Source: Streptomyces sp. SM10 (GTDB taxonomy: Bacteria; Actinomycetota; Actinomycetes; Streptomycetales; Streptomycetaceae). From it: DNA of 64,000 bases. Shown here in pieces: positions 1 to 64,000 of this stretch (position 1 is its first letter; each line of letters opens with the position of its first letter). A program made the translations under genes and the position numbers. The notes under the pieces are model-generated. The model saw only the letters and a list, made by a program, of their open reading frames with translations, was not told the DNA's origin and made no database searches. The stretch spans positions 52,001-116,000 of the forward strand of contig NZ_NEUF01000175.1 in NCBI RefSeq assembly GCF_002910915.1, in the 5' to 3' direction.

Positions 1-343
1 CGTCAGGGGCACCGAAGTACTTGTAGGTCACCCCCACCCGTCCACTGCTCCTGCTCCCGGACCCATCGGCCCCGCCCGCCCGGCCGTCCTGTCCCCGCTC
101 GGCCCGGTCGTCCCGTACCCGCTCGGCCTCGCGCCGGTGCCGCCCTCGCCGGGCAGGCTCGGGCCCCAGGTCGTCGGTCCCTTCGCCCACTCCGCCACCG
201 CGATGCATATCTCATCCACCCGACTACTTCTTAGGAGACACAGCCCCGCCGCGCAACCCGATCATCGTCAGTGACCTCCCCCACGGGCGTGCGGTGAAAC
301 ACCTGTCCGCAAGACCGTCGACGCCTCTGACACCATGGCATGT
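1..343. other. Upstream region without a supported gene
   Basis: No convincing gene is visible. The first 220 bases are very GC-rich and contain short direct repeats such as CCCGCTCGGCC near 95 and 119. Short open frames on the minus strand (3-215 and 28-219) have Gly/Pro/Arg-rich or biased translations, no recognisable domain and no clear ribosome-binding site, so I treat them as doubtful. Any promoter for hemL should lie between about 220 and 500, but I could not identify a confident -10/-35 pair. Confidence 0.5.
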
Positions 344-391
344 GTGAGCTTTCCCTATGACGCCCCAGTTTCGCAGACGCGAGGAGACTGA
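344..391 (+). pseudogene. Vestigial copy of the hemL 5' end
   Basis: A GTG at 344 opens a 15-codon frame that starts like HemL ([12 protein letters not shown]) and then stops at 389-391. The true gene 157 bases downstream starts [12 protein letters not shown]. The two copies share an exact 19-base repeat (362-380 and 519-537), extended to 25 bases with two mismatches. The simplest reading is a partial tandem duplication, or an insertion that split the original start of the gene. From memory, other Streptomyces HemL proteins often begin with a sequence close to VSFPYEAPVSQ, which would make the upstream copy the ancestral start. It has no obvious Shine-Dalgarno sequence. Function as an upstream open reading frame is possible but unproven. 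Confidence 0.5.
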
Positions 392-500
392 CGCCCTTTC
401 GTTGTACGAGCCTCATACGGGGAGAGCGCGCTCCCTGCTCACCGGCGGCCGGGAATTCCGGCCGGTCCCCCCGAACCTCGAATCGCAGATCAGGACCAAA

Positions 501-1808
501 GTGGCGTATTCATACGAAGCCCCAGTTTCGCAGACGCTTTTCGACCGTGCGTCCCTCGTGACGCCCGGCGGCGTGAACTCCCCCGTGCGTGCCTTCCGGG
601 CCGTGGGCGGTACGCCCCGGTTCATGGTGTCCGGTACGGGTCCGTACCTCACCGACGCCGACGGCCGTGAGTACGTCGACCTCGTGTGTTCGTGGGGGCC
701 GATGATCCTCGGTCACGCGCACCCCCAGGTCATCGCGGCCGTCCAGGAGGCGGTGGCCCGGGGTACCTCGTTCGGTACGCCGGGCGAGGGCGAGGTCGCG
801 CTCGCCGAGGAGATCGTCGCCCGGATCGAGCCGGTGGAGCAGGTGCGGCTGGTGTCGTCCGGCACCGAGGCCACCATGTCCGCGATCCGGCTCGCCCGCG
901 GATTCACCGGGCGCGCCAAGGTCGTGAAGTTCGCCGGCTGCTACCACGGGCACGTCGACGCGCTGCTGGCCGCGGCGGGTTCCGGGGTCGCCACGTTCGG
1001 GCTGCCCGACACGCCCGGGGTGACCGGCGCCCAGGCCGGCGACACGATCGTGCTGCCGTACAACGACCTGGAGGCCGTGCGCGCCGTGTTCGCCGCGCAG
1101 CCGGGTGAGATCGCGTGCGTGATCACCGAGGCGTCGCCGGGCAACATGGGTGTCGTGCCGCCGCTGGACGGCTTCAACGCCGGTCTGAAGGAGATCTGCG
1201 AGGCCGACGGCGCGCTGTACATCTCCGACGAGGTGATGACCGGCTTCCGTACGTCGAAGGCCGGCTGGTACGGCATCGACGGGGTGCGGCCCGACCTGAT
1301 GACCTTCGGCAAGGTCATGGGTGGCGGCTTCCCGGCCGCGGCGTTCGGCGGCCGTGCCGACGTGATGGCCCACCTGGCCCCCGTCGGTCCCGTCTACCAG
1401 GCGGGCACCCTCTCGGGGAACCCGGTCGCCACCGCCGCGGGCCTCGCGCAGCTGCGGCTGCTCGACGACGCGGCGTACACGAAGGTCGACGCGGTCTCCG
1501 CGCAGCTGCGCGCGCTGGTCGGCGAGGCGTTCACCAAGGAGGGCGTCGCCCACACGGTGTCGGCGGCGAGCAACATGTTCTCCGTCTTCTTCACCGAGGA
1601 GCCCGTCCGCGACTACGAGGACGCGAAGAAGCAGGAAGCTTTCCGCTTCACCGCGTTCTTCCACTCGATGCTGGAGCAGGGTGTGTACCTGCCGCCGTCC
1701 GCCTTCGAGTCCTGGTTCGTCTCGACCGCCCACGACGCGCGGGCCGTCGAACGGATCGCCGCGGCGCTGCCCGCCGCCGCCCGCGCCGCATCGGAGGCCA
1801 CCGCATGA
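501..1808 (+). CDS. hemL: Glutamate-1-semialdehyde 2,1-aminomutase
   Basis: PLP-dependent aminomutase that converts glutamate-1-semialdehyde to 5-aminolevulinate in the C5 haem/tetrapyrrole pathway; cytosolic, normally a homodimer. The 435-residue product has the family N-terminus ([12 protein letters not shown]), the Gly-rich cofactor region ([15 protein letters not shown]), the DEVMTGFR motif, and the lysine expected to bind PLP in TFGKVMGGG. The GTG at 501 gives the usual family length, with AGGA about six bases upstream; an in-frame ATG at 357 would add 48 residues that do not look like HemL. The stop overlaps the next gene by four bases (ATGA), indicating translational coupling. Confidence 0.95.
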
Positions 1809-2494
1809 GTGGGTCCAGCGAGAAGGACATCACCGTCGTCCACCTGATGCGCCACGGTGAGGTGCACAACCCCGACGGCGTGCTCTACGGACGCCGCGCC
1901 GGCTACAGCCTCTCCGACCTCGGCCGCCGGATGGCCGACCGGGTGGCCGAGCACCTGGAGAAGCGCGACATCACCCATGTCGTCGCCTCCCCGCTGGAGC
2001 GCGCCCAGGAGACGGCCACGCCGATCGCCGCCTCCCACAGCGTGGAGCTGGCCACGGACGAGCGCCTCATCGAGGCCGCCAACGTCTTCGAGGGCAAGAC
2101 CTTCGGGGTCGGCGACGGCGCGCTGCGCAAGCCCGAGAACTGGAAGCACCTCACCAACCCCTTCAAGCCGTCCTGGGGCGAGCCGTACGTGGAGCAGGTC
2201 GTACGGATGATGGGTGCCCTGGACGCGGCGCGCGACGCGGCGCGTGGCCACGAGGCGGTCTGCGTCAGCCACCAGCTGCCGATCTGGATCGTGCGGAGCT
2301 TCGTCGAGCGGCGCAGGCTGTGGCACGACCCGCGCAAGCGGGAGTGCACCCTCGCCTCGCTGACGAGCTTCACGTACCAGGGGGACAAGATCGTCTCCGT
2401 CGGGTACACGGAGCCTGCCCGTGACCTGGTGCCGGCGCACCTGCTCGCGGGTGCGAAGCCGGTCAAGGGGAAGTCCAAGGCGTTCGGGGCGTAG
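1805..2494 (+). CDS. Histidine phosphatase (phosphoglycerate mutase-like) family protein
   Basis: A 229-residue cytosolic protein of the histidine phosphatase superfamily. The catalytic motif LMRHGE lies near residue 15 and supplies the His that is transiently phosphorylated. Further family landmarks are [18 protein letters not shown], the [10 protein letters not shown] motif, and a downstream CVSHQLPIW with the second catalytic His. The substrate cannot be deduced; the name phosphoglycerate mutase should not be read as glycolytic activity. The ATG overlaps the hemL stop, so the two genes are probably co-translated, and this pairing with hemL is typical of Streptomyces. Confidence 0.85.
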
Positions 2495-2680
2495 CCGCCC
2501 GTACGCCGCGCGTGGCGCTCCGTCCGTACCGCCGTTCTGTATGTCATGTGCAGCACCTGTAAGGGTCTGTTCACGTGACAACTTTTGTGATTATCGGCGG
2601 AACCGTCGTGTTGCTTTCCTCATCTAAGCCATCGCCAGTTTGTATGGTCTTGAGGTAATACGACCGCAGATGGGGACGCC

Positions 2681-3937
2681 ATGCGTGAAATCAACCGAAG
2701 GGGCCTGCTCGGGGCCGGACTCGGAGCCGCAGCCGCACTGTCGATGACGGGCTGCGGCTCCCTCGGTTCTTCCGGCAGCGGCCGCCAGGATCCCGAGAAG
2801 GGCTCCCACGGCGGCGAAGAGGCGCACGGGAATGAGGGAGGGCCTCCCGGAAAACAGGTCAGGCTGATCGGTGACGGCTCCACGGCCGACACCGGAAAGC
2901 AGCCGAAGCAACCGGCCGCTCCCGTACCGCTCGAAGCCGGACAGACGCCGCCGCAGTTCGTGATCTTTTCCTGGGACGGGGCGGGCGAGGTCGGCAACGG
3001 TCTCTTCCCGCGCTTTCTCGAACTCGCCGAGGAACACGACGCGGCGATGACCTTCTTCCTCTCCGGGCTCTATGTGCTGCCCGAGGCGAAGAAGTCGCTC
3101 TACCGGCCGCCCAACAACCCCCGGGGCGCCTCGGACATCGGATATCTCAGCGACGACCACGTCAAGCAGACGCTGAAGTACGTCCGCCAGGCGTGGCTCG
3201 ACGGCCACGAGATCGGAACCCACTTCAACGGGCATTTCTGCGGTGGTTCGGGATCGGTGGGCAACTGGTCGCCCGCGCAATGGCGGAGCGAGATCGATCA
3301 GGCGGTCTCCTTCGTCACCGAATGGCGGACGAACGGCGGCTGGCAGGATCTCGACCCGCTGCCGTTCGACTACCGGAAGGAACTGGTCGGGGGCCGCACG
3401 CCCTGCCTGCTCGGCCAGGACAATCTCCTGCCCACCGCGAAGCAGCTGGGCTGGCGCTACGACGCGAGCTCACCCGGCGGCGTCCAGATGTGGCCCGAGA
3501 AGCGGCAGGGAGTCTGGGATCTTCCGCTCCAGGGCATTCCGTTCCCCGGCCACACCTTCGAAGTCCTCTCCATGGACTACAACATCCTCGCCAACCAGTC
3601 GAAGAATTCGACCAACGGCATGCCCTCGCGCTATCCGGGGTGGCGCACCCAGGCCACCGAGGCGTACATCGCGGGATTCGACCGCGCCTACGAGACGAAT
3701 CGCGCGCCCTTCTACATCGGTAACCACTTCGAGGAGTGGAACGGCGGTATCTATATGGACGCCGTGGAGGACACGCTCACACACATCGCGGGCAAGCCGG
3801 ATGTGCGCCTCGTCTCCTTCCGGCAGTTCGTCGACTGGCTCGACGCACAGGACCCGGCCGTGCTTGCGAAGCTCCGCACGCTCCAGGTCGGACAAGCGCC
3901 CGAGGGCGGCTGGAACACCTTCTTTAAACAGGCTTGA
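2681..3937 (+). CDS. Tat-exported lipoprotein with polysaccharide deacetylase-like domain
   Basis: A 418-residue predicted lipoprotein. The N-terminus has twin arginines (INRRGLLGAG), a hydrophobic segment and a lipobox ending in MTGC near residue 25, so Tat export and lipid anchoring are likely. A Gly/Pro-rich linker to about residue 85 precedes a carbohydrate-esterase-4-like domain: FSWDGAGE in place of the usual FDDG, a TFFLSG strand, and GHEIGTHFNGHF as the putative metal-binding segment. The Asp/His positions fit a deacetylase fold but the catalytic set is not canonical, so enzyme activity on cell-wall or other glycans is inferred only. It lies just upstream of the cytochrome c maturation genes on the same strand. 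Confidence 0.75.
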   Translation: MREINRRGLLGAGLGAAAALSMTGCGSLGSSGSGRQDPEKGSHGGEEAHGNEGGPPGKQVRLIGDGSTADTGKQPKQPAAPVPLEAGQTPPQFVIFSWDGAGEVGNGLFPRFLELAEEHDAAMTFFLSGLYVLPEAKKSLYRPPNNPRGASDIGYLSDDHVKQTLKYVRQAWLDGHEIGTHFNGHFCGGSGSVGNWSPAQWRSEIDQAVSFVTEWRTNGGWQDLDPLPFDYRKELVGGRTPCLLGQDNLLPTAKQLGWRYDASSPGGVQMWPEKRQGVWDLPLQGIPFPGHTFEVLSMDYNILANQSKNSTNGMPSRYPGWRTQATEAYIAGFDRAYETNRAPFYIGNHFEEWNGGIYMDAVEDTLTHIAGKPDVRLVSFRQFVDWLDAQDPAVLAKLRTLQVGQAPEGGWNTFFKQA

Positions 3938-4004
3938 CAAGGGGCTTTACGGGCACCGAGGGGGGTGCGCAAGATCTCCGGAACTGCCATGCGAAACTTT
4001 TCAC

Positions 4005-4610
4005 ATGAGCTCTGGCCGCGCACCCCGACGCCGCTTCACCCTGCTCGCCGCCACGGCAGTGGCCGGTGCCCTGACCCTGTCCGCCTGCAGCGGTGACGGC
4101 ACGAAGGCCGGCGGCGGCGGCAACACCAACTTCGTCACCGGCAGCGGAGGGATCTCCACCGTCGCCCGGGGCGAACGCGCCGAGGCGCCGAAGCTCGACG
4201 GCGCCACCCTGGACGGCCGGAACCTCGACGTCGCCGACTACAAGGGCAAGATCGTCGTCCTGAACTTCTGGGGATCGTGGTGCGGCCCCTGCCGCGCCGA
4301 GGCCAAGCACTTCGAGAAGGTGGCGCAGGAGACGAAGGGCGAAGGCGTCCAGTTCGTCGGGGTGAACACCCGGGACAGCCAGAAGAGCCTCGCCGTCAGC
4401 TTCGAGAAGGACTTCGGGATCACCTACCCGAGCCTCTACGACCCGACCGGAAAGCTGCTTCTGCGCTTCCCGAAGGGCACGCTGAACCCGCAGGCCATCC
4501 CGTCGACCGTGGTGATAGACCGCGACGGGAAGCTCGCCGCGCGTTCGCTCGCGGCCCTCGACGCGGACAAGCTGCGCGAGATGATCGACCCGCTGGTCGC
4601 CGAGAAGTGA
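4005..4610 (+). CDS. resA: Thioredoxin-like lipoprotein, ResA type
   Basis: Extracytoplasmic thiol-disulfide reductase of system II cytochrome c maturation, expected to reduce apocytochrome c CXXCH cysteines before haem attachment. The 201-residue protein has a signal peptide with lipobox LSAC near residue 27 and a TlpA/ResA fold containing the redox motif WCGPC (Cys93 and Cys96), followed by a central cis-Pro region (NPQAIPSTVVID). It begins the run resA-ccdA-resB-ccsB, all on one strand with overlaps or gaps of a few bases, and its stop overlaps the next start. Annotations of such genes vary (TlpA, redoxin); the operon context supports ResA. Confidence 0.9.
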   Translation: MSSGRAPRRRFTLLAATAVAGALTLSACSGDGTKAGGGGNTNFVTGSGGISTVARGERAEAPKLDGATLDGRNLDVADYKGKIVVLNFWGSWCGPCRAEAKHFEKVAQETKGEGVQFVGVNTRDSQKSLAVSFEKDFGITYPSLYDPTGKLLLRFPKGTLNPQAIPSTVVIDRDGKLAARSLAALDADKLREMIDPLVAEK

Positions 4611-5371
4611 CCGCGGTGCCTGAGCTCGCCGCGAGCAACGAGACGGTCCTCGGCGGGGCCCTCATAGTGGCCTTGCCCATCGCCCTGCTCGGCGGCCTCG
4701 TCTCCTTCTTCTCCCCGTGCGTGCTGCCGCTGGTCCCCGGCTACCTCAGCTACGTCACCGGGGTCAGCGGCACCGACCTGGCCGAGGCCCGGCGGGGAAG
4801 GACCGTCGCGGGCGCCTCCCTCTTCGTCCTCGGCTTCACGGTCGTGTTCGTGTCCGGCGGCGCGCTCTTCGGCTTCTTCGGACAGACGCTCCAGGAGTAC
4901 GGCGGGACGCTCTCCAAGGTCCTCGGCGTCCTCATGATCCTCATGGGGATCTTCTTCATGGGGCTCATGCCCTGGATGACGCAGCGCGAGTTCCGCATCC
5001 ACAAGCGGCCGGTGACGGGGCTGGCGGGAGCGCCTCTGCTCGGCGCCCTCTTCGGTGTCGGCTGGACGCCCTGCCTCGGCCCCACGCTCGCCTCCGTCAA
5101 CACGCTCGCCTTCGACCAGGCGACGGCGGGTCGCGGGGCGATCCTGTCCGTGGCGTACTGCCTCGGCCTCGGCGTCCCCTTCGTCCTGACGGCGATCGCC
5201 TTCCGCCGGGCGCTCGGCGCCTTCGGCTGGGTCAAGCGGCACTACGCGTGGGTCATGCGCATCGGCGGCGGCATGATGATCGTGACCGGACTGCTCCTGC
5301 TGACGGGTGCCTGGGACGCGCTCATCCAGCAGACGCAGAGCTGGTCCAACGGCTTCACTGTAGGGATCTGA
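4607..5371 (+). CDS. ccdA: Cytochrome c biogenesis transmembrane protein CcdA (DsbD domain)
   Basis: Integral membrane protein that passes reducing equivalents from cytosolic thioredoxin to extracytoplasmic thiol proteins such as ResA. The 254-residue sequence has about six membrane segments. The two conserved cysteine motifs are visible: FFSPCVLPLVPGYLSY in the first helix and GWTPCLGPTLAS in the fourth. I chose the GTG at 4607, which overlaps the resA stop (GTGA); a GTG at 4616 is an alternative that removes three residues. Operon position between resA and resB fits the assignment. Confidence 0.93.
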   Translation: MTAVPELAASNETVLGGALIVALPIALLGGLVSFFSPCVLPLVPGYLSYVTGVSGTDLAEARRGRTVAGASLFVLGFTVVFVSGGALFGFFGQTLQEYGGTLSKVLGVLMILMGIFFMGLMPWMTQREFRIHKRPVTGLAGAPLLGALFGVGWTPCLGPTLASVNTLAFDQATAGRGAILSVAYCLGLGVPFVLTAIAFRRALGAFGWVKRHYAWVMRIGGGMMIVTGLLLLTGAWDALIQQTQSWSNGFTVGI

Positions 5372-5375
5372 GTCC

Positions 5376-7082
5376 ATGAGCAACACGAACACCACGGACG
5401 AGCGCGACCTCGGCGAGGCCGGGGAGCAGCTCTCCACCGCCCCGCGCGAGGAGTCCGCGTCCTCCGTGCCCGCGATGGGCGTCATCGGCTGGGCCCGGTG
5501 GTTCTGGCGGCAGCTCACCTCGATGCGCGTCGCGCTGATCCTGCTCTTCCTGCTGTCGCTCGGCGCGATCCCCGGCTCGCTGATCCCGCAGAACAGCGTG
5601 GACGAGCTGAAGGTGCAGACCTTCAAGGAAGCCCACACCGTGGTCTCCCCGGTCTACGAGAAGCTGCAGTTCTTCGACGTCTACAGCTCCGTGTGGTTCT
5701 CCGCGATCTACATCCTGCTGTTCGTCTCGCTGATCGGCTGCATCGTCCCGCGCACCGGCCAGTTCGTCGGCCAGCTGCGGAGCCGCCCGCCGGGCGCCCC
5801 GAAGACGCTGACCCGGCTGCCCGCCTACACGACCTGGCGCACCGACGCCGAACCCGAGCAGGTCCGTGAGGCCGCCCTGCGCATCCTGCGCAAGCGGCGC
5901 TTCCGCTCGCAGGCGTCCGGGGACGCGGTGGCCGCCGAGAAGGGCTATCTGCGCGAGACCGGGAACCTGCTCTTCCACATCGCGCTGATCGTCATGCTCG
6001 TCGCCTTCGCCGGCGGGCAGCTCTTCAAGTCCGAGGGCGGCAAGCTGATCGTCGAGGGCGACGGCTTCGCCAACACGATCACCCAGTACGACGACTTCAA
6101 GTCCGGCTCGCTCTTCCACAACGACGACCTCGAGCCCTTCAGCTTCGACCTGGAGGACTTCGTCGGCACGTACGAGCGCAGTGGGCCGCAGCGCGGTACC
6201 CCCCGGACCTACGAGGCCCGGGTGACGTACTCCGAGGGCGCGGACGGTGCGCCGAAGAAGAAGGTCATCGAGGTCAACAAGCCGCTCGTCGTCGACGGGA
6301 CGAAGGTCTACCTCAACGCGCACGGCTACGCGCCGGTCATCTCCGTCAAGGACGGCAAGGGCAAGGAGGTCTACCGGAGCGCCGTGCCCCTGCTGCCCAT
6401 CGACAACAACGTCACCTCGACCGGCGCGATCAAGGTGATGGACGGCTACAAGGGCGCCGACGGCACGAAGGAACAGCTCGGCTTCCAGGCCTTCTTCGTG
6501 CCGACGTTCGCCGGTGACGGCAAGGGCACGATGTTCTCCCAGTACCCCGGCCTCGACTACCCGGTCCTCGCCCTCAACGGCTACTACGGCAGCCTCGGCG
6601 TCGACTCCGGGCTGCCGCAGAACGTCTACCAGCTCGACACGTCCAAGATGAAGGAATTCAAGGACAGCAACGGGGACAAGCTCAAGAAGCGGCTGCGCCC
6701 CGGCGAGACCATGAAGCTCCCGGACGGGGCAGGCTCGGTCACCTTCGAGAGCGTCGAGGAGTGGGCCAGCTTCCAGATCTCGCGCCAGCCGGCCGCCGGC
6801 TGGGCCCTGGGCGGCGCCGTCGCCGCCATCTTCGGACTCGCCGGTTCGCTCTTCATCCAGCGCCGCCGGGTGTGGGTCCGGGCCGTGCGGGGGGCGGACG
6901 GCGTCACCGTCGTCGAGATGGCGGGCCTCGGCCGCAGCGAGTCCGCGAAGCTCCCCGAGGAGCTGGGCGACCTCGCGGTCGCCCTCCACACCGAGGCGCC
7001 GACCGCGCCCGGCCCCACACCCGATCCCGGCACCGAGCCCGGACCATCTGCCGAAGCACCTGCCGAAGGGGCTGAGAAGTGA
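5376..7082 (+). CDS. resB: Cytochrome c biogenesis protein ResB
   Basis: System II haem-handling membrane protein that works with CcsB to export haem and ligate it to apocytochrome c. The 568-residue product shows an N-terminal cytosolic stretch, a membrane helix with the family signature LFLLSLGAIPGSLIPQ near residues 50-65, a second and third helix to about residue 215, a large extracytoplasmic domain, and a last helix near residue 480. The C-terminal 50 residues are Pro/Ala-rich and probably disordered. It starts four bases after ccdA and its stop overlaps ccsB. Confidence 0.93.
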   Translation: MSNTNTTDERDLGEAGEQLSTAPREESASSVPAMGVIGWARWFWRQLTSMRVALILLFLLSLGAIPGSLIPQNSVDELKVQTFKEAHTVVSPVYEKLQFFDVYSSVWFSAIYILLFVSLIGCIVPRTGQFVGQLRSRPPGAPKTLTRLPAYTTWRTDAEPEQVREAALRILRKRRFRSQASGDAVAAEKGYLRETGNLLFHIALIVMLVAFAGGQLFKSEGGKLIVEGDGFANTITQYDDFKSGSLFHNDDLEPFSFDLEDFVGTYERSGPQRGTPRTYEARVTYSEGADGAPKKKVIEVNKPLVVDGTKVYLNAHGYAPVISVKDGKGKEVYRSAVPLLPIDNNVTSTGAIKVMDGYKGADGTKEQLGFQAFFVPTFAGDGKGTMFSQYPGLDYPVLALNGYYGSLGVDSGLPQNVYQLDTSKMKEFKDSNGDKLKKRLRPGETMKLPDGAGSVTFESVEEWASFQISRQPAAGWALGGAVAAIFGLAGSLFIQRRRVWVRAVRGADGVTVVEMAGLGRSESAKLPEELGDLAVALHTEAPTAPGPTPDPGTEPGPSAEAPAEGAEK

Positions 7083-8158
7083 ATCTCGCCGCCGCAACCA
7101 ACGAGAACCTGGCGCACATCAGCAACACGCTGATCTATTCCTCGATGGCCGTCTACACCCTGGCCTTCTTCGCGCACATCGCGGAGTGGGTGTTCGGCAG
7201 CCGCAGCAAGGTCGGCCGCACGGCCGCCGCGCTGAACGGGCAGTCCGCAGGCGCCGCGGTGAAGGTGCGGGTCGCGCAGAAGGCCGGCAACACCGCCATG
7301 CTGGAGCGCCCCACGGTCGTCACGCGCTCGGCGGCGGGGACCCGGGACGTCCCCGACGGCCCCGGCGCCGCGGGCGGCACCTTCAAGGGCGATCTGTGGG
7401 GGCGGATCGCGGTCTCCCTGACCGTCGTCGCCTTCGCGGTCGAGGCGGGCGGAGTCGTCGCGCGCGCCCTGTCGGTGCAGCGGGCCCCCTGGGGCAACAT
7501 GTACGAGTTCTCGATCACCTTCTCCACCGTGGCGGTCGGGGCCTACCTGATCCTCCTGGCGCTGCGGAAGAACGTCCGCTGGATCGGCCTGCTGCTGGTC
7601 ACCACGGTCCTGCTGGACCTCGGCATCGCGACCACCACGCTCTACACCGACAGCGACCAGCTGGTCCCCGCACTGCACTCCTACTGGCTGTGGATCCACG
7701 TCTCCACCGCCATCATCTGCGGCGCAGTCTTCTACCTCGGTGCCGTCGGCACGCTCCTCTACCTGTTCCGCGACAGCTACGAGAACAAGCTGGCGGGCGG
7801 CGGCACGCCCGGGAAGTTCGCGACCTCGGTCCTGGAGCGGCTGCCCGCCGCGAAGACCCTGGACACCTTCGCGTACCGCATCAACGCCGCCGTCTTCCCG
7901 CTGTGGACGTTCACGATCATCGCGGGCGCGATCTGGGCGGGCGACGCCTGGGGCCGCTACTGGGGCTGGGACCCCAAGGAGGTCTGGTCCTTCATCACCT
8001 GGGTCGCCTACGCCTGCTACCTGCACGCCCGCGCGACGGCCGGCTGGAAGGGACGCAAGGCGGCCTACCTGGCGCTGATCGCCTTCGGCTGCTGGCTCTT
8101 CAACTACTACGGCGTCAACATCTTCGTCACCGGCAAGCACTCCTACGCCGGGGTCTGA
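7079..8158 (+). CDS. ccsB: Cytochrome c biogenesis protein CcsB
   Basis: Polytopic haem exporter/ligase subunit of system II cytochrome c maturation. The 359-residue protein carries the tryptophan-rich WWD-type motif WGRYWGWDPKEVWSFITW near residues 298-315, which binds haem at the outer membrane face, and conserved histidines in flanking helices (for example LWIHVSTAI and CYLHARA). The start is a GTG overlapping the resB stop. A strong bidirectional terminator follows 15 bases after the stop, so the operon ends here. Confidence 0.94.
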   Translation: MNLAAATNENLAHISNTLIYSSMAVYTLAFFAHIAEWVFGSRSKVGRTAAALNGQSAGAAVKVRVAQKAGNTAMLERPTVVTRSAAGTRDVPDGPGAAGGTFKGDLWGRIAVSLTVVAFAVEAGGVVARALSVQRAPWGNMYEFSITFSTVAVGAYLILLALRKNVRWIGLLLVTTVLLDLGIATTTLYTDSDQLVPALHSYWLWIHVSTAIICGAVFYLGAVGTLLYLFRDSYENKLAGGGTPGKFATSVLERLPAAKTLDTFAYRINAAVFPLWTFTIIAGAIWAGDAWGRYWGWDPKEVWSFITWVAYACYLHARATAGWKGRKAAYLALIAFGCWLFNYYGVNIFVTGKHSYAGV

Positions 8159-8173
8159 CGGGTACACCCGCGT

Positions 8174-8217
8174 ACGACGGGAGGGCGCGACCCTCTGTGG
8201 TCGCGCCCTCCCGTCGT
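8174..8217. terminator. Bidirectional terminator between ccsB and the aldehyde dehydrogenase gene
   Basis: A perfect 19-base inverted repeat (8174-8192 with 8199-8217) enclosing a six-base loop lies between convergent stop codons. It has no long T tract, as is common in Streptomyces, and can serve both strands. Confidence 0.9.
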
Positions 8218-8228
8218 CGTGTGCGTGG

Positions 8229-9554
8229 TCAGCCGAGCGGGGTGTCCAGCACCGCCTTGCGGTGGCTGAACGTCTCCAGGGAGTACCGGCCGTGGTAGTT
8301 GCCCATGCCGCTCTCGCCGACCCCGCCGAACGGCAGGTCCGACACGGTCAGATGGGCCAGCGGCAGGCCGAGGCCGACGCCTCCGGACGAGGTCTCGGCC
8401 AGCAGCCGCTCCCGTACGGCGGGGGAGGTGGTGAACGCGTACAGCGCCAGCGGCTTGTCCCGGTCGTTGATGAAGGCGATGGCCTCGTCGAGGCCGTCCA
8501 CCGTCACGATCGGCAGCACGGGGCCGAAGATCTCCTCGCCCATCACGGGGGAGCCGGGCTCCACGTCGGCCAGCACCGTCGGCGCGATGTACTTCGTGGA
8601 GCGGTCGTGGTCTCCGCCCGTCACCGTGCGGCCGGATCCGAGGAGCCCCACGAGCCGGTCGAAGTGACGCTCGTTCACGATCCGGCCGTACTCCGGGTGG
8701 GCCGACGCGTCCGGCCCGAAGAGGGACTCGACCGCCGCGGCGAGCGCGTCGGCCAGGGCCGGCGCCGTCTCCGGGTCGGTCAGGACGTAGTCGGGAGCGA
8801 CGCACGTCTGGCCGGCGTTGAGGAACTTCCCTGCGGCCAGCCGGGCGGCCACCGTCCTCAGGTCGGTGTCACGGTCGACGAACACCGGTGACTTCCCGCC
8901 CAGTTCCAGGGTGACCGGGGTGAGGTGCCGGGCCGCTGCCGTCATCACGATGCGGCCGACGGTGCCGTTGCCGGTGTAGAAGATGTGGTCGAAACGCTCG
9001 GCCAGCAGCGCGGTGGTCTCCGGGACGCCGCCCTCCACCACGGTGACCGTGTCGCCGTCCAGGTACTCGGGCAGCAGGCGGGCCAGGGCGGCGGAGGTGG
9101 CGGGCGCCAGCTCGCTCGGCTTCGCCACCACGGTGTTCCCGGCGGCGAGTGCTCCCGCGACCGGCGCGAGCAGCAGCTGCACCGGATAGTTCCAGGGCGC
9201 GATGACGAGGACGACACCGAGCGGGTCCTGCACGGTGCTTGCGGTGGCCTGCGCGAGGGCCGCCGGCACCGGGGCCGGTTCGGGGCGCAGCCAGTCCGCC
9301 AGGTGCTCCAGGGTGTGGTCGATCTCGCGGACCGTGAAGTCGATCTCGGTCCGGTAGGCCTCCTTGCGGCTCTTGCCGAGGTCGGCGGTGAGCGCTTCGG
9401 CCAGCTCGTCACCGCGCTCGGTGAGCAGCGCGCGCAGCCGGGTCAGCCGGTCCGTGCGCCACGCGAGGTCGCGGGTGCGTCCGGTGCGGAAGGCCGCGCG
9501 GAGGCGCGCGACGATGTCGGCGGGGGACTCGCGCACGGTTTCGGCGGTGCTCAC
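8229..9554 (-). CDS. Aldehyde dehydrogenase family protein
   Basis: NAD(P)-dependent oxidation of an aldehyde to an acid is expected. At 441 residues it is the short, class 3-like form (coniferyl-aldehyde/fatty-aldehyde type). Visible motifs are PWNYPVQL at the cofactor site, FTGNGTVG-like loop ([10 protein letters not shown]), the general-base motif LELGGKSP and the catalytic cysteine in [23 protein letters not shown] follows. The GTG start overlaps the stop of the DJ-1-like gene by four bases, so both form a coupled operon facing a MarR gene. Reactive-aldehyde detoxification together with the DJ-1/Hsp31-like partner is an inference from this pairing. Confidence 0.9.
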
Positions 9555-10246
9555 AGGGCCTCCAGGATCTCGCGGGCCAGCTGCTCGGAGGAGGCGGGGT
9601 TCTGGCCGGTGTGCAGATTGCGGTCGTGCACGGTGTGCACCGCCCACGGCTCGGCGGCGGCGTAGTCGGCGCCGAGCTCGGTGAGGCGGCTCTCCAGCAG
9701 CCAGGGCGCCTTGGCGGCGAAGCCGGCCTGGGTCTCCTCGGCGTTGCTGAAGCCCGTCATGCGGTAGCCGGCGAACGGCCAGCTGCCGTCCTCGCGGCGG
9801 GCGGGCAGCAGGGCGGCCGGCGCGTGGCACAGGACGGCGACCTGGGTGCCGGAGTCCAGGGCGGAGGTGAGGAGCCGTCCGGACACCTCGCTGACGGCCA
9901 GGTCCTCCATGGGGCCGTGGCCGCCGGGGTAGAAGACGATGTCGTACGAGGTGGGGACCACGTCCTCCAGCCGGGCGGGGATGCGGAGCGTCTCGTCGAT
10001 CGAGGCGAGGTAGGAGGCGACGGCGTCGGCCTGCTCCTGTCCCCCGTTGGCCTCGGCGGCGAGGCTGGCGGCGTCCACGGTGGGGGCGACGCCGCCCGGG
10101 GTGGCGATGGTGATGTCGAAACCGGCCTGGGAGAAGACGCGGTGCGGGGCCGCGAGCTCCTCCGCCCAGAAGCCCGTGGGATGGGTGGTGCCGTCGTTGA
10201 GGGTCCAGCGGTCGGCACCGGTGAGGACGAAGAGTACGGAAGTCAT
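9551..10246 (-). CDS. DJ-1/PfpI (Hsp31-like) type 1 glutamine amidotransferase domain protein
   Basis: The 231-residue protein belongs to the DJ-1/PfpI superfamily. The nucleophile elbow [10 protein letters not shown] puts Cys140 next to His141, and [12 protein letters not shown] near residue 105 is the adjacent family motif; Glu29/Glu30 in FWAEEL match the acid that tunes the cysteine in Hsp31-type proteins. Relatives act as glyoxalase III, deglycase or chaperone; I cannot tell which here. It is first in a two-gene operon with an aldehyde dehydrogenase and is divergent from a MarR regulator, suggesting a response to electrophile or oxidative stress. Confidence 0.85.
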
Positions 10247-10294
10247 GGGGGGTGCTCCCTACGAGACGCGGACGTACGACGCGTGAAACATGAA

Positions 10295-10311
10295 GCTTGA
10301 TATGCTCAAGC
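10295..10311. promoter_or_regulatory. Palindrome 1, probable MarR operator
   Basis: GCTTGA and TCAAGC arms separated by five bases lie 49 bases upstream of the DJ-1-like start codon. A second palindrome of the same TTGA-N5-TCAA type lies 27 bases away, in the same divergent promoter region as the marR gene. Confidence 0.65.
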
Positions 10312-10337
10312 AATACCCTTCATGTAACGGGTCAAAG

Positions 10338-10350
10338 TTGAGCATGTCAA
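10338..10350. promoter_or_regulatory. Palindrome 2, probable MarR operator
   Basis: TTGA-N5-TCAA, the same half-site pattern as the palindrome at 10295-10311. Centre-to-centre spacing is about 41 bases, close to four helical turns, so two dimers could bind on one DNA face. Confidence 0.6.
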
Positions 10351-10421
10351 ATGAATGCGGGTGCGTGGCGGACGTGGTCCGGACCTCCGGACCACGCGTA
10401 CCGATCGAAGGATGACCGACC

Positions 10422-10862
10422 ATGACGAAGGAACCGGCGCCCCGCGCCGTCCCTACGCCGGACGAACTCCTGGAACCCCTCGCCGTCGTCGTCCGCGGCC
10501 ACCACGACGACCTCACCGCTGTCGCGGGGCGCCACGGCCTCAGCACCTCGCAGGCCCGGGCGCTGATCGCCCTCACCGAGCCCATGCCCATGAGCGCGCT
10601 CGCCAGTCATCTGGTGTGCGACGCGTCCAACGCCACCGGCCTCATCGGCCGCATGGAGGCCCGAGGCCTGGTGACGCGCACACCCGCGCCCGGCGACCGC
10701 CGCTCCAAGGTGGCCTCCCGCACGGAGGAGGGCACGGAGCTGGCCCGGCGCATCCGCGCCGAGATGAGGGTGGTGCACGGCGCCCTGGAAGCCCTCACCC
10801 CCGGGGAGCGCACCGTGCTGCTGCCCCTGCTGGAGCGGCTGGGACGACTGCTGTCCTCATGA
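10422..10862 (+). CDS. MarR family transcriptional regulator
   Basis: A 146-residue winged-helix regulator. The recognition region is SALASHLVCDASNATGLIGRMEARGLVTR, followed by the wing DRRSKVASRTEEG, typical of MarR (DRR motif). It is transcribed away from the DJ-1/aldehyde dehydrogenase operon, and the intervening 175 bases hold two TTGA-N5-TCAA palindromes. Autorepression and repression of the divergent operon, relieved by an electrophile or oxidant, is the likely arrangement; this is inference. The sequence contains one cysteine (LVCDAS) in the DNA-binding domain, which could be a sensing site. Confidence 0.88.
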   Translation: MTKEPAPRAVPTPDELLEPLAVVVRGHHDDLTAVAGRHGLSTSQARALIALTEPMPMSALASHLVCDASNATGLIGRMEARGLVTRTPAPGDRRSKVASRTEEGTELARRIRAEMRVVHGALEALTPGERTVLLPLLERLGRLLSS

Positions 10863-10939
10863 CCCGGGGGTCTCCCGGGCGGCCCGGGCGCTGCGGGCTC
10901 CCCGGCTGACGGACAGGGCTCCCCGGCTGACGGACGGGG

Positions 10940-11377
10940 TCAGGAGGACGTCGGCGGGGCCGGGTCCTCGGGTCCGGCGCCGGACTCCCGTCGCTTGATC
11001 TCCTCCTCGCGGCGGCGCAGGTCGGCCTCCCAGTCCTCGAGGCGCGACTCGTCCGTCCGGCTCCGGTCCTTGCCGGTCTCGTCCCTGCCGGTCTCGTCCT
11101 TCAGCGACTTGAGGAATTCCGGGTTGTCGTCGGGCGCCACCCAGGTGGTGCGGCGCCCGCGGTGCCACTCCGAGGGTGCCCGGCCGTCGGCCGGGGCGGT
11201 GCGCTTCTTGCCGGCGACGAGCCAGACGACCGGGCCGACGATCCAGAACAGCAGGATGATGAAGACCCAGGCCACCTTCGGCAGGTGCTTCGCCTCGTCC
11301 TCAGGGGTGTTCAGGCAGTCGATGAACGCGAAGATCGTCAGCGCCAGCGGCAGGAGAAAGATCAGGGCCCTGAGCAT
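10940..11377 (-). CDS. PLD nuclease N-terminal (PLDc_N) domain membrane protein
   Basis: A 145-residue protein with two N-terminal membrane helices (residues about 2-20 and 35-55) containing the PLDc_N signature AFIDCLNTPEDE...LPKVAWVFIILLFWIVGPVVWLV. The remainder is a charged, probably cytosolic tail rich in Arg/Asp/Glu with likely coiled or disordered character. No catalytic phospholipase domain is present; such small proteins are common in actinobacteria and their role is unknown. The start at 11377 places the helix at the N-terminus; an upstream in-frame start would add 12 unlikely residues. Confidence 0.75.
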   Translation of the reverse strand: MLRALIFLLPLALTIFAFIDCLNTPEDEAKHLPKVAWVFIILLFWIVGPVVWLVAGKKRTAPADGRAPSEWHRGRRTTWVAPDDNPEFLKSLKDETGRDETGKDRSRTDESRLEDWEADLRRREEEIKRRESGAGPEDPAPPTSS

Positions 11378-11465
11378 TGTGCAAGATCCCCCGAGGTGAG
11401 GTGAGGGGCGCACGGACCGCCCCCGCTGTCGGGCCCAGGGTAGCGGGTGTCCGATACTTGACCGT

Positions 11466-12923
11466 ATGGCTTACGACGATCTTCGTTCCCTGCTCCGGGC
11501 TCTGGAGCGCGAGGGCGATCTCAAGCGCATCAAGGCCGAGGTCGACCCGTATCTGGAGGTCGGCGAGATCGTCGACCGGGTGAACAAGGCGGGCGGGCCC
11601 GCTCTGCTCTTCGAGAACGTCAAGGGGGCGTCCATGCCCCTGGCCATGAACGTCTTCGGGACGGACCGCCGACTGCTCAAGGCGCTCGGGCTGAAGTCCT
11701 ACGCCGAGATCAGCGACAAGATCGGCGGCCTCCTCAAGCCGGAGCTGCCGCAGGGCTTCGTCGGGATCCGCGAGGCGTTCGGGAAGCTCGGCGCGGTGAC
11801 CCACCTCCCGCCGAAGAAGGTGAAGGGCGACAGCGCCCCGGTCCAGGAAACCGTCCTGACCGGCGACGACGTGGATCTCGACCAGCTGCCCGCGCTCTTC
11901 ACGTGGCCGGAGGACGGCGGTTCCTTCTTCAACCTGGGCCTCACGCACACCAAGGACCCCGAGACGGGGATCCGCAACCTCGGGCTCTACCGGCTGCAGC
12001 GCCACGACAGGCGCACCATCGGCATGCACTGGCAGATCCACAAGGACAGCCGCAACCACTACCAGGTCGCCGCCAGGCGCGGTGAGAAGCTCCCCGTCGC
12101 CATCGCGTTCGGCGCGCCGCCCGCGGTCACCTACGCCTCCACCGCACCCCTGCCCGGGGACATCGACGAGTACCTCTTCGCCGGCTTCGTCCAGGGCAAG
12201 CGGATCGAGATGGTCGACTGCAAGACCGTCCCGCTCCAGGTCCCGGCCCAGGCCGAGGTCGTCATCGAGGGCTGGCTGGAGCCGGGCGAGATGCTGCCCG
12301 AGGGGCCCTTCGGCGACCACACGGGCTTCTACACCCCGCAGGAGCCGTTCCCCGCGCTGAAGATCGACTGCGTGACGATGCGGAAGCGTCCGCTCCTCCA
12401 GTCGATCGTCGTGGGCCGGCCGCCCACCGAGGACGGTCCGCTGGGGCGGGCCACCGAGCGGTTCTTCCTGCCCCTGCTCAAGATCATCGTGCCGGACATC
12501 GTGGACTACCACCTTCCCGAGGCGGGCGGCTTCCACAACTGCGCGATCGTCTCGATCGACAAGAAGTACCCGAAGCACGCACAGAAGGTCATGAGCGCCA
12601 TCTGGGGCGCGCACATGATGTCGCTGACCAAGCTGATCGTGGTCGTGGACTCCGACTGCGACGTCCACGACCTGCACGAGGTCGCCTGGCGGGCGCTCGG
12701 GAACACCGACTACGCCCGGGACCTGATGATCACCGAGGGACCGGTCGACCATCTCGACCACGCCTCCTACCAGCAGTTCTGGGGTGGCAAGGCGGGCATC
12801 GACGCGACGCGCAAGCTGCCCGAGGAGGGGTACACGCGGGACGGGGGCTGGCCGGAGATGGTCGAGTCCGACCCGGAGACGGCGGCGAAGGTCGACCGCC
12901 GGTGGAAGGAGTACGGCCTGTGA
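11466..12923 (+). CDS. mqnL: Menaquinone biosynthesis decarboxylase, UbiD family (MqnL type)
   Basis: A 485-residue UbiD-family decarboxylase that uses prenylated FMN. It is expected to remove the aromatic carboxylate from the prenylated 1,4-dihydroxy-6-naphthoate product late in the futalosine pathway. Family features include EGPFGDHTGFYT near residue 280 and the conserved C-terminal region with SDPETAAKVDRRW. It overlaps mqnP by four bases, and a UbiX-like prFMN synthase and mqnE lie within 5 kb, which separates this from UbiD enzymes of other pathways. The ATG is preceded by a short promoter region after the divergent PLDc_N gene. Confidence 0.88.
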   Translation: MAYDDLRSLLRALEREGDLKRIKAEVDPYLEVGEIVDRVNKAGGPALLFENVKGASMPLAMNVFGTDRRLLKALGLKSYAEISDKIGGLLKPELPQGFVGIREAFGKLGAVTHLPPKKVKGDSAPVQETVLTGDDVDLDQLPALFTWPEDGGSFFNLGLTHTKDPETGIRNLGLYRLQRHDRRTIGMHWQIHKDSRNHYQVAARRGEKLPVAIAFGAPPAVTYASTAPLPGDIDEYLFAGFVQGKRIEMVDCKTVPLQVPAQAEVVIEGWLEPGEMLPEGPFGDHTGFYTPQEPFPALKIDCVTMRKRPLLQSIVVGRPPTEDGPLGRATERFFLPLLKIIVPDIVDYHLPEAGGFHNCAIVSIDKKYPKHAQKVMSAIWGAHMMSLTKLIVVVDSDCDVHDLHEVAWRALGNTDYARDLMITEGPVDHLDHASYQQFWGGKAGIDATRKLPEEGYTRDGGWPEMVESDPETAAKVDRRWKEYGL

Positions 12924-13831
12924 GCGCATCGGCCTCGGCCGCGGCTGTCCCGCAGCCCCGCAGCAAGTCCCGCGCGTTCCTGCGGCTGGTGATGATCGAG
13001 CACTCGGTCTTCGCGCTGCCCTTCGCGTACATCGCCGCGCTGACCGCGATGTTCCGGCTGGACGAGAACATCCACTGGGGCACGCTGCTGCTCGTGACCG
13101 TCGCGATGGTCGGGCTGCGGACGTTCGCGATGGCCGCCAACCGGATCATCGACCGCGAGATCGACGCCCGCAATCCGCGTACGGAGGGCAGGGAGCTGGT
13201 GACCGGCGCGGTCACGGTGAAGTCGGCGTGGACGGGCGCGATCGTGGCCCTCGCCTTCTTCCTCGGCGCCGCCGCCCTGTTGAACCCCCTCTGTCTGGTG
13301 CTGGCGCCGGTGGCCGTCGTGCCGATGGTCGTCTACCCGTACGGCAAGCGGTTCACGAACTTCCCGCACGCGATCCTGGGTCTCGCCCAGGCCATCGGCC
13401 CGATCGGCGCCTGGCTGGCGGTGACCGGGAGCTGGTCGTGGGACGCGGTGATCCTGGGGCTGGCCGTCGGTATCTGGATCGGCGGCTTCGACCTGATCTT
13501 CGCCTGCCAGGACGTCCGGGCCGACCGGGCCCACGGAGTGCTCTCCTTCCCCGCCCGGTTCGGGATTCCGGCCGCCCTGTGGGGCGCGCGGGTCTGCCAC
13601 GTCGTGACGACCGGACTCCTGGTGTGGTTCGGGCTGGCGACGGACGCCGAGATCTTCTACTGGATCGGCATGGTGATCGTCGCCGTGGCCTTCGTGTACG
13701 AGCACCGGGTCGTGCGGCCGCACGACCTGTCCCGGCTGAACCGGGCCTTCTTCTCGGTCAACGGCTTCATCGGGATCGCGCTCTTCGCCTGTGCGCTGCT
13801 CGACCTGCTGGTGCGGGGCCTCACACCGTGA
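12920..13831 (+). CDS. mqnP: UbiA-like prenyltransferase of menaquinone biosynthesis
   Basis: Integral membrane prenyltransferase of 303 residues that attaches the polyprenyl chain to 1,4-dihydroxy-6-naphthoate. The Asp-rich motif NRIIDREIDARNPRT near residue 75 and the second motif FACQDVRADRAHGVLS near residue 195 are the Mg-diphosphate-binding sites of the UbiA superfamily; about eight helices are apparent. I chose the GTG at 12920, which overlaps the upstream stop; a GTG at 12902 is also in frame. Its 3' end overlaps the convergent rhomboid gene by 11 bases. Confidence 0.9.
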   Translation: MSASASAAAVPQPRSKSRAFLRLVMIEHSVFALPFAYIAALTAMFRLDENIHWGTLLLVTVAMVGLRTFAMAANRIIDREIDARNPRTEGRELVTGAVTVKSAWTGAIVALAFFLGAAALLNPLCLVLAPVAVVPMVVYPYGKRFTNFPHAILGLAQAIGPIGAWLAVTGSWSWDAVILGLAVGIWIGGFDLIFACQDVRADRAHGVLSFPARFGIPAALWGARVCHVVTTGLLVWFGLATDAEIFYWIGMVIVAVAFVYEHRVVRPHDLSRLNRAFFSVNGFIGIALFACALLDLLVRGLTP

Positions 13832-14426
13832 CGTAGCCCTTCGGGCCCTCCGGGCGGCGGGGGCGGCGGAAGGCGAACGCAGCCACCACCCCGCCCAGGA
13901 GGCCGAAGAGGTGGCCCTGCCAGCTGATGCCCGAGTCGGTCGGCAGGACGCCCCAGAGCAGGGAGCCGTAGACCGCGGCGATGATCACGCCGACGACGAT
14001 GTCCAGAGGGCGCCGGTCCACGAAGCCGCGGACCAGCAGATAGCCGAAGAGCCCGAAGACCACGCCCGACGCGCCGAGCGTCACCGTGTTCGGCGGTGCG
14101 GTGAGCCAGACTCCGAGGCCGGCCGTGACGATCACCACGAGGACCACGGCGGCGAACCTGCGTATCCCGCCGAGGGCGGCGATGAAGCCGAGCACCAGCA
14201 ACGGGAGGCTGTTGGAGGCCACGTGCTCCCAGCCGCTGTGCAGGAACGCGGACGGGACGACGTCCGCCAGCTCGGCCGGCTCGCGCGGGCTGACCCCGTA
14301 GGCGTCGAGGGAGTTGCCCGTCGCCATGTCGATGCCCTCCAGCAGCCACAGCAGGGCGACCCAGGCGATCATGACGCCGCCGGCCGTGACGGCCCGCGCG
14401 GTGGCGCTCGTGCGTGTGACCGTCAT
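13821..14426 (-). CDS. Rhomboid family intramembrane serine protease
   Basis: A 201-residue polytopic membrane protein with the rhomboid catalytic signature: serine in TLGASGVVFGLFGYL and the partner histidine in SWQGHLFGLLGG near the C-terminus, plus HSGWEHVASNSLPLLVLG with the conserved His/Asn of helix 2. It probably cleaves membrane-spanning substrates; no substrate can be named. The gene runs against the menaquinone genes and its last codons overlap mqnP antisense. An ATG at 14426 was preferred over a GTG two codons upstream. Confidence 0.9.
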   Translation of the reverse strand: MTVTRTSATARAVTAGGVMIAWVALLWLLEGIDMATGNSLDAYGVSPREPAELADVVPSAFLHSGWEHVASNSLPLLVLGFIAALGGIRRFAAVVLVVIVTAGLGVWLTAPPNTVTLGASGVVFGLFGYLLVRGFVDRRPLDIVVGVIIAAVYGSLLWGVLPTDSGISWQGHLFGLLGGVVAAFAFRRPRRPEGPKGYVTV

Positions 14427-14539
14427 GGTCACCCCCTGTCCATGGCTGTTCCCTCACCGGTGGGAACGTGCGGAGCCCCTGCCTCGGTTCCTGGAGCCGG
14501 GTGCCGGATAGGCTCGCAGGCGTGAGAACCGGGACTTCG

Positions 14540-15205
14540 ATGAGTCAGCAGCAGCGCAGGCCTTGGATTGTCGGGGTGTCGGGCGCATCGGGCACGCCCT
14601 TCGCGGCCTCGGTGCTGCGGGGGCTGCTGGCCGCCGGGGAGCAGGTCGATCTGGTCGTCAGCCGCGCCTCGCGGCTGACGCTCCTGGACGAGACGGGGAT
14701 CGCCTTCCGTGACGCCCACTGGCAGGAGGATCTCCTGAGCTGGCTGGCGCGGGGCGCGGACGGCAGGCCGGACACCTTCCGGCCGGACATCGACGGCGTA
14801 CGCCACTGGGCGGCCGGCGATCTCGCGGCGGGTCCGTCCTCGGGGTCCTACCCGGCGAAGGGGATGCTGATCGTACCGGCGTCGACGGCGTGCGTGGCCG
14901 GGGTGGCGCTGGGCCTTTCGAAGGACCTGCTGCAGCGGGCCGCGAGCGTGACGCTCAAGGAGCGGCGGAAGCTGGTCGTGGCCGTGCGTGAGACACCGCT
15001 CAGCGGCCAGACCCTGAAGCAGATGGTGGCGCTGGACGAGGCGGGCGCCGTGGTGCTGCCCGCCTCTCCGGCGTTCTACGCGGGGGCGACGCACATCCAG
15101 GATCTGGTGGACTTCGTCGCCGGGCGGGTGCTGGACGCGGCGGGAGTGCCGCACCGGCTGTACCGCCGATGGGAAGGGGAGCTCGGTGGCGCCTCCCGGG
15201 ACTGA
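14540..15205 (+). CDS. UbiX-like flavin prenyltransferase
   Basis: Makes prenylated FMN, the cofactor needed by the UbiD-type decarboxylase at 11466. The 221-residue flavodoxin-like protein has the N-terminal GVSGASGTPFAASVLRGL nucleotide loop, the VPASTACVAGVALGLSKDLLQRAA segment, and RKLVVAVRETPLS, all typical of UbiX/Pad1. In Streptomyces this gene sits between mqnP and mqnE. Starts at 14522 (GTG) or 14540 (ATG) are possible; the ATG begins nearer the conserved domain. Confidence 0.92.
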   Translation: MSQQQRRPWIVGVSGASGTPFAASVLRGLLAAGEQVDLVVSRASRLTLLDETGIAFRDAHWQEDLLSWLARGADGRPDTFRPDIDGVRHWAAGDLAAGPSSGSYPAKGMLIVPASTACVAGVALGLSKDLLQRAASVTLKERRKLVVAVRETPLSGQTLKQMVALDEAGAVVLPASPAFYAGATHIQDLVDFVAGRVLDAAGVPHRLYRRWEGELGGASRD

Positions 15206-15214
15206 CCCCCGGGG

Positions 15215-15364
15215 TCAGCGCTTCTTCCGGCCCGTGCGCATGGCGCGGGCGCGGTCGACACGGAGGGCGGCGGCGGGCTGGTGGGCACGCGAGCGGTTGG
15301 CCAGGTCCTGCAGCTCGCGCATCCGGGCGTAGGCCATCTCGATCGAGTACACGGTGTGGTTCAC
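15215..15364 (-). CDS. Small basic protein of 49 residues
   Basis: A short frame starts at GTG 15364 (VNHTVYSIEMAYARMREL) and ends at TGA 15215. The translation is amphipathic and helical in character at the N-terminus, then Arg-rich with a basic tail ending RKKR. Codons follow the high-GC third-position pattern expected of a real Streptomyces gene. I recognise it only as a kind of small protein often annotated as hypothetical next to the ubiX-like gene. A role in nucleic-acid or membrane binding is possible but not shown. Confidence 0.6.
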   Translation of the reverse strand: MNHTVYSIEMAYARMRELQDLANRSRAHQPAAALRVDRARAMRTGRKKR

Positions 15365-15468
15365 TCCTGAAGATTCGAAAGCGTTTCATGGGTCATGAGG
15401 AAGATTCGCAGGGCGTAAACCCTGTTGTGCCTTAAATTCTACACGTAAACTCGCGGTACTGCTGAACA

Positions 15469-15942
15469 ATGGAAGGTTTCAGTCATATGGACGCGGTGGA
15501 CAGGCAGCTCATCCAGGCCCTCAGAGAGAACGGCAGGGCCTCGTACGCCGAGCTGGGACGGCTCGTGGGGCTCTCCGGGCCCAGCGTCACCGACCGCATC
15601 AACCGGCTGGAAACCGCCGGTGTCATCACCGGTTACCGCGCGACCGTCGACGCCGCGTCGCTGGGGCTCGGCGTCACCGCGCTGATCGGCATCTCGCTCT
15701 CCGACGCCGCCGACCACGAGGACGTCGCGCACCGGCTGAAGGACCTGGCCGAGATCGAGGACTGCTGGTTCATCGCGGGCGACGACTCCTTCATGCTCAA
15801 GGTCCGCGTCGGTGACGTGGACGGCCTGGAGAAGACGATCCGCAGGCTCAGCGGCACCAGGGGCGTCTCCCGGACCCGTACGACGGTCGTGCTCTCCACC
15901 AAGTGGGAGAACCGGGTCGGGGAACTCCCCGACGAGGAGTAG
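15469..15942 (+). CDS. Lrp/AsnC family transcriptional regulator
   Basis: A 157-residue regulator with an N-terminal helix-turn-helix (RASYAELGRLVGLSGPSVTDRINRLETAGVITGY) and a C-terminal RAM/AsnC ligand domain. Such proteins form octamer-like assemblies and sense amino acids or other small molecules. The start could be ATG 15469 or ATG 15487 (MDAVDRQL); the second matches the usual family N-terminus. It lies 90 bases before mqnE on the same strand and divergent from the 49-residue gene; its target is unknown. Confidence 0.88.
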   Translation: MEGFSHMDAVDRQLIQALRENGRASYAELGRLVGLSGPSVTDRINRLETAGVITGYRATVDAASLGLGVTALIGISLSDAADHEDVAHRLKDLAEIEDCWFIAGDDSFMLKVRVGDVDGLEKTIRRLSGTRGVSRTRTTVVLSTKWENRVGELPDEE

Positions 15943-16031
15943 CCGCCGGCGGGGACGGGGGTGCCCGGGCCCCGAGGGCGGGGGAGTACGGTGGCCGGAG
16001 TCTGTTACGTAGAGATATGGGAGGCGCCCTA

Positions 16032-17195
16032 GTGGACGCTGGACTCAAGCGCGAGCTGGAGGAGAAGGTCCGGGCCGGCGAGCGACTGACCCGCGAGGAC
16101 GGGATCGCGCTCTACGAGTCCGACGACCTGGCGTGGCTCGGCGGGCTGGCCCACGAGGTGCGTACGAGGAAGAACGGCGACGTCGTCCACTTCAACGTCA
16201 ACCGTCACCTCAACATGACCAACGTGTGCACCGCGTCCTGCGCGTACTGCTCGTTCCAGCGCAAGCCGGGCGAGAAGGACGCGTACACGATGCGCATCGA
16301 GGAGGCCGTCCGCCTCGCCCAGGCGATGCGCGGCGAGAACCTCACCGAGCTGCACATCGTCAACGGGCTGCACCCCACCCTCCCGTGGCGCTACTACCCG
16401 CGCTCGCTCAGCGCGCTCAAGGAAGCCCTCCCGGAGGTCGCGCTCAAGGCCTTCACGGCGACGGAGATCCACCACTTCGAGACGATCTCGGGCCTCTCGG
16501 CCTCCGAGATCCTCGACGAGCTGATCGAGGCCGGTCTGGAGTCGCTGACCGGCGGCGGTGCGGAGATCTTCGACTGGGAGGTCCGCCAGCACATCGTCGA
16601 CCACAACACCCACTGGGAGGACTGGTCGCGCATCCACCGGCTCGCGCACGAGAAGGGTCTCAAGACCCCGGCGACGATGCTGTACGGGCACATCGAGGAG
16701 CCCCGTCACCGCGTCGACCACGTGCTGCGGCTGCGGGAGATGCAGGACGAGACCGGCGGCTTCCAGGTCTTCATCCCGCTGCGCTACCAGCACGACTTCG
16801 TGGACATGAAGGACGGCAAGGTCCGCAACACCCTCCAGGCGCGGACGTCGATGGCGACCGGTGCGGAGGCGCTCAAGACCTTCGCCGTCTCGCGGCTGCT
16901 CTTCGACAACGTCCCTCACGTCAAGGTGTTCTGGGTGATGCACGGCGTGCAGACGGCGCAGCTCGCCCTCCAGCACGGCGCGGACGACATGGACGGCTCG
17001 GTCGTCGAGTACAAGATCACGCACGACGCGGACGACTACGGCACCCCGAACAAGCTCGGCCGCGAGGACCTGCTGGACCTCATCCGTGACGCGGGCTTCC
17101 GGCCGGTGGAGCGCAACACCCGGTACGAGATCCTGCGCGAGTACCCCGGCCCGGACGCCGGCCGGCGTGAGACGCCGCAGCCGATGCGCGTCTGA
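16032..17195 (+). CDS. mqnE: Aminodeoxyfutalosine synthase, radical SAM enzyme
   Basis: Joins the MqnA product 3-(1-carboxyvinyloxy)benzoate to an adenosyl group from S-adenosylmethionine, forming aminodeoxyfutalosine in the futalosine menaquinone pathway. The 387-residue protein has the 4Fe-4S radical SAM triad at Cys66, Cys70 and Cys73 (VCTASCAYCSF), the family segment NGLHPTLPWRYYPR, and GGGAEIFDWEVRQ. The GTG at 16032 has GGGAGG about seven bases upstream; an ATG at 16017 overlaps that site and is less likely. A hairpin terminator follows. Confidence 0.95.
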   Translation: MDAGLKRELEEKVRAGERLTREDGIALYESDDLAWLGGLAHEVRTRKNGDVVHFNVNRHLNMTNVCTASCAYCSFQRKPGEKDAYTMRIEEAVRLAQAMRGENLTELHIVNGLHPTLPWRYYPRSLSALKEALPEVALKAFTATEIHHFETISGLSASEILDELIEAGLESLTGGGAEIFDWEVRQHIVDHNTHWEDWSRIHRLAHEKGLKTPATMLYGHIEEPRHRVDHVLRLREMQDETGGFQVFIPLRYQHDFVDMKDGKVRNTLQARTSMATGAEALKTFAVSRLLFDNVPHVKVFWVMHGVQTAQLALQHGADDMDGSVVEYKITHDADDYGTPNKLGREDLLDLIRDAGFRPVERNTRYEILREYPGPDAGRRETPQPMRV

Positions 17196-17258
17196 GGCCC
17201 GAGCGCCCGTCCCCACGCCCGCCCGCCGCGGGTGTTCCTCCGGGCGTCCCGCTGTACG

Positions 17259-17293
17259 AAAGCCCCGGCCCGCCGTCCCCCGGCCGGGGCTTT
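17259..17293 (+). terminator. Terminator after mqnE
   Basis: Twelve-base perfect inverted repeat (17259-17270 with 17282-17293) ending in TTT, 64 bases after the mqnE stop. Confidence 0.85.
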
Positions 17294-17347
17294 CTCGCGT
17301 GGTGGACGGGTTTGAAGCGCCTCATTCGTAAGGGTTAATCTACGGGA

Positions 17348-17875
17348 ATGGCGCTTACCTTTGAAGTGGATCCCGCATTCGACCGAGCTCTGCGGGACGG
17401 CATCACCGCGCTCTGGGTCGACGTCAGCAACGCCGGCGGGGCCGTCGGTTTCGTCCCGCCCGTCACCGCCGACACGGTCCGGCCGGAGCTGGTCAAGCAC
17501 CTCGCCGGGATCGTCGAGGGCCGCACGCACCTGGTCGTCGGGCGTGACGAGGACGGTACGGTGGCCGCCACCGCCTTCCTCACCCACAACACCCACCGGC
17601 TCATGCGCCACTGGATCGGCGTCTACACCGTGATGGTCCACCCGCGCCACCAGGGCAAGGGCTTCGGCCGCGAACTGATGGCCGCCACGGCCGGCGCCGC
17701 CCAGGGGGTCGAGGGCATCGAGGCCGTCCGGCTCACCTGCCGCGGCGGCACCGGGGCCGACCGCTTCTACGCCTCCTGCGGTTACAAGGAGGTGGGCCGG
17801 GTCCCCGACGCCATCCGGGTCGCCGAGGGCGACTACCGGGACGACGTCATCATGCTGCTGCCGCTCTTCCGGTAG
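17348..17875 (+). CDS. GNAT family N-acetyltransferase
   Basis: A 175-residue protein with the GNAT acetyl-CoA-binding pattern: VYTVMVHPRHQGKGFGRELMAA (motif A, with the Q/RxxGxG/A loop) near residues 95-118, then a C-terminal FYASCGYKEVGRVP motif typical of the fold's last strands. The substrate is unknown. It stands alone between the mqnE terminator and a small membrane protein gene; the ATG is preceded by a short spacer with AGGG-like sequence. Confidence 0.85.
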   Translation: MALTFEVDPAFDRALRDGITALWVDVSNAGGAVGFVPPVTADTVRPELVKHLAGIVEGRTHLVVGRDEDGTVAATAFLTHNTHRLMRHWIGVYTVMVHPRHQGKGFGRELMAATAGAAQGVEGIEAVRLTCRGGTGADRFYASCGYKEVGRVPDAIRVAEGDYRDDVIMLLPLFR

Positions 17876-17997
17876 AGGTGGGCGCGAGCCCCGTGGGGAA
17901 CCCCGCGAACTGATCGAATTCGGGGCATGCTTCACTGGTCGGGCAGGACCCAGACTGCACGACCGCAGGAACGTCGGACGTAGAGAGAAGGCCAGCC

Positions 17998-18294
17998 GTG
18001 TCCGCTGCCAAGCCGAGCGCAACGATCCGGTACACCGCCATGCGCCTGCTGATTTTCGTCGGCTGCTTCTTCGTCTCCGGTGTGGCGGTCCACTTCGGCG
18101 TGCTGCCCTCGGGCGTCGGCGGCTCCAACGTCGTCTGGGTCATCCTGCTCGGCCTGCTTCTCTCCGCGCCCCTCAGCTTCATCCTGCTGAGGAAGCAGCG
18201 CGACGAGATGTCGCAGCAGCTCGTCTCGTCGGTCGACCGCACCAAGGCCAGGCTCGAGGCGAACCGCACGCGCGAGGACAGCGTGACGCAGTAG
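17998..18294 (+). CDS. DUF4229 small membrane protein
   Basis: A 98-residue protein with two membrane helices (about residues 15-35 and 48-67) and a charged C-terminus that may form a short helix (KQRDEMSQQLVSSVDRTKARLEANR). This pattern and size match the actinobacterial DUF4229 family of unknown function. It starts with GTG 17998 behind a GAGAAGG-type ribosome-binding site and is followed by a hairpin terminator. Confidence 0.75.
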   Translation: MSAAKPSATIRYTAMRLLIFVGCFFVSGVAVHFGVLPSGVGGSNVVWVILLGLLLSAPLSFILLRKQRDEMSQQLVSSVDRTKARLEANRTREDSVTQ

Positions 18295-18333
18295 GCGCCG
18301 CGTAAGGTTCCTCACACCCGCACCCCGTACGGA

Positions 18334-18376
18334 CGAAACCCCGGACCGGAGCAGCCGCTCCCGTACCGGGGTTTCG
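18334..18376 (+). terminator. Terminator after the DUF4229 gene
   Basis: Inverted repeat CGAAACCCCGG (18334-18344) with CCGGGGTTTCG (18366-18376), 39 bases after the stop. Confidence 0.8.
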
Positions 18377-18419
18377 GCGTGTCCGGGTGCGGGAGCCCCA
18401 AGATGATCAAGAAGTGGAC

Positions 18420-18436
18420 CTTTGAGGTTCTCAAAG
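18420..18436. promoter_or_regulatory. Palindrome upstream of the cysteine-rich leader peptide
   Basis: CTTTGAG and CTCAAAG arms separated by three bases, 22 bases before the leader ATG. The position suggests an operator overlapping or just upstream of the promoter of the leader-symporter transcript. The binding protein is unknown; a sulfur-responsive repressor is one candidate. Confidence 0.5.
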
Positions 18437-18458
18437 TTGCAGTGTTAACGTATTCGGC

Positions 18459-18566
18459 ATGACGACAGATGTGCGCACCCACCACGCCTTGGGCGTCCCG
18501 CTCGTGGTGCGCCTGCATGTCGATCTCTGCCGCTGTATGTCCGCGGTCTGTTGCCGCAACGTCTGA
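18459..18566 (+). CDS. Putative cysteine-rich leader peptide
   Basis: A 35-residue frame from ATG 18459 to TGA 18564-18566 ends with four cysteines in nine residues (LCRCMSAVCCR; positions 24, 26, 31 and 32) after an RLHVDL segment. This resembles the short actinobacterial leader peptides found upstream of sulfur-assimilation and cysteine-transport genes, in which ribosome stalling at Cys codons reports Cys-tRNA supply. It lies 120 bases ahead of a DAACS symporter, with a GC-rich hairpin between them. The regulatory role is inferred; no ribosome-profiling evidence is available here. Confidence 0.65.
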   Translation: MTTDVRTHHALGVPLVVRLHVDLCRCMSAVCCRNV

Positions 18567-18580
18567 ACCGGCATCATGCA

Positions 18581-18608
18581 GCGGCGCCGCCCCTGACGCG
18601 GGCGCCGC
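18581..18608 (+). promoter_or_regulatory. Hairpin between leader peptide and symporter, possible attenuator
   Basis: GCGGCGCC (18581-18588) can pair with GGCGCCGC (18601-18608) across a 12-base loop, starting 14 bases after the leader stop. The spacing fits an attenuator whose folding depends on ribosome position, but I see no run of T residues and no proven antiterminator pairing. Confidence 0.4.
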
Positions 18609-18686
18609 ACCCCCGTCCCCCTGTTAGACCGCACGCACGTACGTCTGTCCCCGTACGTCCCGATGCGTCACATCTGGAGTGTGTCC

Positions 18687-20054
18687 GTGTCCGCGAATTC
18701 CGCGCCCACCGCCGAGACCGAAGCCGGTAAGCCGTCCGGGTCCGGTCTCCGCCTGCCCAGCATCCCCTTCTGGGTACAGATAGTCGCCGGTCTGGTCCTC
18801 GGTGTCCTGCTCGGCTGGCTCGCCCGCAGCCAGGACATCAGCTGGCTCGTCACGACCCTCGACAAGGTCGGCGGCCTCTTCGTCCAGCTGCTCAAGCTGG
18901 CCGTCGCGCCCCTCGTCTTCTTCGCGATCCTGGTGTCGATCACCAACCTGCGCAAGGTCAACAACGCCGCCAGGCTCGCCACCCGCACCCTGCTCTGGTT
19001 CATGATCACCTCGCTGATCGCCGTCGCCATCGGCCTCGCGATCGGCCTGATCACCAACCCGGGCGCCGGCACCGACCTCACCCCGAAGGACGGCGCCAAG
19101 CCCGAGAGCGCCGGCTCCTGGATCGACTTCCTCACCGGCATCGTCCCCACCGACGTCATCACGCCGTTCACCGAGCTGAACGTCCTGCAGATCGTCTTCA
19201 TGGCGGCCGTCGCCGGCATCGCCGCGCTCCAGCTCGGTGAGAAGGCCAAGCCGATCCTCACGCTCAGCGAGTCGGTCCTGGAGCTCCTCCAGAAGGCCCT
19301 GTGGTGGGTCATCCGCCTCGCCCCGATCGGCACCGTCGGCCTCATCGGCTACGCGATCGCCGACTACGGCTGGGACCTGATCGGCAAGTACGCGACGTTC
19401 ACCGCCGACGTCTACATCGGCTGCGCCCTGGTGATGTTCGGCGTCTACCCGCTGCTGCTCGCCACGGTCGCCAAGGTCAGCCCGCTGCAGTTCTTCAAGG
19501 GCGCCTGGCCCGCGATCCAGCTGGCCTTCGTCTCCCGCTCCTCGGTCGGCACGATGCCGGTCACCCAGAAGGTCACCGAGCGCCTCGGCGTCCCGAAGGA
19601 GTACGCCTCCTTCGCCGTCCCCTTCGGCGCCACCACCAAGATGGACGGCTGCGCCGCGATCTACCCGGCGCTGGCGGCGATCTTCATCGCGCAGATCTTC
19701 GACGTCCAGCTGGGCATCGGCGACTACATCCTGATCGCGTTCGTCTCGGTGATCGGCTCGGCCGCCACCGCCGGTCTCACCGGCGCCACGGTCATGCTGA
19801 CCCTCACCCTGTCGACCCTGGGCCTCCCGCTGGAGGGCGTGGGCCTGCTCCTCGCCATCGACCCGATCCTGGACATGATGAGGACGGCGACGAACGTCGC
19901 GGGACAGGCGCTGATCCCGGTGATCGTCTCGGCCCGCGAGAAGATCCTCGACCACGACGCGTACAACTCGGCCACGTCCTCCCCGGTCCCGGACTCCGAG
20001 AGCGTGTCCGAGCCCGAGGACGCGAAGGCGCCGGGCGTGCCCGTCACCGTCTAG
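18687..20054 (+). CDS. Dicarboxylate/amino acid:cation (DAACS) symporter, possibly for cystine
   Basis: A 455-residue membrane transporter of the DAACS (GltPh/DctA/TcyP) fold. The HP1 serine loop is SRSSVGTMPVT, TM7 reads TTKMDGCAAIYPA, and TM8 reads DMMRTATNVAGQ. Compared with GltPh, the NMDGT asparagine is Lys and the Asp405 position is Gln, both sodium-site residues, while Asp394, Arg397 and Asn401 equivalents remain. TcyP-type cystine importers belong to this family, and the upstream cysteine-rich leader supports a sulfur substrate; glutamate or C4-dicarboxylate cannot be excluded. The GTG at 18687 has GGAG seven bases upstream; the C-terminal 30 residues are acidic and disordered. Confidence 0.85.
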   Translation: MSANSAPTAETEAGKPSGSGLRLPSIPFWVQIVAGLVLGVLLGWLARSQDISWLVTTLDKVGGLFVQLLKLAVAPLVFFAILVSITNLRKVNNAARLATRTLLWFMITSLIAVAIGLAIGLITNPGAGTDLTPKDGAKPESAGSWIDFLTGIVPTDVITPFTELNVLQIVFMAAVAGIAALQLGEKAKPILTLSESVLELLQKALWWVIRLAPIGTVGLIGYAIADYGWDLIGKYATFTADVYIGCALVMFGVYPLLLATVAKVSPLQFFKGAWPAIQLAFVSRSSVGTMPVTQKVTERLGVPKEYASFAVPFGATTKMDGCAAIYPALAAIFIAQIFDVQLGIGDYILIAFVSVIGSAATAGLTGATVMLTLTLSTLGLPLEGVGLLLAIDPILDMMRTATNVAGQALIPVIVSAREKILDHDAYNSATSSPVPDSESVSEPEDAKAPGVPVTV

Positions 20055-20072
20055 CGGAACCCGCACACAGGA

Positions 20073-20106
20073 GAGCGCCCCCGGCCGCACGAGGCCGGGG
20101 GCGCTC
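20073..20106. terminator. Bidirectional terminator after the symporter gene
   Basis: Fourteen-base perfect inverted repeat (20073-20086 with 20093-20106) with a six-base loop between convergent genes. Confidence 0.9.
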
Positions 20107-20116
20107 CCGTGCGAGG

Positions 20117-21316
20117 TCACGGACGGTTGAAGACGACCTCGGGGTTCTCCGGCGTCGGGGCGTCGAGGAGCGGCTGCGGGCGGTGCTTCAGGTGCAGGTC
20201 GACGAAGGCGGCGACGTAGGCGCGGGTGATGCGGACCTGCCGGTCGGTGGAGAGCGTGACCGTGGGGTCCAGCGTGACCCCCAGCCGGTCCTCCAGTACG
20301 GGCAGGTCCGTGAAGCTGGAGTGGCCTGAGCCTTCGACGCCGAGCCAGCGCTTCCAGCCGTCCAGCCGCTGCCACCCCCGGTCCCAGGACCCGTCCACGC
20401 CGCCGGGGGTGTGGAGGGACGTGGTGCCCAGCATCATGAAGGGACGCCCGTCGAGGCCGGACGCGGGGATCTCCTCGAAGAAGGCGCCGTCCATGTTGAT
20501 CCCCGCGTCGACGCGGGGATCGGCGAGCATCGTCGAGGCGGCGGCGTTGCCGCCGATGGAGTGGCCCGCGGCGGCGACCCGGTGCCGGTCGATCGTGCGG
20601 GAGCCCGCCCAGGCGGGACGGTGCCCGGTCAGCCGGTCGAGCACGAAGGAGAGGTCGGCCGCCCGTCCGGTGGAGATGCTCTCCCGCACCTTCTGTGCGG
20701 ACGCCTCGTCGGGCGCGGCCTCGACCGCGTCGCAGGCCGCGCAGGTGAGGATCCGCCCGCCGGGGAAGGCCGTCCCCTGGGACTCGTAGGCGTGGTCGAC
20801 GCTCGCCACGACGTAGCCGCGGCTCGCGAGATCCTCCGCGAGAGAGGTCAGCGTGGCCCGGGGGTTGCCGAATCCGGGGGAGAGCAGCACCAGGGGGAAT
20901 CGGCCCCGGGCGGTCCCCGCGTCCGTGCGGGAGTGGGTGGCGAGCGAGCTGAGCCGGGCCGGTGCGTCGTCGTCCAGCCCGAGGCGCGCCAGGAGGACCT
21001 CGGCCTCCTCCGTGCTCATGTACGGGGCGGTGGCCCCGGGGCCGCCCGGCCGGGCGGGGTAGTGGACCGACACCATCAGCTCGCGGTCCCCGGCTTCGGG
21101 GACCCAGGGGTCGGCGCGGTCGTGGTCGGTGAGGTGGAGCACCTCGACGCCCACGGGATAGGGCCCGGTCGGGCGGGGCAGTTCGCGCGGCGTGGAGGCC
21201 GAAGCCGGGGCGGGCGCGGGGCCGGACAAGGCCTGGGCGGTGACCGTGGGCGTGGCCAGCAGCGCCAGGGCGGCGAGGGTGGCGACAGCGGTCCGTCTGC
21301 GGAGTCTGATCGTCAT
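20117..21316 (-). CDS. Secreted alpha/beta hydrolase, PAF-acetylhydrolase/dienelactone hydrolase-like
   Basis: A 399-residue secreted hydrolase. An Arg-rich n-region and hydrophobic core end at an AQA/ALS-type signal peptidase site near residue 30. The mature part contains FPLVLLSPGFGNPRATLTSLAEDLASRGYVVASVDH, then the nucleophile elbow AAGHSIGGN with the catalytic Ser, and a late His in EGSGHSSFTD, an arrangement typical of platelet-activating-factor acetylhydrolase-like enzymes. An ester or lipid substrate is likely but unspecified. The ATG at 21316 was chosen because it puts the basic region directly ahead of the hydrophobic core. Confidence 0.85.
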   Translation of the reverse strand: MTIRLRRRTAVATLAALALLATPTVTAQALSGPAPAPASASTPRELPRPTGPYPVGVEVLHLTDHDRADPWVPEAGDRELMVSVHYPARPGGPGATAPYMSTEEAEVLLARLGLDDDAPARLSSLATHSRTDAGTARGRFPLVLLSPGFGNPRATLTSLAEDLASRGYVVASVDHAYESQGTAFPGGRILTCAACDAVEAAPDEASAQKVRESISTGRAADLSFVLDRLTGHRPAWAGSRTIDRHRVAAAGHSIGGNAAASTMLADPRVDAGINMDGAFFEEIPASGLDGRPFMMLGTTSLHTPGGVDGSWDRGWQRLDGWKRWLGVEGSGHSSFTDLPVLEDRLGVTLDPTVTLSTDRQVRITRAYVAAFVDLHLKHRPQPLLDAPTPENPEVVFNRP

Positions 21317-21517
21317 GTGAGGGACGGTAGGCGGCTGATTCCGGTGAGTCATCGGACCCTGGTGTGATCCCGTGGGCTACCTGGGGCGTACGCACGGGTA
21401 GCCCAGAAGTAGTGGACGACTACGGGCCATCGTGGCCGGGGTGCGTCCTCTCCGTACGACGGGGGGCAGGGCCGCGCCGTACTCTTGCCGAGGAGTAGCG
21501 CAGTGGGGGCGGGAGGG

Positions 21518-22171
21518 ATGTCTGACGTGAGTGCAGTGAAGAGCAAACGGATGCCGCGCGCGGTCCGTGAGCAGCAGATGATGGACGCCGCCGTGCGGAC
21601 GTTCGCCCAGCGTGGTTACCGGGCCGCCTCGATGGACGAGATCGCGGAACTGGCCGGTGTGTCCAAGCCCTTGGTCTACCTCTACCTCAACTCCAAGGAG
21701 GAGCTCTTCAGCGCGTGCATCCGCCGGGAGGCGAAAGCGCTGGTGGAGGCCGTGCAGGCGGGCGTGGAACCGGGCCTGCCCGCCGACGGGCAACTGTGGT
21801 CGGGGCTGCGGGCGTTCTTCAGGCACACCGCCGAGAACCCGGACGGCTGGGCGGTGCTGCACCAGCAGGCGAGCTCGCACGGGGAGCCGTTCGTCAGCGA
21901 GGTGGGGGCGCTGCGGGAAGAGATCGTTGCGTTCGTGACCGGTCTGATCGGAGCGGCGGCGCGTGAGGCGCACAGCGATCCCGCGCTGCCCGACCGCGAT
22001 GTGGCAGGGCTCGCGCAGGCGCTGGTCGGGGCGGCGGAGGCGCTCGCCGGGTGGGCGAACGTCACCCCCGGAGTCTCCGCGAAGGAGGCCGCCTCCACCC
22101 TGATGAACTTCTCGTGGGCGGGCCTGGAGAACCTCATGCACGGGCGCGGCTGGCAGTCCCGGGGGGACTGA
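21518..22171 (+). CDS. TetR family transcriptional regulator
   Basis: A 217-residue regulator with the TetR helix-turn-helix (YRAASMDEIAELAGVSKPLVYLYLNSKEELF) at residues about 30-60 and a helical ligand domain. It is convergent with, and 11 bases from, the MaoC gene of a fatty-acid module (MaoC, FabG, thiolase). Its own upstream region has a TACTC-N8-GAGTA inverted repeat (21480-21497) that resembles the TTACTC/GAGTAA palindrome between fabG and the thiolase, so it is the best candidate regulator of that module. An acyl-CoA ligand is a reasonable inference. Confidence 0.88.
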   Translation: MSDVSAVKSKRMPRAVREQQMMDAAVRTFAQRGYRAASMDEIAELAGVSKPLVYLYLNSKEELFSACIRREAKALVEAVQAGVEPGLPADGQLWSGLRAFFRHTAENPDGWAVLHQQASSHGEPFVSEVGALREEIVAFVTGLIGAAAREAHSDPALPDRDVAGLAQALVGAAEALAGWANVTPGVSAKEAASTLMNFSWAGLENLMHGRGWQSRGD

Positions 22172-22182
22172 GCGGAGCGGGC

Positions 22183-23058
22183 TCATCCCTCCCGGGTCAC
22201 GCCCCCGGTGAGGTGGAGGCGACCGCCGCCGCGCATCTGGAAGGCGGTGCCGTCGGTGGCGTACGTGACGGTGGCGGGCAGCAGCACGGGGGCCTTGAAG
22301 TCCGCCCGCACGGAGCGGACGCGGCCCGGCCCGCCGGGCCCGCCCCCGGCCTCGGCGAGGCAGCGGGCGACGGTCCACATGCCGTGTGCGAGGTGCCGGG
22401 GAAAGCCGAAGAGCCGTGCCGTCACGGGGTGCAGATGGATCGGGTTCCGGTCGCCCGACGCGGCGCCGTAGCGGCGCCCGAGGTCGGTGGGGAGATGCCA
22501 CTCGGCGACGGCGGGCAGCTCCGGGTGGGTGGCCCGGCCGGGCGGAGGAGCGTCCGTGCCGGCCTTTCCGTCGGTTCCGGCTGTTCCGGGCGCTTCGGCT
22601 GTTCCGGTCCTGTGGCGGGAGAGGTAGCCGCTGCGGGACTCCCAGACGAGCTCGCCCGCGAGCCGCGCCTCGGTCACCACCGTGACCTCGGTGCCGCGGC
22701 GGTGCGCTGTCAGCTCGGCCGCGTACACGGTCAGTTCGAGCGCGTCGGTCGGCTGCAGGGCCCGGTGCCCGGTGATCTCGATCCAGGTGTGGACCAGTCC
22801 CAGCACCGGCAGGGGGAAGCCGCGGTCCGTCATCAGCCGCATGGCCAGGGGGAAGCCCAGGACGTGCGGGTAGGTGAGCGGCAGCGGGCCCGACTCCGCG
22901 AAGCCGCAGATCCTGCTGTAGGCGGCCAGCGGGCCGGGTGCCGGGGGAGCGGGCGGGAGCACCGCACGGCCGGTGGGCAGGGTGGCGCCGGGCCGCCCGG
23001 CCCGCTTGAACGGTGAGGTGACGGCTCCGCGTACGAGGGAGAGGGTGAGGCCGGTCAC
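22183..23058 (-). CDS. MaoC family (R)-specific enoyl-CoA hydratase/dehydratase-like protein
   Basis: A 291-residue double-hotdog protein. The C-terminal half has the hydratase-2 motif YGAASGDRNPIHLHP followed by GFPRHLAHGMW, which carries the catalytic Asp and His. The N-terminal half is a degenerate hotdog. Residues about 165-190 are Gly/Ala/Thr-rich and probably a flexible linker. It probably hydrates or dehydrates acyl thioesters together with the adjacent ketoreductase FabG (two bases upstream on the same strand), as in mycobacterial FabG4/HtdX-like modules. Confidence 0.85.
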   Translation of the reverse strand: MTGLTLSLVRGAVTSPFKRAGRPGATLPTGRAVLPPAPPAPGPLAAYSRICGFAESGPLPLTYPHVLGFPLAMRLMTDRGFPLPVLGLVHTWIEITGHRALQPTDALELTVYAAELTAHRRGTEVTVVTEARLAGELVWESRSGYLSRHRTGTAEAPGTAGTDGKAGTDAPPPGRATHPELPAVAEWHLPTDLGRRYGAASGDRNPIHLHPVTARLFGFPRHLAHGMWTVARCLAEAGGGPGGPGRVRSVRADFKAPVLLPATVTYATDGTAFQMRGGGRLHLTGGVTREG

Positions 23059-23060
23059 GA

Positions 23061-24383
23061 TCAGGCCCCCAGCAGGCTCTGGCCGCAGACCCGGACGATC
23101 TGGCCGTTGACGGCGCCGGACGCGGGCTGGGCGAACCAGGCGGTGGTCTCGGCGACGTCGACCGGGAGCCCGCCCTGGGACAGCGAGTTCATACGGCGGC
23201 CGGCCTCCCGGATGAAGAGGGGCACCGCGGCGGTCATCTTCGTCTCGATGAAGCCGGGTGCGACGGCGTTGACGGTGATGCCGTGTTCGGCGGCGGCGCG
23301 CGGGGCGAGGGAGCGGACGAGGCCGATGATGCCCGCCTTGCTGGCCGCGTAGTTGGTCTGGCCGTTGTTGCCCGCGATCCCGGCGATGGACGCGGTGGCG
23401 ACGATCCTGCCGCCGCGCCGCAGGGTGCCCGACCCGATGAGGGCGTCCGTGGTGCGCAGGACGCTGTCCAGGTTGACGTCGATGACGGAGGCCCAGCGGT
23501 CGGCGGGCATGTTGGCGAGCCGGCGGTCACGGGTGATGCCCGCGTTGTGGACCAGGATGTCGAGGCGGTCGGGGACGGCGGCGGCGATCAGGTCCGCGGC
23601 GTCGGGTGCGGTGATGTCCAGCGGCAGCGCGGTGGCGCCGAGCCGGCCGGCGGTGCGGACGAGTTCCTCCTCGGCCTGCGGGACGTCCAGGCAGATCACC
23701 CGGGCGCCGTCCCTGGCGAGGACGGAGGCGACGGAGGCGCCGATGCCGCGCGCGGCGCCGGTGACGAGTGCGGTGCGCCCGGACAGCGGGGCGTCCCAGT
23801 CGGCCACCGTGCCCGGCTCGTCGGCGGTGAGCTCGACCACCTGGCCGCTGATGTAGGCGGACCGGGGCGACAGCAGGAAGCGGAGCGTGGACCCGGCCGA
23901 CGCGGTGTGGGCGCCGGGGGCGAACCGCAGGAGCTGCGCGGTGGCGCCCTTGCCGATCTCCTTGCCGAGCGAGCGCACGAATCCTTCGAGGGCCTGCTGG
24001 GCCGCCGCCTGATGGTGGTCGTCGGGGGAGGGGGTGGTGCCCAGGACGACGACGCGGCCCCCGACGGTGAGCGAGCGTACGACGGGGTGGAGCGCGGCGT
24101 GCACGTCGGCCAGCCCGGCGGCCGTGGTGACGCCGGTGGCGTCCAGGACGATCGCGGCCGGGCGCCCGGCCCGGCCGGTGACGTCGAGGCCGGTCGCGGC
24201 GAGTACCGGACCGAGCGCCTCGGTGCGGTCGGAGCTTCCTGCCGTGAGGTGGAGCAACGGCCCGTCGAGGGAGGGGGTTTCCAGTGTCCAGCGGCGCAGC
24301 GGAGCGGGCTGCGGCAGGCCGAGCCTGCGGGTCAGGAAGCGGCCGGGTGCCGTGCCGGTGACGTGCAGATAGCGGTCGGCCAT
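23061..24383 (-). CDS. fabG: High-molecular-weight 3-oxoacyl-ACP/CoA reductase
   Basis: A 440-residue short-chain dehydrogenase of the HMW FabG (FabG4-like) type. Residues 1-205 form a degenerate flavodoxin-like domain; the C-terminal SDR domain has the TGAARGIG nucleotide loop, NAGITRD, the catalytic Ser in TASIAGIAG, and YAASK with catalytic Tyr and Lys. It should reduce 3-oxoacyl thioesters with NAD(H) or NADP(H). It is co-directional with the MaoC gene and divergent from the thiolase; a TTACTC-type palindrome sits 28 bases in front of its ATG. Confidence 0.92.
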   Translation of the reverse strand: MADRYLHVTGTAPGRFLTRRLGLPQPAPLRRWTLETPSLDGPLLHLTAGSSDRTEALGPVLAATGLDVTGRAGRPAAIVLDATGVTTAAGLADVHAALHPVVRSLTVGGRVVVLGTTPSPDDHHQAAAQQALEGFVRSLGKEIGKGATAQLLRFAPGAHTASAGSTLRFLLSPRSAYISGQVVELTADEPGTVADWDAPLSGRTALVTGAARGIGASVASVLARDGARVICLDVPQAEEELVRTAGRLGATALPLDITAPDAADLIAAAVPDRLDILVHNAGITRDRRLANMPADRWASVIDVNLDSVLRTTDALIGSGTLRRGGRIVATASIAGIAGNNGQTNYAASKAGIIGLVRSLAPRAAAEHGITVNAVAPGFIETKMTAAVPLFIREAGRRMNSLSQGGLPVDVAETTAWFAQPASGAVNGQIVRVCGQSLLGA

Positions 24384-24410
24384 TGTCTGGACTCCTGCTC
24401 GGTCGTAGAT

Positions 24411-24432
24411 TTACTCCAGAGTAAGGTTACTC
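24411..24432. promoter_or_regulatory. TTACTC-N2-GAGTAA operator between fabG and thiolase
   Basis: A six-base-arm palindrome at 24411-24424 is followed by a third TTACTC half-site at 24427-24432. It lies in the 74-base divergent promoter between fabG (minus) and the thiolase gene (plus). The pattern is suited to a TetR or FadR-like dimer; the neighbouring TetR gene is the obvious candidate. Confidence 0.65.
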
Positions 24433-24457
24433 AAGGGTCAGTAGTTGTCGAGATGAG

Positions 24458-25735
24458 TTGGTCGAGTTGATTCCCCTCGCACTTCCGCAGCCGCGCCGGG
24501 TCGCGGTCATCGGTGGCAGTCGTATCCCGTTCGCCCGCTCCGACGGCCCCTACGCACAGGCGTCGAACCAGGACATGCTGACCGCCGCGCTCGACGGGCT
24601 CGTCGAGCGCTTCGGCCTGCGGGGACAGCAGGTCGGCGAGTTCGTCGCCGGCGCGGTCCTCAAGCACAGCCGGGACTTCAACCTGGCGCGCGAGACGGTC
24701 CTGGGCTCCGCCCTGGACCCGCGCACGCCCGCGTACGACATACAGCAGGCGTGCGGCACCGGTCTGCAGGCCGTCATCGCCGCGGCCAACAAGATCGCGC
24801 TCGGCGCGGTCGACTCAGCCGTCGCGGGCGGCGCGGACACCGCGAGCGACGCGCCGCTCGGCGTCAACGACGGTCTGCGCCGGATCCTGCTGGAGACCCG
24901 CCGGGCGAAGTCGGCGAGCGCCCGGGTCAAGGCACTGGCCGCCGTCCGGCCCCGCCACCTCGTCCCGGACATCCCGCGCAACGCCGAGCCCCGTACCGGT
25001 CTCTCGATGGGTGAGCACGCGGCGGTCACCGCCCGGAAGTGGGGCGTGACCCGCGAGGACCAGGACCTCCTGGCCGCCACCAGCCACCAGCGGCTGGCGG
25101 CCGCGTACGACCGGGGCTTCCTGGACGACCTCGTCGTCCCGTACCTCGGCCTGGACCGCGACCAGAATCTGCGTCCCGGTTCCACGGTGGAGAAACTCGC
25201 GACGCTGAAACCGGTGTTCGGTGCCGGTCACCCCGACGCGACGATGACGGCGGGCAATTCGACCCCGCTCACCGACGGCGCGGCCACGGTGCTGCTGGCG
25301 AGCGAGGAGTGGGCCGAGGCGCACGGCCTGGAGCCGCTGGCGTACCTGTCGTTGTACGAGACGGCCGCCGTGGACCACGTGGGCGGGGAGGACGGCCTGC
25401 TGATGGCTCCCGCGTACGCCGTGCCGCGGATGCTGGAGCGTGCCGGGCTGTCCGTCGGAGACTTCGACCTCTTCGAGATCCATGAGGCCTTCGCCTCCCA
25501 GGTGCTCGCCACCCTGGCGTCCTGGGAGAAGCAGGGGCTCGCCCCCGTCGACAGGGACAAGCTGAACGTGGCCGGCTCGTCCCTCGCCACCGGTCATCCC
25601 TTCGCGGCGACCGGCGCCCGGATCGTGGCGACCCTGGCCCGTCTCCTCGCGGAGCGGGGCGCGCCCGGCCGGGGCCTGATCTCGGTCTGCGCGGCGGGAG
25701 GGCAGGGGGTCACCGCCATCCTGGAGCGCCCCTGA
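24458..25735 (+). CDS. Acetyl-CoA C-acyltransferase (FadI-like thiolase)
   Basis: A thiolase of about 425 residues. The acyl-accepting cysteine is in QQACGTGLQA, and the C-terminal catalytic residues are in EIHEAFASQ, ATGHPFAATGAR and CAAGGQG. It cleaves or forms 3-oxoacyl-CoA and fits with the divergent FabG and MaoC proteins in a reversible beta-oxidation-like module. No ATG or GTG lies at a plausible position: the first in-frame codon options are TTG 24458 and TTG 24467, and an ATG at 24453 is out of frame. The start is therefore uncertain by several codons. Confidence 0.85.
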   Translation: MVELIPLALPQPRRVAVIGGSRIPFARSDGPYAQASNQDMLTAALDGLVERFGLRGQQVGEFVAGAVLKHSRDFNLARETVLGSALDPRTPAYDIQQACGTGLQAVIAAANKIALGAVDSAVAGGADTASDAPLGVNDGLRRILLETRRAKSASARVKALAAVRPRHLVPDIPRNAEPRTGLSMGEHAAVTARKWGVTREDQDLLAATSHQRLAAAYDRGFLDDLVVPYLGLDRDQNLRPGSTVEKLATLKPVFGAGHPDATMTAGNSTPLTDGAATVLLASEEWAEAHGLEPLAYLSLYETAAVDHVGGEDGLLMAPAYAVPRMLERAGLSVGDFDLFEIHEAFASQVLATLASWEKQGLAPVDRDKLNVAGSSLATGHPFAATGARIVATLARLLAERGAPGRGLISVCAAGGQGVTAILERP

Positions 25736-25895
25736 CCCGCACCGGATCCGGCTGCGGGAGCGCGCCGACCCGCACCGGACCCGGCTGCGGGAAGGCCCTG
25801 ACCCACACAGGACCTGCATGCGGGAACGCCCTGGCCTCCACAGGTCCCCTGCATCCTGGAACGCCCCCGGGCCGCACCGGATCTGTGCCGCGGCC
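25731..25895. repeat. Degenerate tandem repeat of about 33 bases, five copies
   Basis: Units begin near 25731, 25765, 25797, 25830 and 25865, each with a CCTGACCCGCACCGGA-like core followed by a CTGCGGGA-like segment, diverging progressively to the right. The repeat starts at the thiolase stop codon; the last thiolase bases (ATCCTGGAGCGCC) also resemble a later unit. A period of 11 codons exists in two frames, but there is no start signal or domain, so I treat it as non-coding. The rest of 25896-26007 holds only the leader of the next gene. Confidence 0.7.
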
Positions 25896-26007
25896 ACCGA
25901 GGCACCCCCCTTCCATTCGTACGTGAACGACCCGCGCACCCGTAGCCGCCTCGGCGCCGGGCCCCAGGGACGGGCCCGGCGCCGGACCCCATGCCGAGGA
26001 GCCGCTC

Positions 26008-27927
26008 GTGACCACGCCAGCCCCCGCCGACGTATCCGCCACGCCCACCGTTCCCGTCCTGGTCGAGCCGACCAGGATCAGGGCGGCCGACGGCTCCGTA
26101 CGGGAGGTGTCCGTGCCGCCGCTCGCCCCGACCGTGCGGCGTGGCTCGCTCGCGGAGATCGTCTTCGACAACGCCCGCCAGGCCCCGTCCGAGGCGGTCC
26201 TCAGCCGTAAGCAGGCCGACGGCAGCTGGCAGGACGTGACCGCCGCCGCGTTCGCCGAGGAGGTCCAGGCGGTCGCCAAGGGGCTGATCGCGGAAGGGCT
26301 CCAGAGCGGTGACCGGCTCGCGATCATGGCCCGTACGACCTACGAGTGGACGCTGCTCGACTTCGCCTCCTGGGCGGCCGGGCTGGTCACCGTGCCCGTC
26401 TACCCCACCTCGTCGGCCTTCCAGACGCGCTGGATCCTCCAGGACTCCGGAGCCGCCGCCTGCGCCGTCGAGACCAAGGAGCAGGGCCGGCTGGTCAGCC
26501 AGGAGCGGCAGCAGCTCGGGGACCTCGCCCACCTCTGGCAGTTCGACACCGGCGCGATCGGCCGGCTGAAGTCGCTCGGCAAGGAGGTCCCCGACGCGGC
26601 GGTCACCGCCCGCCGCGCCGCCCTGGGGCCGGACAGCCCGGCCACCCTCATCTACACCTCGGGCACCACGGGCAGGCCCAAGGGCTGTGTCCTGACACAC
26701 GGGAACTTCTTCGCCGAGGTCGACAACGCCATCGAGCTGCTCCACCCGGTCTTCAGGTCGGTGTCGAAGGACCCCGCCTCCACCCTGCTGTTCCTTCCCC
26801 TCTCCCATGTATTCGGCCGCATGGTCGCGATCGGCTGTCTGCGAGCCCGGGTGCGGCTCGGGCACGCGCCGTCCATCCAGACCGAGGACCTGCTCGCCGA
26901 TCTGGCGGGCTTCGAGCCGTCGTTCCTGCTGGCCATCCCGTACGTCCTGGAGAAGGTCTACAACACCGGCCGGGCCACCGCCGAGAGGATGGGCCGCGCC
27001 TCCTCCTTCGACCGTGCCGCCCGCATCGCGCAGCGCTACGGCGAGGCGGTCGAGGCCGCCGAGCACGGCACGGGCCCCGGCCCGGGCCTCGGGCTGCGTG
27101 CCGCCCGCGCCCTGTACGACCCGCTGGTCTACCGCCGCATCCGCGCCGCGCTGGGCGGGCACGTCAGATACGCGATCTGCGGGGGCTCCCCGCTGGGGCG
27201 CCGGCTCGCCGCCTTCTACGCCGGCGCGGGCATCCAGATCTTCGAGGGCTACGGCCTGACCGAGACCACCGCCGCCGCCACGGTCACCCCGCCCCTCAAG
27301 CCCCGCCTGGGCACGGTGGGCTGGCCCCTGCCGGGCACCGCGGTGCGGATCGCGGACGACGGGGAGGTGCTGCTCAGCGGTGGGCAGGTCTTCCGGGGTT
27401 ACTGGGACACCGAGCGCGGTGAGGCCACGCCGTACCTGGAGGGCGAGTGGTTCCCCACGGGCGACCTGGGGGCCCTGGACGAGGACGGCTACCTCACGAT
27501 CACCGGCCGCAAGAAGGACATCATCATCACGTCCGGCGGCAAGAACGTCACCCCCGCCCCGCTGGAGGACTGGCTGCGTGCCCATCCGCTGGTCAGTCAG
27601 TGCATGGTCGTCGGCGACAACCGGTCGTTCATCAGCGCCCTGATCACGCTCGAGCCGGACGGGCTCGCCCACTGGCGCCGTATGCGGAAGAAGGAGGGCG
27701 TCCCGATGCGGGAGCTCGTCCACGACGAGGAGCTGCGCAACACGCTGCAGCGCGCGGTGGACGAGGCCAACAGGCTCGTCTCGCGCGCCGAGTCGATCCG
27801 CAGGTTCACCGTCCTGCCGGGGGACTTCACCGAGGAGAGCGGACACCTCACGCCTTCGCTCAAGCTGAAGAGGGACGCGATCACGCGGGACTTCGACGCG
27901 GAGATCGAGGAGCTGTACCGGAAGTAG
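26008..27927 (+). CDS. fadD: Long-chain fatty acid-CoA ligase (AMP-forming)
   Basis: A 639-residue adenylate-forming enzyme that activates fatty acids to acyl-CoA. Motifs in order are LIYTSGTTGRPKG (phosphate loop, near residue 215), FEGYGLTETTAA (acyl-binding/adenylation), GEWFPTGDLGALDEDGYLTITGRKKDIIITSGGKNVTP (hinge and C-terminal A8 motif). The catalytic lysine of the C-terminal domain lies in TPSLKLKRDAI. The GTG start is preceded by GAGGAG. Position downstream of the thiolase module suggests a role in feeding it, although the 270-base gap argues for a separate promoter. Confidence 0.92.
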   Translation: MTTPAPADVSATPTVPVLVEPTRIRAADGSVREVSVPPLAPTVRRGSLAEIVFDNARQAPSEAVLSRKQADGSWQDVTAAAFAEEVQAVAKGLIAEGLQSGDRLAIMARTTYEWTLLDFASWAAGLVTVPVYPTSSAFQTRWILQDSGAAACAVETKEQGRLVSQERQQLGDLAHLWQFDTGAIGRLKSLGKEVPDAAVTARRAALGPDSPATLIYTSGTTGRPKGCVLTHGNFFAEVDNAIELLHPVFRSVSKDPASTLLFLPLSHVFGRMVAIGCLRARVRLGHAPSIQTEDLLADLAGFEPSFLLAIPYVLEKVYNTGRATAERMGRASSFDRAARIAQRYGEAVEAAEHGTGPGPGLGLRAARALYDPLVYRRIRAALGGHVRYAICGGSPLGRRLAAFYAGAGIQIFEGYGLTETTAAATVTPPLKPRLGTVGWPLPGTAVRIADDGEVLLSGGQVFRGYWDTERGEATPYLEGEWFPTGDLGALDEDGYLTITGRKKDIIITSGGKNVTPAPLEDWLRAHPLVSQCMVVGDNRSFISALITLEPDGLAHWRRMRKKEGVPMRELVHDEELRNTLQRAVDEANRLVSRAESIRRFTVLPGDFTEESGHLTPSLKLKRDAITRDFDAEIEELYRK

Positions 27928-27929
27928 CC

Positions 27930-28030
27930 GCAACCCTCGCAGGGGTGCGGGGGAGGCCGTCCAGCAGCGGGTTGACGGCCGGGAGCGAGGCCGCGTCCCC
28001 GATCACGAAGAACCGCGCGGGCCGTGGTTC
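27930..28030 (-). pseudogene. Remnant of a siderophore-interacting protein gene
   Basis: On the minus strand, one frame reads RFFVIGDAASLPAVNPLLD followed by GLPRTPARV. This strongly resembles the NAD-binding segment of SIP-family ferric-siderophore reductases (consensus of the form LVGDETALPAI...LEALP). There is no start codon, no flavin-binding half and no C-terminus; the surrounding minus-strand frame has no family resemblance. It is therefore best read as a fragment left by deletion between the ligase and the oxidoreductase genes. Confidence 0.55.
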
Positions 28031-28151
28031 GGGCACCGAGAAGAAGGGGGTTGCGGGCCGGAAACGACCGGCGGCCCGTACGTGGTGGGGGCGGAGGTCC
28101 GGCCCACCGCATACCGTGGAGCCGTCAGGGACGACGACGGAGGTGCCTCGC

Positions 28152-28997
28152 ATGCGGATCGCCACAACGATCTTCCTCACCGACGCGACGATCACGCCGG
28201 TCCGGCTCGCTCGCGAGCTGGAGCAGCGGGGATTCGCCGGTCTGTATCTGCCGGAGCACACGCACATCCCCGTCAGCAGGGAGACGCCGTACCCCGCGGG
28301 CGGCGAACTGCCCGCCGAATACGGCCGTACCCTCGATCCCTTCGTCGCGCTGGCGCAGGCCGCGGCCGTCACCGAGCGGCTGGCCCTCGGTACCGGCATC
28401 ACGCTCATCGCCCAGCACGACCCCATCGACCTGGCGAAGCAGGCGGCCACGCTCGACCACCTCTCCCAAGGCCGCCTGACGCTCGGCATCGGCTTCGGCT
28501 GGAACGTCGAGGAGGCCGCCGACCACGGGGTGGACTGGGCGACCCGACGCGCCCTCGGCAGCGACCGGCTGGCCCTCATGCGGGCCCTGTGGGCGGAGGA
28601 ACCGACGGCGTACGAAGGCGAGTTCGGCTCGGTCCGGGCGAGCCACGCCCATCCGAAGCCGGTGCAGAAGGCGCGCGGCCCGGTGAACGGCCCGCGCACG
28701 CTGATCGGCGGAGCGGCCGGACCGAAGCTGTTCGCGCAGATCGCCCGGGACGCGGACGGCTGGCTGCCGATCGGCGGGCGCCGCCTCTCGGATTCCGTGC
28801 CGAAGCTGCGGGCGGCCTGGGAGGAGGCCGGCCGCGACCCGGAGCAGCTCCAGGTCGTGCCCTACGCCGTCCGGCCCGCTCCGGGGAAGCTCGCGTACTA
28901 CGCGGACCTGGGCGTCGACGAGGTCGTCCTGCAACTGCCCCCGGCCGGGGAGGCCGAGGTGCTGCGCGCACTGGACGCGTACGCGGCGTATCTGTGA
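28152..28997 (+). CDS. LLM class F420-dependent oxidoreductase
   Basis: A 281-residue luciferase-like (TIM-barrel) oxidoreductase expected to use coenzyme F420. Family features are LYLPEHTHIP near residue 35, TGITLIAQHDPIDLAKQAATLD, and GRLTLGIGFGWNVEE. The substrate is unknown. The cofactor precursor is made by the FO synthase encoded 5 kb downstream, but the two are not in one operon. The start at ATG 28152 follows GGAGGTG and gives the standard N-terminus. Confidence 0.9.
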   Translation: MRIATTIFLTDATITPVRLARELEQRGFAGLYLPEHTHIPVSRETPYPAGGELPAEYGRTLDPFVALAQAAAVTERLALGTGITLIAQHDPIDLAKQAATLDHLSQGRLTLGIGFGWNVEEAADHGVDWATRRALGSDRLALMRALWAEEPTAYEGEFGSVRASHAHPKPVQKARGPVNGPRTLIGGAAGPKLFAQIARDADGWLPIGGRRLSDSVPKLRAAWEEAGRDPEQLQVVPYAVRPAPGKLAYYADLGVDEVVLQLPPAGEAEVLRALDAYAAYL

Positions 28998-29133
28998 GAG
29001 ACCTGTGGCCGGAAAGCCACCGGAGGTGATCGTCCGGTGCAACCGCCGGCGCTAAAATCGCATCTATCACCTCCGGACATCAATGGTGCGGCCCGTGTGC
29101 GTGTGTACCCGGCTGCCTGGGAGCGGGAGCACG

Positions 29134-30618
29134 ATGAACAGGCCGTTGCGGCACATAGCCATCTTCTGTGGGCTGCTGATGCTGGCTCTGCTGATCAGGA
29201 CCAACTGGCTGCAGTACGCCAAGAGCGAGGAACTCGCCACCCACGAGCACAACCGCCGGGTCAAGATCACCCAGTTCGCCACCCCGCGCGGGGACATCAT
29301 CGTGGGCGGCAAGGCGATCACGGGGTCGAAGGAGGTCCAGGGGACCGACTTCAAGTACCAGCGCACCTTCAAGCAGGGCGCGATGTACGCCCCTGTCACC
29401 GGCTACGCCTCCCAGGCGCAGGGCATGTCCCTCCTGGAGAAGACGTACGACTCCGTCCTCAGCGGACAGGACGAGCGCTTCGCGTTCCAGCAGGCCAAGG
29501 ACATCCTCACGGGTGAGGAGCGCAAGGGCGGCGACGTGGTCACCACCATCGACCCGAAGGCGCAGGAGACGGCCTACAAGGGTCTGACCGACCTCGACGC
29601 CCGGGGCGCGGTCGTCGCCCTCGAACCGGCGACCGGCAAGGTGCTCGCCATGGTCTCGACGCCCTCGTACGACCCCTCGGTCTTCGCGGGCAACTCCTTC
29701 AAGGAGGGCGACAAGTTCCAGGCGCTGGTCGACGACAAGGGCAAGCCGCTGGCCAACCGCCCGCTGCGCGAGACCTTTCCGCCCGGGTCCACCTTCAAGA
29801 TCCTCACGGCCGCCGCCGCCCTGGAGCACGGTGTCGTCACGGACGTCGACGCCCGGACCGACGCGGCCTCCCCGTACCGGCTGCCGCTGTCGTCGAGCAC
29901 GATCAGCAGCGAGGCGGGCGACGCCACGTGCGACAAGGCGTCGATGAAGACGGCCATGCAGTACTCCTGCAACAACGTCTTCCTGGACGCCGCCCTCAAG
30001 GTGGGCGACAAGGGGATGCGGGAGACGGCCGAGAAGTTCGGCTTCAACGAGGACGTCTACTCCGAGGCCTTCGGCGACATGCTCGCGACGAAGAGCCTCT
30101 ACCCCGAGAAGCTGGACAAGCCGGGCACAGCCCTGACCGGCATGGGGCAGGGCAGCCTCACCAGCACCCCGATGCAGATGGCGATGATCACGGCGGCCCT
30201 CGCCAACGACGGCAAGCTGATGCAGCCGTACGTCGTGGACCAGTTGCGGGGCCCGGACGTGTCCGTCCTGGAGGAGCACGAGCCGCAGCTCATGAGCCAG
30301 GCGGTCTCGGAGGAGACGGCCAAGAAGGTCCAGGAGATGATGGAGTTCACCGCCAAGGAGGGCAGCGCCAAGCGCGCCCTGATCGACGGTGTGACGGTGG
30401 GCGGCAAGACGGGCACGGCGCAGCGCGGCAACGACGTGACCAAGGAGGTCCCGTACGGCTGGTTCGTCTCCTACGGGAAGAACTCCGACGGGCGCTCGGT
30501 GGCGGTCGCGGTCTTCATCGACCCGACGGCGATGGACATCTCCCGCTCGGACATCTCGGGTGGCGGGCTGGGCGCCCCGATCGCCAGGAACGTGATGAAG
30601 GCGGTGCTGGGCAAGTAG
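29134..30618 (+). CDS. Penicillin-binding protein 2-type D,D-transpeptidase
   Basis: A 494-residue class B penicillin-binding protein that crosslinks peptidoglycan outside the membrane. One N-terminal helix (HIAIFCGLLMLALLI) anchors it. The transpeptidase motifs are STFK (Ser219, Lys222), SCN (Ser278) and KTG (Lys425 in GGKTGTAQ). The upstream PBP-dimer domain includes TPRGDIIVGG. No ftsW/rodA partner is adjacent, unlike the pbpA locus, so this is one of the extra PBPs common in Streptomyces. The ATG at 29134 follows GGGAG; an earlier in-frame GTG adds 17 non-conserved residues. Confidence 0.92.
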   Translation: MNRPLRHIAIFCGLLMLALLIRTNWLQYAKSEELATHEHNRRVKITQFATPRGDIIVGGKAITGSKEVQGTDFKYQRTFKQGAMYAPVTGYASQAQGMSLLEKTYDSVLSGQDERFAFQQAKDILTGEERKGGDVVTTIDPKAQETAYKGLTDLDARGAVVALEPATGKVLAMVSTPSYDPSVFAGNSFKEGDKFQALVDDKGKPLANRPLRETFPPGSTFKILTAAAALEHGVVTDVDARTDAASPYRLPLSSSTISSEAGDATCDKASMKTAMQYSCNNVFLDAALKVGDKGMRETAEKFGFNEDVYSEAFGDMLATKSLYPEKLDKPGTALTGMGQGSLTSTPMQMAMITAALANDGKLMQPYVVDQLRGPDVSVLEEHEPQLMSQAVSEETAKKVQEMMEFTAKEGSAKRALIDGVTVGGKTGTAQRGNDVTKEVPYGWFVSYGKNSDGRSVAVAVFIDPTAMDISRSDISGGGLGAPIARNVMKAVLGK

Positions 30619-30631
30619 GACCGTCCGGCCC

Positions 30632-30668
30632 CGACCGCCCGCCCGGCGCATCGCCGGGCGGGCGGTCG
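30632..30668. terminator. Bidirectional terminator between PBP and membrane protein genes
   Basis: Sixteen-base inverted repeat (30632-30647 with 30653-30668) located between two convergent stop codons. Confidence 0.9.
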
Positions 30669-30670
30669 CG

Positions 30671-31852
30671 TCATACGGCGGCGGGGCGGTCCGGCAGCGC
30701 GGAAGGCAGCTCGGGGGCCTCGGGCCGCTCCGCCCGGCCACCCGCCGACCGCAGTGTCACGACCGCGACGACTCCCGCCACCGAACCGACGGTCAGGGCT
30801 GCGGGGACGCCGTTGCCGATGCTCGCCGCCATCTGCACCAGGCCCCAGCGCATGCCCGAGTCCGCCGCGTCGAGCGCGATCCGCAGCAGCTGGCTCGCCA
30901 GCAGCCCGGTGACGGTCGCACAGACGGCCCCCGCCGCCATCGCGGGGACCGTGGCCCGGGTCAGCAGCCCCGGCAGCCACCGCAGCGCCCACCACACCAC
31001 GAGGAGCAGCAGCCCGTCGGCGGCGCGGTACAGCAGCCACCGGTCGAGCGGCGTCCCCGCCGGGCCGTCCCAGCCGCCGAGCAGGAGCCACTGGCGCAGC
31101 AGCTCGCCGGGCTCGGAGAGCAGCCCGCCGGCCGGGGAGAAGCCCTGGATCTCCGCGGCGACCCGCTGGTACGAGAGGACGACCAGGGACAGCGCGACGA
31201 CGAGCGTCCCGGTGGTGGCCGCCAGGCGGGCGGGGCCGGCCGGGACGGCCGTCCGCGGCAGCTCCCCCGCCCCCTTGACAGTGACCCGGGCGGTCAGCAC
31301 GGTGACCACCGCCGCGACGAGCGCCGTGATCACCAGGATCTGCCGGCCGGCGGACGCCATGCCCGCCAGCTGCGGGAGGAAGCGGTAACTGCCGCGCCCC
31401 TGCGCGACGATCAGCCAGGGCGCGGAGACGGTCACCGCCAGCGTCCCGGCGACGATGCCCCAGGCCCAGACGGCCAGCAGGGTGGCCGCTGTCCGGCCGT
31501 TCAGCGGTGGCAGCCTGCGGACGAGGAGCAGCGCCCCCGGCACGAAGAAGGCGAAGACGGCGGCGATACGGATCTGCATCGCGGTCTCGTACAGGGCGAC
31601 GTAGCGGGACCCGTCGGTCCCCCCCGGGTCTCCCGACGCGCTCACCGATCCGGTGCCCCAACGCACCGGGTCCGGGAGGTCGAACGACCAGGGGGACAGC
31701 CAGTGTTCGAGGTCGGCGGCGACCCGCCCGCCGAGGACGTCGGCGGTGCCCCGCAGGTGCAGCGCGTTCACACTCGCACCCGCCCACCACAGGAGTGCCG
31801 TGAGCAGCAGTCCCCCGGCCAGTACCGGTATCGCCGCGCGTCTGTAGGTCAT
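30671..31852 (-). CDS. Polytopic membrane protein of unknown function
   Basis: A 393-residue integral membrane protein with about seven or eight helices, beginning at residues 8-25 and continuing to a last helix near 350-370, with a proline-rich cytosolic tail. An extracytoplasmic loop (about residues 45-85) includes a Trp/Asp-rich stretch (DLEHWLSPWSFDLPDPVRW). I do not recognise a family or catalytic motif. It is separated from the convergent PBP gene only by the shared terminator, and there is no obvious operon partner. Confidence 0.75.
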   Translation of the reverse strand: MTYRRAAIPVLAGGLLLTALLWWAGASVNALHLRGTADVLGGRVAADLEHWLSPWSFDLPDPVRWGTGSVSASGDPGGTDGSRYVALYETAMQIRIAAVFAFFVPGALLLVRRLPPLNGRTAATLLAVWAWGIVAGTLAVTVSAPWLIVAQGRGSYRFLPQLAGMASAGRQILVITALVAAVVTVLTARVTVKGAGELPRTAVPAGPARLAATTGTLVVALSLVVLSYQRVAAEIQGFSPAGGLLSEPGELLRQWLLLGGWDGPAGTPLDRWLLYRAADGLLLLVVWWALRWLPGLLTRATVPAMAAGAVCATVTGLLASQLLRIALDAADSGMRWGLVQMAASIGNGVPAALTVGSVAGVVAVVTLRSAGGRAERPEAPELPSALPDRPAAV

Positions 31853-31947
31853 GGACGTCCCCCGATGTGATGCACCCCGTGATTTCCCCCTGGCGGATGG
31901 GAGGTTACGGGGTGGTGATCACGTGTGGATCACGGCGGCGCGTCGGC

Positions 31948-32907
31948 TCAGACCCGCGACGCCCCGGGCGGGTCGGGGTTCTCGGAGCGCGCGGAGGTCT
32001 CGGACGTCGCGGGTACCTCCGGGGGAGAGAGCTGCTCGGAGCCCTCGGAGCCCTCGGAGCAGCCGTGGCCCTCGGAGAGCTCTGAAGGCTCGGAGGGCGG
32101 GGCCGGATCGGCCTCTCCGGACGGCCCGGTGAGCGCAGGCGGCCCGGTGGGCGCGGACGGCTCGGGAGGCGCGGACGGCTCGGGAGGCGCGGACCGTGCC
32201 GGGAGCGCGGGCTCCTCGCGCGGTGCGGGCGGCTCCGGGACCGCGTACGGCTTCCGGCGTCCTGCGGCGGCCCTGCCGAGCAGCACCGGCAGTTCGGTCA
32301 GGGAGCCGACGCACCAGTCGGCCGTCTCCACGACGTCCGGGTGGTCCGCCCACCAGTGGCCGTACGGGCCACGGCGGATGTGGGCCGTACGCAGTCCCGA
32401 GGACTTCGCCGGGAACAGGTCGTCGGCGGGATGGTCGCCCACGTACAGGGTGTCCTCCGGTGCCGCGCCCGACACCTCCAGCACGCGGGCGAAGAACTCC
32501 CGGTCCGGTTTGGAGACGCCCCACTCCTCCGAGGTGACGACCAGGTCCGCCGGCAGGTCCAGCGCCCGCAGCAGCTCTCCGGCGCGGGCCGTCCGGTCTC
32601 CCGCGACGACGACCCGCATGCCGAGCGAGCGCAGTTCGGCCAGGGCGGGGCGGACGTCGGGGTAGAGGTCGGTCTCGTCCAGGTGCTCGCGGCGGCCGGC
32701 CGCCGCACGGGCCTGGTACGCCTCGGCGACGTCCATGCCGGGGCGCAGGATGCGCAGCGCGTCGGCACCGTCCCGGCCCTGCGCGACCGCGGCGCCGACC
32801 AGCGCGCTGACGGTGTGCGGCGGGACACCGAGCCAGTCGGCCCACGCGGCCCAGTGGCGGTCGTCGCGGACGAGGGTTTCGCCGATGTCGAAGACGATCG
32901 TTTTCAT
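31948..32907 (-). CDS. HAD superfamily hydrolase with a long disordered tail
   Basis: A 319-residue protein. Residues 1-220 are a HAD phosphatase: motif I FDIGETLVRDD, motif II VVAGD (Thr follows), a Lys in the SKPDREFF motif and motif IV YVGDHPADD. In motif I the second Asp of DxDxT is a Glu (DIGET), as in many phosphatase-like HADs. The C-terminal about 95 residues are Pro/Ser/Glu-rich with repeating SEPSE/SEGSE and APPEPS units and are probably disordered. The ATG at 32907 follows a GGAGGGG site. The gene diverges from FO synthase; any functional link is unknown. Confidence 0.85.
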   Translation of the reverse strand: MKTIVFDIGETLVRDDRHWAAWADWLGVPPHTVSALVGAAVAQGRDGADALRILRPGMDVAEAYQARAAAGRREHLDETDLYPDVRPALAELRSLGMRVVVAGDRTARAGELLRALDLPADLVVTSEEWGVSKPDREFFARVLEVSGAAPEDTLYVGDHPADDLFPAKSSGLRTAHIRRGPYGHWWADHPDVVETADWCVGSLTELPVLLGRAAAGRRKPYAVPEPPAPREEPALPARSAPPEPSAPPEPSAPTGPPALTGPSGEADPAPPSEPSELSEGHGCSEGSEGSEQLSPPEVPATSETSARSENPDPPGASRV

Positions 32908-33027
32908 CACCCCTCCGAGCCTACGGGGCAAGAGGGACATAACGGCCAAGGCGCCAGGGCGTAAGGGGTGGTTACGCAGGACAGAGGCCCTGGTCCGGAA
33001 GGAGAGGCGCGCTCGTATGCTCGGATC

Positions 33028-35604
33028 ATGACCGATCCTCAGCGCCCCACGACCAACGCCATGCGGCGCGCCCTCCGGCGGGCCCGCGACGGTGTCGCCC
33101 TCGACGTGGCCGAGGCCGCCGTCCTGCTCCAGGCGCGGGGGGACGATCTGACCGACCTGGCGTCGTCCGCCGCCCGGGTGCGGGACGCGGGGCTCGACGC
33201 GGCGGGCCGGCCGGGAGTGATCACGTACTCCCGCAAGGTCTTCATCCCGCTGACCCGGCTCTGCCGTGACACCTGCCACTACTGCACCTTCGTCACCGTG
33301 CCGGGCAAGCTCCGCAAGGCGGGCCACGGGATGTTCCTGTCACCGGACGAGGTTCTCGACATCGCCCGCAAGGGTGCCGAAAAGGGCTGCAAGGAAGCCC
33401 TGTTCACGCTCGGCGACCGGCCCGAGGACCGATGGCCCGAGGCGAGGGAGTGGCTGGAGGCCGAGGGGTACGACGACACCCTGGCGTATGTCCGGGCCAT
33501 GGCGGTCCGGGTGCTGGAGGAGACGGGGCTGCTGCCGCACCTGAACCCCGGTGTCATGACGTGGACGGACCTCCAGCGGCTGAAGCCCGTCGCCCCCTCC
33601 ATGGGCATGATGCTGGAGACGACGGCGACCCGGCTGTGGTCCGAGAAGGGCGGCCCCCACCACGGCTCCCCGGACAAGGAGCCGGCCGTCCGCCTGCGGG
33701 TGCTGGAGGACGCGGGCCGGTCCAACGTGCCGTTCACCACCGGCATCCTGATCGGGATCGGCGAGTCGTACGAGGAGCGGGCCGACTCCCTCTTCGAGCT
33801 GCGCAAGACGGCCCGCGCCTACCACGGCATCCAGGAAGTCATCGTCCAGAACTTCCGCGCCAAGCCCGACACCGCGATGCGCGGGATGCCGGATGCCGAG
33901 CTGGAGGAGCTGGCCGCCGCGATCGCCGTCGCCCGCCACATCCTCGGCCCCTCGGCCCGAATCCAGGCCCCGCCGAATCTCGTCGACGCCGAGTACGCCC
34001 TGCTGATCGGCGCGGGCATCGACGACTGGGGCGGCGTATCGCCCCTCACCCCGGACCATGTGAACCCCGAGCGCCCCTGGCCGCACATCGACGAACTCGC
34101 GGCCCGCACCGCTGAGTCCGGATTCCAGCTGCGTGAACGCCTGACCATCTACCCGGAGTTCATCCAGCGGGGCGAGCCCTGGCTCGACCCGCGCCTCCTC
34201 CCGCACGTGCGGGCCCTCGCCGACCCGGAGACGGGTCTCGCGAAGGAGGGCGCGATCCCGGCCGGGCTGCCCTGGCAGGAGCCCGACGAGGGCTTCAACG
34301 CCTCCGGCCGCACCGACCTGCACCGCACCATCGACACGGACGGCCGCACCGGCGACCGGCGTGACGACTTCGACGAGGTCTACGGCGACTGGGAGGCCCT
34401 GCGTGAGGCCGCCGCCCCCGGCATGGTGCCCTCCCGTATCGACGCCGACGTACGCCAGGCCCTGAGCCAGGCCGCCGACGACCCCACGAAGCTCACCGAC
34501 GCCCAGGCCCTCGCCCTGCTCCACGCCGACGGCCCGGCGCTGGACGAGCTGTGCCGGATCGCGGACACCCTGCGCCGCGACGTGGTCGGCGACGACGTCA
34601 CGTACATCGTCACCAGGAACATCAACTTCACCAACGTCTGCTACACCGGCTGCCGCTTCTGCGCCTTCGCCCAGCGGCGTACGGACGCCGACGCCTACAC
34701 CCTCTCCCTGGACCAGGTCGCCGACCGTGCCGCACAGGCCTGGGACGTCGGCGCGGTCGAGGTCTGCATGCAGGGCGGTATCCACCCGGACCTGCCCGGC
34801 ACCGCCTACTTCGACATCGCGCGGGCGGTGAAGGAGCGCGTCCCCGGCATGCACGTCCACGCCTTCTCACCGATGGAGGTCGTCAACGGCGCGACCCGCA
34901 CCGGCATGTCCATCCGCGACTGGCTGACCTCCGCCAAGGAGGCCGGCCTCGGCTCGATCCCCGGCACGGCGGCGGAGATCCTCGACGACGAGGTCCGCTG
35001 GATCCTCACCAAGGGGAAGCTGCCGACCGCCGAGTGGCTGGAGGTCATCAGGACCGCCCACGAGACGGGCCTGCGCTCCTCGTCCACGATGATGTACGGC
35101 CACGTCGACCAGCCCCGCCACTGGCTCGGCCACTTCAGGACGCTCGCCCGCCTCCAGCAGGAGACCGGCGGCTTCACGGAGTTCGTCACGCTCCCCTTCA
35201 TCCACACCAACGCCCCGGTCTACCTGGCGGGCATCGCCCGCCCCGGCCCCACCGACCGCGACAACCGGGCCGTCACCGCGATGGCCCGCCTGCTGCTCCA
35301 CCCGCACATCACCAACATCCAGACCAGCTGGGTGAAGCTCGGCGCGGAGGGCGCGGCCGAGATGCTCCGCTCGGGCGCCAACGACCTCGGCGGGACGCTG
35401 ATGGAGGAGACCATCTCGCGCATGGCGGGATCCGGTTACGGCTCCTACCGCTCGATCCAGGACCTCGTCGCCATCGCCGACCTCGCGGGCCGCCCCGCGA
35501 AGCCGCGCACCACGCTCTACGGCGAGGTCCCGGAGGAACGGATCACGGCGGCGGCAGCCTCGGACGGCCACCTGCCGGAGCTGCTGCCGGTGCTGCCGCA
35601 GTAG
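33028..35604 (+). CDS. fbiC: 7,8-didemethyl-8-hydroxy-5-deazariboflavin (FO) synthase, CofG-CofH fusion
   Basis: An 858-residue double radical SAM enzyme making FO, the chromophore of coenzyme F420, from tyrosine and 5-amino-6-ribitylamino-uracil. The CofG half has Cys79, Cys83 and Cys86 (CRDTCHYC); the CofH half has Cys538, Cys542 and Cys545 (CYTGCRFC). Both iron-sulfur triads are intact, and the fusion is the usual actinobacterial architecture. The second half begins near residue 500 after a charged linker. F420 made from this product would serve enzymes such as the LLM-family oxidoreductase at 28152. A hairpin terminator follows the stop. Confidence 0.96.
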
Positions 35605-35618
35605 CGGAACGCGGGCTG

Positions 35619-35649
35619 CTTCCGGAGCCGCACGGCCGGGCTCCGGAAG
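35619..35649 (+). terminator. Terminator after fbiC
   Basis: Eleven-base inverted repeat CTTCCGGAGCC (35619-35629) with GGCTCCGGAAG (35639-35649), 14 bases after the stop. Confidence 0.85.
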
Positions 35650-35807
35650 CGGTTGCTCGCAACTGCCGCTCTGCATACGTCACTCACATGGGTGATCCGA
35701 ACCCTTTCGGGCGGGGATGGGTGACACTGCGGACATATGCTCCCGGCAAGATCGGTCCCGATGCTCGGAGTGCTTCGAGCATCAAGAGCCACTCGCAGGA
35801 GTCCCGC

Positions 35808-36704
35808 ATGGTCAGTTCGCCCCATGAGGCGATGCACCGCATCTTCCAGGAGCACCCGGGCCTGTTCTCCCGTGTCTCGGAAGTACTGGGGATCACGATC
35901 GACCCACCCGTCTCGGTCACCGTGATGCCTACCGACCTGACCGAGAACCGTCCACTCGAACGGCGTGTGGACACCCTGCTGCGGCTGGACACGGAGAACG
36001 ACGAGCCGCTCCTCCTGGCCATCGAGGCCCAGGGAAAGAAGGACACGGACAAGCCGGCGAGCTGGGCCTATTACCTGTCCTACCTGTACACGAAGTACCG
36101 GCTTCCGCCGCTGCTGCTGGTCGTCTGCCAGGACCGTGCCACCGCGGAATGGGCCTCCAGCCCTGTCCCCATCGGCCCCCGCCAGTGGCCCGCGCTCACC
36201 CTGCGCCCACTCGTCGCGGGCCCGCACAACATGCCGGTGATCACCGATGTCGCCGAGGCTCGCAAGGACCTGGCACTCACGACACTGGCGGCGATCACAC
36301 ATGCCGCCGATCCGGACATCGGTGCCATACTGAAAACGCTGTCGACCGCCCTGCGGGACGTACCGGAAATCATCGCCGATCCCCTGGTCGAACTCACCGC
36401 ACAAGGCCTGGGCAACCGCCCGGCCGCCCAACAGTGGAGGAACCTGGTGGCCGTGGACCTCTCTTTCTACAAGTCCTTCATGGCTGAGGAAATCCGGGAC
36501 GAGGGCCGGACGGAGGGCCGGACGGAGGGCCGGACGGAGGGCATCGCGCAGGGCATCCTGCTCTTCCTCGCGCAAGCGGGCGTCGACGTATCGGACGAGG
36601 CGCGCGGACGGATCACCACCTGCGGCGACCTGGAGACCCTGAACCGCTGGCTTCTGCGGGCTCCCACCGCCCGGTCGGCCGAGGACGTCTTCGCCGAGGA
36701 GTAG
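35808..36704 (+). CDS. Rpn-family-like PD-(D/E)XK nuclease-fold protein
   Basis: A 298-residue protein similar to Rpn/YhgA-like recombination-promoting nucleases and transposase-like proteins. The core ERRVDTLLRLD followed by LLLAIEAQGKKD supplies the Asp and the Glu-x-Gln of the PD-(D/E)XK active site; YYLSYLYTKYRLPPLLLVV follows, as in the family. Near residues 231-245 a 12-base unit (GAGGGCCGGACG-like) is repeated three times, encoding EGRT repeats, a common and length-variable feature of these proteins. ATG 35808 has CAGGAG seven bases upstream; ATG 35688 would add 40 unlikely residues. Confidence 0.75.
   Translation: MVSSPHEAMHRIFQEHPGLFSRVSEVLGITIDPPVSVTVMPTDLTENRPLERRVDTLLRLDTENDEPLLLAIEAQGKKDTDKPASWAYYLSYLYTKYRLPPLLLVVCQDRATAEWASSPVPIGPRQWPALTLRPLVAGPHNMPVITDVAEARKDLALTTLAAITHAADPDIGAILKTLSTALRDVPEIIADPLVELTAQGLGNRPAAQQWRNLVAVDLSFYKSFMAEEIRDEGRTEGRTEGRTEGIAQGILLFLAQAGVDVSDEARGRITTCGDLETLNRWLLRAPTARSAEDVFAEE
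36500..36542 (+). repeat. 12-base tandem repeat inside the Rpn-like gene
   Basis: About three and a half copies of a GAGGGCCGGACG-type unit encode GRTEGRTEGRTEG. Multiples of 12 bases preserve the frame, so copy number can vary without loss of the protein. Confidence 0.8.
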
Positions 36705-36828
36705 GCAGCACCTCGACCGAGGCGACTTCCCGAGGACCGTCGGGTTTTCGTGCCTGCGTCCGCTTGCCGGGCTGTACGTCCACTCCCGGGTCCTGCCCGA
36801 GGGCCTCTGAGCCTCGTCAGTGCCCAGT

Positions 36829-36990
36829 TCAGCTGTCCGTGCCCTCGCCCGCGGCCGTGGAGATCGCGTCGTCCAGCACCTCCCGGGAGCGCCGCAGTTC
36901 GTCGATCTTCCGGTCGATGCGGTCGCACTTCACGGAGAGGTCGCTGACCAGGCGCGGGGTGGCGATCGCGGAGGGGCCGCCGTCCGCCGA
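36829..36990 (-). pseudogene. Remnant of a MerR-type regulator C-terminus
   Basis: The minus-strand translation includes LSVKCDRIDRKIDELRRSREVLDDAIS, which is the heptad-like dimerisation helix found at the C-terminus of MerR regulators (KxxxIDxxIxxLxxxRxxL). No DNA-binding domain precedes it: the frame opens about nine codons earlier with unrelated residues. It is read as a decayed gene end. A broken flavin oxidoreductase end lies next to it on the opposite strand, an association common for intact MerR/oxidoreductase pairs. Confidence 0.5.
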
Positions 36991-37009
36991 CGGTGTCCCG
37001 ACCCCGCTC

Positions 37010-37200
37010 ATGGCCACGTACTACGCGCAGCGCGCCTCGGTGGATCTGATCGCGCTCGGCCGCCCTTCCTCGCCAACCCCGACCTGGTCCGCCACATGCG
37101 GGCGGGCGCTCCGGTGAACCAGGCCAGCGACGCGTACCTGATGTACGTGGGCGGGGCGACGGGCTACACGGACTGTCCGGCCCTGGCCGACGAGGGGTGA
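37010..37200 (+). pseudogene. Frameshifted C-terminal remnant of an Old-Yellow-Enzyme oxidoreductase
   Basis: The plus strand from 37010 reads YYAQRASVDLIALGRP, then after a one-base deletion at about 37063 the next frame continues PFLANPDLVRHMRAGAPVN and ends GYTDCPALADEG. Joined, this matches the conserved end of NADH:flavin oxidoreductases (GRPFLANPDL, then GGxxGYTDxP). The N-terminal 300 residues are absent. The frame break and truncation make it a clear pseudogene fragment. The gap 36705-36828 holds nothing recognisable. Confidence 0.75.
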
Positions 37201-37325
37201 CCCGGCTCGGACGGGGTGACCCGCCTCGACGAGGTGAGGCGCAGGTCACACGTCGCGATGTCACACTCCGCCGGGGCCGGTCCGTCGTAGGGGTGAAAGC
37301 ATCCGCGACAGCTCAGGAGCTGACC

Positions 37326-37799
37326 ATGAACGCGCGAATCGACCTGTTCCGCAACAAGGCCGCCGCCGGCTTCCTCAGGCACATCAACTCGGCCGGGAAG
37401 GTGGTCTCCGACTCGGGGCTGCCCGCCGCGACCCAGGAGCTGGTCAAGATCCGGGCCAGCCAGATCAACGGGTGCGGCTTCTGCACCGACATGCACACCA
37501 AGGAGGCCACGGAGGCGGGGGAGACGCAGCTCCGGCTCAACCTGATCGCCGCGTGGCGCGAGGCCAACGTCTTCACCGACGCCGAGCGCGCCGCCCTGGA
37601 GCTGGCGGAGCAGGGCACCCGCATCGCCGACGCGGCGGGCGGGGTGCCGGACGACGTGTGGGCGAACGCCGCCAAGCACTACGACGAGGACCAGCTCGTC
37701 GCCCTCGTGGCGCTGATCGCCGTCATCAACGCCTACAACCGCCTGAACGTCATCGTGCAGCAGCCCGCGGGCGACTACCGGCCGGGGATGTTCGGCTGA
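37326..37799 (+). CDS. Carboxymuconolactone decarboxylase/AhpD family protein
   Basis: A 157-residue AhpD-like protein with the peroxidase-type redox motif CGFCTDMHTKEA (Cys-x-x-Cys with a His three residues later) near residues 50-60. Relatives reduce peroxides or act as alkylhydroperoxidase partners; the substrate is not evident. It begins at ATG 37326 behind CAGGAG. Upstream lie remains of an oxidoreductase gene, so an ancestral stress-response locus may have been partly lost here. Confidence 0.88.
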   Translation: MNARIDLFRNKAAAGFLRHINSAGKVVSDSGLPAATQELVKIRASQINGCGFCTDMHTKEATEAGETQLRLNLIAAWREANVFTDAERAALELAEQGTRIADAAGGVPDDVWANAAKHYDEDQLVALVALIAVINAYNRLNVIVQQPAGDYRPGMFG

Positions 37800-37987
37800 C
37801 CTCCTCACCTGCGGGCGGGAAGACGTTCCCGGCCGCGGGGGCACGGGCCGGAAACCATGAGGAATGCCGCGCACGAGTGCTCTCGCGTACCAGTCAGTAC
37901 ATTCCGTTCCGGCCCTGAACCGCCCCTTCCCGTTCGATTACAGTGCTTGCGCAGTCGCAGGCGGCGGGCGCGGACGGAGGGGGCACG

Positions 37988-39103
37988 GTGAGCACAGGGA
38001 CCACAGCTGTCTGGGGCCGTGCACAGCAGCAGGACTTCCGCAGCCGGGTACGGGGATCCCTGCTCGGCGGTGCCATCGGGGACGCGCTGGGGGCCGGGGT
38101 CTCGGGGCTCACCCTGGAGGCGATCCGCGCGGCCCACGGCGTCGACGGGGTGGCCGACTTCGTCCCCGTCCAGGGGAGACGGGGGGCCGTCACCGCCGTC
38201 ACCCAGCTCACCCTGTTCACCGTCGACGGTCTGATCCGGGCCCAGGTCCGGCGCGACACCGGCGCCTGGCATCCGCCCACCGACGTGCACCGTGCCCATC
38301 TGCGCTGGGCGGCCACCCAGAGCGCCTGGGGGCCCGACGAGCGCCGCAAGGACAACGGCTGGCTGGCCAGGGAGGAGTGGCTGTACACCCGCCGCGCGCC
38401 CACCCGCGAGTGCCTCGCCGGCTTCGGCGACGACACCATGGGCACCCTGGCCGTGCCCAAGAACCCCGCCGCACGCGACTCGGCCGCCCTCACCCGCTCC
38501 GCGCCCTTCGGGCTGCTCGTCGGCTGGGAGCCCCAGCTCGTCCTCCAGTTGGCCGTCGAGTGCGCCGCCCACACCCACGGTCACGCCACCGCCCAGCTCG
38601 CGGCCGGAGCCTTCGCCCTCCTGGTGCACGGACTGGCCCGGGGCGGGACACTGGACGGCTCGGTCCAGCACGCTCTCGCCCTGCTCGCCGAACGTCCTGG
38701 CAGTGAGCAGATCACCGACGCGCTCCGGCAGGCCCTCGGCTCCGTGCGGCAGGGGATACCCGGCCCCGTCCTCATCGAGGCGCTCGGCGACACCGACTCG
38801 GCGGAGGAGGTCCTCGCCGTGGCGCTGTACTGCGCGCTGGTCGGCGAGGACGTACGCCACGGGCTGCGGCTCGCCGTGAACCACTCCGGGCCGTCCGCCG
38901 CGACAGGGGCCGTCTGCGGGGCCCTTCTCGGGGCCCTCCACGGCGAGACGGCGCTGCCGCCGGCCTGGCTGGCGGAACTGGAGGGGCGTCCGACCCTCCT
39001 CGAACTCTCCGACGACTTCGCGATGGAGATGACCCAGGGCCCGGCCCTGCACAGTCCGGCGGCCGTCGCGCCCGGCTGGCTGGCGCGCTACCCGAGGGAC
39101 TGA
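37988..39103 (+). CDS. ADP-ribosylglycohydrolase family protein
   Basis: A 371-residue protein with the ARH/DraG fold beginning RGSLLGGAIGDALGAGVSGL, the characteristic N-terminal segment. A TQLTLFTVDGLIRA motif corresponds to the TDDT metal/ADP-ribose region but has Gln-Leu instead of Asp-Asp; NHSGPSAATGAVCGALLGAL is the C-terminal metal-binding motif with Asp replaced by Pro-Ser. Key metal ligands therefore look altered, and hydrolase activity is uncertain. The start is GTG 37988 with GGAGGGGG upstream. Confidence 0.8.
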   Translation: MSTGTTAVWGRAQQQDFRSRVRGSLLGGAIGDALGAGVSGLTLEAIRAAHGVDGVADFVPVQGRRGAVTAVTQLTLFTVDGLIRAQVRRDTGAWHPPTDVHRAHLRWAATQSAWGPDERRKDNGWLAREEWLYTRRAPTRECLAGFGDDTMGTLAVPKNPAARDSAALTRSAPFGLLVGWEPQLVLQLAVECAAHTHGHATAQLAAGAFALLVHGLARGGTLDGSVQHALALLAERPGSEQITDALRQALGSVRQGIPGPVLIEALGDTDSAEEVLAVALYCALVGEDVRHGLRLAVNHSGPSAATGAVCGALLGALHGETALPPAWLAELEGRPTLLELSDDFAMEMTQGPALHSPAAVAPGWLARYPRD

Positions 39104-39183
39104 GGCGTACAGGGCAGGGATCGGGGGCGCACCGTCCCGCAGGACGGAGGCGGGCGGACGCCGCCGCGCCCGCCCGCCGTTCA

Positions 39184-39204
39184 TGCGCCCCCGCACGGGG
39201 GCCC
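39184..39204 (-). terminator. Possible terminator of the SSS symporter gene
   Basis: A short GC-rich inverted repeat (CCCCGCACGGGG core) lies directly at the 3' end of the minus-strand symporter gene, with the downstream 100 bases also rich in self-complementary GC. Confidence 0.45.
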
Positions 39205-39205
39205 G

Positions 39206-40789
39206 TCAGTCCTTCACACCCTCCGGAACTCCTGTGCTCTCCGGGCCGGGCTTCTGCTGGGGAACGGCCGCCACCGGGGTTCCGCCGGCAGGGCCGTCGC
39301 CGTCCGTGTTGATCATCTCGATCAGGGCGTCGCGCTCCGGGGTGTCCTCGGGCTTGACGAACCCGATGACGACGTAGAGCACCAGCGAGATCGCGAGCGG
39401 CAGGGCCACCTGGTACTGCAGGGCGACCGTCGTCTTCACCGAACCGTCGAAGTTGTAGTTGGTGAAGTAGAAGGCGAGCAGTCCCGCCGCCCAGCTGGTG
39501 AGCGCCGCCGTCGGACCGGACCTGCGGAACCTGCGCAGCAGGCCCAGCATGAACGGGATCGCGATCGGACCCATCAGACCGGCCACCCACTTGATGACGA
39601 CCGAGATGATGTCCTTGAACGTCGGCGAGTTGATCTGGGTGGCCAGCGCCATCGACAGGCCGAGGAAGGCGAGCGTCGACAGCCGCGCCGCCAGCAGACC
39701 GCTGCGGTCGCTCCAGGTGCGGGCCGCCTTGGAGAAGACCGGGGCGATGTCCCGGGTGAAGACGGCGGAGATGGCGTTGGCGTCGGAGGAGCACATGGCC
39801 ATCGTGTGCGAGAAGAACCCGACGACGACCAGGCCCAGCAGACCGTGCGGCAGGAGCTGCTCGGTCATCAGGGCGTAACTGTCGGACGCGTCGGGCTTCT
39901 TGGCCTCGACGAGCAGCGGGGCGACCCACATCGGGAAGAAGAGCACCGTCGGCCAGACGAGCCACAGGATCGCCGAGAGCCGGGCCGAACGGGTCGCGGA
40001 CGCCGCGGAGTCCGTGGCCATGTAGCGCTGGGCCTGGTTCCACATGCCGCCGTTGTACTCGAAGGTCTTGATGAAGAGGTAGGCGAGCAGGAAGGTCACC
40101 GTGTACGGGCCGGCCGTCGGGTCCGAGTGGCCCTCCGGCAGCTTGTCCCAGACCGTCCACAGCGAGCTGAAGCCGCCCAGCTTGCTCATCGCGATGACCA
40201 GCATGGCGAGACCGGCGAAGAGCTGGATGACGAACTGCCCGAGCTCGGTGAGCGCGTCGGCCCACAGCCCGCCGACCGTGCAGTACACGGCGGTGATGAT
40301 GCCGGTGATGAAGATGCCCTGGGTGAGGGTGATGCCCGTGAAGACGGAGAGCAGGGTGGCGATGGCCGCCCACTTGGCACCGACGTCCACGATCTTCAGG
40401 AGCAGACCGGACCAGGCCAGGGCCTGTTGGGTCTGGATGTTGTAGCGGTTCTTGAGGTACTCGAGCGGCGAGGCGACGTGCAGTCGCGAGCGCAGCCGGT
40501 TGAGCCGGGGCGCGAAGAGCTTCGCGCCGATGCCGATGCCGATCGCGATCGGCAGGGACCAGGTCACGAAGGACGTGACGCCGTACTGGTACGCGATACC
40601 CGCGTAGCCGGTGAACATCACCGCGCTGTAGCCGGACATGTGGTGCGAGATGCCCGAGAGCCACCACGGCATCTTGCCGCCGGCGGTGAAGAAGTCGCTG
40701 ACATTGTCCACGCGCTTGTGCGACCAGAGTCCGATCGCGACCATCACACCGAAGTATCCGATGAGCACGGCCCAGTCGAGACTGTTCAT
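39206..40789 (-). CDS. Sodium:solute symporter (SSS) family transporter
   Basis: A 527-residue transporter with about 13-14 membrane helices. The N-terminus (YFGVMVAIGLWSHKRVDNVSDFFTAGGKMPWWLSGISHHMSGYS) is typical of SSS proteins, with the unwound TM1 and Na-site region, and GGLWADALTELGQF carries the conserved TM5-TM6 signature. The substrate may be a sugar, inositol or organic acid; none is indicated by neighbours. A 60-residue C-terminal cytosolic tail ends in low-complexity sequence. A G-rich site sits before the ATG at 40789. Confidence 0.9.
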   Translation of the reverse strand: MNSLDWAVLIGYFGVMVAIGLWSHKRVDNVSDFFTAGGKMPWWLSGISHHMSGYSAVMFTGYAGIAYQYGVTSFVTWSLPIAIGIGIGAKLFAPRLNRLRSRLHVASPLEYLKNRYNIQTQQALAWSGLLLKIVDVGAKWAAIATLLSVFTGITLTQGIFITGIITAVYCTVGGLWADALTELGQFVIQLFAGLAMLVIAMSKLGGFSSLWTVWDKLPEGHSDPTAGPYTVTFLLAYLFIKTFEYNGGMWNQAQRYMATDSAASATRSARLSAILWLVWPTVLFFPMWVAPLLVEAKKPDASDSYALMTEQLLPHGLLGLVVVGFFSHTMAMCSSDANAISAVFTRDIAPVFSKAARTWSDRSGLLAARLSTLAFLGLSMALATQINSPTFKDIISVVIKWVAGLMGPIAIPFMLGLLRRFRRSGPTAALTSWAAGLLAFYFTNYNFDGSVKTTVALQYQVALPLAISLVLYVVIGFVKPEDTPERDALIEMINTDGDGPAGGTPVAAVPQQKPGPESTGVPEGVKD

Positions 40790-41343
40790 GTGCCCCCTCC
40801 AGGGGTCCGCCTTGTGAACGGGAACGCGCTTCGTCAGTACGGCCGTTCAGCGGTGCCCCCGCGCGGGAACGGGGGACTTCGGGGATTGAACCGCTTGCCC
40901 GGGGCCTCGGTCAAGGTTTTCTCGATCAGAGATGTGAACGCAGATCAGCAAGCCGAACAATTTTACGTGTTCTTGACCTTGTGGGGCGTTGTCGTGAACG
41001 TGACCACGGCCACACGATGATCGGGCACTTCGTCAGGCTGTGCAGAGAACGACGCAAGGCGGGAACGCCCGAGAATGCAGAAACGACCGCACGGGATGCG
41101 GGTCCCGTGCGGCCGAAGAAGGGGGAATGCTGAACCATGCGATGCCTGCGCACCGACGGCGCTCCATGCGCTGTCCGTGCCGGCTGTTGAGCTGTGAGGT
41201 GTGCGGTGACGCCGATCGGCGTCACCCTGTGTCCGGTGGTGGTCCGGGCCCTCTCGGTCAGGACGGCGGGCCGGTCGAGAGGGCGCCTGGCGGTCGTGCG
41301 CGACGACCGGACACGGTGCGGCGCATGGTGACCGGCGTACCGG
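40790..41343. other. Intergenic region with a 22-base palindrome
   Basis: No gene is well supported in this 554-base gap. A frame from ATG 41127 (75 codons, several Cys early on) has a GGGGGAATG start but no homology I recognise and overlaps the DUF397 gene antisense. The region contains the promoter of the SSS symporter at its left end and a perfect palindrome at 41205-41226 at its right. Confidence 0.5.
41205..41226. terminator. Perfect 22-base palindrome, probable terminator of the DUF397/XRE transcript
   Basis: GGTGACGCC and GGCGTCACC arms enclose GATC, 118 bases beyond the minus-strand DUF397 stop. It can form a nine-base stem with a four-base loop. It could instead be a protein-binding site. 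Confidence 0.5.
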
Positions 41344-41550
41344 TCAGGCGTTGATCGAACCCGACGCGACGTCGCGCACGAAGGTGTTCCACGCTCCGGA
41401 GACGAAGGAGAGCGAGGGCCCTTCGGGGGCCTTCGAGTCACGCACGGCGATGGCCTGCGTGACGGGTGACTTCACTTCGACACATGCCCCGTTGCCGCCG
41501 GAGTACGACGACTTCGTCCAGTTTTCCGTAGCACCCTGAAGAATAGCCAT
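41344..41550 (-). CDS. DUF397 domain-containing protein
   Basis: A 68-residue protein of the DUF397 family, marked by WTKSSYSGGNGACVEVK near the N-terminus, AVRDSKAPEGPSLSF, and WNTFVRDV. In Streptomyces these small proteins are encoded next to XRE/DUF5753 regulators such as the one at 41820, and the pairs (WhiJ/BldB-associated type) influence development and antibiotic production; some genetically characterised pairs behave as repressor and partner. Mechanism is unknown. The ATG at 41550 is preferred to a GTG two codons upstream. Confidence 0.9.
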   Translation of the reverse strand: MAILQGATENWTKSSYSGGNGACVEVKSPVTQAIAVRDSKAPEGPSLSFVSGAWNTFVRDVASGSINA

Positions 41551-41819
41551 GTTCACTCCGGTTCAGAGAGTTGATGTGAGTGGCACCAACTTCGTTCCTG
41601 TTGGCGTGATCGACGCTACTCGCCAACATCGCTTGGTGGTGGGGCCGTTCACTCGACCGGATGGCATATTCCATGCAGGTCTTCCGCTATGAGGTGGTGA
41701 CGGTGTATCTTTCCGCCCCCACCTCACTTACATCAGAGCAATTCCTGCACATCAGTCGTTGTCGGACTGTCCTGTTCTCGTGGGTGTCCGACGGGTTCCG
41801 GCGGGCCGCCGGGACGCTG

Positions 41820-42677
41820 TCAGCGGGTGTATCCCTTGGTGATGTCGCTGATGAACTGGCGGGTCTGGTCCACATTCAGCGCCTGTGCCCGCAGATGTTC
41901 GTACATGACGCTGTAGCGCTGCACGTCATTCGCCTTCTCCAGGTAGAGGTCGCTGGTGACCCCTTCGATGTAGACGACGCTGGAGTCCGCAGCGTCCGGG
42001 AATTCCAGAATGGCGTACTGGCCGTTGATGCCGGGGTGCGCTCCCATGTCGAAAGGCAGTACCTGCACGGTGACGTGGGGCAGCTGGGACTGCTCCACGA
42101 GGTGTTCCAACTGCTCGATCATGACCTGCTTGCCGCCGACGAGCCGGCGCAGGGCGGACTCGTCGATGACGGCCCACAGGCGCAGGGGGTGCTCGGGGGC
42201 GTTGACCCGGTCCTGGCGGCGGGCCCGGACGTTCACCCGCTTCTCGATGTCCGAGGGCGGCGCCTCGGGCAGCGCTCCGTTGATCAGCGCCTCCGCGTAA
42301 CTCCGGGTCTGCAGAAGCCCCGGGACGATCTGGGGCTCGTACACGCGGAGGGACTCGGCGTCGGTCTCCAGCCCGATGTAGACGCTGTACGGGATGTCAC
42401 CGAAGGCGTGCCACCAGCCCTGCTGGCGGGAGTCCTTGGCCATCTGCATCAGGGAGTCGACGACGCGGTGGTCCTCGACCTCGTACACCCCGCAGAGATC
42501 GCGCACGTCGCGCTGGCTGATGGAGCGGCGGCCGTTCTCCAGGCGGCTGATCTTCGACTGCGAGACCAGCAGCCGCTCCGCCACCTCCTCGGCCGTCATG
42601 CCCTTGATCTCGCGGAGGCGGCGCAATTCCTGGCCCAGCCGGCGTCGCCTGACGGTGGGATTGACGTTGGTCGGCAC
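41820..42677 (-). CDS. XRE family regulator with DUF5753 ligand-like domain (WhiJ-type)
   Basis: A 285-residue protein. The N-terminal helix-turn-helix (MTAEEVAERLLVSQSKISRLENGRRSIS) occupies residues about 25-55, and the DUF5753 domain follows (SLRVYEPQIVPGLLQTRSYAEALI, then ADSSVVYIEGVTSDLYLEK). Paralogous sets of these genes with a DUF397 partner are a Streptomyces hallmark and often act in sporulation or secondary metabolism. The DUF397 gene lies 270 bases downstream on the same strand. No effector can be named. Confidence 0.9.
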   Translation of the reverse strand: MPTNVNPTVRRRRLGQELRRLREIKGMTAEEVAERLLVSQSKISRLENGRRSISQRDVRDLCGVYEVEDHRVVDSLMQMAKDSRQQGWWHAFGDIPYSVYIGLETDAESLRVYEPQIVPGLLQTRSYAEALINGALPEAPPSDIEKRVNVRARRQDRVNAPEHPLRLWAVIDESALRRLVGGKQVMIEQLEHLVEQSQLPHVTVQVLPFDMGAHPGINGQYAILEFPDAADSSVVYIEGVTSDLYLEKANDVQRYSVMYEHLRAQALNVDQTRQFISDITKGYTR

Positions 42678-42796
42678 GGGAACGGCACCTCCGGCTATGC
42701 AGCTGTCGTAGCTGTGTGTGTCTACTGCTCAGCAGATTGCCACTCGTGCACCCGGCCGCGCTGGGAAATCGCCACACGCGCCGGGGGCACGCAAGA

Positions 42797-42831
42797 GCGC
42801 GGGGCAGCCGGTGGATCCGGCTGCCCCGCGC
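42797..42831 (-). terminator. Terminator after the GPP34 gene
   Basis: Fifteen-base perfect inverted repeat (42797-42811 with 42817-42831) with a five-base loop, downstream of the minus-strand gene at 42916. Confidence 0.88.
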
Positions 42832-42915
42832 CTGGTGCGGCTCCCGAACCGGGTCATGGGGACGTCGGTACGGCGGTATTCGGTACTCCGCGCAGGTGTC
42901 CGCGCGGTCGTGCTG

Positions 42916-43635
42916 TCAGTGGACGGAGGTGTGCACCATGCTGCCGTGCCGTGCTTGCGCTTGCGGCTGCAACGGCACGCCCGCCGTCTGCTGATTACGG
43001 CGTGGCTGGACGGCCACACCGTTCTGGACGTCCATCACGGCGTGCGCCACGAGACCGCCCATCGGGTCGTGTCTGATCAGGTCCCGGAGCCGGGAGCGCG
43101 ATGAGCGCCCCTCGTTACCGGGGTACAGGTGCTTGCCGAGTCCGACCGCGTGGGCCAGTGCGGCGAGCGCCGCGGTCCGCGGGTCCGGCGGTACGCCGGT
43201 GCGGATCGCACTGTCCAGCCGGGCTCTGATGTCCCGGCTGATCGCCGTGTCCGTCGCCTGGTAGCGAGTCGTCGGCAGCACTCCGCACATCTGGCCCGCC
43301 ACGGCATGAACCATGCCGCACCGCTCCAGGTGAGCGAGATAGATCTGGCGAAGTCCCAGTCGGGGTCCGCCGATCCAGTGGACCGCCCGAACCGGACTGC
43401 CACGACGGCGCAGCAGTTCCAGTGCGGAGTCCAGAGTCGGATCTCCTGTCGGCCGTGGCATCACCACGGCTATACGATCCCCGTCAGGGGCTATCCGTCC
43501 TGCCAGAGCCAGCTCTACTAGCTGTGCCCCGGCCAGGCCGAGGTCGAGCGACTGCGGCTGCGCTGTGGTACCCGTGGTCGGGTCCAGAGCGAGCAGCAGA
43601 AGCTCCTCCGGAATCGTTCTGCGGCTCCTGCCCAT
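42916..43635 (-). CDS. GOLPH3/VPS74 (GPP34) family protein
   Basis: A 239-residue protein with the GPP34 pattern: TIPEELLLLALDPTTGTT at the N-terminus, AGAQLVELALAGRIAPDG, and AALAALAHAVGLGKHLYP in the C-terminal half. Eukaryotic homologues bind phosphatidylinositol-4-phosphate at the Golgi; bacterial members are common in Streptomyces and have no established function. The last 40 residues are Gln/Arg-rich. It is a single gene with its own terminator. Confidence 0.82.
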   Translation of the reverse strand: MGRSRRTIPEELLLLALDPTTGTTAQPQSLDLGLAGAQLVELALAGRIAPDGDRIAVVMPRPTGDPTLDSALELLRRRGSPVRAVHWIGGPRLGLRQIYLAHLERCGMVHAVAGQMCGVLPTTRYQATDTAISRDIRARLDSAIRTGVPPDPRTAALAALAHAVGLGKHLYPGNEGRSSRSRLRDLIRHDPMGGLVAHAVMDVQNGVAVQPRRNQQTAGVPLQPQAQARHGSMVHTSVH

Positions 43636-43830
43636 CCATGCCTCCCCGCGTGGATGAGTGACAGGGTGACCCCTCTCACATTGGTCTGTCGAGGGTGCCT
43701 GGGTGCTTTGTGAGGGAACCGTTAGGTATGTCGTCCTCGTCTAGCGGTTCGGCCAAGGGTTCACACAGGACACTGGTAGATGGTTCGGACAGTGCGGGCA
43801 TGGCCCCGCTGCGCATCAAGGAGGTAATCG

Positions 43831-46515
43831 GTGGCGGGCGAGTCCCCCGACAAGTCGGAGCAGCGGAAGTCGTCGGGGACGGCTGAGGAGCGCGATCCGC
43901 GCCTCGCCGTGTTCCGCGAACCGGGCGCCGGGGCGGACGGGAATACGGCGAACGGGACGACCGGCGCCGAGACGGACCGGGAGACCGCTGTCTTCCGCCT
44001 CCCGCACTCCGGGGAGTCCGAAGCGCCCGAGGGTGCGGCGGCCCCCTCGGAGGGCTCTGAGGGCCCTGAGGGGGCTTCTGCGCCCCGCGAGGAGGCAGAG
44101 GGGCCCGCGGAGGCGCAGGACGCGACCGGGGCGGCCACGGCGGCGCCTGAGGCTTCCGCGGACGAGGACGGACCTTCGGCCCACGGGGCGGACCCGGACT
44201 CCGGCGCGGACGCGGACGCCGCGTCCGAAAGCGCTCCGGCTTCCGAGGCCGAGGCCGCACCCGGCCCGGAGTCCGCTGCCGACCCGGATGCGGATGGCGA
44301 CTCCGGCGAGCGGGCCGAGACCGCGTCGGGCTCGGCGAAGCCGGACTCCGACCCGGACTCCGACCCGGACTCCGACCCGGACTCCGGCGCGGACTCCGGG
44401 GCCTCCGAGGCCTCCGGTTCCTCCGGGGCCGGCGCCGAGCCCGCTGCCGAGTCGACCCCGACCGACGCACGGCTGCGCGCCGCTGTCGCGGCGTGGGTGG
44501 CGACCGGGCCGGACGACGAATCCGCGGCTCGGAGCAGTGACGGCGAGGACGGGGACGGGCGCGAGGACGAAGCGGTCCGCGGCGACGACGGCCCGGCAGC
44601 CGCCGAGGGGAAGCCGGCGAAGGCCGGCGCCGAGGCGTCGGCGGACGACGGCGGGACGACGGACGCCGACGGGCGCGACGCGACGGCTGAGTCCGAGTCC
44701 GAGGCCGAGTCCGACAGCGACGCCGAGTCCGACGCCGATGCCGAGTCCGAGCCCGATGCCGGCAGTGACACCGCCGCCGGGTCCGAGGCATCCCCCGACA
44801 CCGCCGACGTGCCGGCCGTCAGCGCCTCCGAGGACGCTCCGCGCGTCCCGAGGACCCGCGGGGAATCCTCGCCCGCCGAGGACGCGGAGCCCGCGCGTGA
44901 CGGGCGAGGAATCGATCATCCGACCGCCGTCTTCAAGGCCCTGCGGACCGAGCAGGTCGACCAGCCGACGACCGCGCTGAAGCTCCCTCCGAAGGAGTCG
45001 GAGGCCGGCCGGAAGCCCGCGTCCTGGGCCGCCAAGGCCTCCGGCTCCACCCCTGCCGAGGCGCCCGCCGAGCGGACCAGCACGTTCGTGCCGCTGCGCT
45101 CGGACGACGTGCCCCCCGCTGCCGTGGTCGGCCCCACCGTCACCCCGGACGTCACCGCGGGGCCGGGGACGCCCGCGAGCCCCGGGGCCGGTCCGGCCGA
45201 GGCCGAGCGGACCCGGCAGCAGCCCATGCCGCCCAGGCCACCGCTCGACCTGCTGGCCGAGCTCACGAACACCCCGCCGCCCCCGGAGACACCGGTGCGC
45301 ACGGCGGTCCGCCGGGTCAAGATCTGGACGCCGCTCGTCCTGCTCGCCCTGATCGTCTTTGCGATCGCGCAGTCGGTGCGCCCGCTTCCCGACCCGACGC
45401 TGACGCTGTCCGCCTCCCCGACGTACACCTTCGGGGGCGACAAGCTGGACATGCCGTGGCCGGCGGAGGGCCAGGGCGCCGTCGAGGTCGAGGGCGTCGG
45501 CACCATCGGCTCGTACGGCAAGGAGAAGTCCGCGCCGATCGCGAGCATGGCGAAGGTGATGACCGCCTACGTGATCCTGAAGGGCCACCCGATCACCGGT
45601 GAGCAGACCGGCGAGAAGATCGAGGTCGACAAGCAGGCGGCCAAGGAGGCCGCCATCACGGACGAGTCGACGGCCGGGATCAAGGAGGGCGACACCTACA
45701 CGGAGCGCCAGATGCTCCAGATGCTGATGATCCCGTCGGGCAACAACGTGGCTCGGCTGCTGGCCCGTTGGGACGCCACCACGGAGAAGGCCTTCGTCGA
45801 GAAGATGAACGCGGCGGCCGAGGACCTCGGCATGACGAACTCGACCTACACGGATCCGAGCGGTCTGAAGTCCTCCACCGTCTCCACGCCCGCCGACCAG
45901 ATCAACCTGGGCAAGGCGGTCATGCAGAACGACATCTTCCGCGAGATCGTCAACATGCCGCAGGCGGACATCCCGGGCGTCGGCAAGATCTACAACAACA
46001 ACACCATCCTCCTGAAGGACGGGGTCAGCGGGATCAAGACCGGATCGTCGACCCCGGCCGGCGGCAACCTGCTCTGGACCGCCGACACGGTCGTCGACGG
46101 CAAGTCCCGCCGGATCATCGGTGCGGTGATGGGCGCGAACACCGACGGCACCCTGTACGCCAAGCTGGATCGCGCCATCCAGAACAGCTTCCAGCTCATC
46201 CAGGCCGCCCAGAAGGGGGTCGACTCCGCCACCGTCCTCAAGAAGGGCCAGGTCGTCGGGTACGTCGACAACGGCTTCGGCAAGCAGACCCCCCTGGTCG
46301 CCACCAAGGAACTGAAGGCCGTCGGATGGGGCGGGCTCGAGGTCGATCTCAAGCTGACCGACGGAGGCGCGGTCCCGGCGCAGCAGGCCGCGGCGGGCAC
46401 GGTCGTGGGCGAGGTGACCGTCGGCACGGGGACGGGCAAGGTCTCGGTCCCCGTGGCCCTGCAGAGCGAGATGACGGAACCGGCCTTCGGCGACAAGCTC
46501 ACCCGCATCACCTGA
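43831..46515 (+). CDS. D-alanyl-D-alanine carboxypeptidase with a giant disordered acidic N-terminus
   Basis: An 894-residue class C, low-molecular-weight-type penicillin-binding protein. The S11 peptidase domain lies at the C-terminus: SxxK at Ser572 (PIASMAKVMTAYV), SGNN around residue 636, and KTG at Lys736 (IKTGSSTPAGGNLLW). Before it are a membrane helix (about residues 497-517, VKIWTPLVLLALIVFAIAQ) and about 490 cytosolic residues very rich in Asp, Ser, Glu, Ala and Pro, including DPDS repeats. The enzyme trims peptidoglycan pentapeptides outside the membrane. The GTG at 43831 has an ideal AAGGAGGT upstream. Confidence 0.9.
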   Translation: MAGESPDKSEQRKSSGTAEERDPRLAVFREPGAGADGNTANGTTGAETDRETAVFRLPHSGESEAPEGAAAPSEGSEGPEGASAPREEAEGPAEAQDATGAATAAPEASADEDGPSAHGADPDSGADADAASESAPASEAEAAPGPESAADPDADGDSGERAETASGSAKPDSDPDSDPDSDPDSGADSGASEASGSSGAGAEPAAESTPTDARLRAAVAAWVATGPDDESAARSSDGEDGDGREDEAVRGDDGPAAAEGKPAKAGAEASADDGGTTDADGRDATAESESEAESDSDAESDADAESEPDAGSDTAAGSEASPDTADVPAVSASEDAPRVPRTRGESSPAEDAEPARDGRGIDHPTAVFKALRTEQVDQPTTALKLPPKESEAGRKPASWAAKASGSTPAEAPAERTSTFVPLRSDDVPPAAVVGPTVTPDVTAGPGTPASPGAGPAEAERTRQQPMPPRPPLDLLAELTNTPPPPETPVRTAVRRVKIWTPLVLLALIVFAIAQSVRPLPDPTLTLSASPTYTFGGDKLDMPWPAEGQGAVEVEGVGTIGSYGKEKSAPIASMAKVMTAYVILKGHPITGEQTGEKIEVDKQAAKEAAITDESTAGIKEGDTYTERQMLQMLMIPSGNNVARLLARWDATTEKAFVEKMNAAAEDLGMTNSTYTDPSGLKSSTVSTPADQINLGKAVMQNDIFREIVNMPQADIPGVGKIYNNNTILLKDGVSGIKTGSSTPAGGNLLWTADTVVDGKSRRIIGAVMGANTDGTLYAKLDRAIQNSFQLIQAAQKGVDSATVLKKGQVVGYVDNGFGKQTPLVATKELKAVGWGGLEVDLKLTDGGAVPAQQAAAGTVVGEVTVGTGTGKVSVPVALQSEMTEPAFGDKLTRIT

Positions 46516-46526
46516 GTGACCGGCCG

Positions 46527-46559
46527 GTTCCCCGCCCCCGCCACGCGGGGGCGGGGAAC
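46527..46559 (+). terminator. Terminator after the carboxypeptidase gene
   Basis: Fifteen-base inverted repeat GTTCCCCGCCCCCGC (46527-46541) with its complement at 46545-46559. Confidence 0.88.
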
Positions 46560-46709
46560 TGTCCGGCGATAGACCGGCGCGGAGAAAATGCTGCGTGCTA
46601 GCGTCCCGAGCAACGGTGGGGCGCCGGGACGCGTCCTTCCGGGTACGGATGAGGCCGGCGCGGCAGACCGACGGTTCGGCAGGCCAGGGCAGGGACGGGG
46701 AGAGTCGCA

Positions 46710-48542
46710 GTGACCACCGCTGAGCCGACACGGGCCAACGACAGTCCGCCCGTGCCTCCCGCCGCAGCACGGTCCGTCCGGATCCCGGCGCAGCCCGTCG
46801 GGGACGACGACGGCTCCCGCGGCTCGGCACGGAGCCGCCTCGGTCGCCACCCGGTCCTGGTGACGACCGCGGTCGCCGCCGCCGTGCACATCCTGTGGTT
46901 CTTCTTCTTCGCGAACAGCGGCGGCGACATCGCCGCTCAGGACGCCTGGTCCGAGTTCGTCGGCCGTCACCCCGGCACGGCGTACAACCTCGCCTGGTAC
47001 GGGGGCATGCACCCCGTCTCCTACAGCGTCGTGTCGCCCTACCTGATGTCGGTGCTGGGCGTCCGTACGACGATGATGATCGCCGGCACGGTGTCCTCGG
47101 CGCTCACCGCCCTGATCCTGGTGCGGGTTCCCGCCGTCCGTAACCCGCTGGCGTGCGCGCTCGCCGGTGTCTTCGCGTACCTGTGCAACGCCCTGTCCGG
47201 CCGGGTGACGTTCGGGCTCGGCATGATGTTCGCGCTCGGCGCCGTCGCCGCCGTCTTCTGCTGGCCCCATCGCTGGCGGTACAAGAGGTGGGCGAAAGCC
47301 GTCGTCGCCGCGCCGCTGGCCGGTCTCGCGACGGCCGGCAGCCCGGTAGCCGGGCTCTTCCTCGGCGTGGTCGCCGCGGCGCTCTTCCTGAACAAACGGC
47401 GTCCCGGGGCGTACGCGATCGGGCTGCCGCCCGTCCTGGTGGTGGTGCTCTCCGCGTGGCTGTTCCCGTTCTCCGGCACGCAGCCGATGGCGCTGGGCAC
47501 CCTCTCGCTGCCGTTCCTGTACGCCGTCCTCGTCTTCGTCCTGGTGCCCCGCGACTGGCACACCGTGCGCACGGCCGCCGCGGTCTACGGATCGGGGACG
47601 CTGCTGACCTACGTGGTCGACTCGCAGATCGGCTCGAACGTGTCACGCATGGCGATGCTGTTCGCCGGTGTCGTCCTGCTCGCCGCGCTGCCGTACACGG
47701 CTCCGCGCACCCGGCGCTGGTACGCGCTGGTCCTCGTCTTCGTGGGGCTGAACTTCTGGATCGGCTTCAAGGGGATCGACGACATCGTCCGTACCGCCCC
47801 CACCGCCTCGTGGACCCGTGAACTGGCCCCGCTGGTCGACCAGCTCCAGAAGGTCGACGCGGAGAAGGGGCGCGTCGAGGTGGTGCCCCCCAGCAGCCAC
47901 CGGGAGGCCTCGGCGCTCGACACGTACGTCAACCTGGCCCGGGGCTGGAACCGGCAGGCCGACATGAAGCGCAACCCCCTCTTCTACGACGACACCCTCG
48001 ACGCGGTGAACTACCGCGAGTGGCTGGACCGCTGGGCCGTGCACTACGTGGTGCTGCCGAAGGGGAAGCCGGACTCCGGGGGCGAGCAGGAGGCGGCCCT
48101 CGTCGAGAAGGGGCAGCCCTATCTGAGGGCGGTCTGGAGTGACGCCAACTGGAAGCTCTTCCGGGTCCTGGACCCGGTGCCGCTCGCCGATCCGCCCGCG
48201 ACGGTGGAGCGCGCCGGCGACGACAAGCTGACGATCCGCGTGCAGTCGGCGGGACGGGTCCTGATCCGGATCCCGTACTCCCGCTGGCTCGCCCTCGTCG
48301 ACGACCAGGGCAAGAGCGTGGAGCGCCCGCAGGAGACGGAGGCCTCGAAGAAGCGCTCCGCGGAGGACGGGGACGCCCCCAAGGACTTCACGAACGCCCA
48401 CGGCTGCCTGATCAAGGTGGACGAGGACGGGGACGGCGACGAGTGGACCGAGCTCCTCGCGCCGCGCCCCGGTGTCTACCGCCTGGCGGCGCCGTACCAG
48501 CTGCAACCGGGCACGCCGTGTCCTGAGGAACTGCGTCAATAG
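46710..48542 (+). CDS. Large polytopic membrane protein, MFS/GT-C-like
   Basis: A 610-residue protein with an N-terminal cytosolic tail, about ten membrane helices between residues 50 and 360, and a soluble extracytoplasmic C-terminal half. The layout with a loop ANSGGDIAAQDAWSEFV after the first helix (acidic residues outside the membrane) is reminiscent of GT-C glycosyltransferases; databases often call such proteins MFS transporters. I do not see a decisive motif. It follows the carboxypeptidase, separated by a terminator, and a cell-envelope role is plausible. Confidence 0.65.
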   Translation: MTTAEPTRANDSPPVPPAAARSVRIPAQPVGDDDGSRGSARSRLGRHPVLVTTAVAAAVHILWFFFFANSGGDIAAQDAWSEFVGRHPGTAYNLAWYGGMHPVSYSVVSPYLMSVLGVRTTMMIAGTVSSALTALILVRVPAVRNPLACALAGVFAYLCNALSGRVTFGLGMMFALGAVAAVFCWPHRWRYKRWAKAVVAAPLAGLATAGSPVAGLFLGVVAAALFLNKRRPGAYAIGLPPVLVVVLSAWLFPFSGTQPMALGTLSLPFLYAVLVFVLVPRDWHTVRTAAAVYGSGTLLTYVVDSQIGSNVSRMAMLFAGVVLLAALPYTAPRTRRWYALVLVFVGLNFWIGFKGIDDIVRTAPTASWTRELAPLVDQLQKVDAEKGRVEVVPPSSHREASALDTYVNLARGWNRQADMKRNPLFYDDTLDAVNYREWLDRWAVHYVVLPKGKPDSGGEQEAALVEKGQPYLRAVWSDANWKLFRVLDPVPLADPPATVERAGDDKLTIRVQSAGRVLIRIPYSRWLALVDDQGKSVERPQETEASKKRSAEDGDAPKDFTNAHGCLIKVDEDGDGDEWTELLAPRPGVYRLAAPYQLQPGTPCPEELRQ

Positions 48543-48590
48543 TGCGGGAACCCTCCCTACGGGCAGGCAGCACTGGCAAGGTGTGCTGCC

Positions 48591-49475
48591 ATGAGGTGCC
48601 AACATTGCGGCGGCGAACACATCGGTCCGCTGCCGGGCATGGTCTGTCCCGGGTGCGGTTCCGCGGAACGCGCGCCGCGCGGGAGCGATTCCTGGATCGC
48701 CCGGGAGACGCTGACGGGCCGCGTCTCCACCCTGCCCAGGAGACGGAAGGTGCTGCTGGCTGCGGGGGTCGCCGTGGCCGTGGGGGGGCTGGCCACCGCC
48801 GTGTCCCTGCTCGCCGCGGGGGCCGGAGGCGTCCGCCCGGAGGCCACGGGCCGGGCCGGCGCCGCACCGGTGCCGATCGGCGGCGGGGCGCCGACCCGGA
48901 TCGGGCCCGAGGACACCGGGCCGCCCGGTGACGACGCACCTCAACCCCCTGACGACGGGGGCCGATACCGCTTCACGGAGTGGGCGGGACCGGGGTGCAC
49001 CACGGGCGGCTACGCGGAGTACGGGCGCTTCGAGAAGGGCGACGCGGGCTGGTACACCGTCGACACGGGGGGTTTCACGGACAGCTCCTGCGACGGCCGG
49101 TTCAGCGCCGTCCCGATGTCGGGCAGCCCCGGCCAGGACCGGGGGAGCAGCGCCGTCTGGTCCTGGCACCTCGGTGAGGGCTTCCGCGAGTGCGCGCTGA
49201 CCGTCTTCGTCCCCAGCAGCGTCCGCGACCGGGATGTGGCGGGAGACCCCACCGTGTACCGGGTCCTCTCCGACCCTCGGAACACCGACTCGGCCTACAC
49301 GGGCTTCGCCGTGAGTCAGCCCGAGCACCGGGGCACGGCCGTCGACGTACGGACCTACCCGGTCAAGGGGGACACCTTCGCCGTGCAGCTGGTCGACCGG
49401 GGCCGGGACTGGGGAGACGCGGCGCTGGTGGGCGCGCACCACGCGGCGGCGCAGCTGAAGGCGTCGTGCCGGTGA
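48591..49475 (+). CDS. Zinc-ribbon membrane protein with an extracytoplasmic domain
   Basis: A 294-residue protein. It begins with a zinc ribbon (CQHCGGEH...VCPGCGS; Cys-x2-Cys pairs near residues 3-6 and 19-22), then a basic region and one membrane helix (about residues 50-72), a Gly/Pro-rich linker, and a Cys-containing extracytoplasmic domain of about 165 residues (GPGCTTGGYAEYGRFEKGDAGWY). The function is unknown; zinc-ribbon/one-helix proteins of this kind are common in Streptomyces. The stop codon lies inside an eight-base tandem repeat. Confidence 0.7.
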   Translation: MRCQHCGGEHIGPLPGMVCPGCGSAERAPRGSDSWIARETLTGRVSTLPRRRKVLLAAGVAVAVGGLATAVSLLAAGAGGVRPEATGRAGAAPVPIGGGAPTRIGPEDTGPPGDDAPQPPDDGGRYRFTEWAGPGCTTGGYAEYGRFEKGDAGWYTVDTGGFTDSSCDGRFSAVPMSGSPGQDRGSSAVWSWHLGEGFRECALTVFVPSSVRDRDVAGDPTVYRVLSDPRNTDSAYTGFAVSQPEHRGTAVDVRTYPVKGDTFAVQLVDRGRDWGDAALVGAHHAAAQLKASCR

Positions 49476-49505
49476 CCCGGTGACCCGGTGACCCGGTGAC
49501 CCGGT
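49469..49505 (+). repeat. 8-base tandem repeat (CCGGTGAC) crossing a stop codon
   Basis: Four and a half perfect copies of CCGGTGAC begin two codons before the stop of the zinc-ribbon gene. Diverged copies continue to about 49632. Because the unit is not a multiple of three, slippage upstream of the stop would change the protein's C-terminus. Confidence 0.85.
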
Positions 49506-49644
49506 GGGAGCGGGCCCGGAAGGCCGGTGACGGGCCACGAGGGCCGCGCCCAGCCTCTCCAGCAGCGCGGGTGGCCCGGTGACCGGGTGGCCCCGTGACT
49601 GGTCGCACCGCTGAACGATGCGTGCCCGGTGACCGTCCGCCCGC

Positions 49645-50394
49645 TCACCGGACGTACGCGCGGTCCCGTTCCGTCAGGTGCGCGGCAGGGCCGGCCGCCC
49701 TCAGCACCACGTCCAGCGCACGTTCCGGGTCGGCGGCGTAACAGCCGCTGGCCCAGGCGGCGTTGGCCTCGACGGCCGCCCACTGCCCCGCGTCGGTGAC
49801 TCCGACGTCGACGACGATCGCGGACGGCAGGGTGGGCCCGACGGCATCGAGCAGCTCCGATCCGAAGGCGTGTGCCCCGGGGGACAGGGGGGCCAGGTCG
49901 AGTCGCCCCGAGGTGGCGTACCGGCTGCCGGTGTGGACCTGGCCGTCGAGCAGATACAGCCGGTACTCCGCCTCGAACACGACGACATCGCTCACCAGCA
50001 CCACCGTCTCCGGATCGACCGCGTCCGGCCCCGGCAGCCGGGACCCGTCCGTGTAGACCAGCGCCGGAATGCTCTTGTCGTTCGGCGACTTGGCGAAGAC
50101 GGGGCGGCGCAGCCCGTACGCCTCACGGATGGGCACGGCACGGATCTCGCGCCGGAGGAACGCCGGGGGCAGCCGGGACAGCCAGTCGGCGGGCGCTTCG
50201 AGCGGTGCGATGCCCAGTGCGGGAGCCACGGCATCGGCGAAGGACGGACCGGCGTGCAGATACGCGTCCCCGTCGGGCAGCTCCCCGGGCACCGTGTGAT
50301 CCGGCAGCTGGACCGTTCGCAGACCCCGGCGCCGGGCGGTGTCGCGGAGCGTCCGGGCGGAGTCGGTGAGACGGGGCGGGAGGATGAGGGGCAT
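49645..50394 (-). CDS. ATP-grasp domain protein (DUF4343-like)
   Basis: A 249-residue protein with an ATP-grasp-like C-terminal half: RRPVFAKSPNDKSIPALVY, VLVSDVVVFEAEYRLYLLDG and WAAVEANAAWASGCYAADP, where the conserved acidic and Asn residues of the nucleotide/metal site appear. Family members ligate or modify peptides or small molecules, but nothing here defines the substrate. It is followed by repetitive DNA and preceded by a 260-base gap before the ABC permease. ATG 50394 is the first reasonable start. Confidence 0.7.
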   Translation of the reverse strand: MPLILPPRLTDSARTLRDTARRRGLRTVQLPDHTVPGELPDGDAYLHAGPSFADAVAPALGIAPLEAPADWLSRLPPAFLRREIRAVPIREAYGLRRPVFAKSPNDKSIPALVYTDGSRLPGPDAVDPETVVLVSDVVVFEAEYRLYLLDGQVHTGSRYATSGRLDLAPLSPGAHAFGSELLDAVGPTLPSAIVVDVGVTDAGQWAAVEANAAWASGCYAADPERALDVVLRAAGPAAHLTERDRAYVR

Positions 50395-50654
50395 GCGTAC
50401 GGATCCTGCCGCAGCGGGGGTCCCCGGACCACCGGATTTCGTTCGACAGCGCGGCGGGGTCCGGCTTCCACGGGGCGGGTGCACGCCAAGGAGACGAAGA
50501 CCGATGCGGGCGCGGGGCAGGGGCTGGGCACTCTCGATCGCGCTGATGGAACTCTCGTCCCACCGGACGTCGAACCCGGTGATGGCGGCGACGGCCCGGC
50601 AGGTGATCGCGGAGGTCCTGGAAGGCGCGAGGGAGAGCCAGGCCGTCCCGTGGG

Positions 50655-51689
50655 TCACAGGAGACGCGTCCGGCCCCGGATCAGGACGAACGCGACGACG
50701 GCGGCGGTGACGGCGAGCATGATGCCGGCTCCGAGCCACTGCATCGTCTGCATCTGGGAGGCGGGGAGATAGTCGATGGACCAGCCGATGACGTGCCGGG
50801 AGTCCAGGCAGGAGGCGTGGTCCTGGGCGTTCTCCGACGTGTCGAGGCAGGTCGTCCAGTCCAGACGGTCCCCGGTGCCGGTGAGGAAGTAGGTGCCCTG
50901 CCCCTGCTGCTCCGCCTGGGCGGGCAGTTCCGGACGTACGGCGCCGGGCCCGACGCCCTGGTCGGTGCTGATCGACCGGACGTTCCCGAGGCTCCGCCAG
51001 CACTCGTCCCAGACGAACCCGATCGCCACGACGATGCCGAGCGTGACCACCATCGACGCCAGCGTGCGGCGCAGGAGCATGCCCACCGCCGCGCCCACGG
51101 CGAACGTGAGCAGGACGTAGGCCACCGGTATGACACCCGTGACGTCGAAGAAGGAGGTCCATGACAGGGAGGCGGAACGCCCCTTGACCGGGCTCCACCA
51201 CCAGCTGAACGCGGTGGTGAGCAGCGCCGTGCACAGGGCGAGCAGGGCGGCGGGCACGGCGAGCTTCACGGTGAGCCACCGCAGCCGGCCGACGGACTGC
51301 GAGGTCACCAGCTTGGCGGTGCCGGATTCGAGGTCACCCGCGATGAGCGGGGCACCGAGGAAGACGCCGGCCAGGACGGGGAGGTAGCCGAGACAGCTTC
51401 CGACGCTGAACACGCGGTCGGCGTATTTCTCGAACTCGCCCGGCATGCCGCCCTTCGCCCCGGATGCGTCATGGGCGGCCAGGTAGTCCGTCATCTGTCC
51501 GCGCTGGTGGATCATGACGACCACGCCGACGAGGGTGAGCGCGATGACGGTCCAGAACGCGGCGCGGTGCTGGCGCCACACGAGCCAGGCAGGACCGCCG
51601 AGCCGGAATCCGGTCGGCCGTGAGCCCCGTCCGTCGTGCGGGCGACCTGCGGGAGACGCGTGAGCCGGGTCCCGGGTGAGGGTGGTCAT
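50655..51689 (-). CDS. ABC transporter permease (ABC-2-like)
   Basis: A 344-residue permease with about six membrane helices, the first at residues 43-61, and an extracytoplasmic loop of about 75 residues between the last two helices. The substrate is unknown; ABC-2-type permeases with a partner ATPase often export antibiotics or membrane components. Its start overlaps the stop of the ATPase gene by four bases, so both are one operon, divergent from a two-component system that likely controls them. Confidence 0.85.
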   Translation of the reverse strand: MTTLTRDPAHASPAGRPHDGRGSRPTGFRLGGPAWLVWRQHRAAFWTVIALTLVGVVVMIHQRGQMTDYLAAHDASGAKGGMPGEFEKYADRVFSVGSCLGYLPVLAGVFLGAPLIAGDLESGTAKLVTSQSVGRLRWLTVKLAVPAALLALCTALLTTAFSWWWSPVKGRSASLSWTSFFDVTGVIPVAYVLLTFAVGAAVGMLLRRTLASMVVTLGIVVAIGFVWDECWRSLGNVRSISTDQGVGPGAVRPELPAQAEQQGQGTYFLTGTGDRLDWTTCLDTSENAQDHASCLDSRHVIGWSIDYLPASQMQTMQWLGAGIMLAVTAAVVAFVLIRGRTRLL

Positions 51690-52675
51690 ACGGTCACAGC
51701 CTTCGTCCGGTCGCGGGTGATGATGTCGTGGATGTCGCCGGGCCGGGCGCCGGGGGTGATCAGCGCAGGCGCGTCGGGCGATCGGAGATAGGCGAGCAGG
51801 AGCTCCTCCAGGGTGGGGGGCTCGGCCGCCGGTCCGTCGTGCGCGATCGGTCCGCCCAAACGTACGAGGACGCCCGGGCGGCCTTCGCCGCGGTGGGAGT
51901 CGATGACCGTGTGCGGGGCGGCGGCGGGGGACGGGTCACGCGCCGGGACGTCGAGCAGGGCGTGCGCGGCGCGCAGTTCGTGGACCTCGCCGGCGAGACG
52001 CAGTCCGCCGTCCGCCACGACGAGGAGGTAGTCGCAGATGTGCTCCAGCTCGGCGAGCATGTGCGAGGACACCAGCACCGTCGTGCCGTGCTCGGCGGCC
52101 TCCGCCTTCAGCGTGCCCATGAGTTCGCGGCGGACCAGCGGATCCAGATCGGCCGTCGGCTCGTCGAGGATGAGCAGGTCGGGGCGTTTCCCGAAGGCCA
52201 GGGCGAAGGCGACCCGGGTGCGTTGCCCGCCCGACAGAGTTCCGACCTTCGCCTTCAGCGGCACCTGGCCCGCGCGGACGATGCCCTCGGCGACCTCCTG
52301 GTCCCAGCGAGGATTGAACTCGCTTCCCAGCCGCAGGGTCTCGGCCACGGTGAAGCGCCGGAACAGGGGCTTCTCCTGCGTCAGGAACGCGGTCCGCGAA
52401 ACGGCCTCCGTCGACCCCGGCGCCGCACCGAAGACCCGCAGGGCGCCGGCGGTCGGCCGGATCATGTGGGTGGCCAGCCCCATCAGGGTGCTCTTGCCGG
52501 CCCCGTTGGGGCCGACCAGGCCGCACACCCGCCCGGCCGGCAGCCGGAAGGAGACGTCCTGGAGGGCCCAGCCGCGCCGGTACTCCTTGCCGAGCCCACG
52601 GGCCTCGATCGCGGGCTCGCCCGAGCGGGGTGCGAAACCCGCTCCACTTCCGTGGTGCATGTCCGGGTATTCCAT
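51686..52675 (-). CDS. ABC transporter ATP-binding protein
   Basis: A 329-residue ATPase. Walker A is GPNGAGKST at residues 55-63, the signature is LSGGQRTRVAFA and Walker B with the catalytic Glu is LLILDEPTADLDPL, followed by the switch His in VSSHMLAELEH. It energises the permease encoded immediately downstream. The ATG at 52675 is preceded by AGGAG. A 554-base divergent region separates it from a histidine kinase gene and contains short repeats. Confidence 0.92.
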   Translation of the reverse strand: MEYPDMHHGSGAGFAPRSGEPAIEARGLGKEYRRGWALQDVSFRLPAGRVCGLVGPNGAGKSTLMGLATHMIRPTAGALRVFGAAPGSTEAVSRTAFLTQEKPLFRRFTVAETLRLGSEFNPRWDQEVAEGIVRAGQVPLKAKVGTLSGGQRTRVAFALAFGKRPDLLILDEPTADLDPLVRRELMGTLKAEAAEHGTTVLVSSHMLAELEHICDYLLVVADGGLRLAGEVHELRAAHALLDVPARDPSPAAAPHTVIDSHRGEGRPGVLVRLGGPIAHDGPAAEPPTLEELLLAYLRSPDAPALITPGARPGDIHDIITRDRTKAVTV

Positions 52676-53229
52676 CGGTGGGCTCCTGAGCGTGGGGGAG
52701 GAACGGCCCTGTACGGGGAGGAGGGGCCGGTTGTGTGTGTCGGGGCAAAGCGCCTGCGCCTGCGCGGGCGGCCGGTGGGGCCGGCAGGGCCGGCTCGGGT
52801 CCGGATCGGCTCTGCTCCGGTCCGGCTCGGGTCGGGCTCGGGTCCGGCTCCGGTCCGCCGACGGGCGGACGTGGCCGGGGGAGGGCGGCCGGGGTGTTCC
52901 CGTCCCCGTACGGTCGTGCCGAGGCACGGGTCACGGCACGTCCGCCCGTACAGGTCTGCCGAGGCACGGGTCACGGCGACCCGGACGACGCGCCGGAACG
53001 GGAAGGGGAGGCAGGGCCCCGACGCGCGCACCGGTACCTGCGCACCGGTACCCGCGGGGGTTCCCCGCCGGGGTGTGGTCGGCCGTGATCATGACATGCT
53101 CCTTGGGTGAGGAAAGGCGATCGCCGCCCGGTGGAGACCACTCTTCTCCGCCACGCGCCGCGGCGGATCGGGCGAAAGACAGATCATGAGCGGCCGGCTC
53201 GGACTTTCGGCCGGTCGGCGGGAGGGACC
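52676..53229. other. Divergent promoter region with duplicated palindrome and repeats
   Basis: No gene is supported. A 21-base sequence (starting TGCCGAGGCACGGG) occurs at 52917-52937 and again at 52957-52977, 40 bases apart, within a longer imperfect repeat; the left copy forms a CGTGCC-GA-GGCACG palindrome. A second direct repeat, GCGCACCGGTACC, lies at 53026-53038 and 53040-53052. About 52780-52860 is low-complexity GTCCGG/CTCGGG sequence. These repeats are candidate sites for the response regulator encoded at 54453. Confidence 0.6.
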
Positions 53230-54456
53230 GTGAGAGGGATGCCGAAGGCGGCGAACGAGGTGGTCGCGGCCACCCGGGGAATCGGACGGCAGCACCCGCT
53301 GCCCGTCACGGCCCGGCTGCTGCTGGTCGGGGCCCTGGCCGCCCTCGTCGTGATGGACTGGGCGGGCGGCGACTTCTACCGCTTCCCGGACAACGGCCCC
53401 TCCGCGCTCGGCCCCGCCAAGCTGGGTGGCGCCCTGCTGGGCATCGCCCTCGTCGGTGCCTCGTCCCGGCTCGGGAGCCGCGCGCTCCCGGCGGCCGGGA
53501 GCGCCCTCGCGGCCGTGTCACTGTGCCTTTCGGCGGTGCTGCACCTGGAAGCGTCGGTCGGCTCGCAGGCCCTGGGATTCGCCGAACCGGCGTCGCTGGT
53601 GTGGCTCCTGCTGATCGTCGCCCGACGGGGCAGGCCGTCGTGGGCCGCGGTGGCCGTCCCCGCGCTCCTGGCGGCGATCGTGCTGCGGCCGGTGTCGGTG
53701 GAGGTGAGGCAGTCCACCACCATCATGGCGCTGATCTTCGCCCTGGTGGCGGTCGTCGCGCTGGGCACCGGCCTCGGTATGCGCCTGCTCCTGGTGGACC
53801 GGCGGCGGCAGGCGGCGGCGCTCAGGCTGGAGCAGCGGACGGAGTTCGCCAGGGACCTCCATGACTTCGTCGCCCATCATGTGACCGGCATCGTCGTGCA
53901 GGCGCAGGGAGCCCATGCGATCGCGGACCGGCGGCCCGAACTGGTACCGCCCGCACTCCAGCGCATCGAGCAGGCGGGTTCGGAGGCGCTGACGTCGATG
54001 CGCCACATGGTGGGGATGCTGCGCGACGCCGACGGAGAAGTGGCACTGACGCCGCTGGCCGGCATCGGCGAAGTGCGTTCGCTCGTCGAGGAGTTCTCGG
54101 CCGTCGGCGGAGCCCGGGCCCGGCTCGACCTGGAGGGGACCTTCGACGACCTGCCGGTGGAGGTGACCACCACCGCACACCGGGTGGTGATGGAGGCCCT
54201 CACCAACGTACGCAAACACGCCCACGGATGCACCGAGGTGCGGGTGCGCGTGGACCGCGCGGGAGACCGGCTCACCGTACGGGTCGGCGACGACGGCCGG
54301 TCGCGCCAGGGCTCCCGGAGCGGCTTCGGGCTGAAGGGCCTGGCCGAGCGGGTGGGCCTGATCGGCGGGACCGTCCAGGCGGGCCCGGTGACGTCAGGCG
54401 GCTGGGGCGTCGAGGCGGTGCTCCCGGTGACCGCGGCAGCGGCGGTGGCCTCATGA
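53230..54456 (+). CDS. Sensor histidine kinase (NarL/DesK-type)
   Basis: A kinase of about 408 residues. Several N-terminal helices (residues about 20-180) form the sensor, then a HisKA_3 dimerisation domain with the phospho-acceptor His in RDLHDFVAHHVTG, and a HATPase_c domain (MEALTNVRKHA, then DDGRSRQGSRSGFGLKGLAERV). Starts at GTG 53230 (close to GGAGGG) and ATG 53239 are both possible. Its stop overlaps the response regulator ATG. Signal unknown; cell-envelope stress is common for such systems next to an ABC exporter. Confidence 0.88.
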   Translation: MRGMPKAANEVVAATRGIGRQHPLPVTARLLLVGALAALVVMDWAGGDFYRFPDNGPSALGPAKLGGALLGIALVGASSRLGSRALPAAGSALAAVSLCLSAVLHLEASVGSQALGFAEPASLVWLLLIVARRGRPSWAAVAVPALLAAIVLRPVSVEVRQSTTIMALIFALVAVVALGTGLGMRLLLVDRRRQAAALRLEQRTEFARDLHDFVAHHVTGIVVQAQGAHAIADRRPELVPPALQRIEQAGSEALTSMRHMVGMLRDADGEVALTPLAGIGEVRSLVEEFSAVGGARARLDLEGTFDDLPVEVTTTAHRVVMEALTNVRKHAHGCTEVRVRVDRAGDRLTVRVGDDGRSRQGSRSGFGLKGLAERVGLIGGTVQAGPVTSGGWGVEAVLPVTAAAAVAS

Positions 54457-55109
54457 CGATCCGGGTGCTGATCGCCGACGACCAGGCCATGGTCCGTGCG
54501 GGGTTCGCGATGATCCTCGCCGCCGAGGACGACATCGACGTCGTCGCGGAGGCCGCGGACGGGTTGTTCGCCGTCGAACTGGCCGAGCGTCACCGGCCCG
54601 ACGTGGTCCTGATGGACATCCGCATGCCCCGCATGGACGGGCTGGAGGCGCTGCGCAGGCTGACGCGCCCCGGGACCGTGAATCCGCCGAAGGTCGTCGT
54701 GGTCACGACGTTCGACGACGACGAGTACGTCCAGCGCGCCCTGAGCGAGGGCGCCTCCGGCTTCCTGATCAAGGACTCGGGCCCGGCCCTGCTGGTGGAG
54801 GCCATCAGGGCGGCCGCCTCCGGAGAGGCGCTGGTGAGCCCGGCCGTCACCGTCCGGCTGCTGCGACGTCTCACCACCGCCGCGCCCCCTCGCCGGGAGC
54901 CGCGGACGGCGCTCTCGGCGCGGGAGACGGACCTGGTGCGTCTGGTGGCCAGAGGACTGACCAACGCGGAGATCGCGGTCGGACTGACCATCTCGGTGGG
55001 CACGGTGAAGACCCACCTCGCCAACGTGCAGACCAAGCTGTCCGCCCGTAACCGCGTGGAGATCGCCGCCTGGGCCTGGGAATCCGGCCTGGTCGACGGG
55101 CGGGGGTGA
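54453..55109 (+). CDS. NarL/FixJ-type response regulator with LuxR DNA-binding domain
   Basis: A 218-residue regulator. The receiver has the acidic pair in LIADDQAMVRAGF, the phospho-acceptor Asp in VVLMDIRMPRMDG, a Thr in VVTTFDDDEY and Lys in FLIKDSG. The LuxR helix-turn-helix (TDLVRLVARGLTNAEIAVGL, ISVGTVKTHLANV) is at the C-terminus. It overlaps the kinase gene by four bases and probably binds the repeats between the kinase and ABC transporter genes. Confidence 0.93.
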   Translation: MTIRVLIADDQAMVRAGFAMILAAEDDIDVVAEAADGLFAVELAERHRPDVVLMDIRMPRMDGLEALRRLTRPGTVNPPKVVVVTTFDDDEYVQRALSEGASGFLIKDSGPALLVEAIRAAASGEALVSPAVTVRLLRRLTTAAPPRREPRTALSARETDLVRLVARGLTNAEIAVGLTISVGTVKTHLANVQTKLSARNRVEIAAWAWESGLVDGRG

Positions 55110-55160
55110 GCCCGGTCCGCCCGGCGCGGACATCCGGCCCCGCCGACGCGGCCCGCGTCC

Positions 55161-55445
55161 CTACAGGCCGCGCAGCCCCTCGTACAGGTTCGCGCAGCCC
55201 GCCCAGCAGCCGATGCTGCCGTCGTCGTACAGGCTGCCCATGTACCAGTCGCCGTCGTCGACGGACTTCACGAGGCACAGGCCGTGGAACCCGAGCACGA
55301 TCTCGGGGCGCATCACCTCGTCGGCGCCGTCGGGGACGACCCACTTCACGGGCCGGTCCGGATCCAGGACGACGGCTCCCTGGTCCCCGGACACGTCGCG
55401 GATCTGCTGAAGGGTCCACCCGGCGGGGAGTCGTGCGTCTGCCAT
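55161..55445 (-). CDS. Small hypothetical protein
   Basis: A 94-residue soluble protein (start MADARLPAGWTLQQI) with no motif I recognise. It has mixed alpha/beta character, a VLGFHGLCLVKSVDDGDWYMGSLYDDGSIGC segment, and two cysteines near the C-terminus. It is convergent with the response regulator gene (51 bases apart) and unrelated to it as far as can be seen. Confidence 0.65.
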   Translation of the reverse strand: MADARLPAGWTLQQIRDVSGDQGAVVLDPDRPVKWVVPDGADEVMRPEIVLGFHGLCLVKSVDDGDWYMGSLYDDGSIGCWAGCANLYEGLRGL

Positions 55446-55566
55446 CCGTGGATGATCGCACCTGCGGGGCCACAGACCACCGGACGAGGCCACCGCTCGC
55501 CGTGGCCGGGGCCTTGGTCACGGCCACGGGCTGCCCCTCCCCTCGCACGGGAGACGCGCACATGCA

Positions 55567-56010
55567 TCACTCGGAGTGCTGCGCCCCCGAGGGCCACTTT
55601 CCGTCGGCGAACTGCGTGCCCCAGTAGTAGGGGTTCACCTCCGCGAGGGTCCGTGCCTCCCAACGGACGGGATCGCCTTCCTGAGGGACGGCGACCTCGA
55701 CGGACGGCCCCCAGAGCGCGAGCCGCTCCTGGCAGACGCCACAGGGCGGCAGGATCAGGATCCTGTCGCGCTCCGGATCACGGCAGACGCAGACCGAGGC
55801 GGTGACGATCCGGTCCTGGGTGTAGGCCTGGACGAACGCCCCGGTCTCCTGGCAGAGCGCGACCGATCCGTGCATGTTGTCCAGGCCGACGCTGGTGAGG
55901 ATGCCGCCGTCCGCGAGCCGTACGGCGGCAGCGCCGCCGGGTTCCCCCGCGGGCCAGCGGCGGTCCATGAGTTCCACGGCCGCTTCCACGAGGTCCTGGT
56001 CGAGTTTCAT
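55567..56010 (-). CDS. Cytidine deaminase-like protein
   Basis: A 147-residue zinc-dependent deaminase fold. The active-site motif is LCQETGAF (Cys ligand and catalytic Glu) near residue 53, and the second zinc pair is LPPCGVCQERL near residue 90. This looks more like a blasticidin-S/cytidine-type deaminase than a housekeeping Cdd, which usually has CAE in the first motif. Nucleoside or nucleobase salvage or detoxification is possible. The upstream 680 bases carry no further gene. Confidence 0.8.
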   Translation of the reverse strand: MKLDQDLVEAAVELMDRRWPAGEPGGAAAVRLADGGILTSVGLDNMHGSVALCQETGAFVQAYTQDRIVTASVCVCRDPERDRILILPPCGVCQERLALWGPSVEVAVPQEGDPVRWEARTLAEVNPYYWGTQFADGKWPSGAQHSE

Positions 56011-56138
56011 GCCCGGAGTCTGGCAGAACGCTCAGTGACAGTCATGGGCTTTCACGAGGGCCTCGTGCCGGGGGCAGCGATCCGATCGGCGGGCCCCTGG
56101 CCTCGGGCACGACTGCCGTCACGTATCACCGCAAAAGG

Positions 56139-56170
56139 CCTGGCACCTGCGGAAATCCGTAGGTGCCAGG
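56139..56170. terminator. Orphan hairpin 1
   Basis: A 14-base inverted repeat CCTGGCACCTGCGG with CCGTAGGTGCCAGG (one G-U pair) around an AAAT loop. No gene ends nearby on either strand. Confidence 0.6.
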
Positions 56171-56430
56171 CCGCAACGCTCTGACCTGGGCGCGGCAGAA
56201 TTCGGTCGGGAGCCCCCAGGTGTCGGTGCACGTTGGCAACTCGGGCGAGGTGTCTTCGGGATTCCAGATTCCTGCCAAGAACGAACCCGTGAACTGAACG
56301 TCCTACTCCCGGTTCACCAGCAAGCCGTTCCGAGCAGGGCGATTGACGTGATCTCCTCGTTCCTGCGGGACGCGCCCACGGACAGTACGACCAGAGCATT
56401 CCGCCCGCGTCCCGCTGACCGAGCGCTGAT

Positions 56431-56461
56431 GGAGCCCCCTCTCGACCGGTGAGGGGGCTCC
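56431..56461. terminator. Orphan hairpin 2
   Basis: An 11-base inverted repeat GGAGCCCCCTC (56431-56441) with GAGGGGGCTCC (56451-56461). It immediately follows a short plus-strand frame of unknown status. Confidence 0.65.
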
Positions 56462-56634
56462 GCTGTGCCTGCCCGTCTCAGACCATTCGCTCATGAGTGC
56501 CTGATTTTGACGCGTTTCGATGCTCCGTGGGTGGAGCACCCCTTTCCAGGTGATTCGCTGATCCCGGCGCCATTTGGAGACTGATCGGAGGAGCAGGGAA
56601 GCGTCCCGGTCGTCAGTGACTGTGCTCGTGCACG

Positions 56635-56672
56635 CCAAAGGCCCCGGACCATGATCGGTCCGGGGCCTTTGG
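56635..56672 (-). terminator. Terminator of the tRNA-Arg gene
   Basis: A 16-base perfect inverted repeat (56635-56650 with 56657-56672) with a six-base loop and A/T-flanked ends, just beyond the 3' end of the minus-strand tRNA. Confidence 0.88.
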
Positions 56673-56691
56673 CGTCGTGCCTGTTCAGGCA

Positions 56692-56767
56692 TGGTGCCCC
56701 CGGCAGGATTCGAACCTGCGACACCCGCTTTAGGAGAGCGGTGCTCTATCCCCTGAGCTACGAAGGC
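56692..56767 (-). tRNA. tRNA-Arg (anticodon CCU)
   Basis: The minus strand folds as a cloverleaf: acceptor GCCUUCG/CGGGGGC, anticodon stem CCGCU/AGCGG with loop CUCCUAA (anticodon CCU), and T arm GCAGG/CCUGC with loop UUCGAAU. The CCA end is encoded (complement of 56692-56694). It reads rare AGG codons. tRNA 3' ends are frequent integration sites, and gene content changes right after this locus, but I see no second copy of the tRNA 3' end here. Confidence 0.95.
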
Positions 56768-57208
56768 GGGGCCCCGGCAACGTGTGTCGGGACCGGTGGA
56801 CCCGGGCACTCGGTTTCCCGTGAGCCGTGTGGTGCCCGGCCGAGGCCGTGCGCCGGGATCAGTGTAGCGGGTGGGTCCGCCAGGTGCGGGGGTGGCGGGG
56901 CGTGGCCGTGGCGACCTGGGGTCCTGTCGGATGTTGTTCTCGGCGGGGAAGGGGGTGGTGACCGGGTAACGGACAGGGTGGTCTGTTTTCAATTCTATTA
57001 CTCTTAGGGTCGTTCTCGGTCAACTCCGGTCATATAGGGATAGCTGAGGGAAATTGTCGGGTTCGGCTGGTGGGCGATGAACAGAGTCGTGTCAGAGGGT
57101 GGTCCGGGATACCGGCAGACTTGTATGATTCCGATTTAGGCAGTGGCGCCGGTAGGTTTCCCCGACCTTTTCTGGGTGCCGTTTCGAGGAAGAGGCAGGC
57201 GCAGGCCC
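56768..57208. other. Region upstream of the first TetR gene, with an ARE-like site
   Basis: No gene is supported. GC content falls locally around 56980-57060, in contrast to the flanks. An ARE-like palindrome is present at 57107-57132. The tRNA promoter lies at the left end. Confidence 0.5.
57107..57132. promoter_or_regulatory. ARE-like site upstream of the TetR gene at 57209
   Basis: GGATACCGGCAGACTTGTATGATTCC-type palindrome sharing the GACTTGT-TG core with the elements at 58570 and 59615. It lies 77 bases before the TetR start codon. Confidence 0.55.
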
Positions 57209-57781
57209 ATGTACAAGAGGTCCGAGCAGACCCGCGAGGCTCTCGTCAGCGCTGCGGCGGAACTCATAGCCACCGGGCGCTTCGCCGATGCCGGGCTGGT
57301 GAACATCTGCCGGGTCGCCGGCGTGAGCAGGGGGGCGCTCTACCACCACTTCGCGTCCATCGCGGAGCTCGTGGCCGAGGTGTACGCGCAGGCGCGCGAG
57401 CGGGCGACGGTTCTCGTCGAGGACTCCTTCGCGGGGCCGGCGGCCGACGGCCCCGCGCGGTTCAGCGTCGCGCTCGGGGCCGCGATGGCCAAGGACCAAC
57501 TCATCTGTGCCGGGATGGGGCTGGGCGCCGACGGAACGGACAGTGCGCCGCTGCTGCGGGACGAGGTCCTGGGGATGGTCCGTGACCGGATGGTCGCGGA
57601 CGCCCGGGGCGGCGCGGCCCCCGACGCGCTGGCGGATCTGGCCGTGGTGGTCACCGCCGGTCTCGAGTCGCTCGGGTACACCGACAGCGGGTGGTGGGAC
57701 CCCCGGCAGACGGAGCGGCTCTGGGGCATTCTGCGGCCGCTGTTCGCCGGGGCCGAAGAGGCGGCCGGTACCCAGGCCTGA
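57209..57781 (+). CDS. TetR family regulator, GBL-receptor-like N-terminus
   Basis: A 190-residue TetR regulator with helix-turn-helix ADAGLVNICRVAGVSRGALYHHFASIAELV at residues about 24-53. The DNA-binding part resembles gamma-butyrolactone receptors, but the C-terminal AFTGMQ-type motif of that family is absent, so it may belong to another TetR branch. An ARE-like site is upstream. The start is ATG 57209, chosen for its conserved N-terminus, with AGGCAGG-like bases in front. Confidence 0.85.
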   Translation: MYKRSEQTREALVSAAAELIATGRFADAGLVNICRVAGVSRGALYHHFASIAELVAEVYAQARERATVLVEDSFAGPAADGPARFSVALGAAMAKDQLICAGMGLGADGTDSAPLLRDEVLGMVRDRMVADARGGAAPDALADLAVVVTAGLESLGYTDSGWWDPRQTERLWGILRPLFAGAEEAAGTQA

Positions 57782-57892
57782 GCCGGAACCCAAACCTGAC
57801 GGGACCCAGGCCTGAGCCGAGACCGGGCTCGAGCCAGGGCCCAGCCCCGAACCAGGCAGACCTGAATCAGGTGCCAGGCGGCGAGTCCGGGC

Positions 57893-58546
57893 TCAGACCT
57901 GAGCCGCCGCCGGGGTCCGGGTGGCGGGTGGCTCGGCCGGGGGCTGGAGCGCGGTGATCCGGAGGTGGCTGATCATGCCGGGGTTGGCCAGCCCCGGAAG
58001 CAGGAACCGCCACAGCGTGCTGATGCGCTCCGGGAGGTCGCTCCGGTTCGTATACATCTGCGACATCACCTGCATCCCGGTGAACGCGCCGATGATGATC
58101 GACGTCGCCTCGGTCAGGTCCACGCCCGGCAGGATCTCGCCCTGCTGCTGCGCCTGCCTCAGCAGCTCGAGTATGGCCGCGCTCGACTGCTCGTACGGCG
58201 TGGTCACGGGGCGGGGGAAAGACGTCTGTTCCACGGCCAGGCGCACGCTCGCCCGCAGGACCGGGTCGCGCTGGAGGCGGAAGGCGAACTCGAAGGTGAG
58301 GTCGATGACCGACTGGAGCTTCACCTGCCGCTCCGGGACGACCAGTGCCTCGTCGTGCGCGGCCAGCAGGGCGATGGCGATGGCTTCCTTGGAGGGGAAG
58401 TGGTGGTACAGGGCGCCTCGGGTCAGGCCCGTGCTCGCCAGGATCTCGTTGGTGCTGGCGGCGTCGAAGCCGCGGGCGTCGAACACCCGGGCGGCGGCTT
58501 CCAGGATCGAGAGTCGCGACCGTGTTCCGCGTTCCTGCTTACCCAT
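57893..58546 (-). CDS. GBL-receptor (ScbR/ArpA-type) family repressor, probable pseudo-receptor
   Basis: A 217-residue regulator. The helix-turn-helix (STNEILASTGLTRGALYHHFPSKEAIA) and the C-terminal FTGMQVMSQMYTNRSDLPERISTLWRFLLPGL are hallmarks of autoregulator receptors. The segment expected to carry the ligand-pocket Trp reads TTPYEQSSAAIL, and the only Trp is residue 179, so a GBL may not bind; JadR2/ScbR2-like pseudo-receptors respond instead to antibiotics or other ligands. It sits beside a JadR1-like gene in the same arrangement as jadR2-jadR1, with an ARE-like site 24 bases upstream of its start. Confidence 0.88.
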   Translation of the reverse strand: MGKQERGTRSRLSILEAAARVFDARGFDAASTNEILASTGLTRGALYHHFPSKEAIAIALLAAHDEALVVPERQVKLQSVIDLTFEFAFRLQRDPVLRASVRLAVEQTSFPRPVTTPYEQSSAAILELLRQAQQQGEILPGVDLTEATSIIIGAFTGMQVMSQMYTNRSDLPERISTLWRFLLPGLANPGMISHLRITALQPPAEPPATRTPAAAQV

Positions 58547-58569
58547 CCCGGATCCTTGCGCTCGCCACT

Positions 58570-58596
58570 GGATATCAAACCGACTTGTCTGCATCC
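58570..58596. promoter_or_regulatory. ARE-like operator of the ScbR-type gene
   Basis: GGATATCAAACCGACTTGTCTGCATCC-type palindrome (arms GGATA/TATCC-like with ACCGACTTGTCTG core). It overlaps the promoter region 24 bases upstream of the start at 58546, consistent with autoregulation. Confidence 0.65.
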
Positions 58597-58774
58597 TACG
58601 GCGAAACACCGGGTGACGTCATTACCCGGGGGCGGGCATTCCGGAAAGACCCCGGGGGCGAGGGTTGCGCGAAGGCCGGGGCGAGCGTTCCGGAGGCGGC
58701 CGGCCGTGCGGGTGCCGAGGGCGCCGGGGCTGCGGCCGCGCCGCCCCCGGGCCTCGGCCGCCGCCGGGAGCACC

Positions 58775-59554
58775 TCAGGGGTGTCCGAGGCGGAAGCCGA
58801 CCCCCCGTACGGTGATGATCCAGCTGCTCGACCCCAACTTGCCGCGCAGGCTGCTCACATGGGTGTCGATCGTGCGCCCGCGCTGCGACCAGGTGTCCTC
58901 CCAGACCTGGGTCATCAGCTGGCGCCGGGAGATGACCGCCCCCGGCTGCGAGGCGAGCAGGTGGAGGAGGTCGAACTCCTTGCGGGTGAGGTCCACCTGA
59001 CGGCCGTCGAGCGTGGCCTCGCGTGTGGTGGCGTCGATGCGCAGCGGGCCGTGGTCGACGGTCCGGGCGATCTCCTGCCGGGGGCGGGAGCGCCGCATCA
59101 CCGCCTCGATCCGGGCCAGCAGTTCGCGGAAGCCGTAGGGCTTGACCATGTAGTCGTCCGAGCCGGCCTGGAGCCCCAGCACGCGGTCGAGTTCGCTGCC
59201 GCGGGCGGTGACCGTGATGATCGGGGTGTCGCTGACCGCCCGGATGCCGCGGCAGACCTCGAGGCCGTCCAGGTCGGGAAGATCGAGGTCGAGCAGGATC
59301 AGGTCGGCCTGGTGGTGCTCCTGCAGGGCCTTGCCGCCGGTGGCCACGCTCTCGGCGTCGTAGCCCTGCCGGAGCAGGGCCTGGACGAGCGTGTCGGCGG
59401 CGCGTTCCTCGTTCTCGACGACCAGCACCCGCAGTACGTCACGGTCCCCGGCGCCGGGTGGCTGGGGCAGGGCTGTGATGCGGTGCGGCTGGGGAACCCC
59501 GGGGCGATGCTGAGTGGTCCGGGGTTCGAGTAGATCTGAGGCCTGCCGGTTCAT
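58775..59554 (-). CDS. Atypical OmpR-type response regulator, JadR1-like
   Basis: A 259-residue regulator with a receiver (residues about 40-160) and a winged-helix OmpR DNA-binding domain (LTRKEFDLLHLLASQPGAVISRRQL, then GRTIDTHVSSLRGKLG). Asp89, Thr116 and Lys138 align with the phosphorylation-site residues, but the acidic pocket is Glu47-Asn48-Glu49, so a usual Asp is Asn. JadR1-type atypical regulators bind the antibiotic product instead of being phosphorylated. The 40-residue N-terminal extension is unusual. An AGGAGGAG ribosome-binding site precedes ATG 59554. Confidence 0.88.
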   Translation of the reverse strand: MNRQASDLLEPRTTQHRPGVPQPHRITALPQPPGAGDRDVLRVLVVENEERAADTLVQALLRQGYDAESVATGGKALQEHHQADLILLDLDLPDLDGLEVCRGIRAVSDTPIITVTARGSELDRVLGLQAGSDDYMVKPYGFRELLARIEAVMRRSRPRQEIARTVDHGPLRIDATTREATLDGRQVDLTRKEFDLLHLLASQPGAVISRRQLMTQVWEDTWSQRGRTIDTHVSSLRGKLGSSSWIITVRGVGFRLGHP

Positions 59555-59614
59555 CTGCTCCTCCTGAGGCACAGACGTGACATCACGGACTGCTGAATGC
59601 TCACGCTCACCGAA

Positions 59615-59641
59615 GATAGCAAACAGACTTGTCTGATTGTC
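59615..59641. promoter_or_regulatory. ARE-like site upstream of the JadR1-like gene
   Basis: GATAGCAAACAGACTTGTCTGATTGTC-type palindrome, 61 bases before the JadR1-like start. The ACAGACTTGTCTG core is nearly the same as in the sites at 58570 and 57107. Confidence 0.65.
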
Positions 59642-59782
59642 AACGGCGAAGCGGCTCGGCGAGGCTGGGTGTCGCCACCCCTCTGTGAACTGCAACGTCT
59701 GTCATTTTATGGGGAATTGGTCGGCAATTCGCGAGGCTCGCTCCGCGTGCCCCTCGGGTGTCTGGATGCCTGATCAGAAGAC

Positions 59783-59809
59783 TTATCCGGCAAGCTTGCC
59801 TGTTTTTCG
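59783..59809. promoter_or_regulatory. ARE-like palindrome in the afsA/jadR1-like divergent region
   Basis: Contains a perfect 12-base palindrome GGCAAGCTTGCC (59789-59800) flanked by TTATCC and TGTTTTTCG, similar in layout to the other elements but with a weaker core. Confidence 0.45.
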
Positions 59810-59980
59810 AACAGGGACAGCGTGAGGGCGCGAAGTGACTGAATGTCCGGCGTGTGTGGTGTGTATGTCACCAGCGGTCCACTTTCGCCCGAAGTCGAGA
59901 GCTCTGCTGTCGATCCCCGAGGAGGGTGGTGCCTGTGCGGTACATCCGATTCTGCAGGCGGGCAGACCAAGTTTTTACTT

Positions 59981-60008
59981 GATATTACGAACCGACCTGT
60001 CTGTATCT
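59981..60008. promoter_or_regulatory. ARE-like site upstream of afsA
   Basis: GATATTACGAACCGACCTGTCTGTATCT-type sequence, matching the ACCGACNTGTCTG core of the other elements, 93 bases before the afsA-like start codon. Confidence 0.65.
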
Positions 60009-60101
60009 TGGGACCCAGCAACGAATCGTCGGCCACGGGGGTGGCTGCCGGCGTCAGGCTTGCTCACCCCTGTCCAGAGACATAGATCGGGAGTGCCACG
60101 C

Positions 60102-61091
60102 ATGCCGTCCCTTGCCTCAGCACCGTACGAGCCCAGCAGCAGCATCGCCCTGACCCCGCGCCCCGCGGTGTCGCGTCCGGAACTCACCACGACCGTGCCG
60201 CGCCAGTACGTCCACCGCGCCTCCGTCTCCGAGGTGCTGCTCACCGGATGGGAGCAGGCCCCGGACAGCCCTGCCGACGGGGCCGAATCCTTCGTCGTGC
60301 GGGCGCAGTGGCCCCGGGGGCACTCCCTCTTCTCGCAGGTGGCGGGCTATCAGGACCCGATGCTGCTGATCGAGTCGGTCCGGCAGATCGGATCACTGCT
60401 GTCCCACGCGGAGTTCGGGGCTCCCTTCGGGCACCAGTTCCTGATGTGGGACATGTCCTTCGCGACCACCGCGGAGATGCTCGTCGCCGGCCCCGCGCCG
60501 ACCGAGCTCGAGCTGCACACGGTCTGCAGCGACGTGGTCCGGCGAGGGAGAACGCTCAGCAGCATGCGGTACGACGTCACCGCCGTCGTCGACGGAGTGG
60601 CCCTGGCCACCGGGCGCGCGGGCTTCAGCTGCACCAGTCCCGCTGTGCACCGGCGGCTGCGGGGCGACCGCCCCACCAGCACGGGTTACATACCGGGCCG
60701 CCCGATCGACCCGGCGCGCGTCGGTCGCACCGGGGCCGGGCACGTGGTCCTGGCCGAGGGCGACGCGGAGGCCGGAGCGAACCGGTGGGCGCTGCGCGTC
60801 GACACCACGCACCCGATCTTCTTCGACCACCCGGTCGACCACGTCCCGGGCATGGTCCTCCTGGAGGCGGCCCGGCAGGCCGCGCACGCCTCCACCGGCA
60901 TGGCCGACGCGCTCGTCCTCGCCCTCGACAGCACCTTCACCCGCTACGCCGAGCTCGACGCGCCCTGTCTGATCGAGGCGACCCCGGGCCGCCCCGACGC
61001 GTCCGGCGTCGTCCGGGTGACGGTGGAGGGCACCCAGCAGGGCCAGACCGTGTACTCGGCCGACCTCGTGCTCCGGCCCCGCGACCGCTGA
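60102..61091 (+). CDS. AfsA/ScbA-type gamma-butyrolactone synthase
   Basis: A 329-residue enzyme of the AfsA family, expected to condense a beta-ketoacyl chain with dihydroxyacetone phosphate in butyrolactone autoregulator synthesis. It shows two AfsA hotdog repeats: residues about 85-100 (DPMLLIESVRQIG) and about 245-265 (FFDHPVDHVPGMVLLEAARQ), each with the Glu-x3-Arg-Gln motif needed for activity. VHRASVSEVLLTGW near residue 40 is also typical. The start at ATG 60102 is preceded by GGGAG; an ARE-like site lies upstream. Confidence 0.93.
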   Translation: MPSLASAPYEPSSSIALTPRPAVSRPELTTTVPRQYVHRASVSEVLLTGWEQAPDSPADGAESFVVRAQWPRGHSLFSQVAGYQDPMLLIESVRQIGSLLSHAEFGAPFGHQFLMWDMSFATTAEMLVAGPAPTELELHTVCSDVVRRGRTLSSMRYDVTAVVDGVALATGRAGFSCTSPAVHRRLRGDRPTSTGYIPGRPIDPARVGRTGAGHVVLAEGDAEAGANRWALRVDTTHPIFFDHPVDHVPGMVLLEAARQAAHASTGMADALVLALDSTFTRYAELDAPCLIEATPGRPDASGVVRVTVEGTQQGQTVYSADLVLRPRDR

Positions 61092-61126
61092 AGCCCGCCC
61101 GCGTCGAGTCGACTGGAGAGTGCCGC

Positions 61127-62074
61127 GTGCACACCACCATGATCACCGGGGCCACCGGATTCATCGGCCGTCACGTCGCCGAGGAGGCCCGGAGCAGGGG
61201 TGTACCGCTCAGACTGATGTCGCGCCGCCCCCGGCCGGTCCCGGCCGGGACCGCGCGCACCGGGTCCCGCCCCGTGCAGGAGGTCGTGGCGGATCTCGCT
61301 CGGCCGGAGTCGCTCCGGGGCACCTGCGAAGGAGTGGACGTCCTGCTGCACTGCGCCTCGCAGATCGGCGGCGCGGACGACGTCAACGAAGCGGTCAACG
61401 CCCGGGGAACCGCGGCCCTGGTCGCGGAGGCGGAGCGCGCGGGGGTGCGGCGCGTCGTCTATCTCAGTACCGCTTCCGTGTACGGCCGCGGGACCTTTCG
61501 CAGCGCCGGCCCCGAGGGGCTCGAACGCCGCCCGGGGTCGCCCACCTCCAGGACCCGGGCCGTCGCCGAGGACGTCGTACGCGCCGCCGGAGGGATCGTG
61601 CTCCGGCCCCATCTGGTGTACGGGACGGGGGACACCTGGGTCGTCCCCGCAATGGCGTGGCTGCTGCGGGCCCTGTCCGGCGCCTCAGCGGGGTGGCACG
61701 CCCGCATGTCCGCCGTCGCCGCGCCCGAACTGGCCCGGCTGGTCATGGGGGTGGGGTCCGCGCCTGCCGGGAGGCTGACCGCGTCCGTCTACCACGCCGC
61801 GCACCCGCGGCCGGTCACCGCGGCCGATCTGCTGCGCGCCGTCTCCGGGTGCATGGAACTGCCCCCGGCCCACGGCCGTATGTCCCTCGGGGAGGCGCGC
61901 GAACGGCTCACCGCGGCGAGTCTGCCGCTGCACGCACTGGACATGCTGGCCACCGATCACTGGTTCGACAGTGCCCCGCTGTGGGCTGATCTGGACCAGA
62001 CGCCGGGCCCCGGATTCGACAGCGATTTCGCGGAGTCGCGGGAGTGGTACCGACGTGTGGTCCGGGCGGCCTGA
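61127..62074 (+). CDS. NAD-dependent epimerase/dehydratase-like protein with an altered active site
   Basis: A 315-residue extended SDR. The nucleotide loop GATGFIG is intact at residues 8-14 and Ser117 of STASVYG is present, but the segment that normally carries YxxxK reads SPTSRTRAVAED: the Tyr and Lys positions are Thr140 and Arg144. In jad-type clusters a similar protein (JadW2) accompanies the AfsA homologue and is thought to tailor the butyrolactone. The gene follows afsA by 35 bases, so they are probably co-transcribed. Either a different chemistry or a non-catalytic role must be considered. Confidence 0.8.
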   Translation: MHTTMITGATGFIGRHVAEEARSRGVPLRLMSRRPRPVPAGTARTGSRPVQEVVADLARPESLRGTCEGVDVLLHCASQIGGADDVNEAVNARGTAALVAEAERAGVRRVVYLSTASVYGRGTFRSAGPEGLERRPGSPTSRTRAVAEDVVRAAGGIVLRPHLVYGTGDTWVVPAMAWLLRALSGASAGWHARMSAVAAPELARLVMGVGSAPAGRLTASVYHAAHPRPVTAADLLRAVSGCMELPPAHGRMSLGEARERLTAASLPLHALDMLATDHWFDSAPLWADLDQTPGPGFDSDFAESREWYRRVVRAA

Positions 62075-62090
62075 GCGTCACCGTCCTGTC

Positions 62091-62123
62091 CGGATGCGGC
62101 GGCCGTACCGGCTGCCGCATCCG
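62091..62123 (+). terminator. Hairpin after the epimerase gene
   Basis: Inverted repeat CGGATGCGGC (62091-62100) with GCCGCATCCG (62114-62123), 16 bases beyond the stop, separating the afsA-epimerase unit from the carboxylase gene. Confidence 0.7.
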
Positions 62124-62309
62124 CCATTCTGGGGAGAACTCCCCGCTCTTCGGGGACTTTTGACGGGCGTCTGACCATTTCCTGCCAGTCTCTCGACACA
62201 GCTGGACGACTCCTGGGAATGTCCACCCAGTTCTGTACCCCCATGCGTTGAACACAAGGGCGGGGATCGAACAGTCTGGTGACTCCGAGCGAGTCAGGAG
62301 ACGTTCATC

Positions 62310-64000
62310 GTGCGTAAAGTGCTCATCGCCAACCGTGGTGAAATCGCTGTCCGTGTTGCTCGGGCTTGCCGGGATGCCGGAATCGCGAGCGTGGCCGTCT
62401 ATGCCGATCCGGACCGGGATGCTCTGCATGTGCGGGCGGCCGATGAGGCGTTCGCTCTGGGCGGTGACACTCCGGGGGCGAGTTACCTGGACATGGCGAA
62501 GGTGTTGCAGGCGGCGAAGGATTCCGGGGCGGACGCGGTCCATCCGGGGTACGGGTTCCTGTCGGAGAACGCGGAGTTCGCGCAGGCGGTGCTGGACGCG
62601 GGTCTGACGTGGATCGGTCCGCCGCCGCACGCGATCCGGGATCTGGGTGACAAGGTCGCCGCCCGGCACATCGCCCAGCGTGCCGGTGCCCCGCTCGTGG
62701 CCGGCACCCCCGACCCGGTGTCCGGGTCGGGCGAGGTCGTGGAGTTCGCGGAGAGGAACGGCCTGCCGATCGCGATCAAGGCGGCCTTCGGCGGGGGCGG
62801 GCGTGGTCTGAAGGTGGCCCGCACGCTTGAGGAGATCCCGGAGCTCTACGACTCGGCGGTCCGTGAGGCGGTCGCGGCGTTCGGCCGCGGGGAGTGCTTC
62901 GTGGAGCGCTACCTCGACAAGCCCCGCCACGTCGAGACGCAGTGCCTGGCCGACACCCACGGCAACGTCGTCGTCGTCTCCACCCGTGACTGCTCGCTCC
63001 AGCGCCGCCACCAGAAGCTCGTCGAGGAGGCCCCGGCCCCCTTCCTGTCCGAGGCACAGAACGCCGAGCTCTACGCCGCCTCGAAGGCCATCCTGAAGGA
63101 AGCCGGCTACGTCGGCGCCGGCACCGTCGAGTTCCTCGTCGGTGTGGACGGCACGATCAGCTTCCTCGAGGTCAACACCCGCCTCCAGGTCGAGCACCCG
63201 GTCACCGAGGAGGTCACCGGCCTCGACCTCGTGCGCGAGATGTTCCGGATCGCCGACGGTGAGGAACTCGGCTACGGCGACCCCGCGGTGCGCGGCCACT
63301 CCTTCGAGTTCCGCATCAACGGCGAGGACCCCGGCCGCGGCTTCCTGCCCGCCCCCGGCACCGTCACCCTCTTCGCCCCGCCCACCGGCCCCGGCGTCCG
63401 CCTCGACGCCGGCGTCGAGTCCGGCAGCGTCATCGGCCCGGCGTGGGACTCGCTCCTGGCCAAACTGGTCGTGACCGGCGCGACCCGCGAGCAGGCCCTG
63501 CAGCGCGCCGCCCGCGCCCTGGCCGAGTTCCAGGTCGAGGGCATGGCCACCGCGATCCCCTTCCACCGGGCCGTCGTCACCGACCCCGCGTTCACCGCCG
63601 ACCCCTTCACGATCCACACCCGGTGGATCGAGACGGAGTTCGTCAACGACATCAAGCCCTTCCAGGTCCCCGCCGACCAGGACACCGACGAGGAATCCGG
63701 ACGCGAGACCGTCGTCGTCGAGGTCGGCGGCAAACGCCTCGAAGTGTCCCTGCCCTCCTCGCTCGGCATGAGCCTGGCCCGCACCGGACTCGCCGCCGGA
63801 GCCAAGCCCAAACGCCGCGCCGCGAAGAAGACCGGCTCCGCCGCCTCCGGCGACACCCTCGCCTCACCCATGCAGGGCACGATCGTCAAGATCGCCGTCG
63901 AAGAGGGCCAGGAAGTCAAGGAAGGCGACCTCATCGTCGTCCTCGAAGCCATGAAGATGGAACAACCCCTCAACGCCCACCGCACCGGCACCGTGAAGGG
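62310..64000 (+). CDS. Acyl-CoA carboxylase alpha subunit (biotin carboxylase-BCCP), truncated by window end
   Basis: A biotin-dependent carboxylase alpha chain running past the end of the window. It begins [19 protein letters not shown] and has the ATP-grasp motif [31 protein letters not shown], and the biotinylation motif EAMKMEQP close to the end; about 25 residues are missing. It supplies malonyl-CoA or methylmalonyl-CoA. It closely resembles housekeeping AccA2, but here it follows GBL genes, as jadJ does in jadomycin clusters. The GTG at 62310 follows CAGGAG. Dedicated supply of malonyl-CoA for a polyketide is inferred from context. Confidence 0.9.

Follow-up and report, generated by a model that had tools for sequence, protein, structure and literature searches.

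A conserved leader peptide with a constrained UGU cysteine codon ahead of an actinobacterial SDF symporter gene

A 35-codon open reading frame precedes the gene for a symporter of the SDF/DAACS family in Streptomyces sp. SM10 (contig NZ_NEUF01000175.1; "the window" is the whole stretch of 64,000 nucleotides analysed here, and positions count from its first letter). Sequence comparison indicates that this frame is no chance ORF and that what is conserved in it is a fixed peptide core with a single UGU codon rather than a count of cysteines. The best explanation, with a probability of roughly 0.7, is ribosome-mediated attenuation at the UGU codon, which would switch the symporter on at cysteine shortage. 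The leader would then be a regulatory upstream ORF on a leaderless mRNA that senses the cysteine supply. If charged tRNA-Cys is scarce, the ribosome would stall on the cysteine codons, above all on the slow UGU31, which the LxxRxHVDLxR core precedes at constant spacing. Stalling would block downstream pairing of the cysteine tract and thereby permit transcription through a C-rich spacer into the symporter gene. Where cysteine suffices, the ribosome would be released at the UGA, the spacer would be left naked or refolded, and expression would be lowered, probably by premature (perhaps Rho-dependent) termination rather than by hiding of the Shine-Dalgarno (SD) sequence. The symporter itself may import cystine or another sulfur-containing amino acid. 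Cysteine-dependent attenuation of an uptake gene had been proposed in a first-pass annotation made from the letters of the window, and it finds comparative support in a leader of the NF042934 kind, in sibling leaders before sulfur genes and, indirectly, in the induction of SCO4498 by H2O2 together with three other cysteine loci. The features referred to below are as follows.

18420-18436, no strand assigned: palindrome CTTTGAGGTTCTCAAAG, 17 bp, candidate operator over the -35
18422-18427, plus strand: predicted -35, TTGAGG, 18 nt from the -10
18446-18451, plus strand: predicted -10, TAACGT, its end 7 nt ahead of the leader's start codon
18459-18566, plus strand: leader ORF, 35 codons and stop (ATG at 18459, stop at 18564-18566)
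18501-18551, plus strand: conserved core, codons 15-31, L15-x-x-R18-L-H-V-D-L-C-R-x-x-S-A-x-C31
18528-18539, plus strand: codons Cys24-Arg-Cys-Met27, 5' arm of the Cys-tract pairing in the minimum-energy fold
18549-18551, plus strand: Cys31 codon TGT, proposed control codon
18567-18672, plus strand: C-rich, G-poor spacer, by composition a possible Rho-loading region
18575-18586, plus strand: anti-Cys segment CATGCAGCGGCG, 3' arm of the same pairing in the minimum-energy fold
18581-18608, plus strand: GC-rich inverted repeat, read from the sequence and followed by no U run
18687-20054, plus strand: SDF/DAACS symporter (PF00375), GTG start, taken from the sequence together with the GGAG at 18676-18679

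Peptide core, UGU codon and promoter

The leader peptide, MTTDVRTHHALGVPLVVRLHVDLCRCMSAVCCRNV, carries cysteines at positions 24, 26, 31 and 32, and the initial description of a 35-residue frame with four cysteines near its end was correct. The spacing of the core LxxRxHVDLxRxxSxxC is fixed. Among 135 distinct Streptomyces leaders, R18, D22 and L23 are each present in all 135, H20, Cys24 and Cys31 in 134, R25 and A29 in 133, and S28 in 131; the majority of the N-terminal positions vary in amino acid. At the H, D and L codons of these leaders synonymous differences are frequent (0.49, 0.41 and 0.35 of pairs). Because core residues are near-invariant while synonymous sites change, selection appears to act on the amino acids of the leader; the leader sets were chosen by amino acids, never by codon, and their amino-acid conservation is therefore partly built in. 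Selection of this kind outside the cysteine codons would exceed what a pure codon-counting attenuator needs. The core also aligns without gaps in 20 hand-picked leaders of different genes. Two loci, L063 and L064, have long leaders with late cysteine pairs, and in L063 the Cys core is partly duplicated (CRCMSAICRCMSAPC).

The codon for Cys31 is TGT in 268 of 272 leaders, namely in 132/135 from Streptomyces, 42/42 from symporter loci outside Streptomyces and 94/95 from other genes (two symporter leaders, L202/L317 and L243/L309, entered this set twice, both with UGU). Counted by distinct peptides from the core histidine onward, the figure is 176/180. The codon set took 42 of 45 non-Streptomyces symporter leaders, and the three outside it (L276, L306, L307) have TGT as well. 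The other core cysteine (position +4) is encoded by TGC in 197/206, and for background cysteine codons the TGC:TGT ratio is 12:0 across seven genes of the window, 222:33 among downstream frames and 125:2 for symporter genes. In 1.5 Mb of sequence from these loci, DLxRx5C also turns up by chance outside the leaders, with seven TGC and one TGT, and ten additional leader-like matches comprise nine TGT and one TGC. Among core positions -8 to +13, +11 is the only one whose codon ends in A or T in almost every leader. Our explanation of the constraint is that UGU would be decoded slowly, by a single tRNA-Cys; alternatively, the U of UGU31 might play a role at the RNA level. Together, fixed core and UGU turn a loose "Cys-rich leader" into a sharp prediction of one codon in one register behind recognisable residues.

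Promoter geometry is likewise conserved. The alignment covered 129 Streptomyces promoters, nine more loci offering no anchor. In 119 of the 129 the -10 hexamer, in most cases TAACGT, stops 7 nt short of an ATG or GTG, and an SD-like sequence precedes the leader start in 2/129. Because the -10 ends 7 nt before the start codon, a leaderless mRNA is predicted, from which the leader would be translated. In S. lividans, leaderless promoters have the -35 consensus TTGACn and -10 boxes of the form TAnnnT, leaderless transcripts make up 17%, and eight leader peptides are reported, none of them called cysteine-dependent in the available sections of that study (PMC8079986). The palindrome noticed upstream in the first-pass annotation was recovered as a 17-bp element, strictly CTTTG-N7-CAAAG in 120/129 aligned promoters, and in most relatives another CAAAG half-site, the third, stands 10 bp upstream of it; in the window this one is degenerate. 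Judged by sequence, the palindrome is a rare, conserved site that covers the predicted -35. A second site at 0 or 1 mismatch is absent from the window's genome, and across 10 genomes the pattern occurs once or twice per genome, always including the symporter locus (14 sites in total versus 23 for the reversed control pattern). The palindrome may be a dedicated operator; among 64 full-length named loci, no gene accompanies it constantly.

Outside Streptomyces the leader is associated with another promoter. The motif GGAAT-N18/19-GTT lies upstream of the leader in 26 of 46 leader-bearing non-Streptomyces loci (a set that includes the degenerate L278 and L287 and misses L276) and in 1 of 11 others, with 0.12 occurrences expected from shuffling over all 57; in Streptomyces it occurs in 1/142. 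The 26 loci are L278, L280, L282-L285, L288-L292, L295-L298, L300-L307, L310, L316 and L326. The consensus of SigR is GGAATN18GTT (PMC2375139), and SigR governs the thiol-oxidative stress response (PMC4921905). On sequence grounds the promoter has been swapped and the leader kept, with a SigR-like promoter outside Streptomyces and the palindrome promoter within it; SigR-like promoters before the leader fit a role in thiol supply or thiol homeostasis. SigR-like hits before cysM leaders (11/95) were judged an artefact, because their GTT falls inside the ATGGTT of the leader.

Distribution, leader family and target genes

The core precedes the orthologous symporter at 140 of 144 Streptomyces loci that have the symporter; the leader is disrupted in L068 and L115, degenerate in L077 and absent from L141. 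These loci, 64 found by searching the DNA of 199 related genomes, with follow-up, and 80 named ones, represent 141 distinct segments, some genomes being present twice. Since the named loci are the top 80 among no fewer than 592 matches and only near relatives come within reach of the DNA search, the Streptomyces counts favour close kin. L141 (Streptomyces sp. NRRL S-87) amounts to a natural leader deletion, in which leader and spacer are gone and the palindrome and promoter abut the symporter. Within the class, the symporter was found at E<=1e-90 in 69 of 246 genomes, 13 of them in the window's genus. The 56 non-Streptomyces orthologues comprise 45 with a core leader, two with a degenerate one (L278, L287) and nine without; one of the nine, L320, has merely 133 nt of upstream DNA. 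A leader match at L331 was judged false and left out of the 45. From the core onward, 42 non-Streptomyces symporter leaders contain one cysteine in 20 cases, two in 18 and three in four, with an adjacent pair in 1/42 (an example of such a leader is MVNIWGLTERLHVDLRRQASAACPA); Streptomyces symporter leaders mostly contain three or four. No leader lies upstream of the DctA-type paralogue (L294) in the window's own genome.

The genes 5' of the leader in the window encode DUF4229, GNAT and MqnE proteins, with homologues in 63, 60 and 63 of the 64 named Streptomyces loci of full length. The TetR-family gene of the window has a homologue downstream in 43/64, on the same strand wherever the strand is given (60/64 loci). 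Between symporter and TetR gene the window has a hydrolase-like gene on the minus strand (20117-21352), with a homologue in only 6/64 of these loci.

Cysteine leaders of this class are already known from NCBIfam and from mycobacteria. The window leader has the identical core of family NF042934 (cis_reg_atten), and its HVDLxRxxSxxC segment fits the leaders of that family without gaps; it differs from them in its score of 23.1 bits (E=4.1e-5), below the curated cut-off of 27, and in its target, a DAACS symporter. The S. tendae counterpart scores 29.4 bits, over the cut-off, and matches over the cut-off also lie directly upstream of the orthologous symporter in two further genomes (G348, G241). 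An amino-acid importer thus joins the set of actinobacterial genes carrying an NF042934-type leader. At E<=0.001 the family matches in 167 of 246 sampled class genomes, 65 of 95 genera and none of 14 control genomes; at E<=10 it matches in 10/14 control genomes, none above the cut-off. No Rfam family was found on the window leader at gathering scores.

Four other sites in the window's genome pass the NF042934 cut-off, and they precede a MoaD-like/cysM pair (L001), a cysteine dioxygenase (L002), a sulfite reductase (L003) and a thiosulfate sulfurtransferase gene (L004), as judged from the proteins, with Pfam matches of cluster mates. Among the matches listed, 90, mostly best-scoring ones, were examined, plus five from the window's own genome. 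According to clustering and Pfam, their targets include rhodanese/sulfurtransferase, cysM-type PALP, NIR_SIR, DUF4395, cysteine dioxygenase and PAPS reductase, and further APS kinase, flavin reductase, sulfatase, luciferase-like monooxygenase, ABC binding-protein and SDF genes. The downstream frames were chosen mechanically, some perhaps wrongly, and 4 of 20 cluster representatives have no Pfam match at the thresholds used. A near-constant leader, mostly RLWRRVHMDLVRYAGCVCRPSC, recurs in L002, L193, L198, L224, L227, L229, L231, L234, L236, L237 and L239-L241; leaders of this type fall before two target clusters, represented by a cysteine dioxygenase (L224) and a rhodanese (L237). A leader before a cysteine-degrading gene would need the opposite logic or another signal. 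In L169, L171, L173, L185, L208, L221 and L238 the leader type stands before sulfatase, luciferase-like monooxygenase and ABC binding-protein genes, a lead to sulfur-linked functions; more generally, the leader motif could serve as a simple finder of sulfur-linked genes without known function.

Two further groups of cysteine leaders are among the closest known systems. In the mycobacterial polycysteine leaderless ORFs of Canestrari et al. (2020), a stalled ribosome reportedly unmasks the downstream ribosome-binding site. That study is cited in the available sections of PMC9094748 and PMC13236596. The window leader shares with those ORFs the leaderless geometry, the cysteine codons and the downstream cysteine genes. 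It departs from them in that SD masking is unsupported for the Streptomyces symporter leader and in that 41 of 42 non-Streptomyces symporter leaders lack an adjacent cysteine pair while having the same core and UGU. The cys leader peptides described for Mycobacterium, P. acnes and B. longum (Seliverstov et al. 2005, PMC1262725) have in common with the window leader a short cysteine ORF without an obvious terminator, and Rho was proposed for them. The genome set of that work included S. coelicolor and S. avermitilis, and its available sections report cys leaders only in the three groups named. Open-licence literature contained no recognisable report of the constraint on UGU or of a leader before the Streptomyces symporter, and the core strings occurred there only in an unrelated virus protein.

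Leader RNA and the point of control

The first-pass annotation had placed a hairpin after the ORF. A pairing of the Cys24-Met27 codons with positions 18575-18586 is indeed possible, whereas no U-run terminator is visible by eye in 18567-18680 and the whole leader RNA is about as stable as its shuffles (z -0.36). The GC-rich inverted repeat overlaps the anti-Cys arm, so that repeat and Cys-tract pairing are mutually exclusive. Pairing of the cysteine tract was stronger than with shuffled spacers (300 dinucleotide shuffles, p<0.05) at 71 of 127 loci, and that of an equally long N-terminal control segment at 1/127; these loci are related and therefore not independent. Significant pairing was not found at 56/127 loci, including the S. 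coelicolor-type loci L155, L157 and L160, and it thus cannot be essential. In a clade with the pattern HVDLCRR...CCC the anti-Cys segment is shifted in a way that looks compensatory; single loci lack significance there, and the shift is only suggestive.

The spacer itself is unusual in composition. Its best 60-mer reaches the 99.4th percentile of C minus G within the window, and C minus G exceeds 0.2 in 104 of 126 distinct spacers, which average 0.464 C and 0.251 G (0.363 and 0.336 in the DNA further upstream). An attenuator of the mycobacterial polycysteine type would act on translation instead, with the cysteine tract held in a structure that hides the SD and is opened by the stalled ribosome. 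Translation attenuation has been described for cysteine biosynthetic genes of M. smegmatis (PMC13236596), and the architecture of the cysteine ORF, the leaderless promoter geometry and the pairing of the cysteine tract with downstream RNA are alike. However, in a thermodynamic model of 128 loci the mean predicted unpaired SD was hardly moved by the ribosome, at 0.293 in the free RNA, 0.301 with a ribosome on Cys24 and 0.321 with one on Cys31; the average effect is near zero and gives SD masking no support. In addition, the changes observed in S. coelicolor are at the mRNA level (PMC4991794). Translational attenuation is therefore unlikely. Because the spacer is C-rich and G-poor and SD exposure is unchanged, transcription through the spacer is preferred as the control point, and we infer that premature, perhaps Rho-dependent, termination is likelier than SD masking.

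The published expression data come from S. coelicolor, in which 0.15 mM H2O2 raised 28 genes above the threshold of the study, among them SCO6094-6102, SCO4164-4165, SCO2910-2912, SCO4498 and SCO4499; all 28 were deregulated in an hbpS-senS-senR deletion (PMC4991794). SCO4498 rose 12.3-fold by RNA-seq and 2.5-fold by qRT-PCR, its induction was lost in the deletion, and SenR shifted its upstream DNA in vitro (PMC4991794). The study credits SenR binding, and its available sections do not mention a leader peptide. With S. tendae (L160, G383) as a stand-in for S. coelicolor, the counterparts of the SCO4498, SCO6102, SCO4164 and SCO2912 loci all carry an NF042934 match over the cut-off. Part of the published redox regulon can thus be re-read, as four of its SenR-assigned, H2O2-induced loci correspond to leader-bearing loci in S. 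tendae. The predicted SenR strings are found there with 1, 0, 1 and 0 mismatches at the published distances from the start codons (13, 152, 55 and 86 nt for SCO4498, SCO6102, SCO4164 and SCO2912, respectively); the SCO6102 string has 10 bases and one further occurrence. It coincides in S. tendae (L255) with the Pro-Gly-Arg codons and the first stop base of the leader before sulfite reductase. The annotation of SCO2912 is hypothetical protein, but its position suggests that it is the leader ORF of cysM (S. tendae L254), as its implied start falls on an early GTG in the frame of that leader. Along this transcript the induction by H2O2 rises from 3.4-fold (SCO2912) through 5.2-fold (SCO2911) to 8.5-fold (SCO2910) (PMC4991794). 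In our reading, a shortage of cysteine relieves attenuation here; that induction fails in the mutant and that SenR shifts the DNA both count against so simple a view. Another regulator, NdgR, reportedly binds upstream of three cysteine units, and SCO4498 does not appear in the available main text of that study (PMC4340878).

These data give weight to a purely transcriptional account, in which induction would run through HbpS-SenS-SenR or a regulator bound at the palindrome and the leader would be a bystander or minor modulator. Apart from the hbpS-senS-senR phenotype and the SenR mobility shifts (PMC4991794), the conserved palindrome over the predicted -35 and the TetR-family homologue downstream in 43/64 full-length loci speak for it. 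Yet, by exact distance match in S. tendae, the predicted SenR sites of SCO6102, SCO4164 and SCO4498 lie within or downstream of the leader ORF, an odd place for an activator; the first covers the last codons of its leader, and only that of SCO2912 lies upstream. Moreover, a bystander would not retain its amino acids and UGU codon across genera, and we regard this account as improbable. Far less probable still is a peptide acting in trans, for instance as a small thiol- or metal-binding protein. The strong amino-acid conservation would suit such a role, whereas from the core on a single cysteine is all that 20 of the 42 symporter leaders outside Streptomyces contain, and the leaders studied stand before a gene and retain a rare codon, neither of which is needed in trans. 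Attenuation at the UGU codon has its own difficulties to answer: the window peptide scores below the family cut-off (23.1 versus 27 bits), the U-run terminator is missing and the leader RNA no more stable than shuffles, nine of 56 non-Streptomyces orthologues have no leader, the leader on cysteine dioxygenase does not fit simple starvation relief, and SCO4498 loses its induction without hbpS-senS-senR while SenR shifts its DNA (PMC4991794).

In a tentative extension of attenuation at the UGU, to which we give somewhat less than even odds, the leader would be a single-codon cysteine sensor gated by the nascent chain: LxxRxHVDLxRxx(S)xx in the ribosome tunnel would set up a stall on the UGU in a fixed register. 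The module, with runs of cysteine being optional, would have been reused across actinobacterial genera ahead of uptake, assimilation and even cysteine-breakdown genes and would form a ribosome-directed cysteine regulon. Should the core prove to be an arrest motif, actinobacteria would have in it a widespread arrest peptide linked to an amino acid.

The symporter and its substrate

The start of the symporter is best taken as the GTG at 18687, 120 nt behind the leader ORF. The protein is 57% and 55% identical to leader-bearing orthologues of two other families, and its identity to E. coli transporters is 29.1% for TcyP, 28.6% for DctA, 27.2% for GltP and 24.2% for SstT. It is an SDF protein, and it shares with E. 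coli TcyP, a cystine/sulfocysteine:cation symporter, the Gly-Cys with a one-residue insertion in TM7, the following Tyr-Pro-Ala and the SRSS of HP1. The TM7 motif reads KMDGCAAIYPA in 10 of 11 aligned clade members, KMDGCAAVYPA in L283 and GQNGCAGLYPA in E. coli TcyP, and the insertion is absent from E. coli GltP, DctA and SstT. By sequence, however, the symporter forms a separate actinobacterial clade; the tree, which has long branches, leaves TcyP unplaced and groups the own-genome paralogue L294 with DctA (100/99 support). Cystine transport thus stays a guess, given a separate clade and 29% identity to TcyP.

The leader might work as proposed and the symporter carry glutamate, aspartate or dicarboxylates, having been drawn into the regulon for other reasons. 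The symporter retains the TM8 arginine, a residue with a role in binding acidic side chains. Its best PDB relatives are aspartate transporters, and SCO4498 is named gltP, Na(+)/glutamate:H(+) symporter, in a review of GlnR (PMC10704036). Against this, many sulfur genes carry the same type of leader, other families have SigR-like promoters, and the TM7 insertion is that of TcyP; we consider a glutamate, aspartate or dicarboxylate substrate less likely than not. Unlike E. coli TcyP, the window symporter has Lys in place of GltPh Asn310 and Gln in place of Asp405. In GltPh these two residues bind sodium, and the substitutions hint at a different cation coupling.
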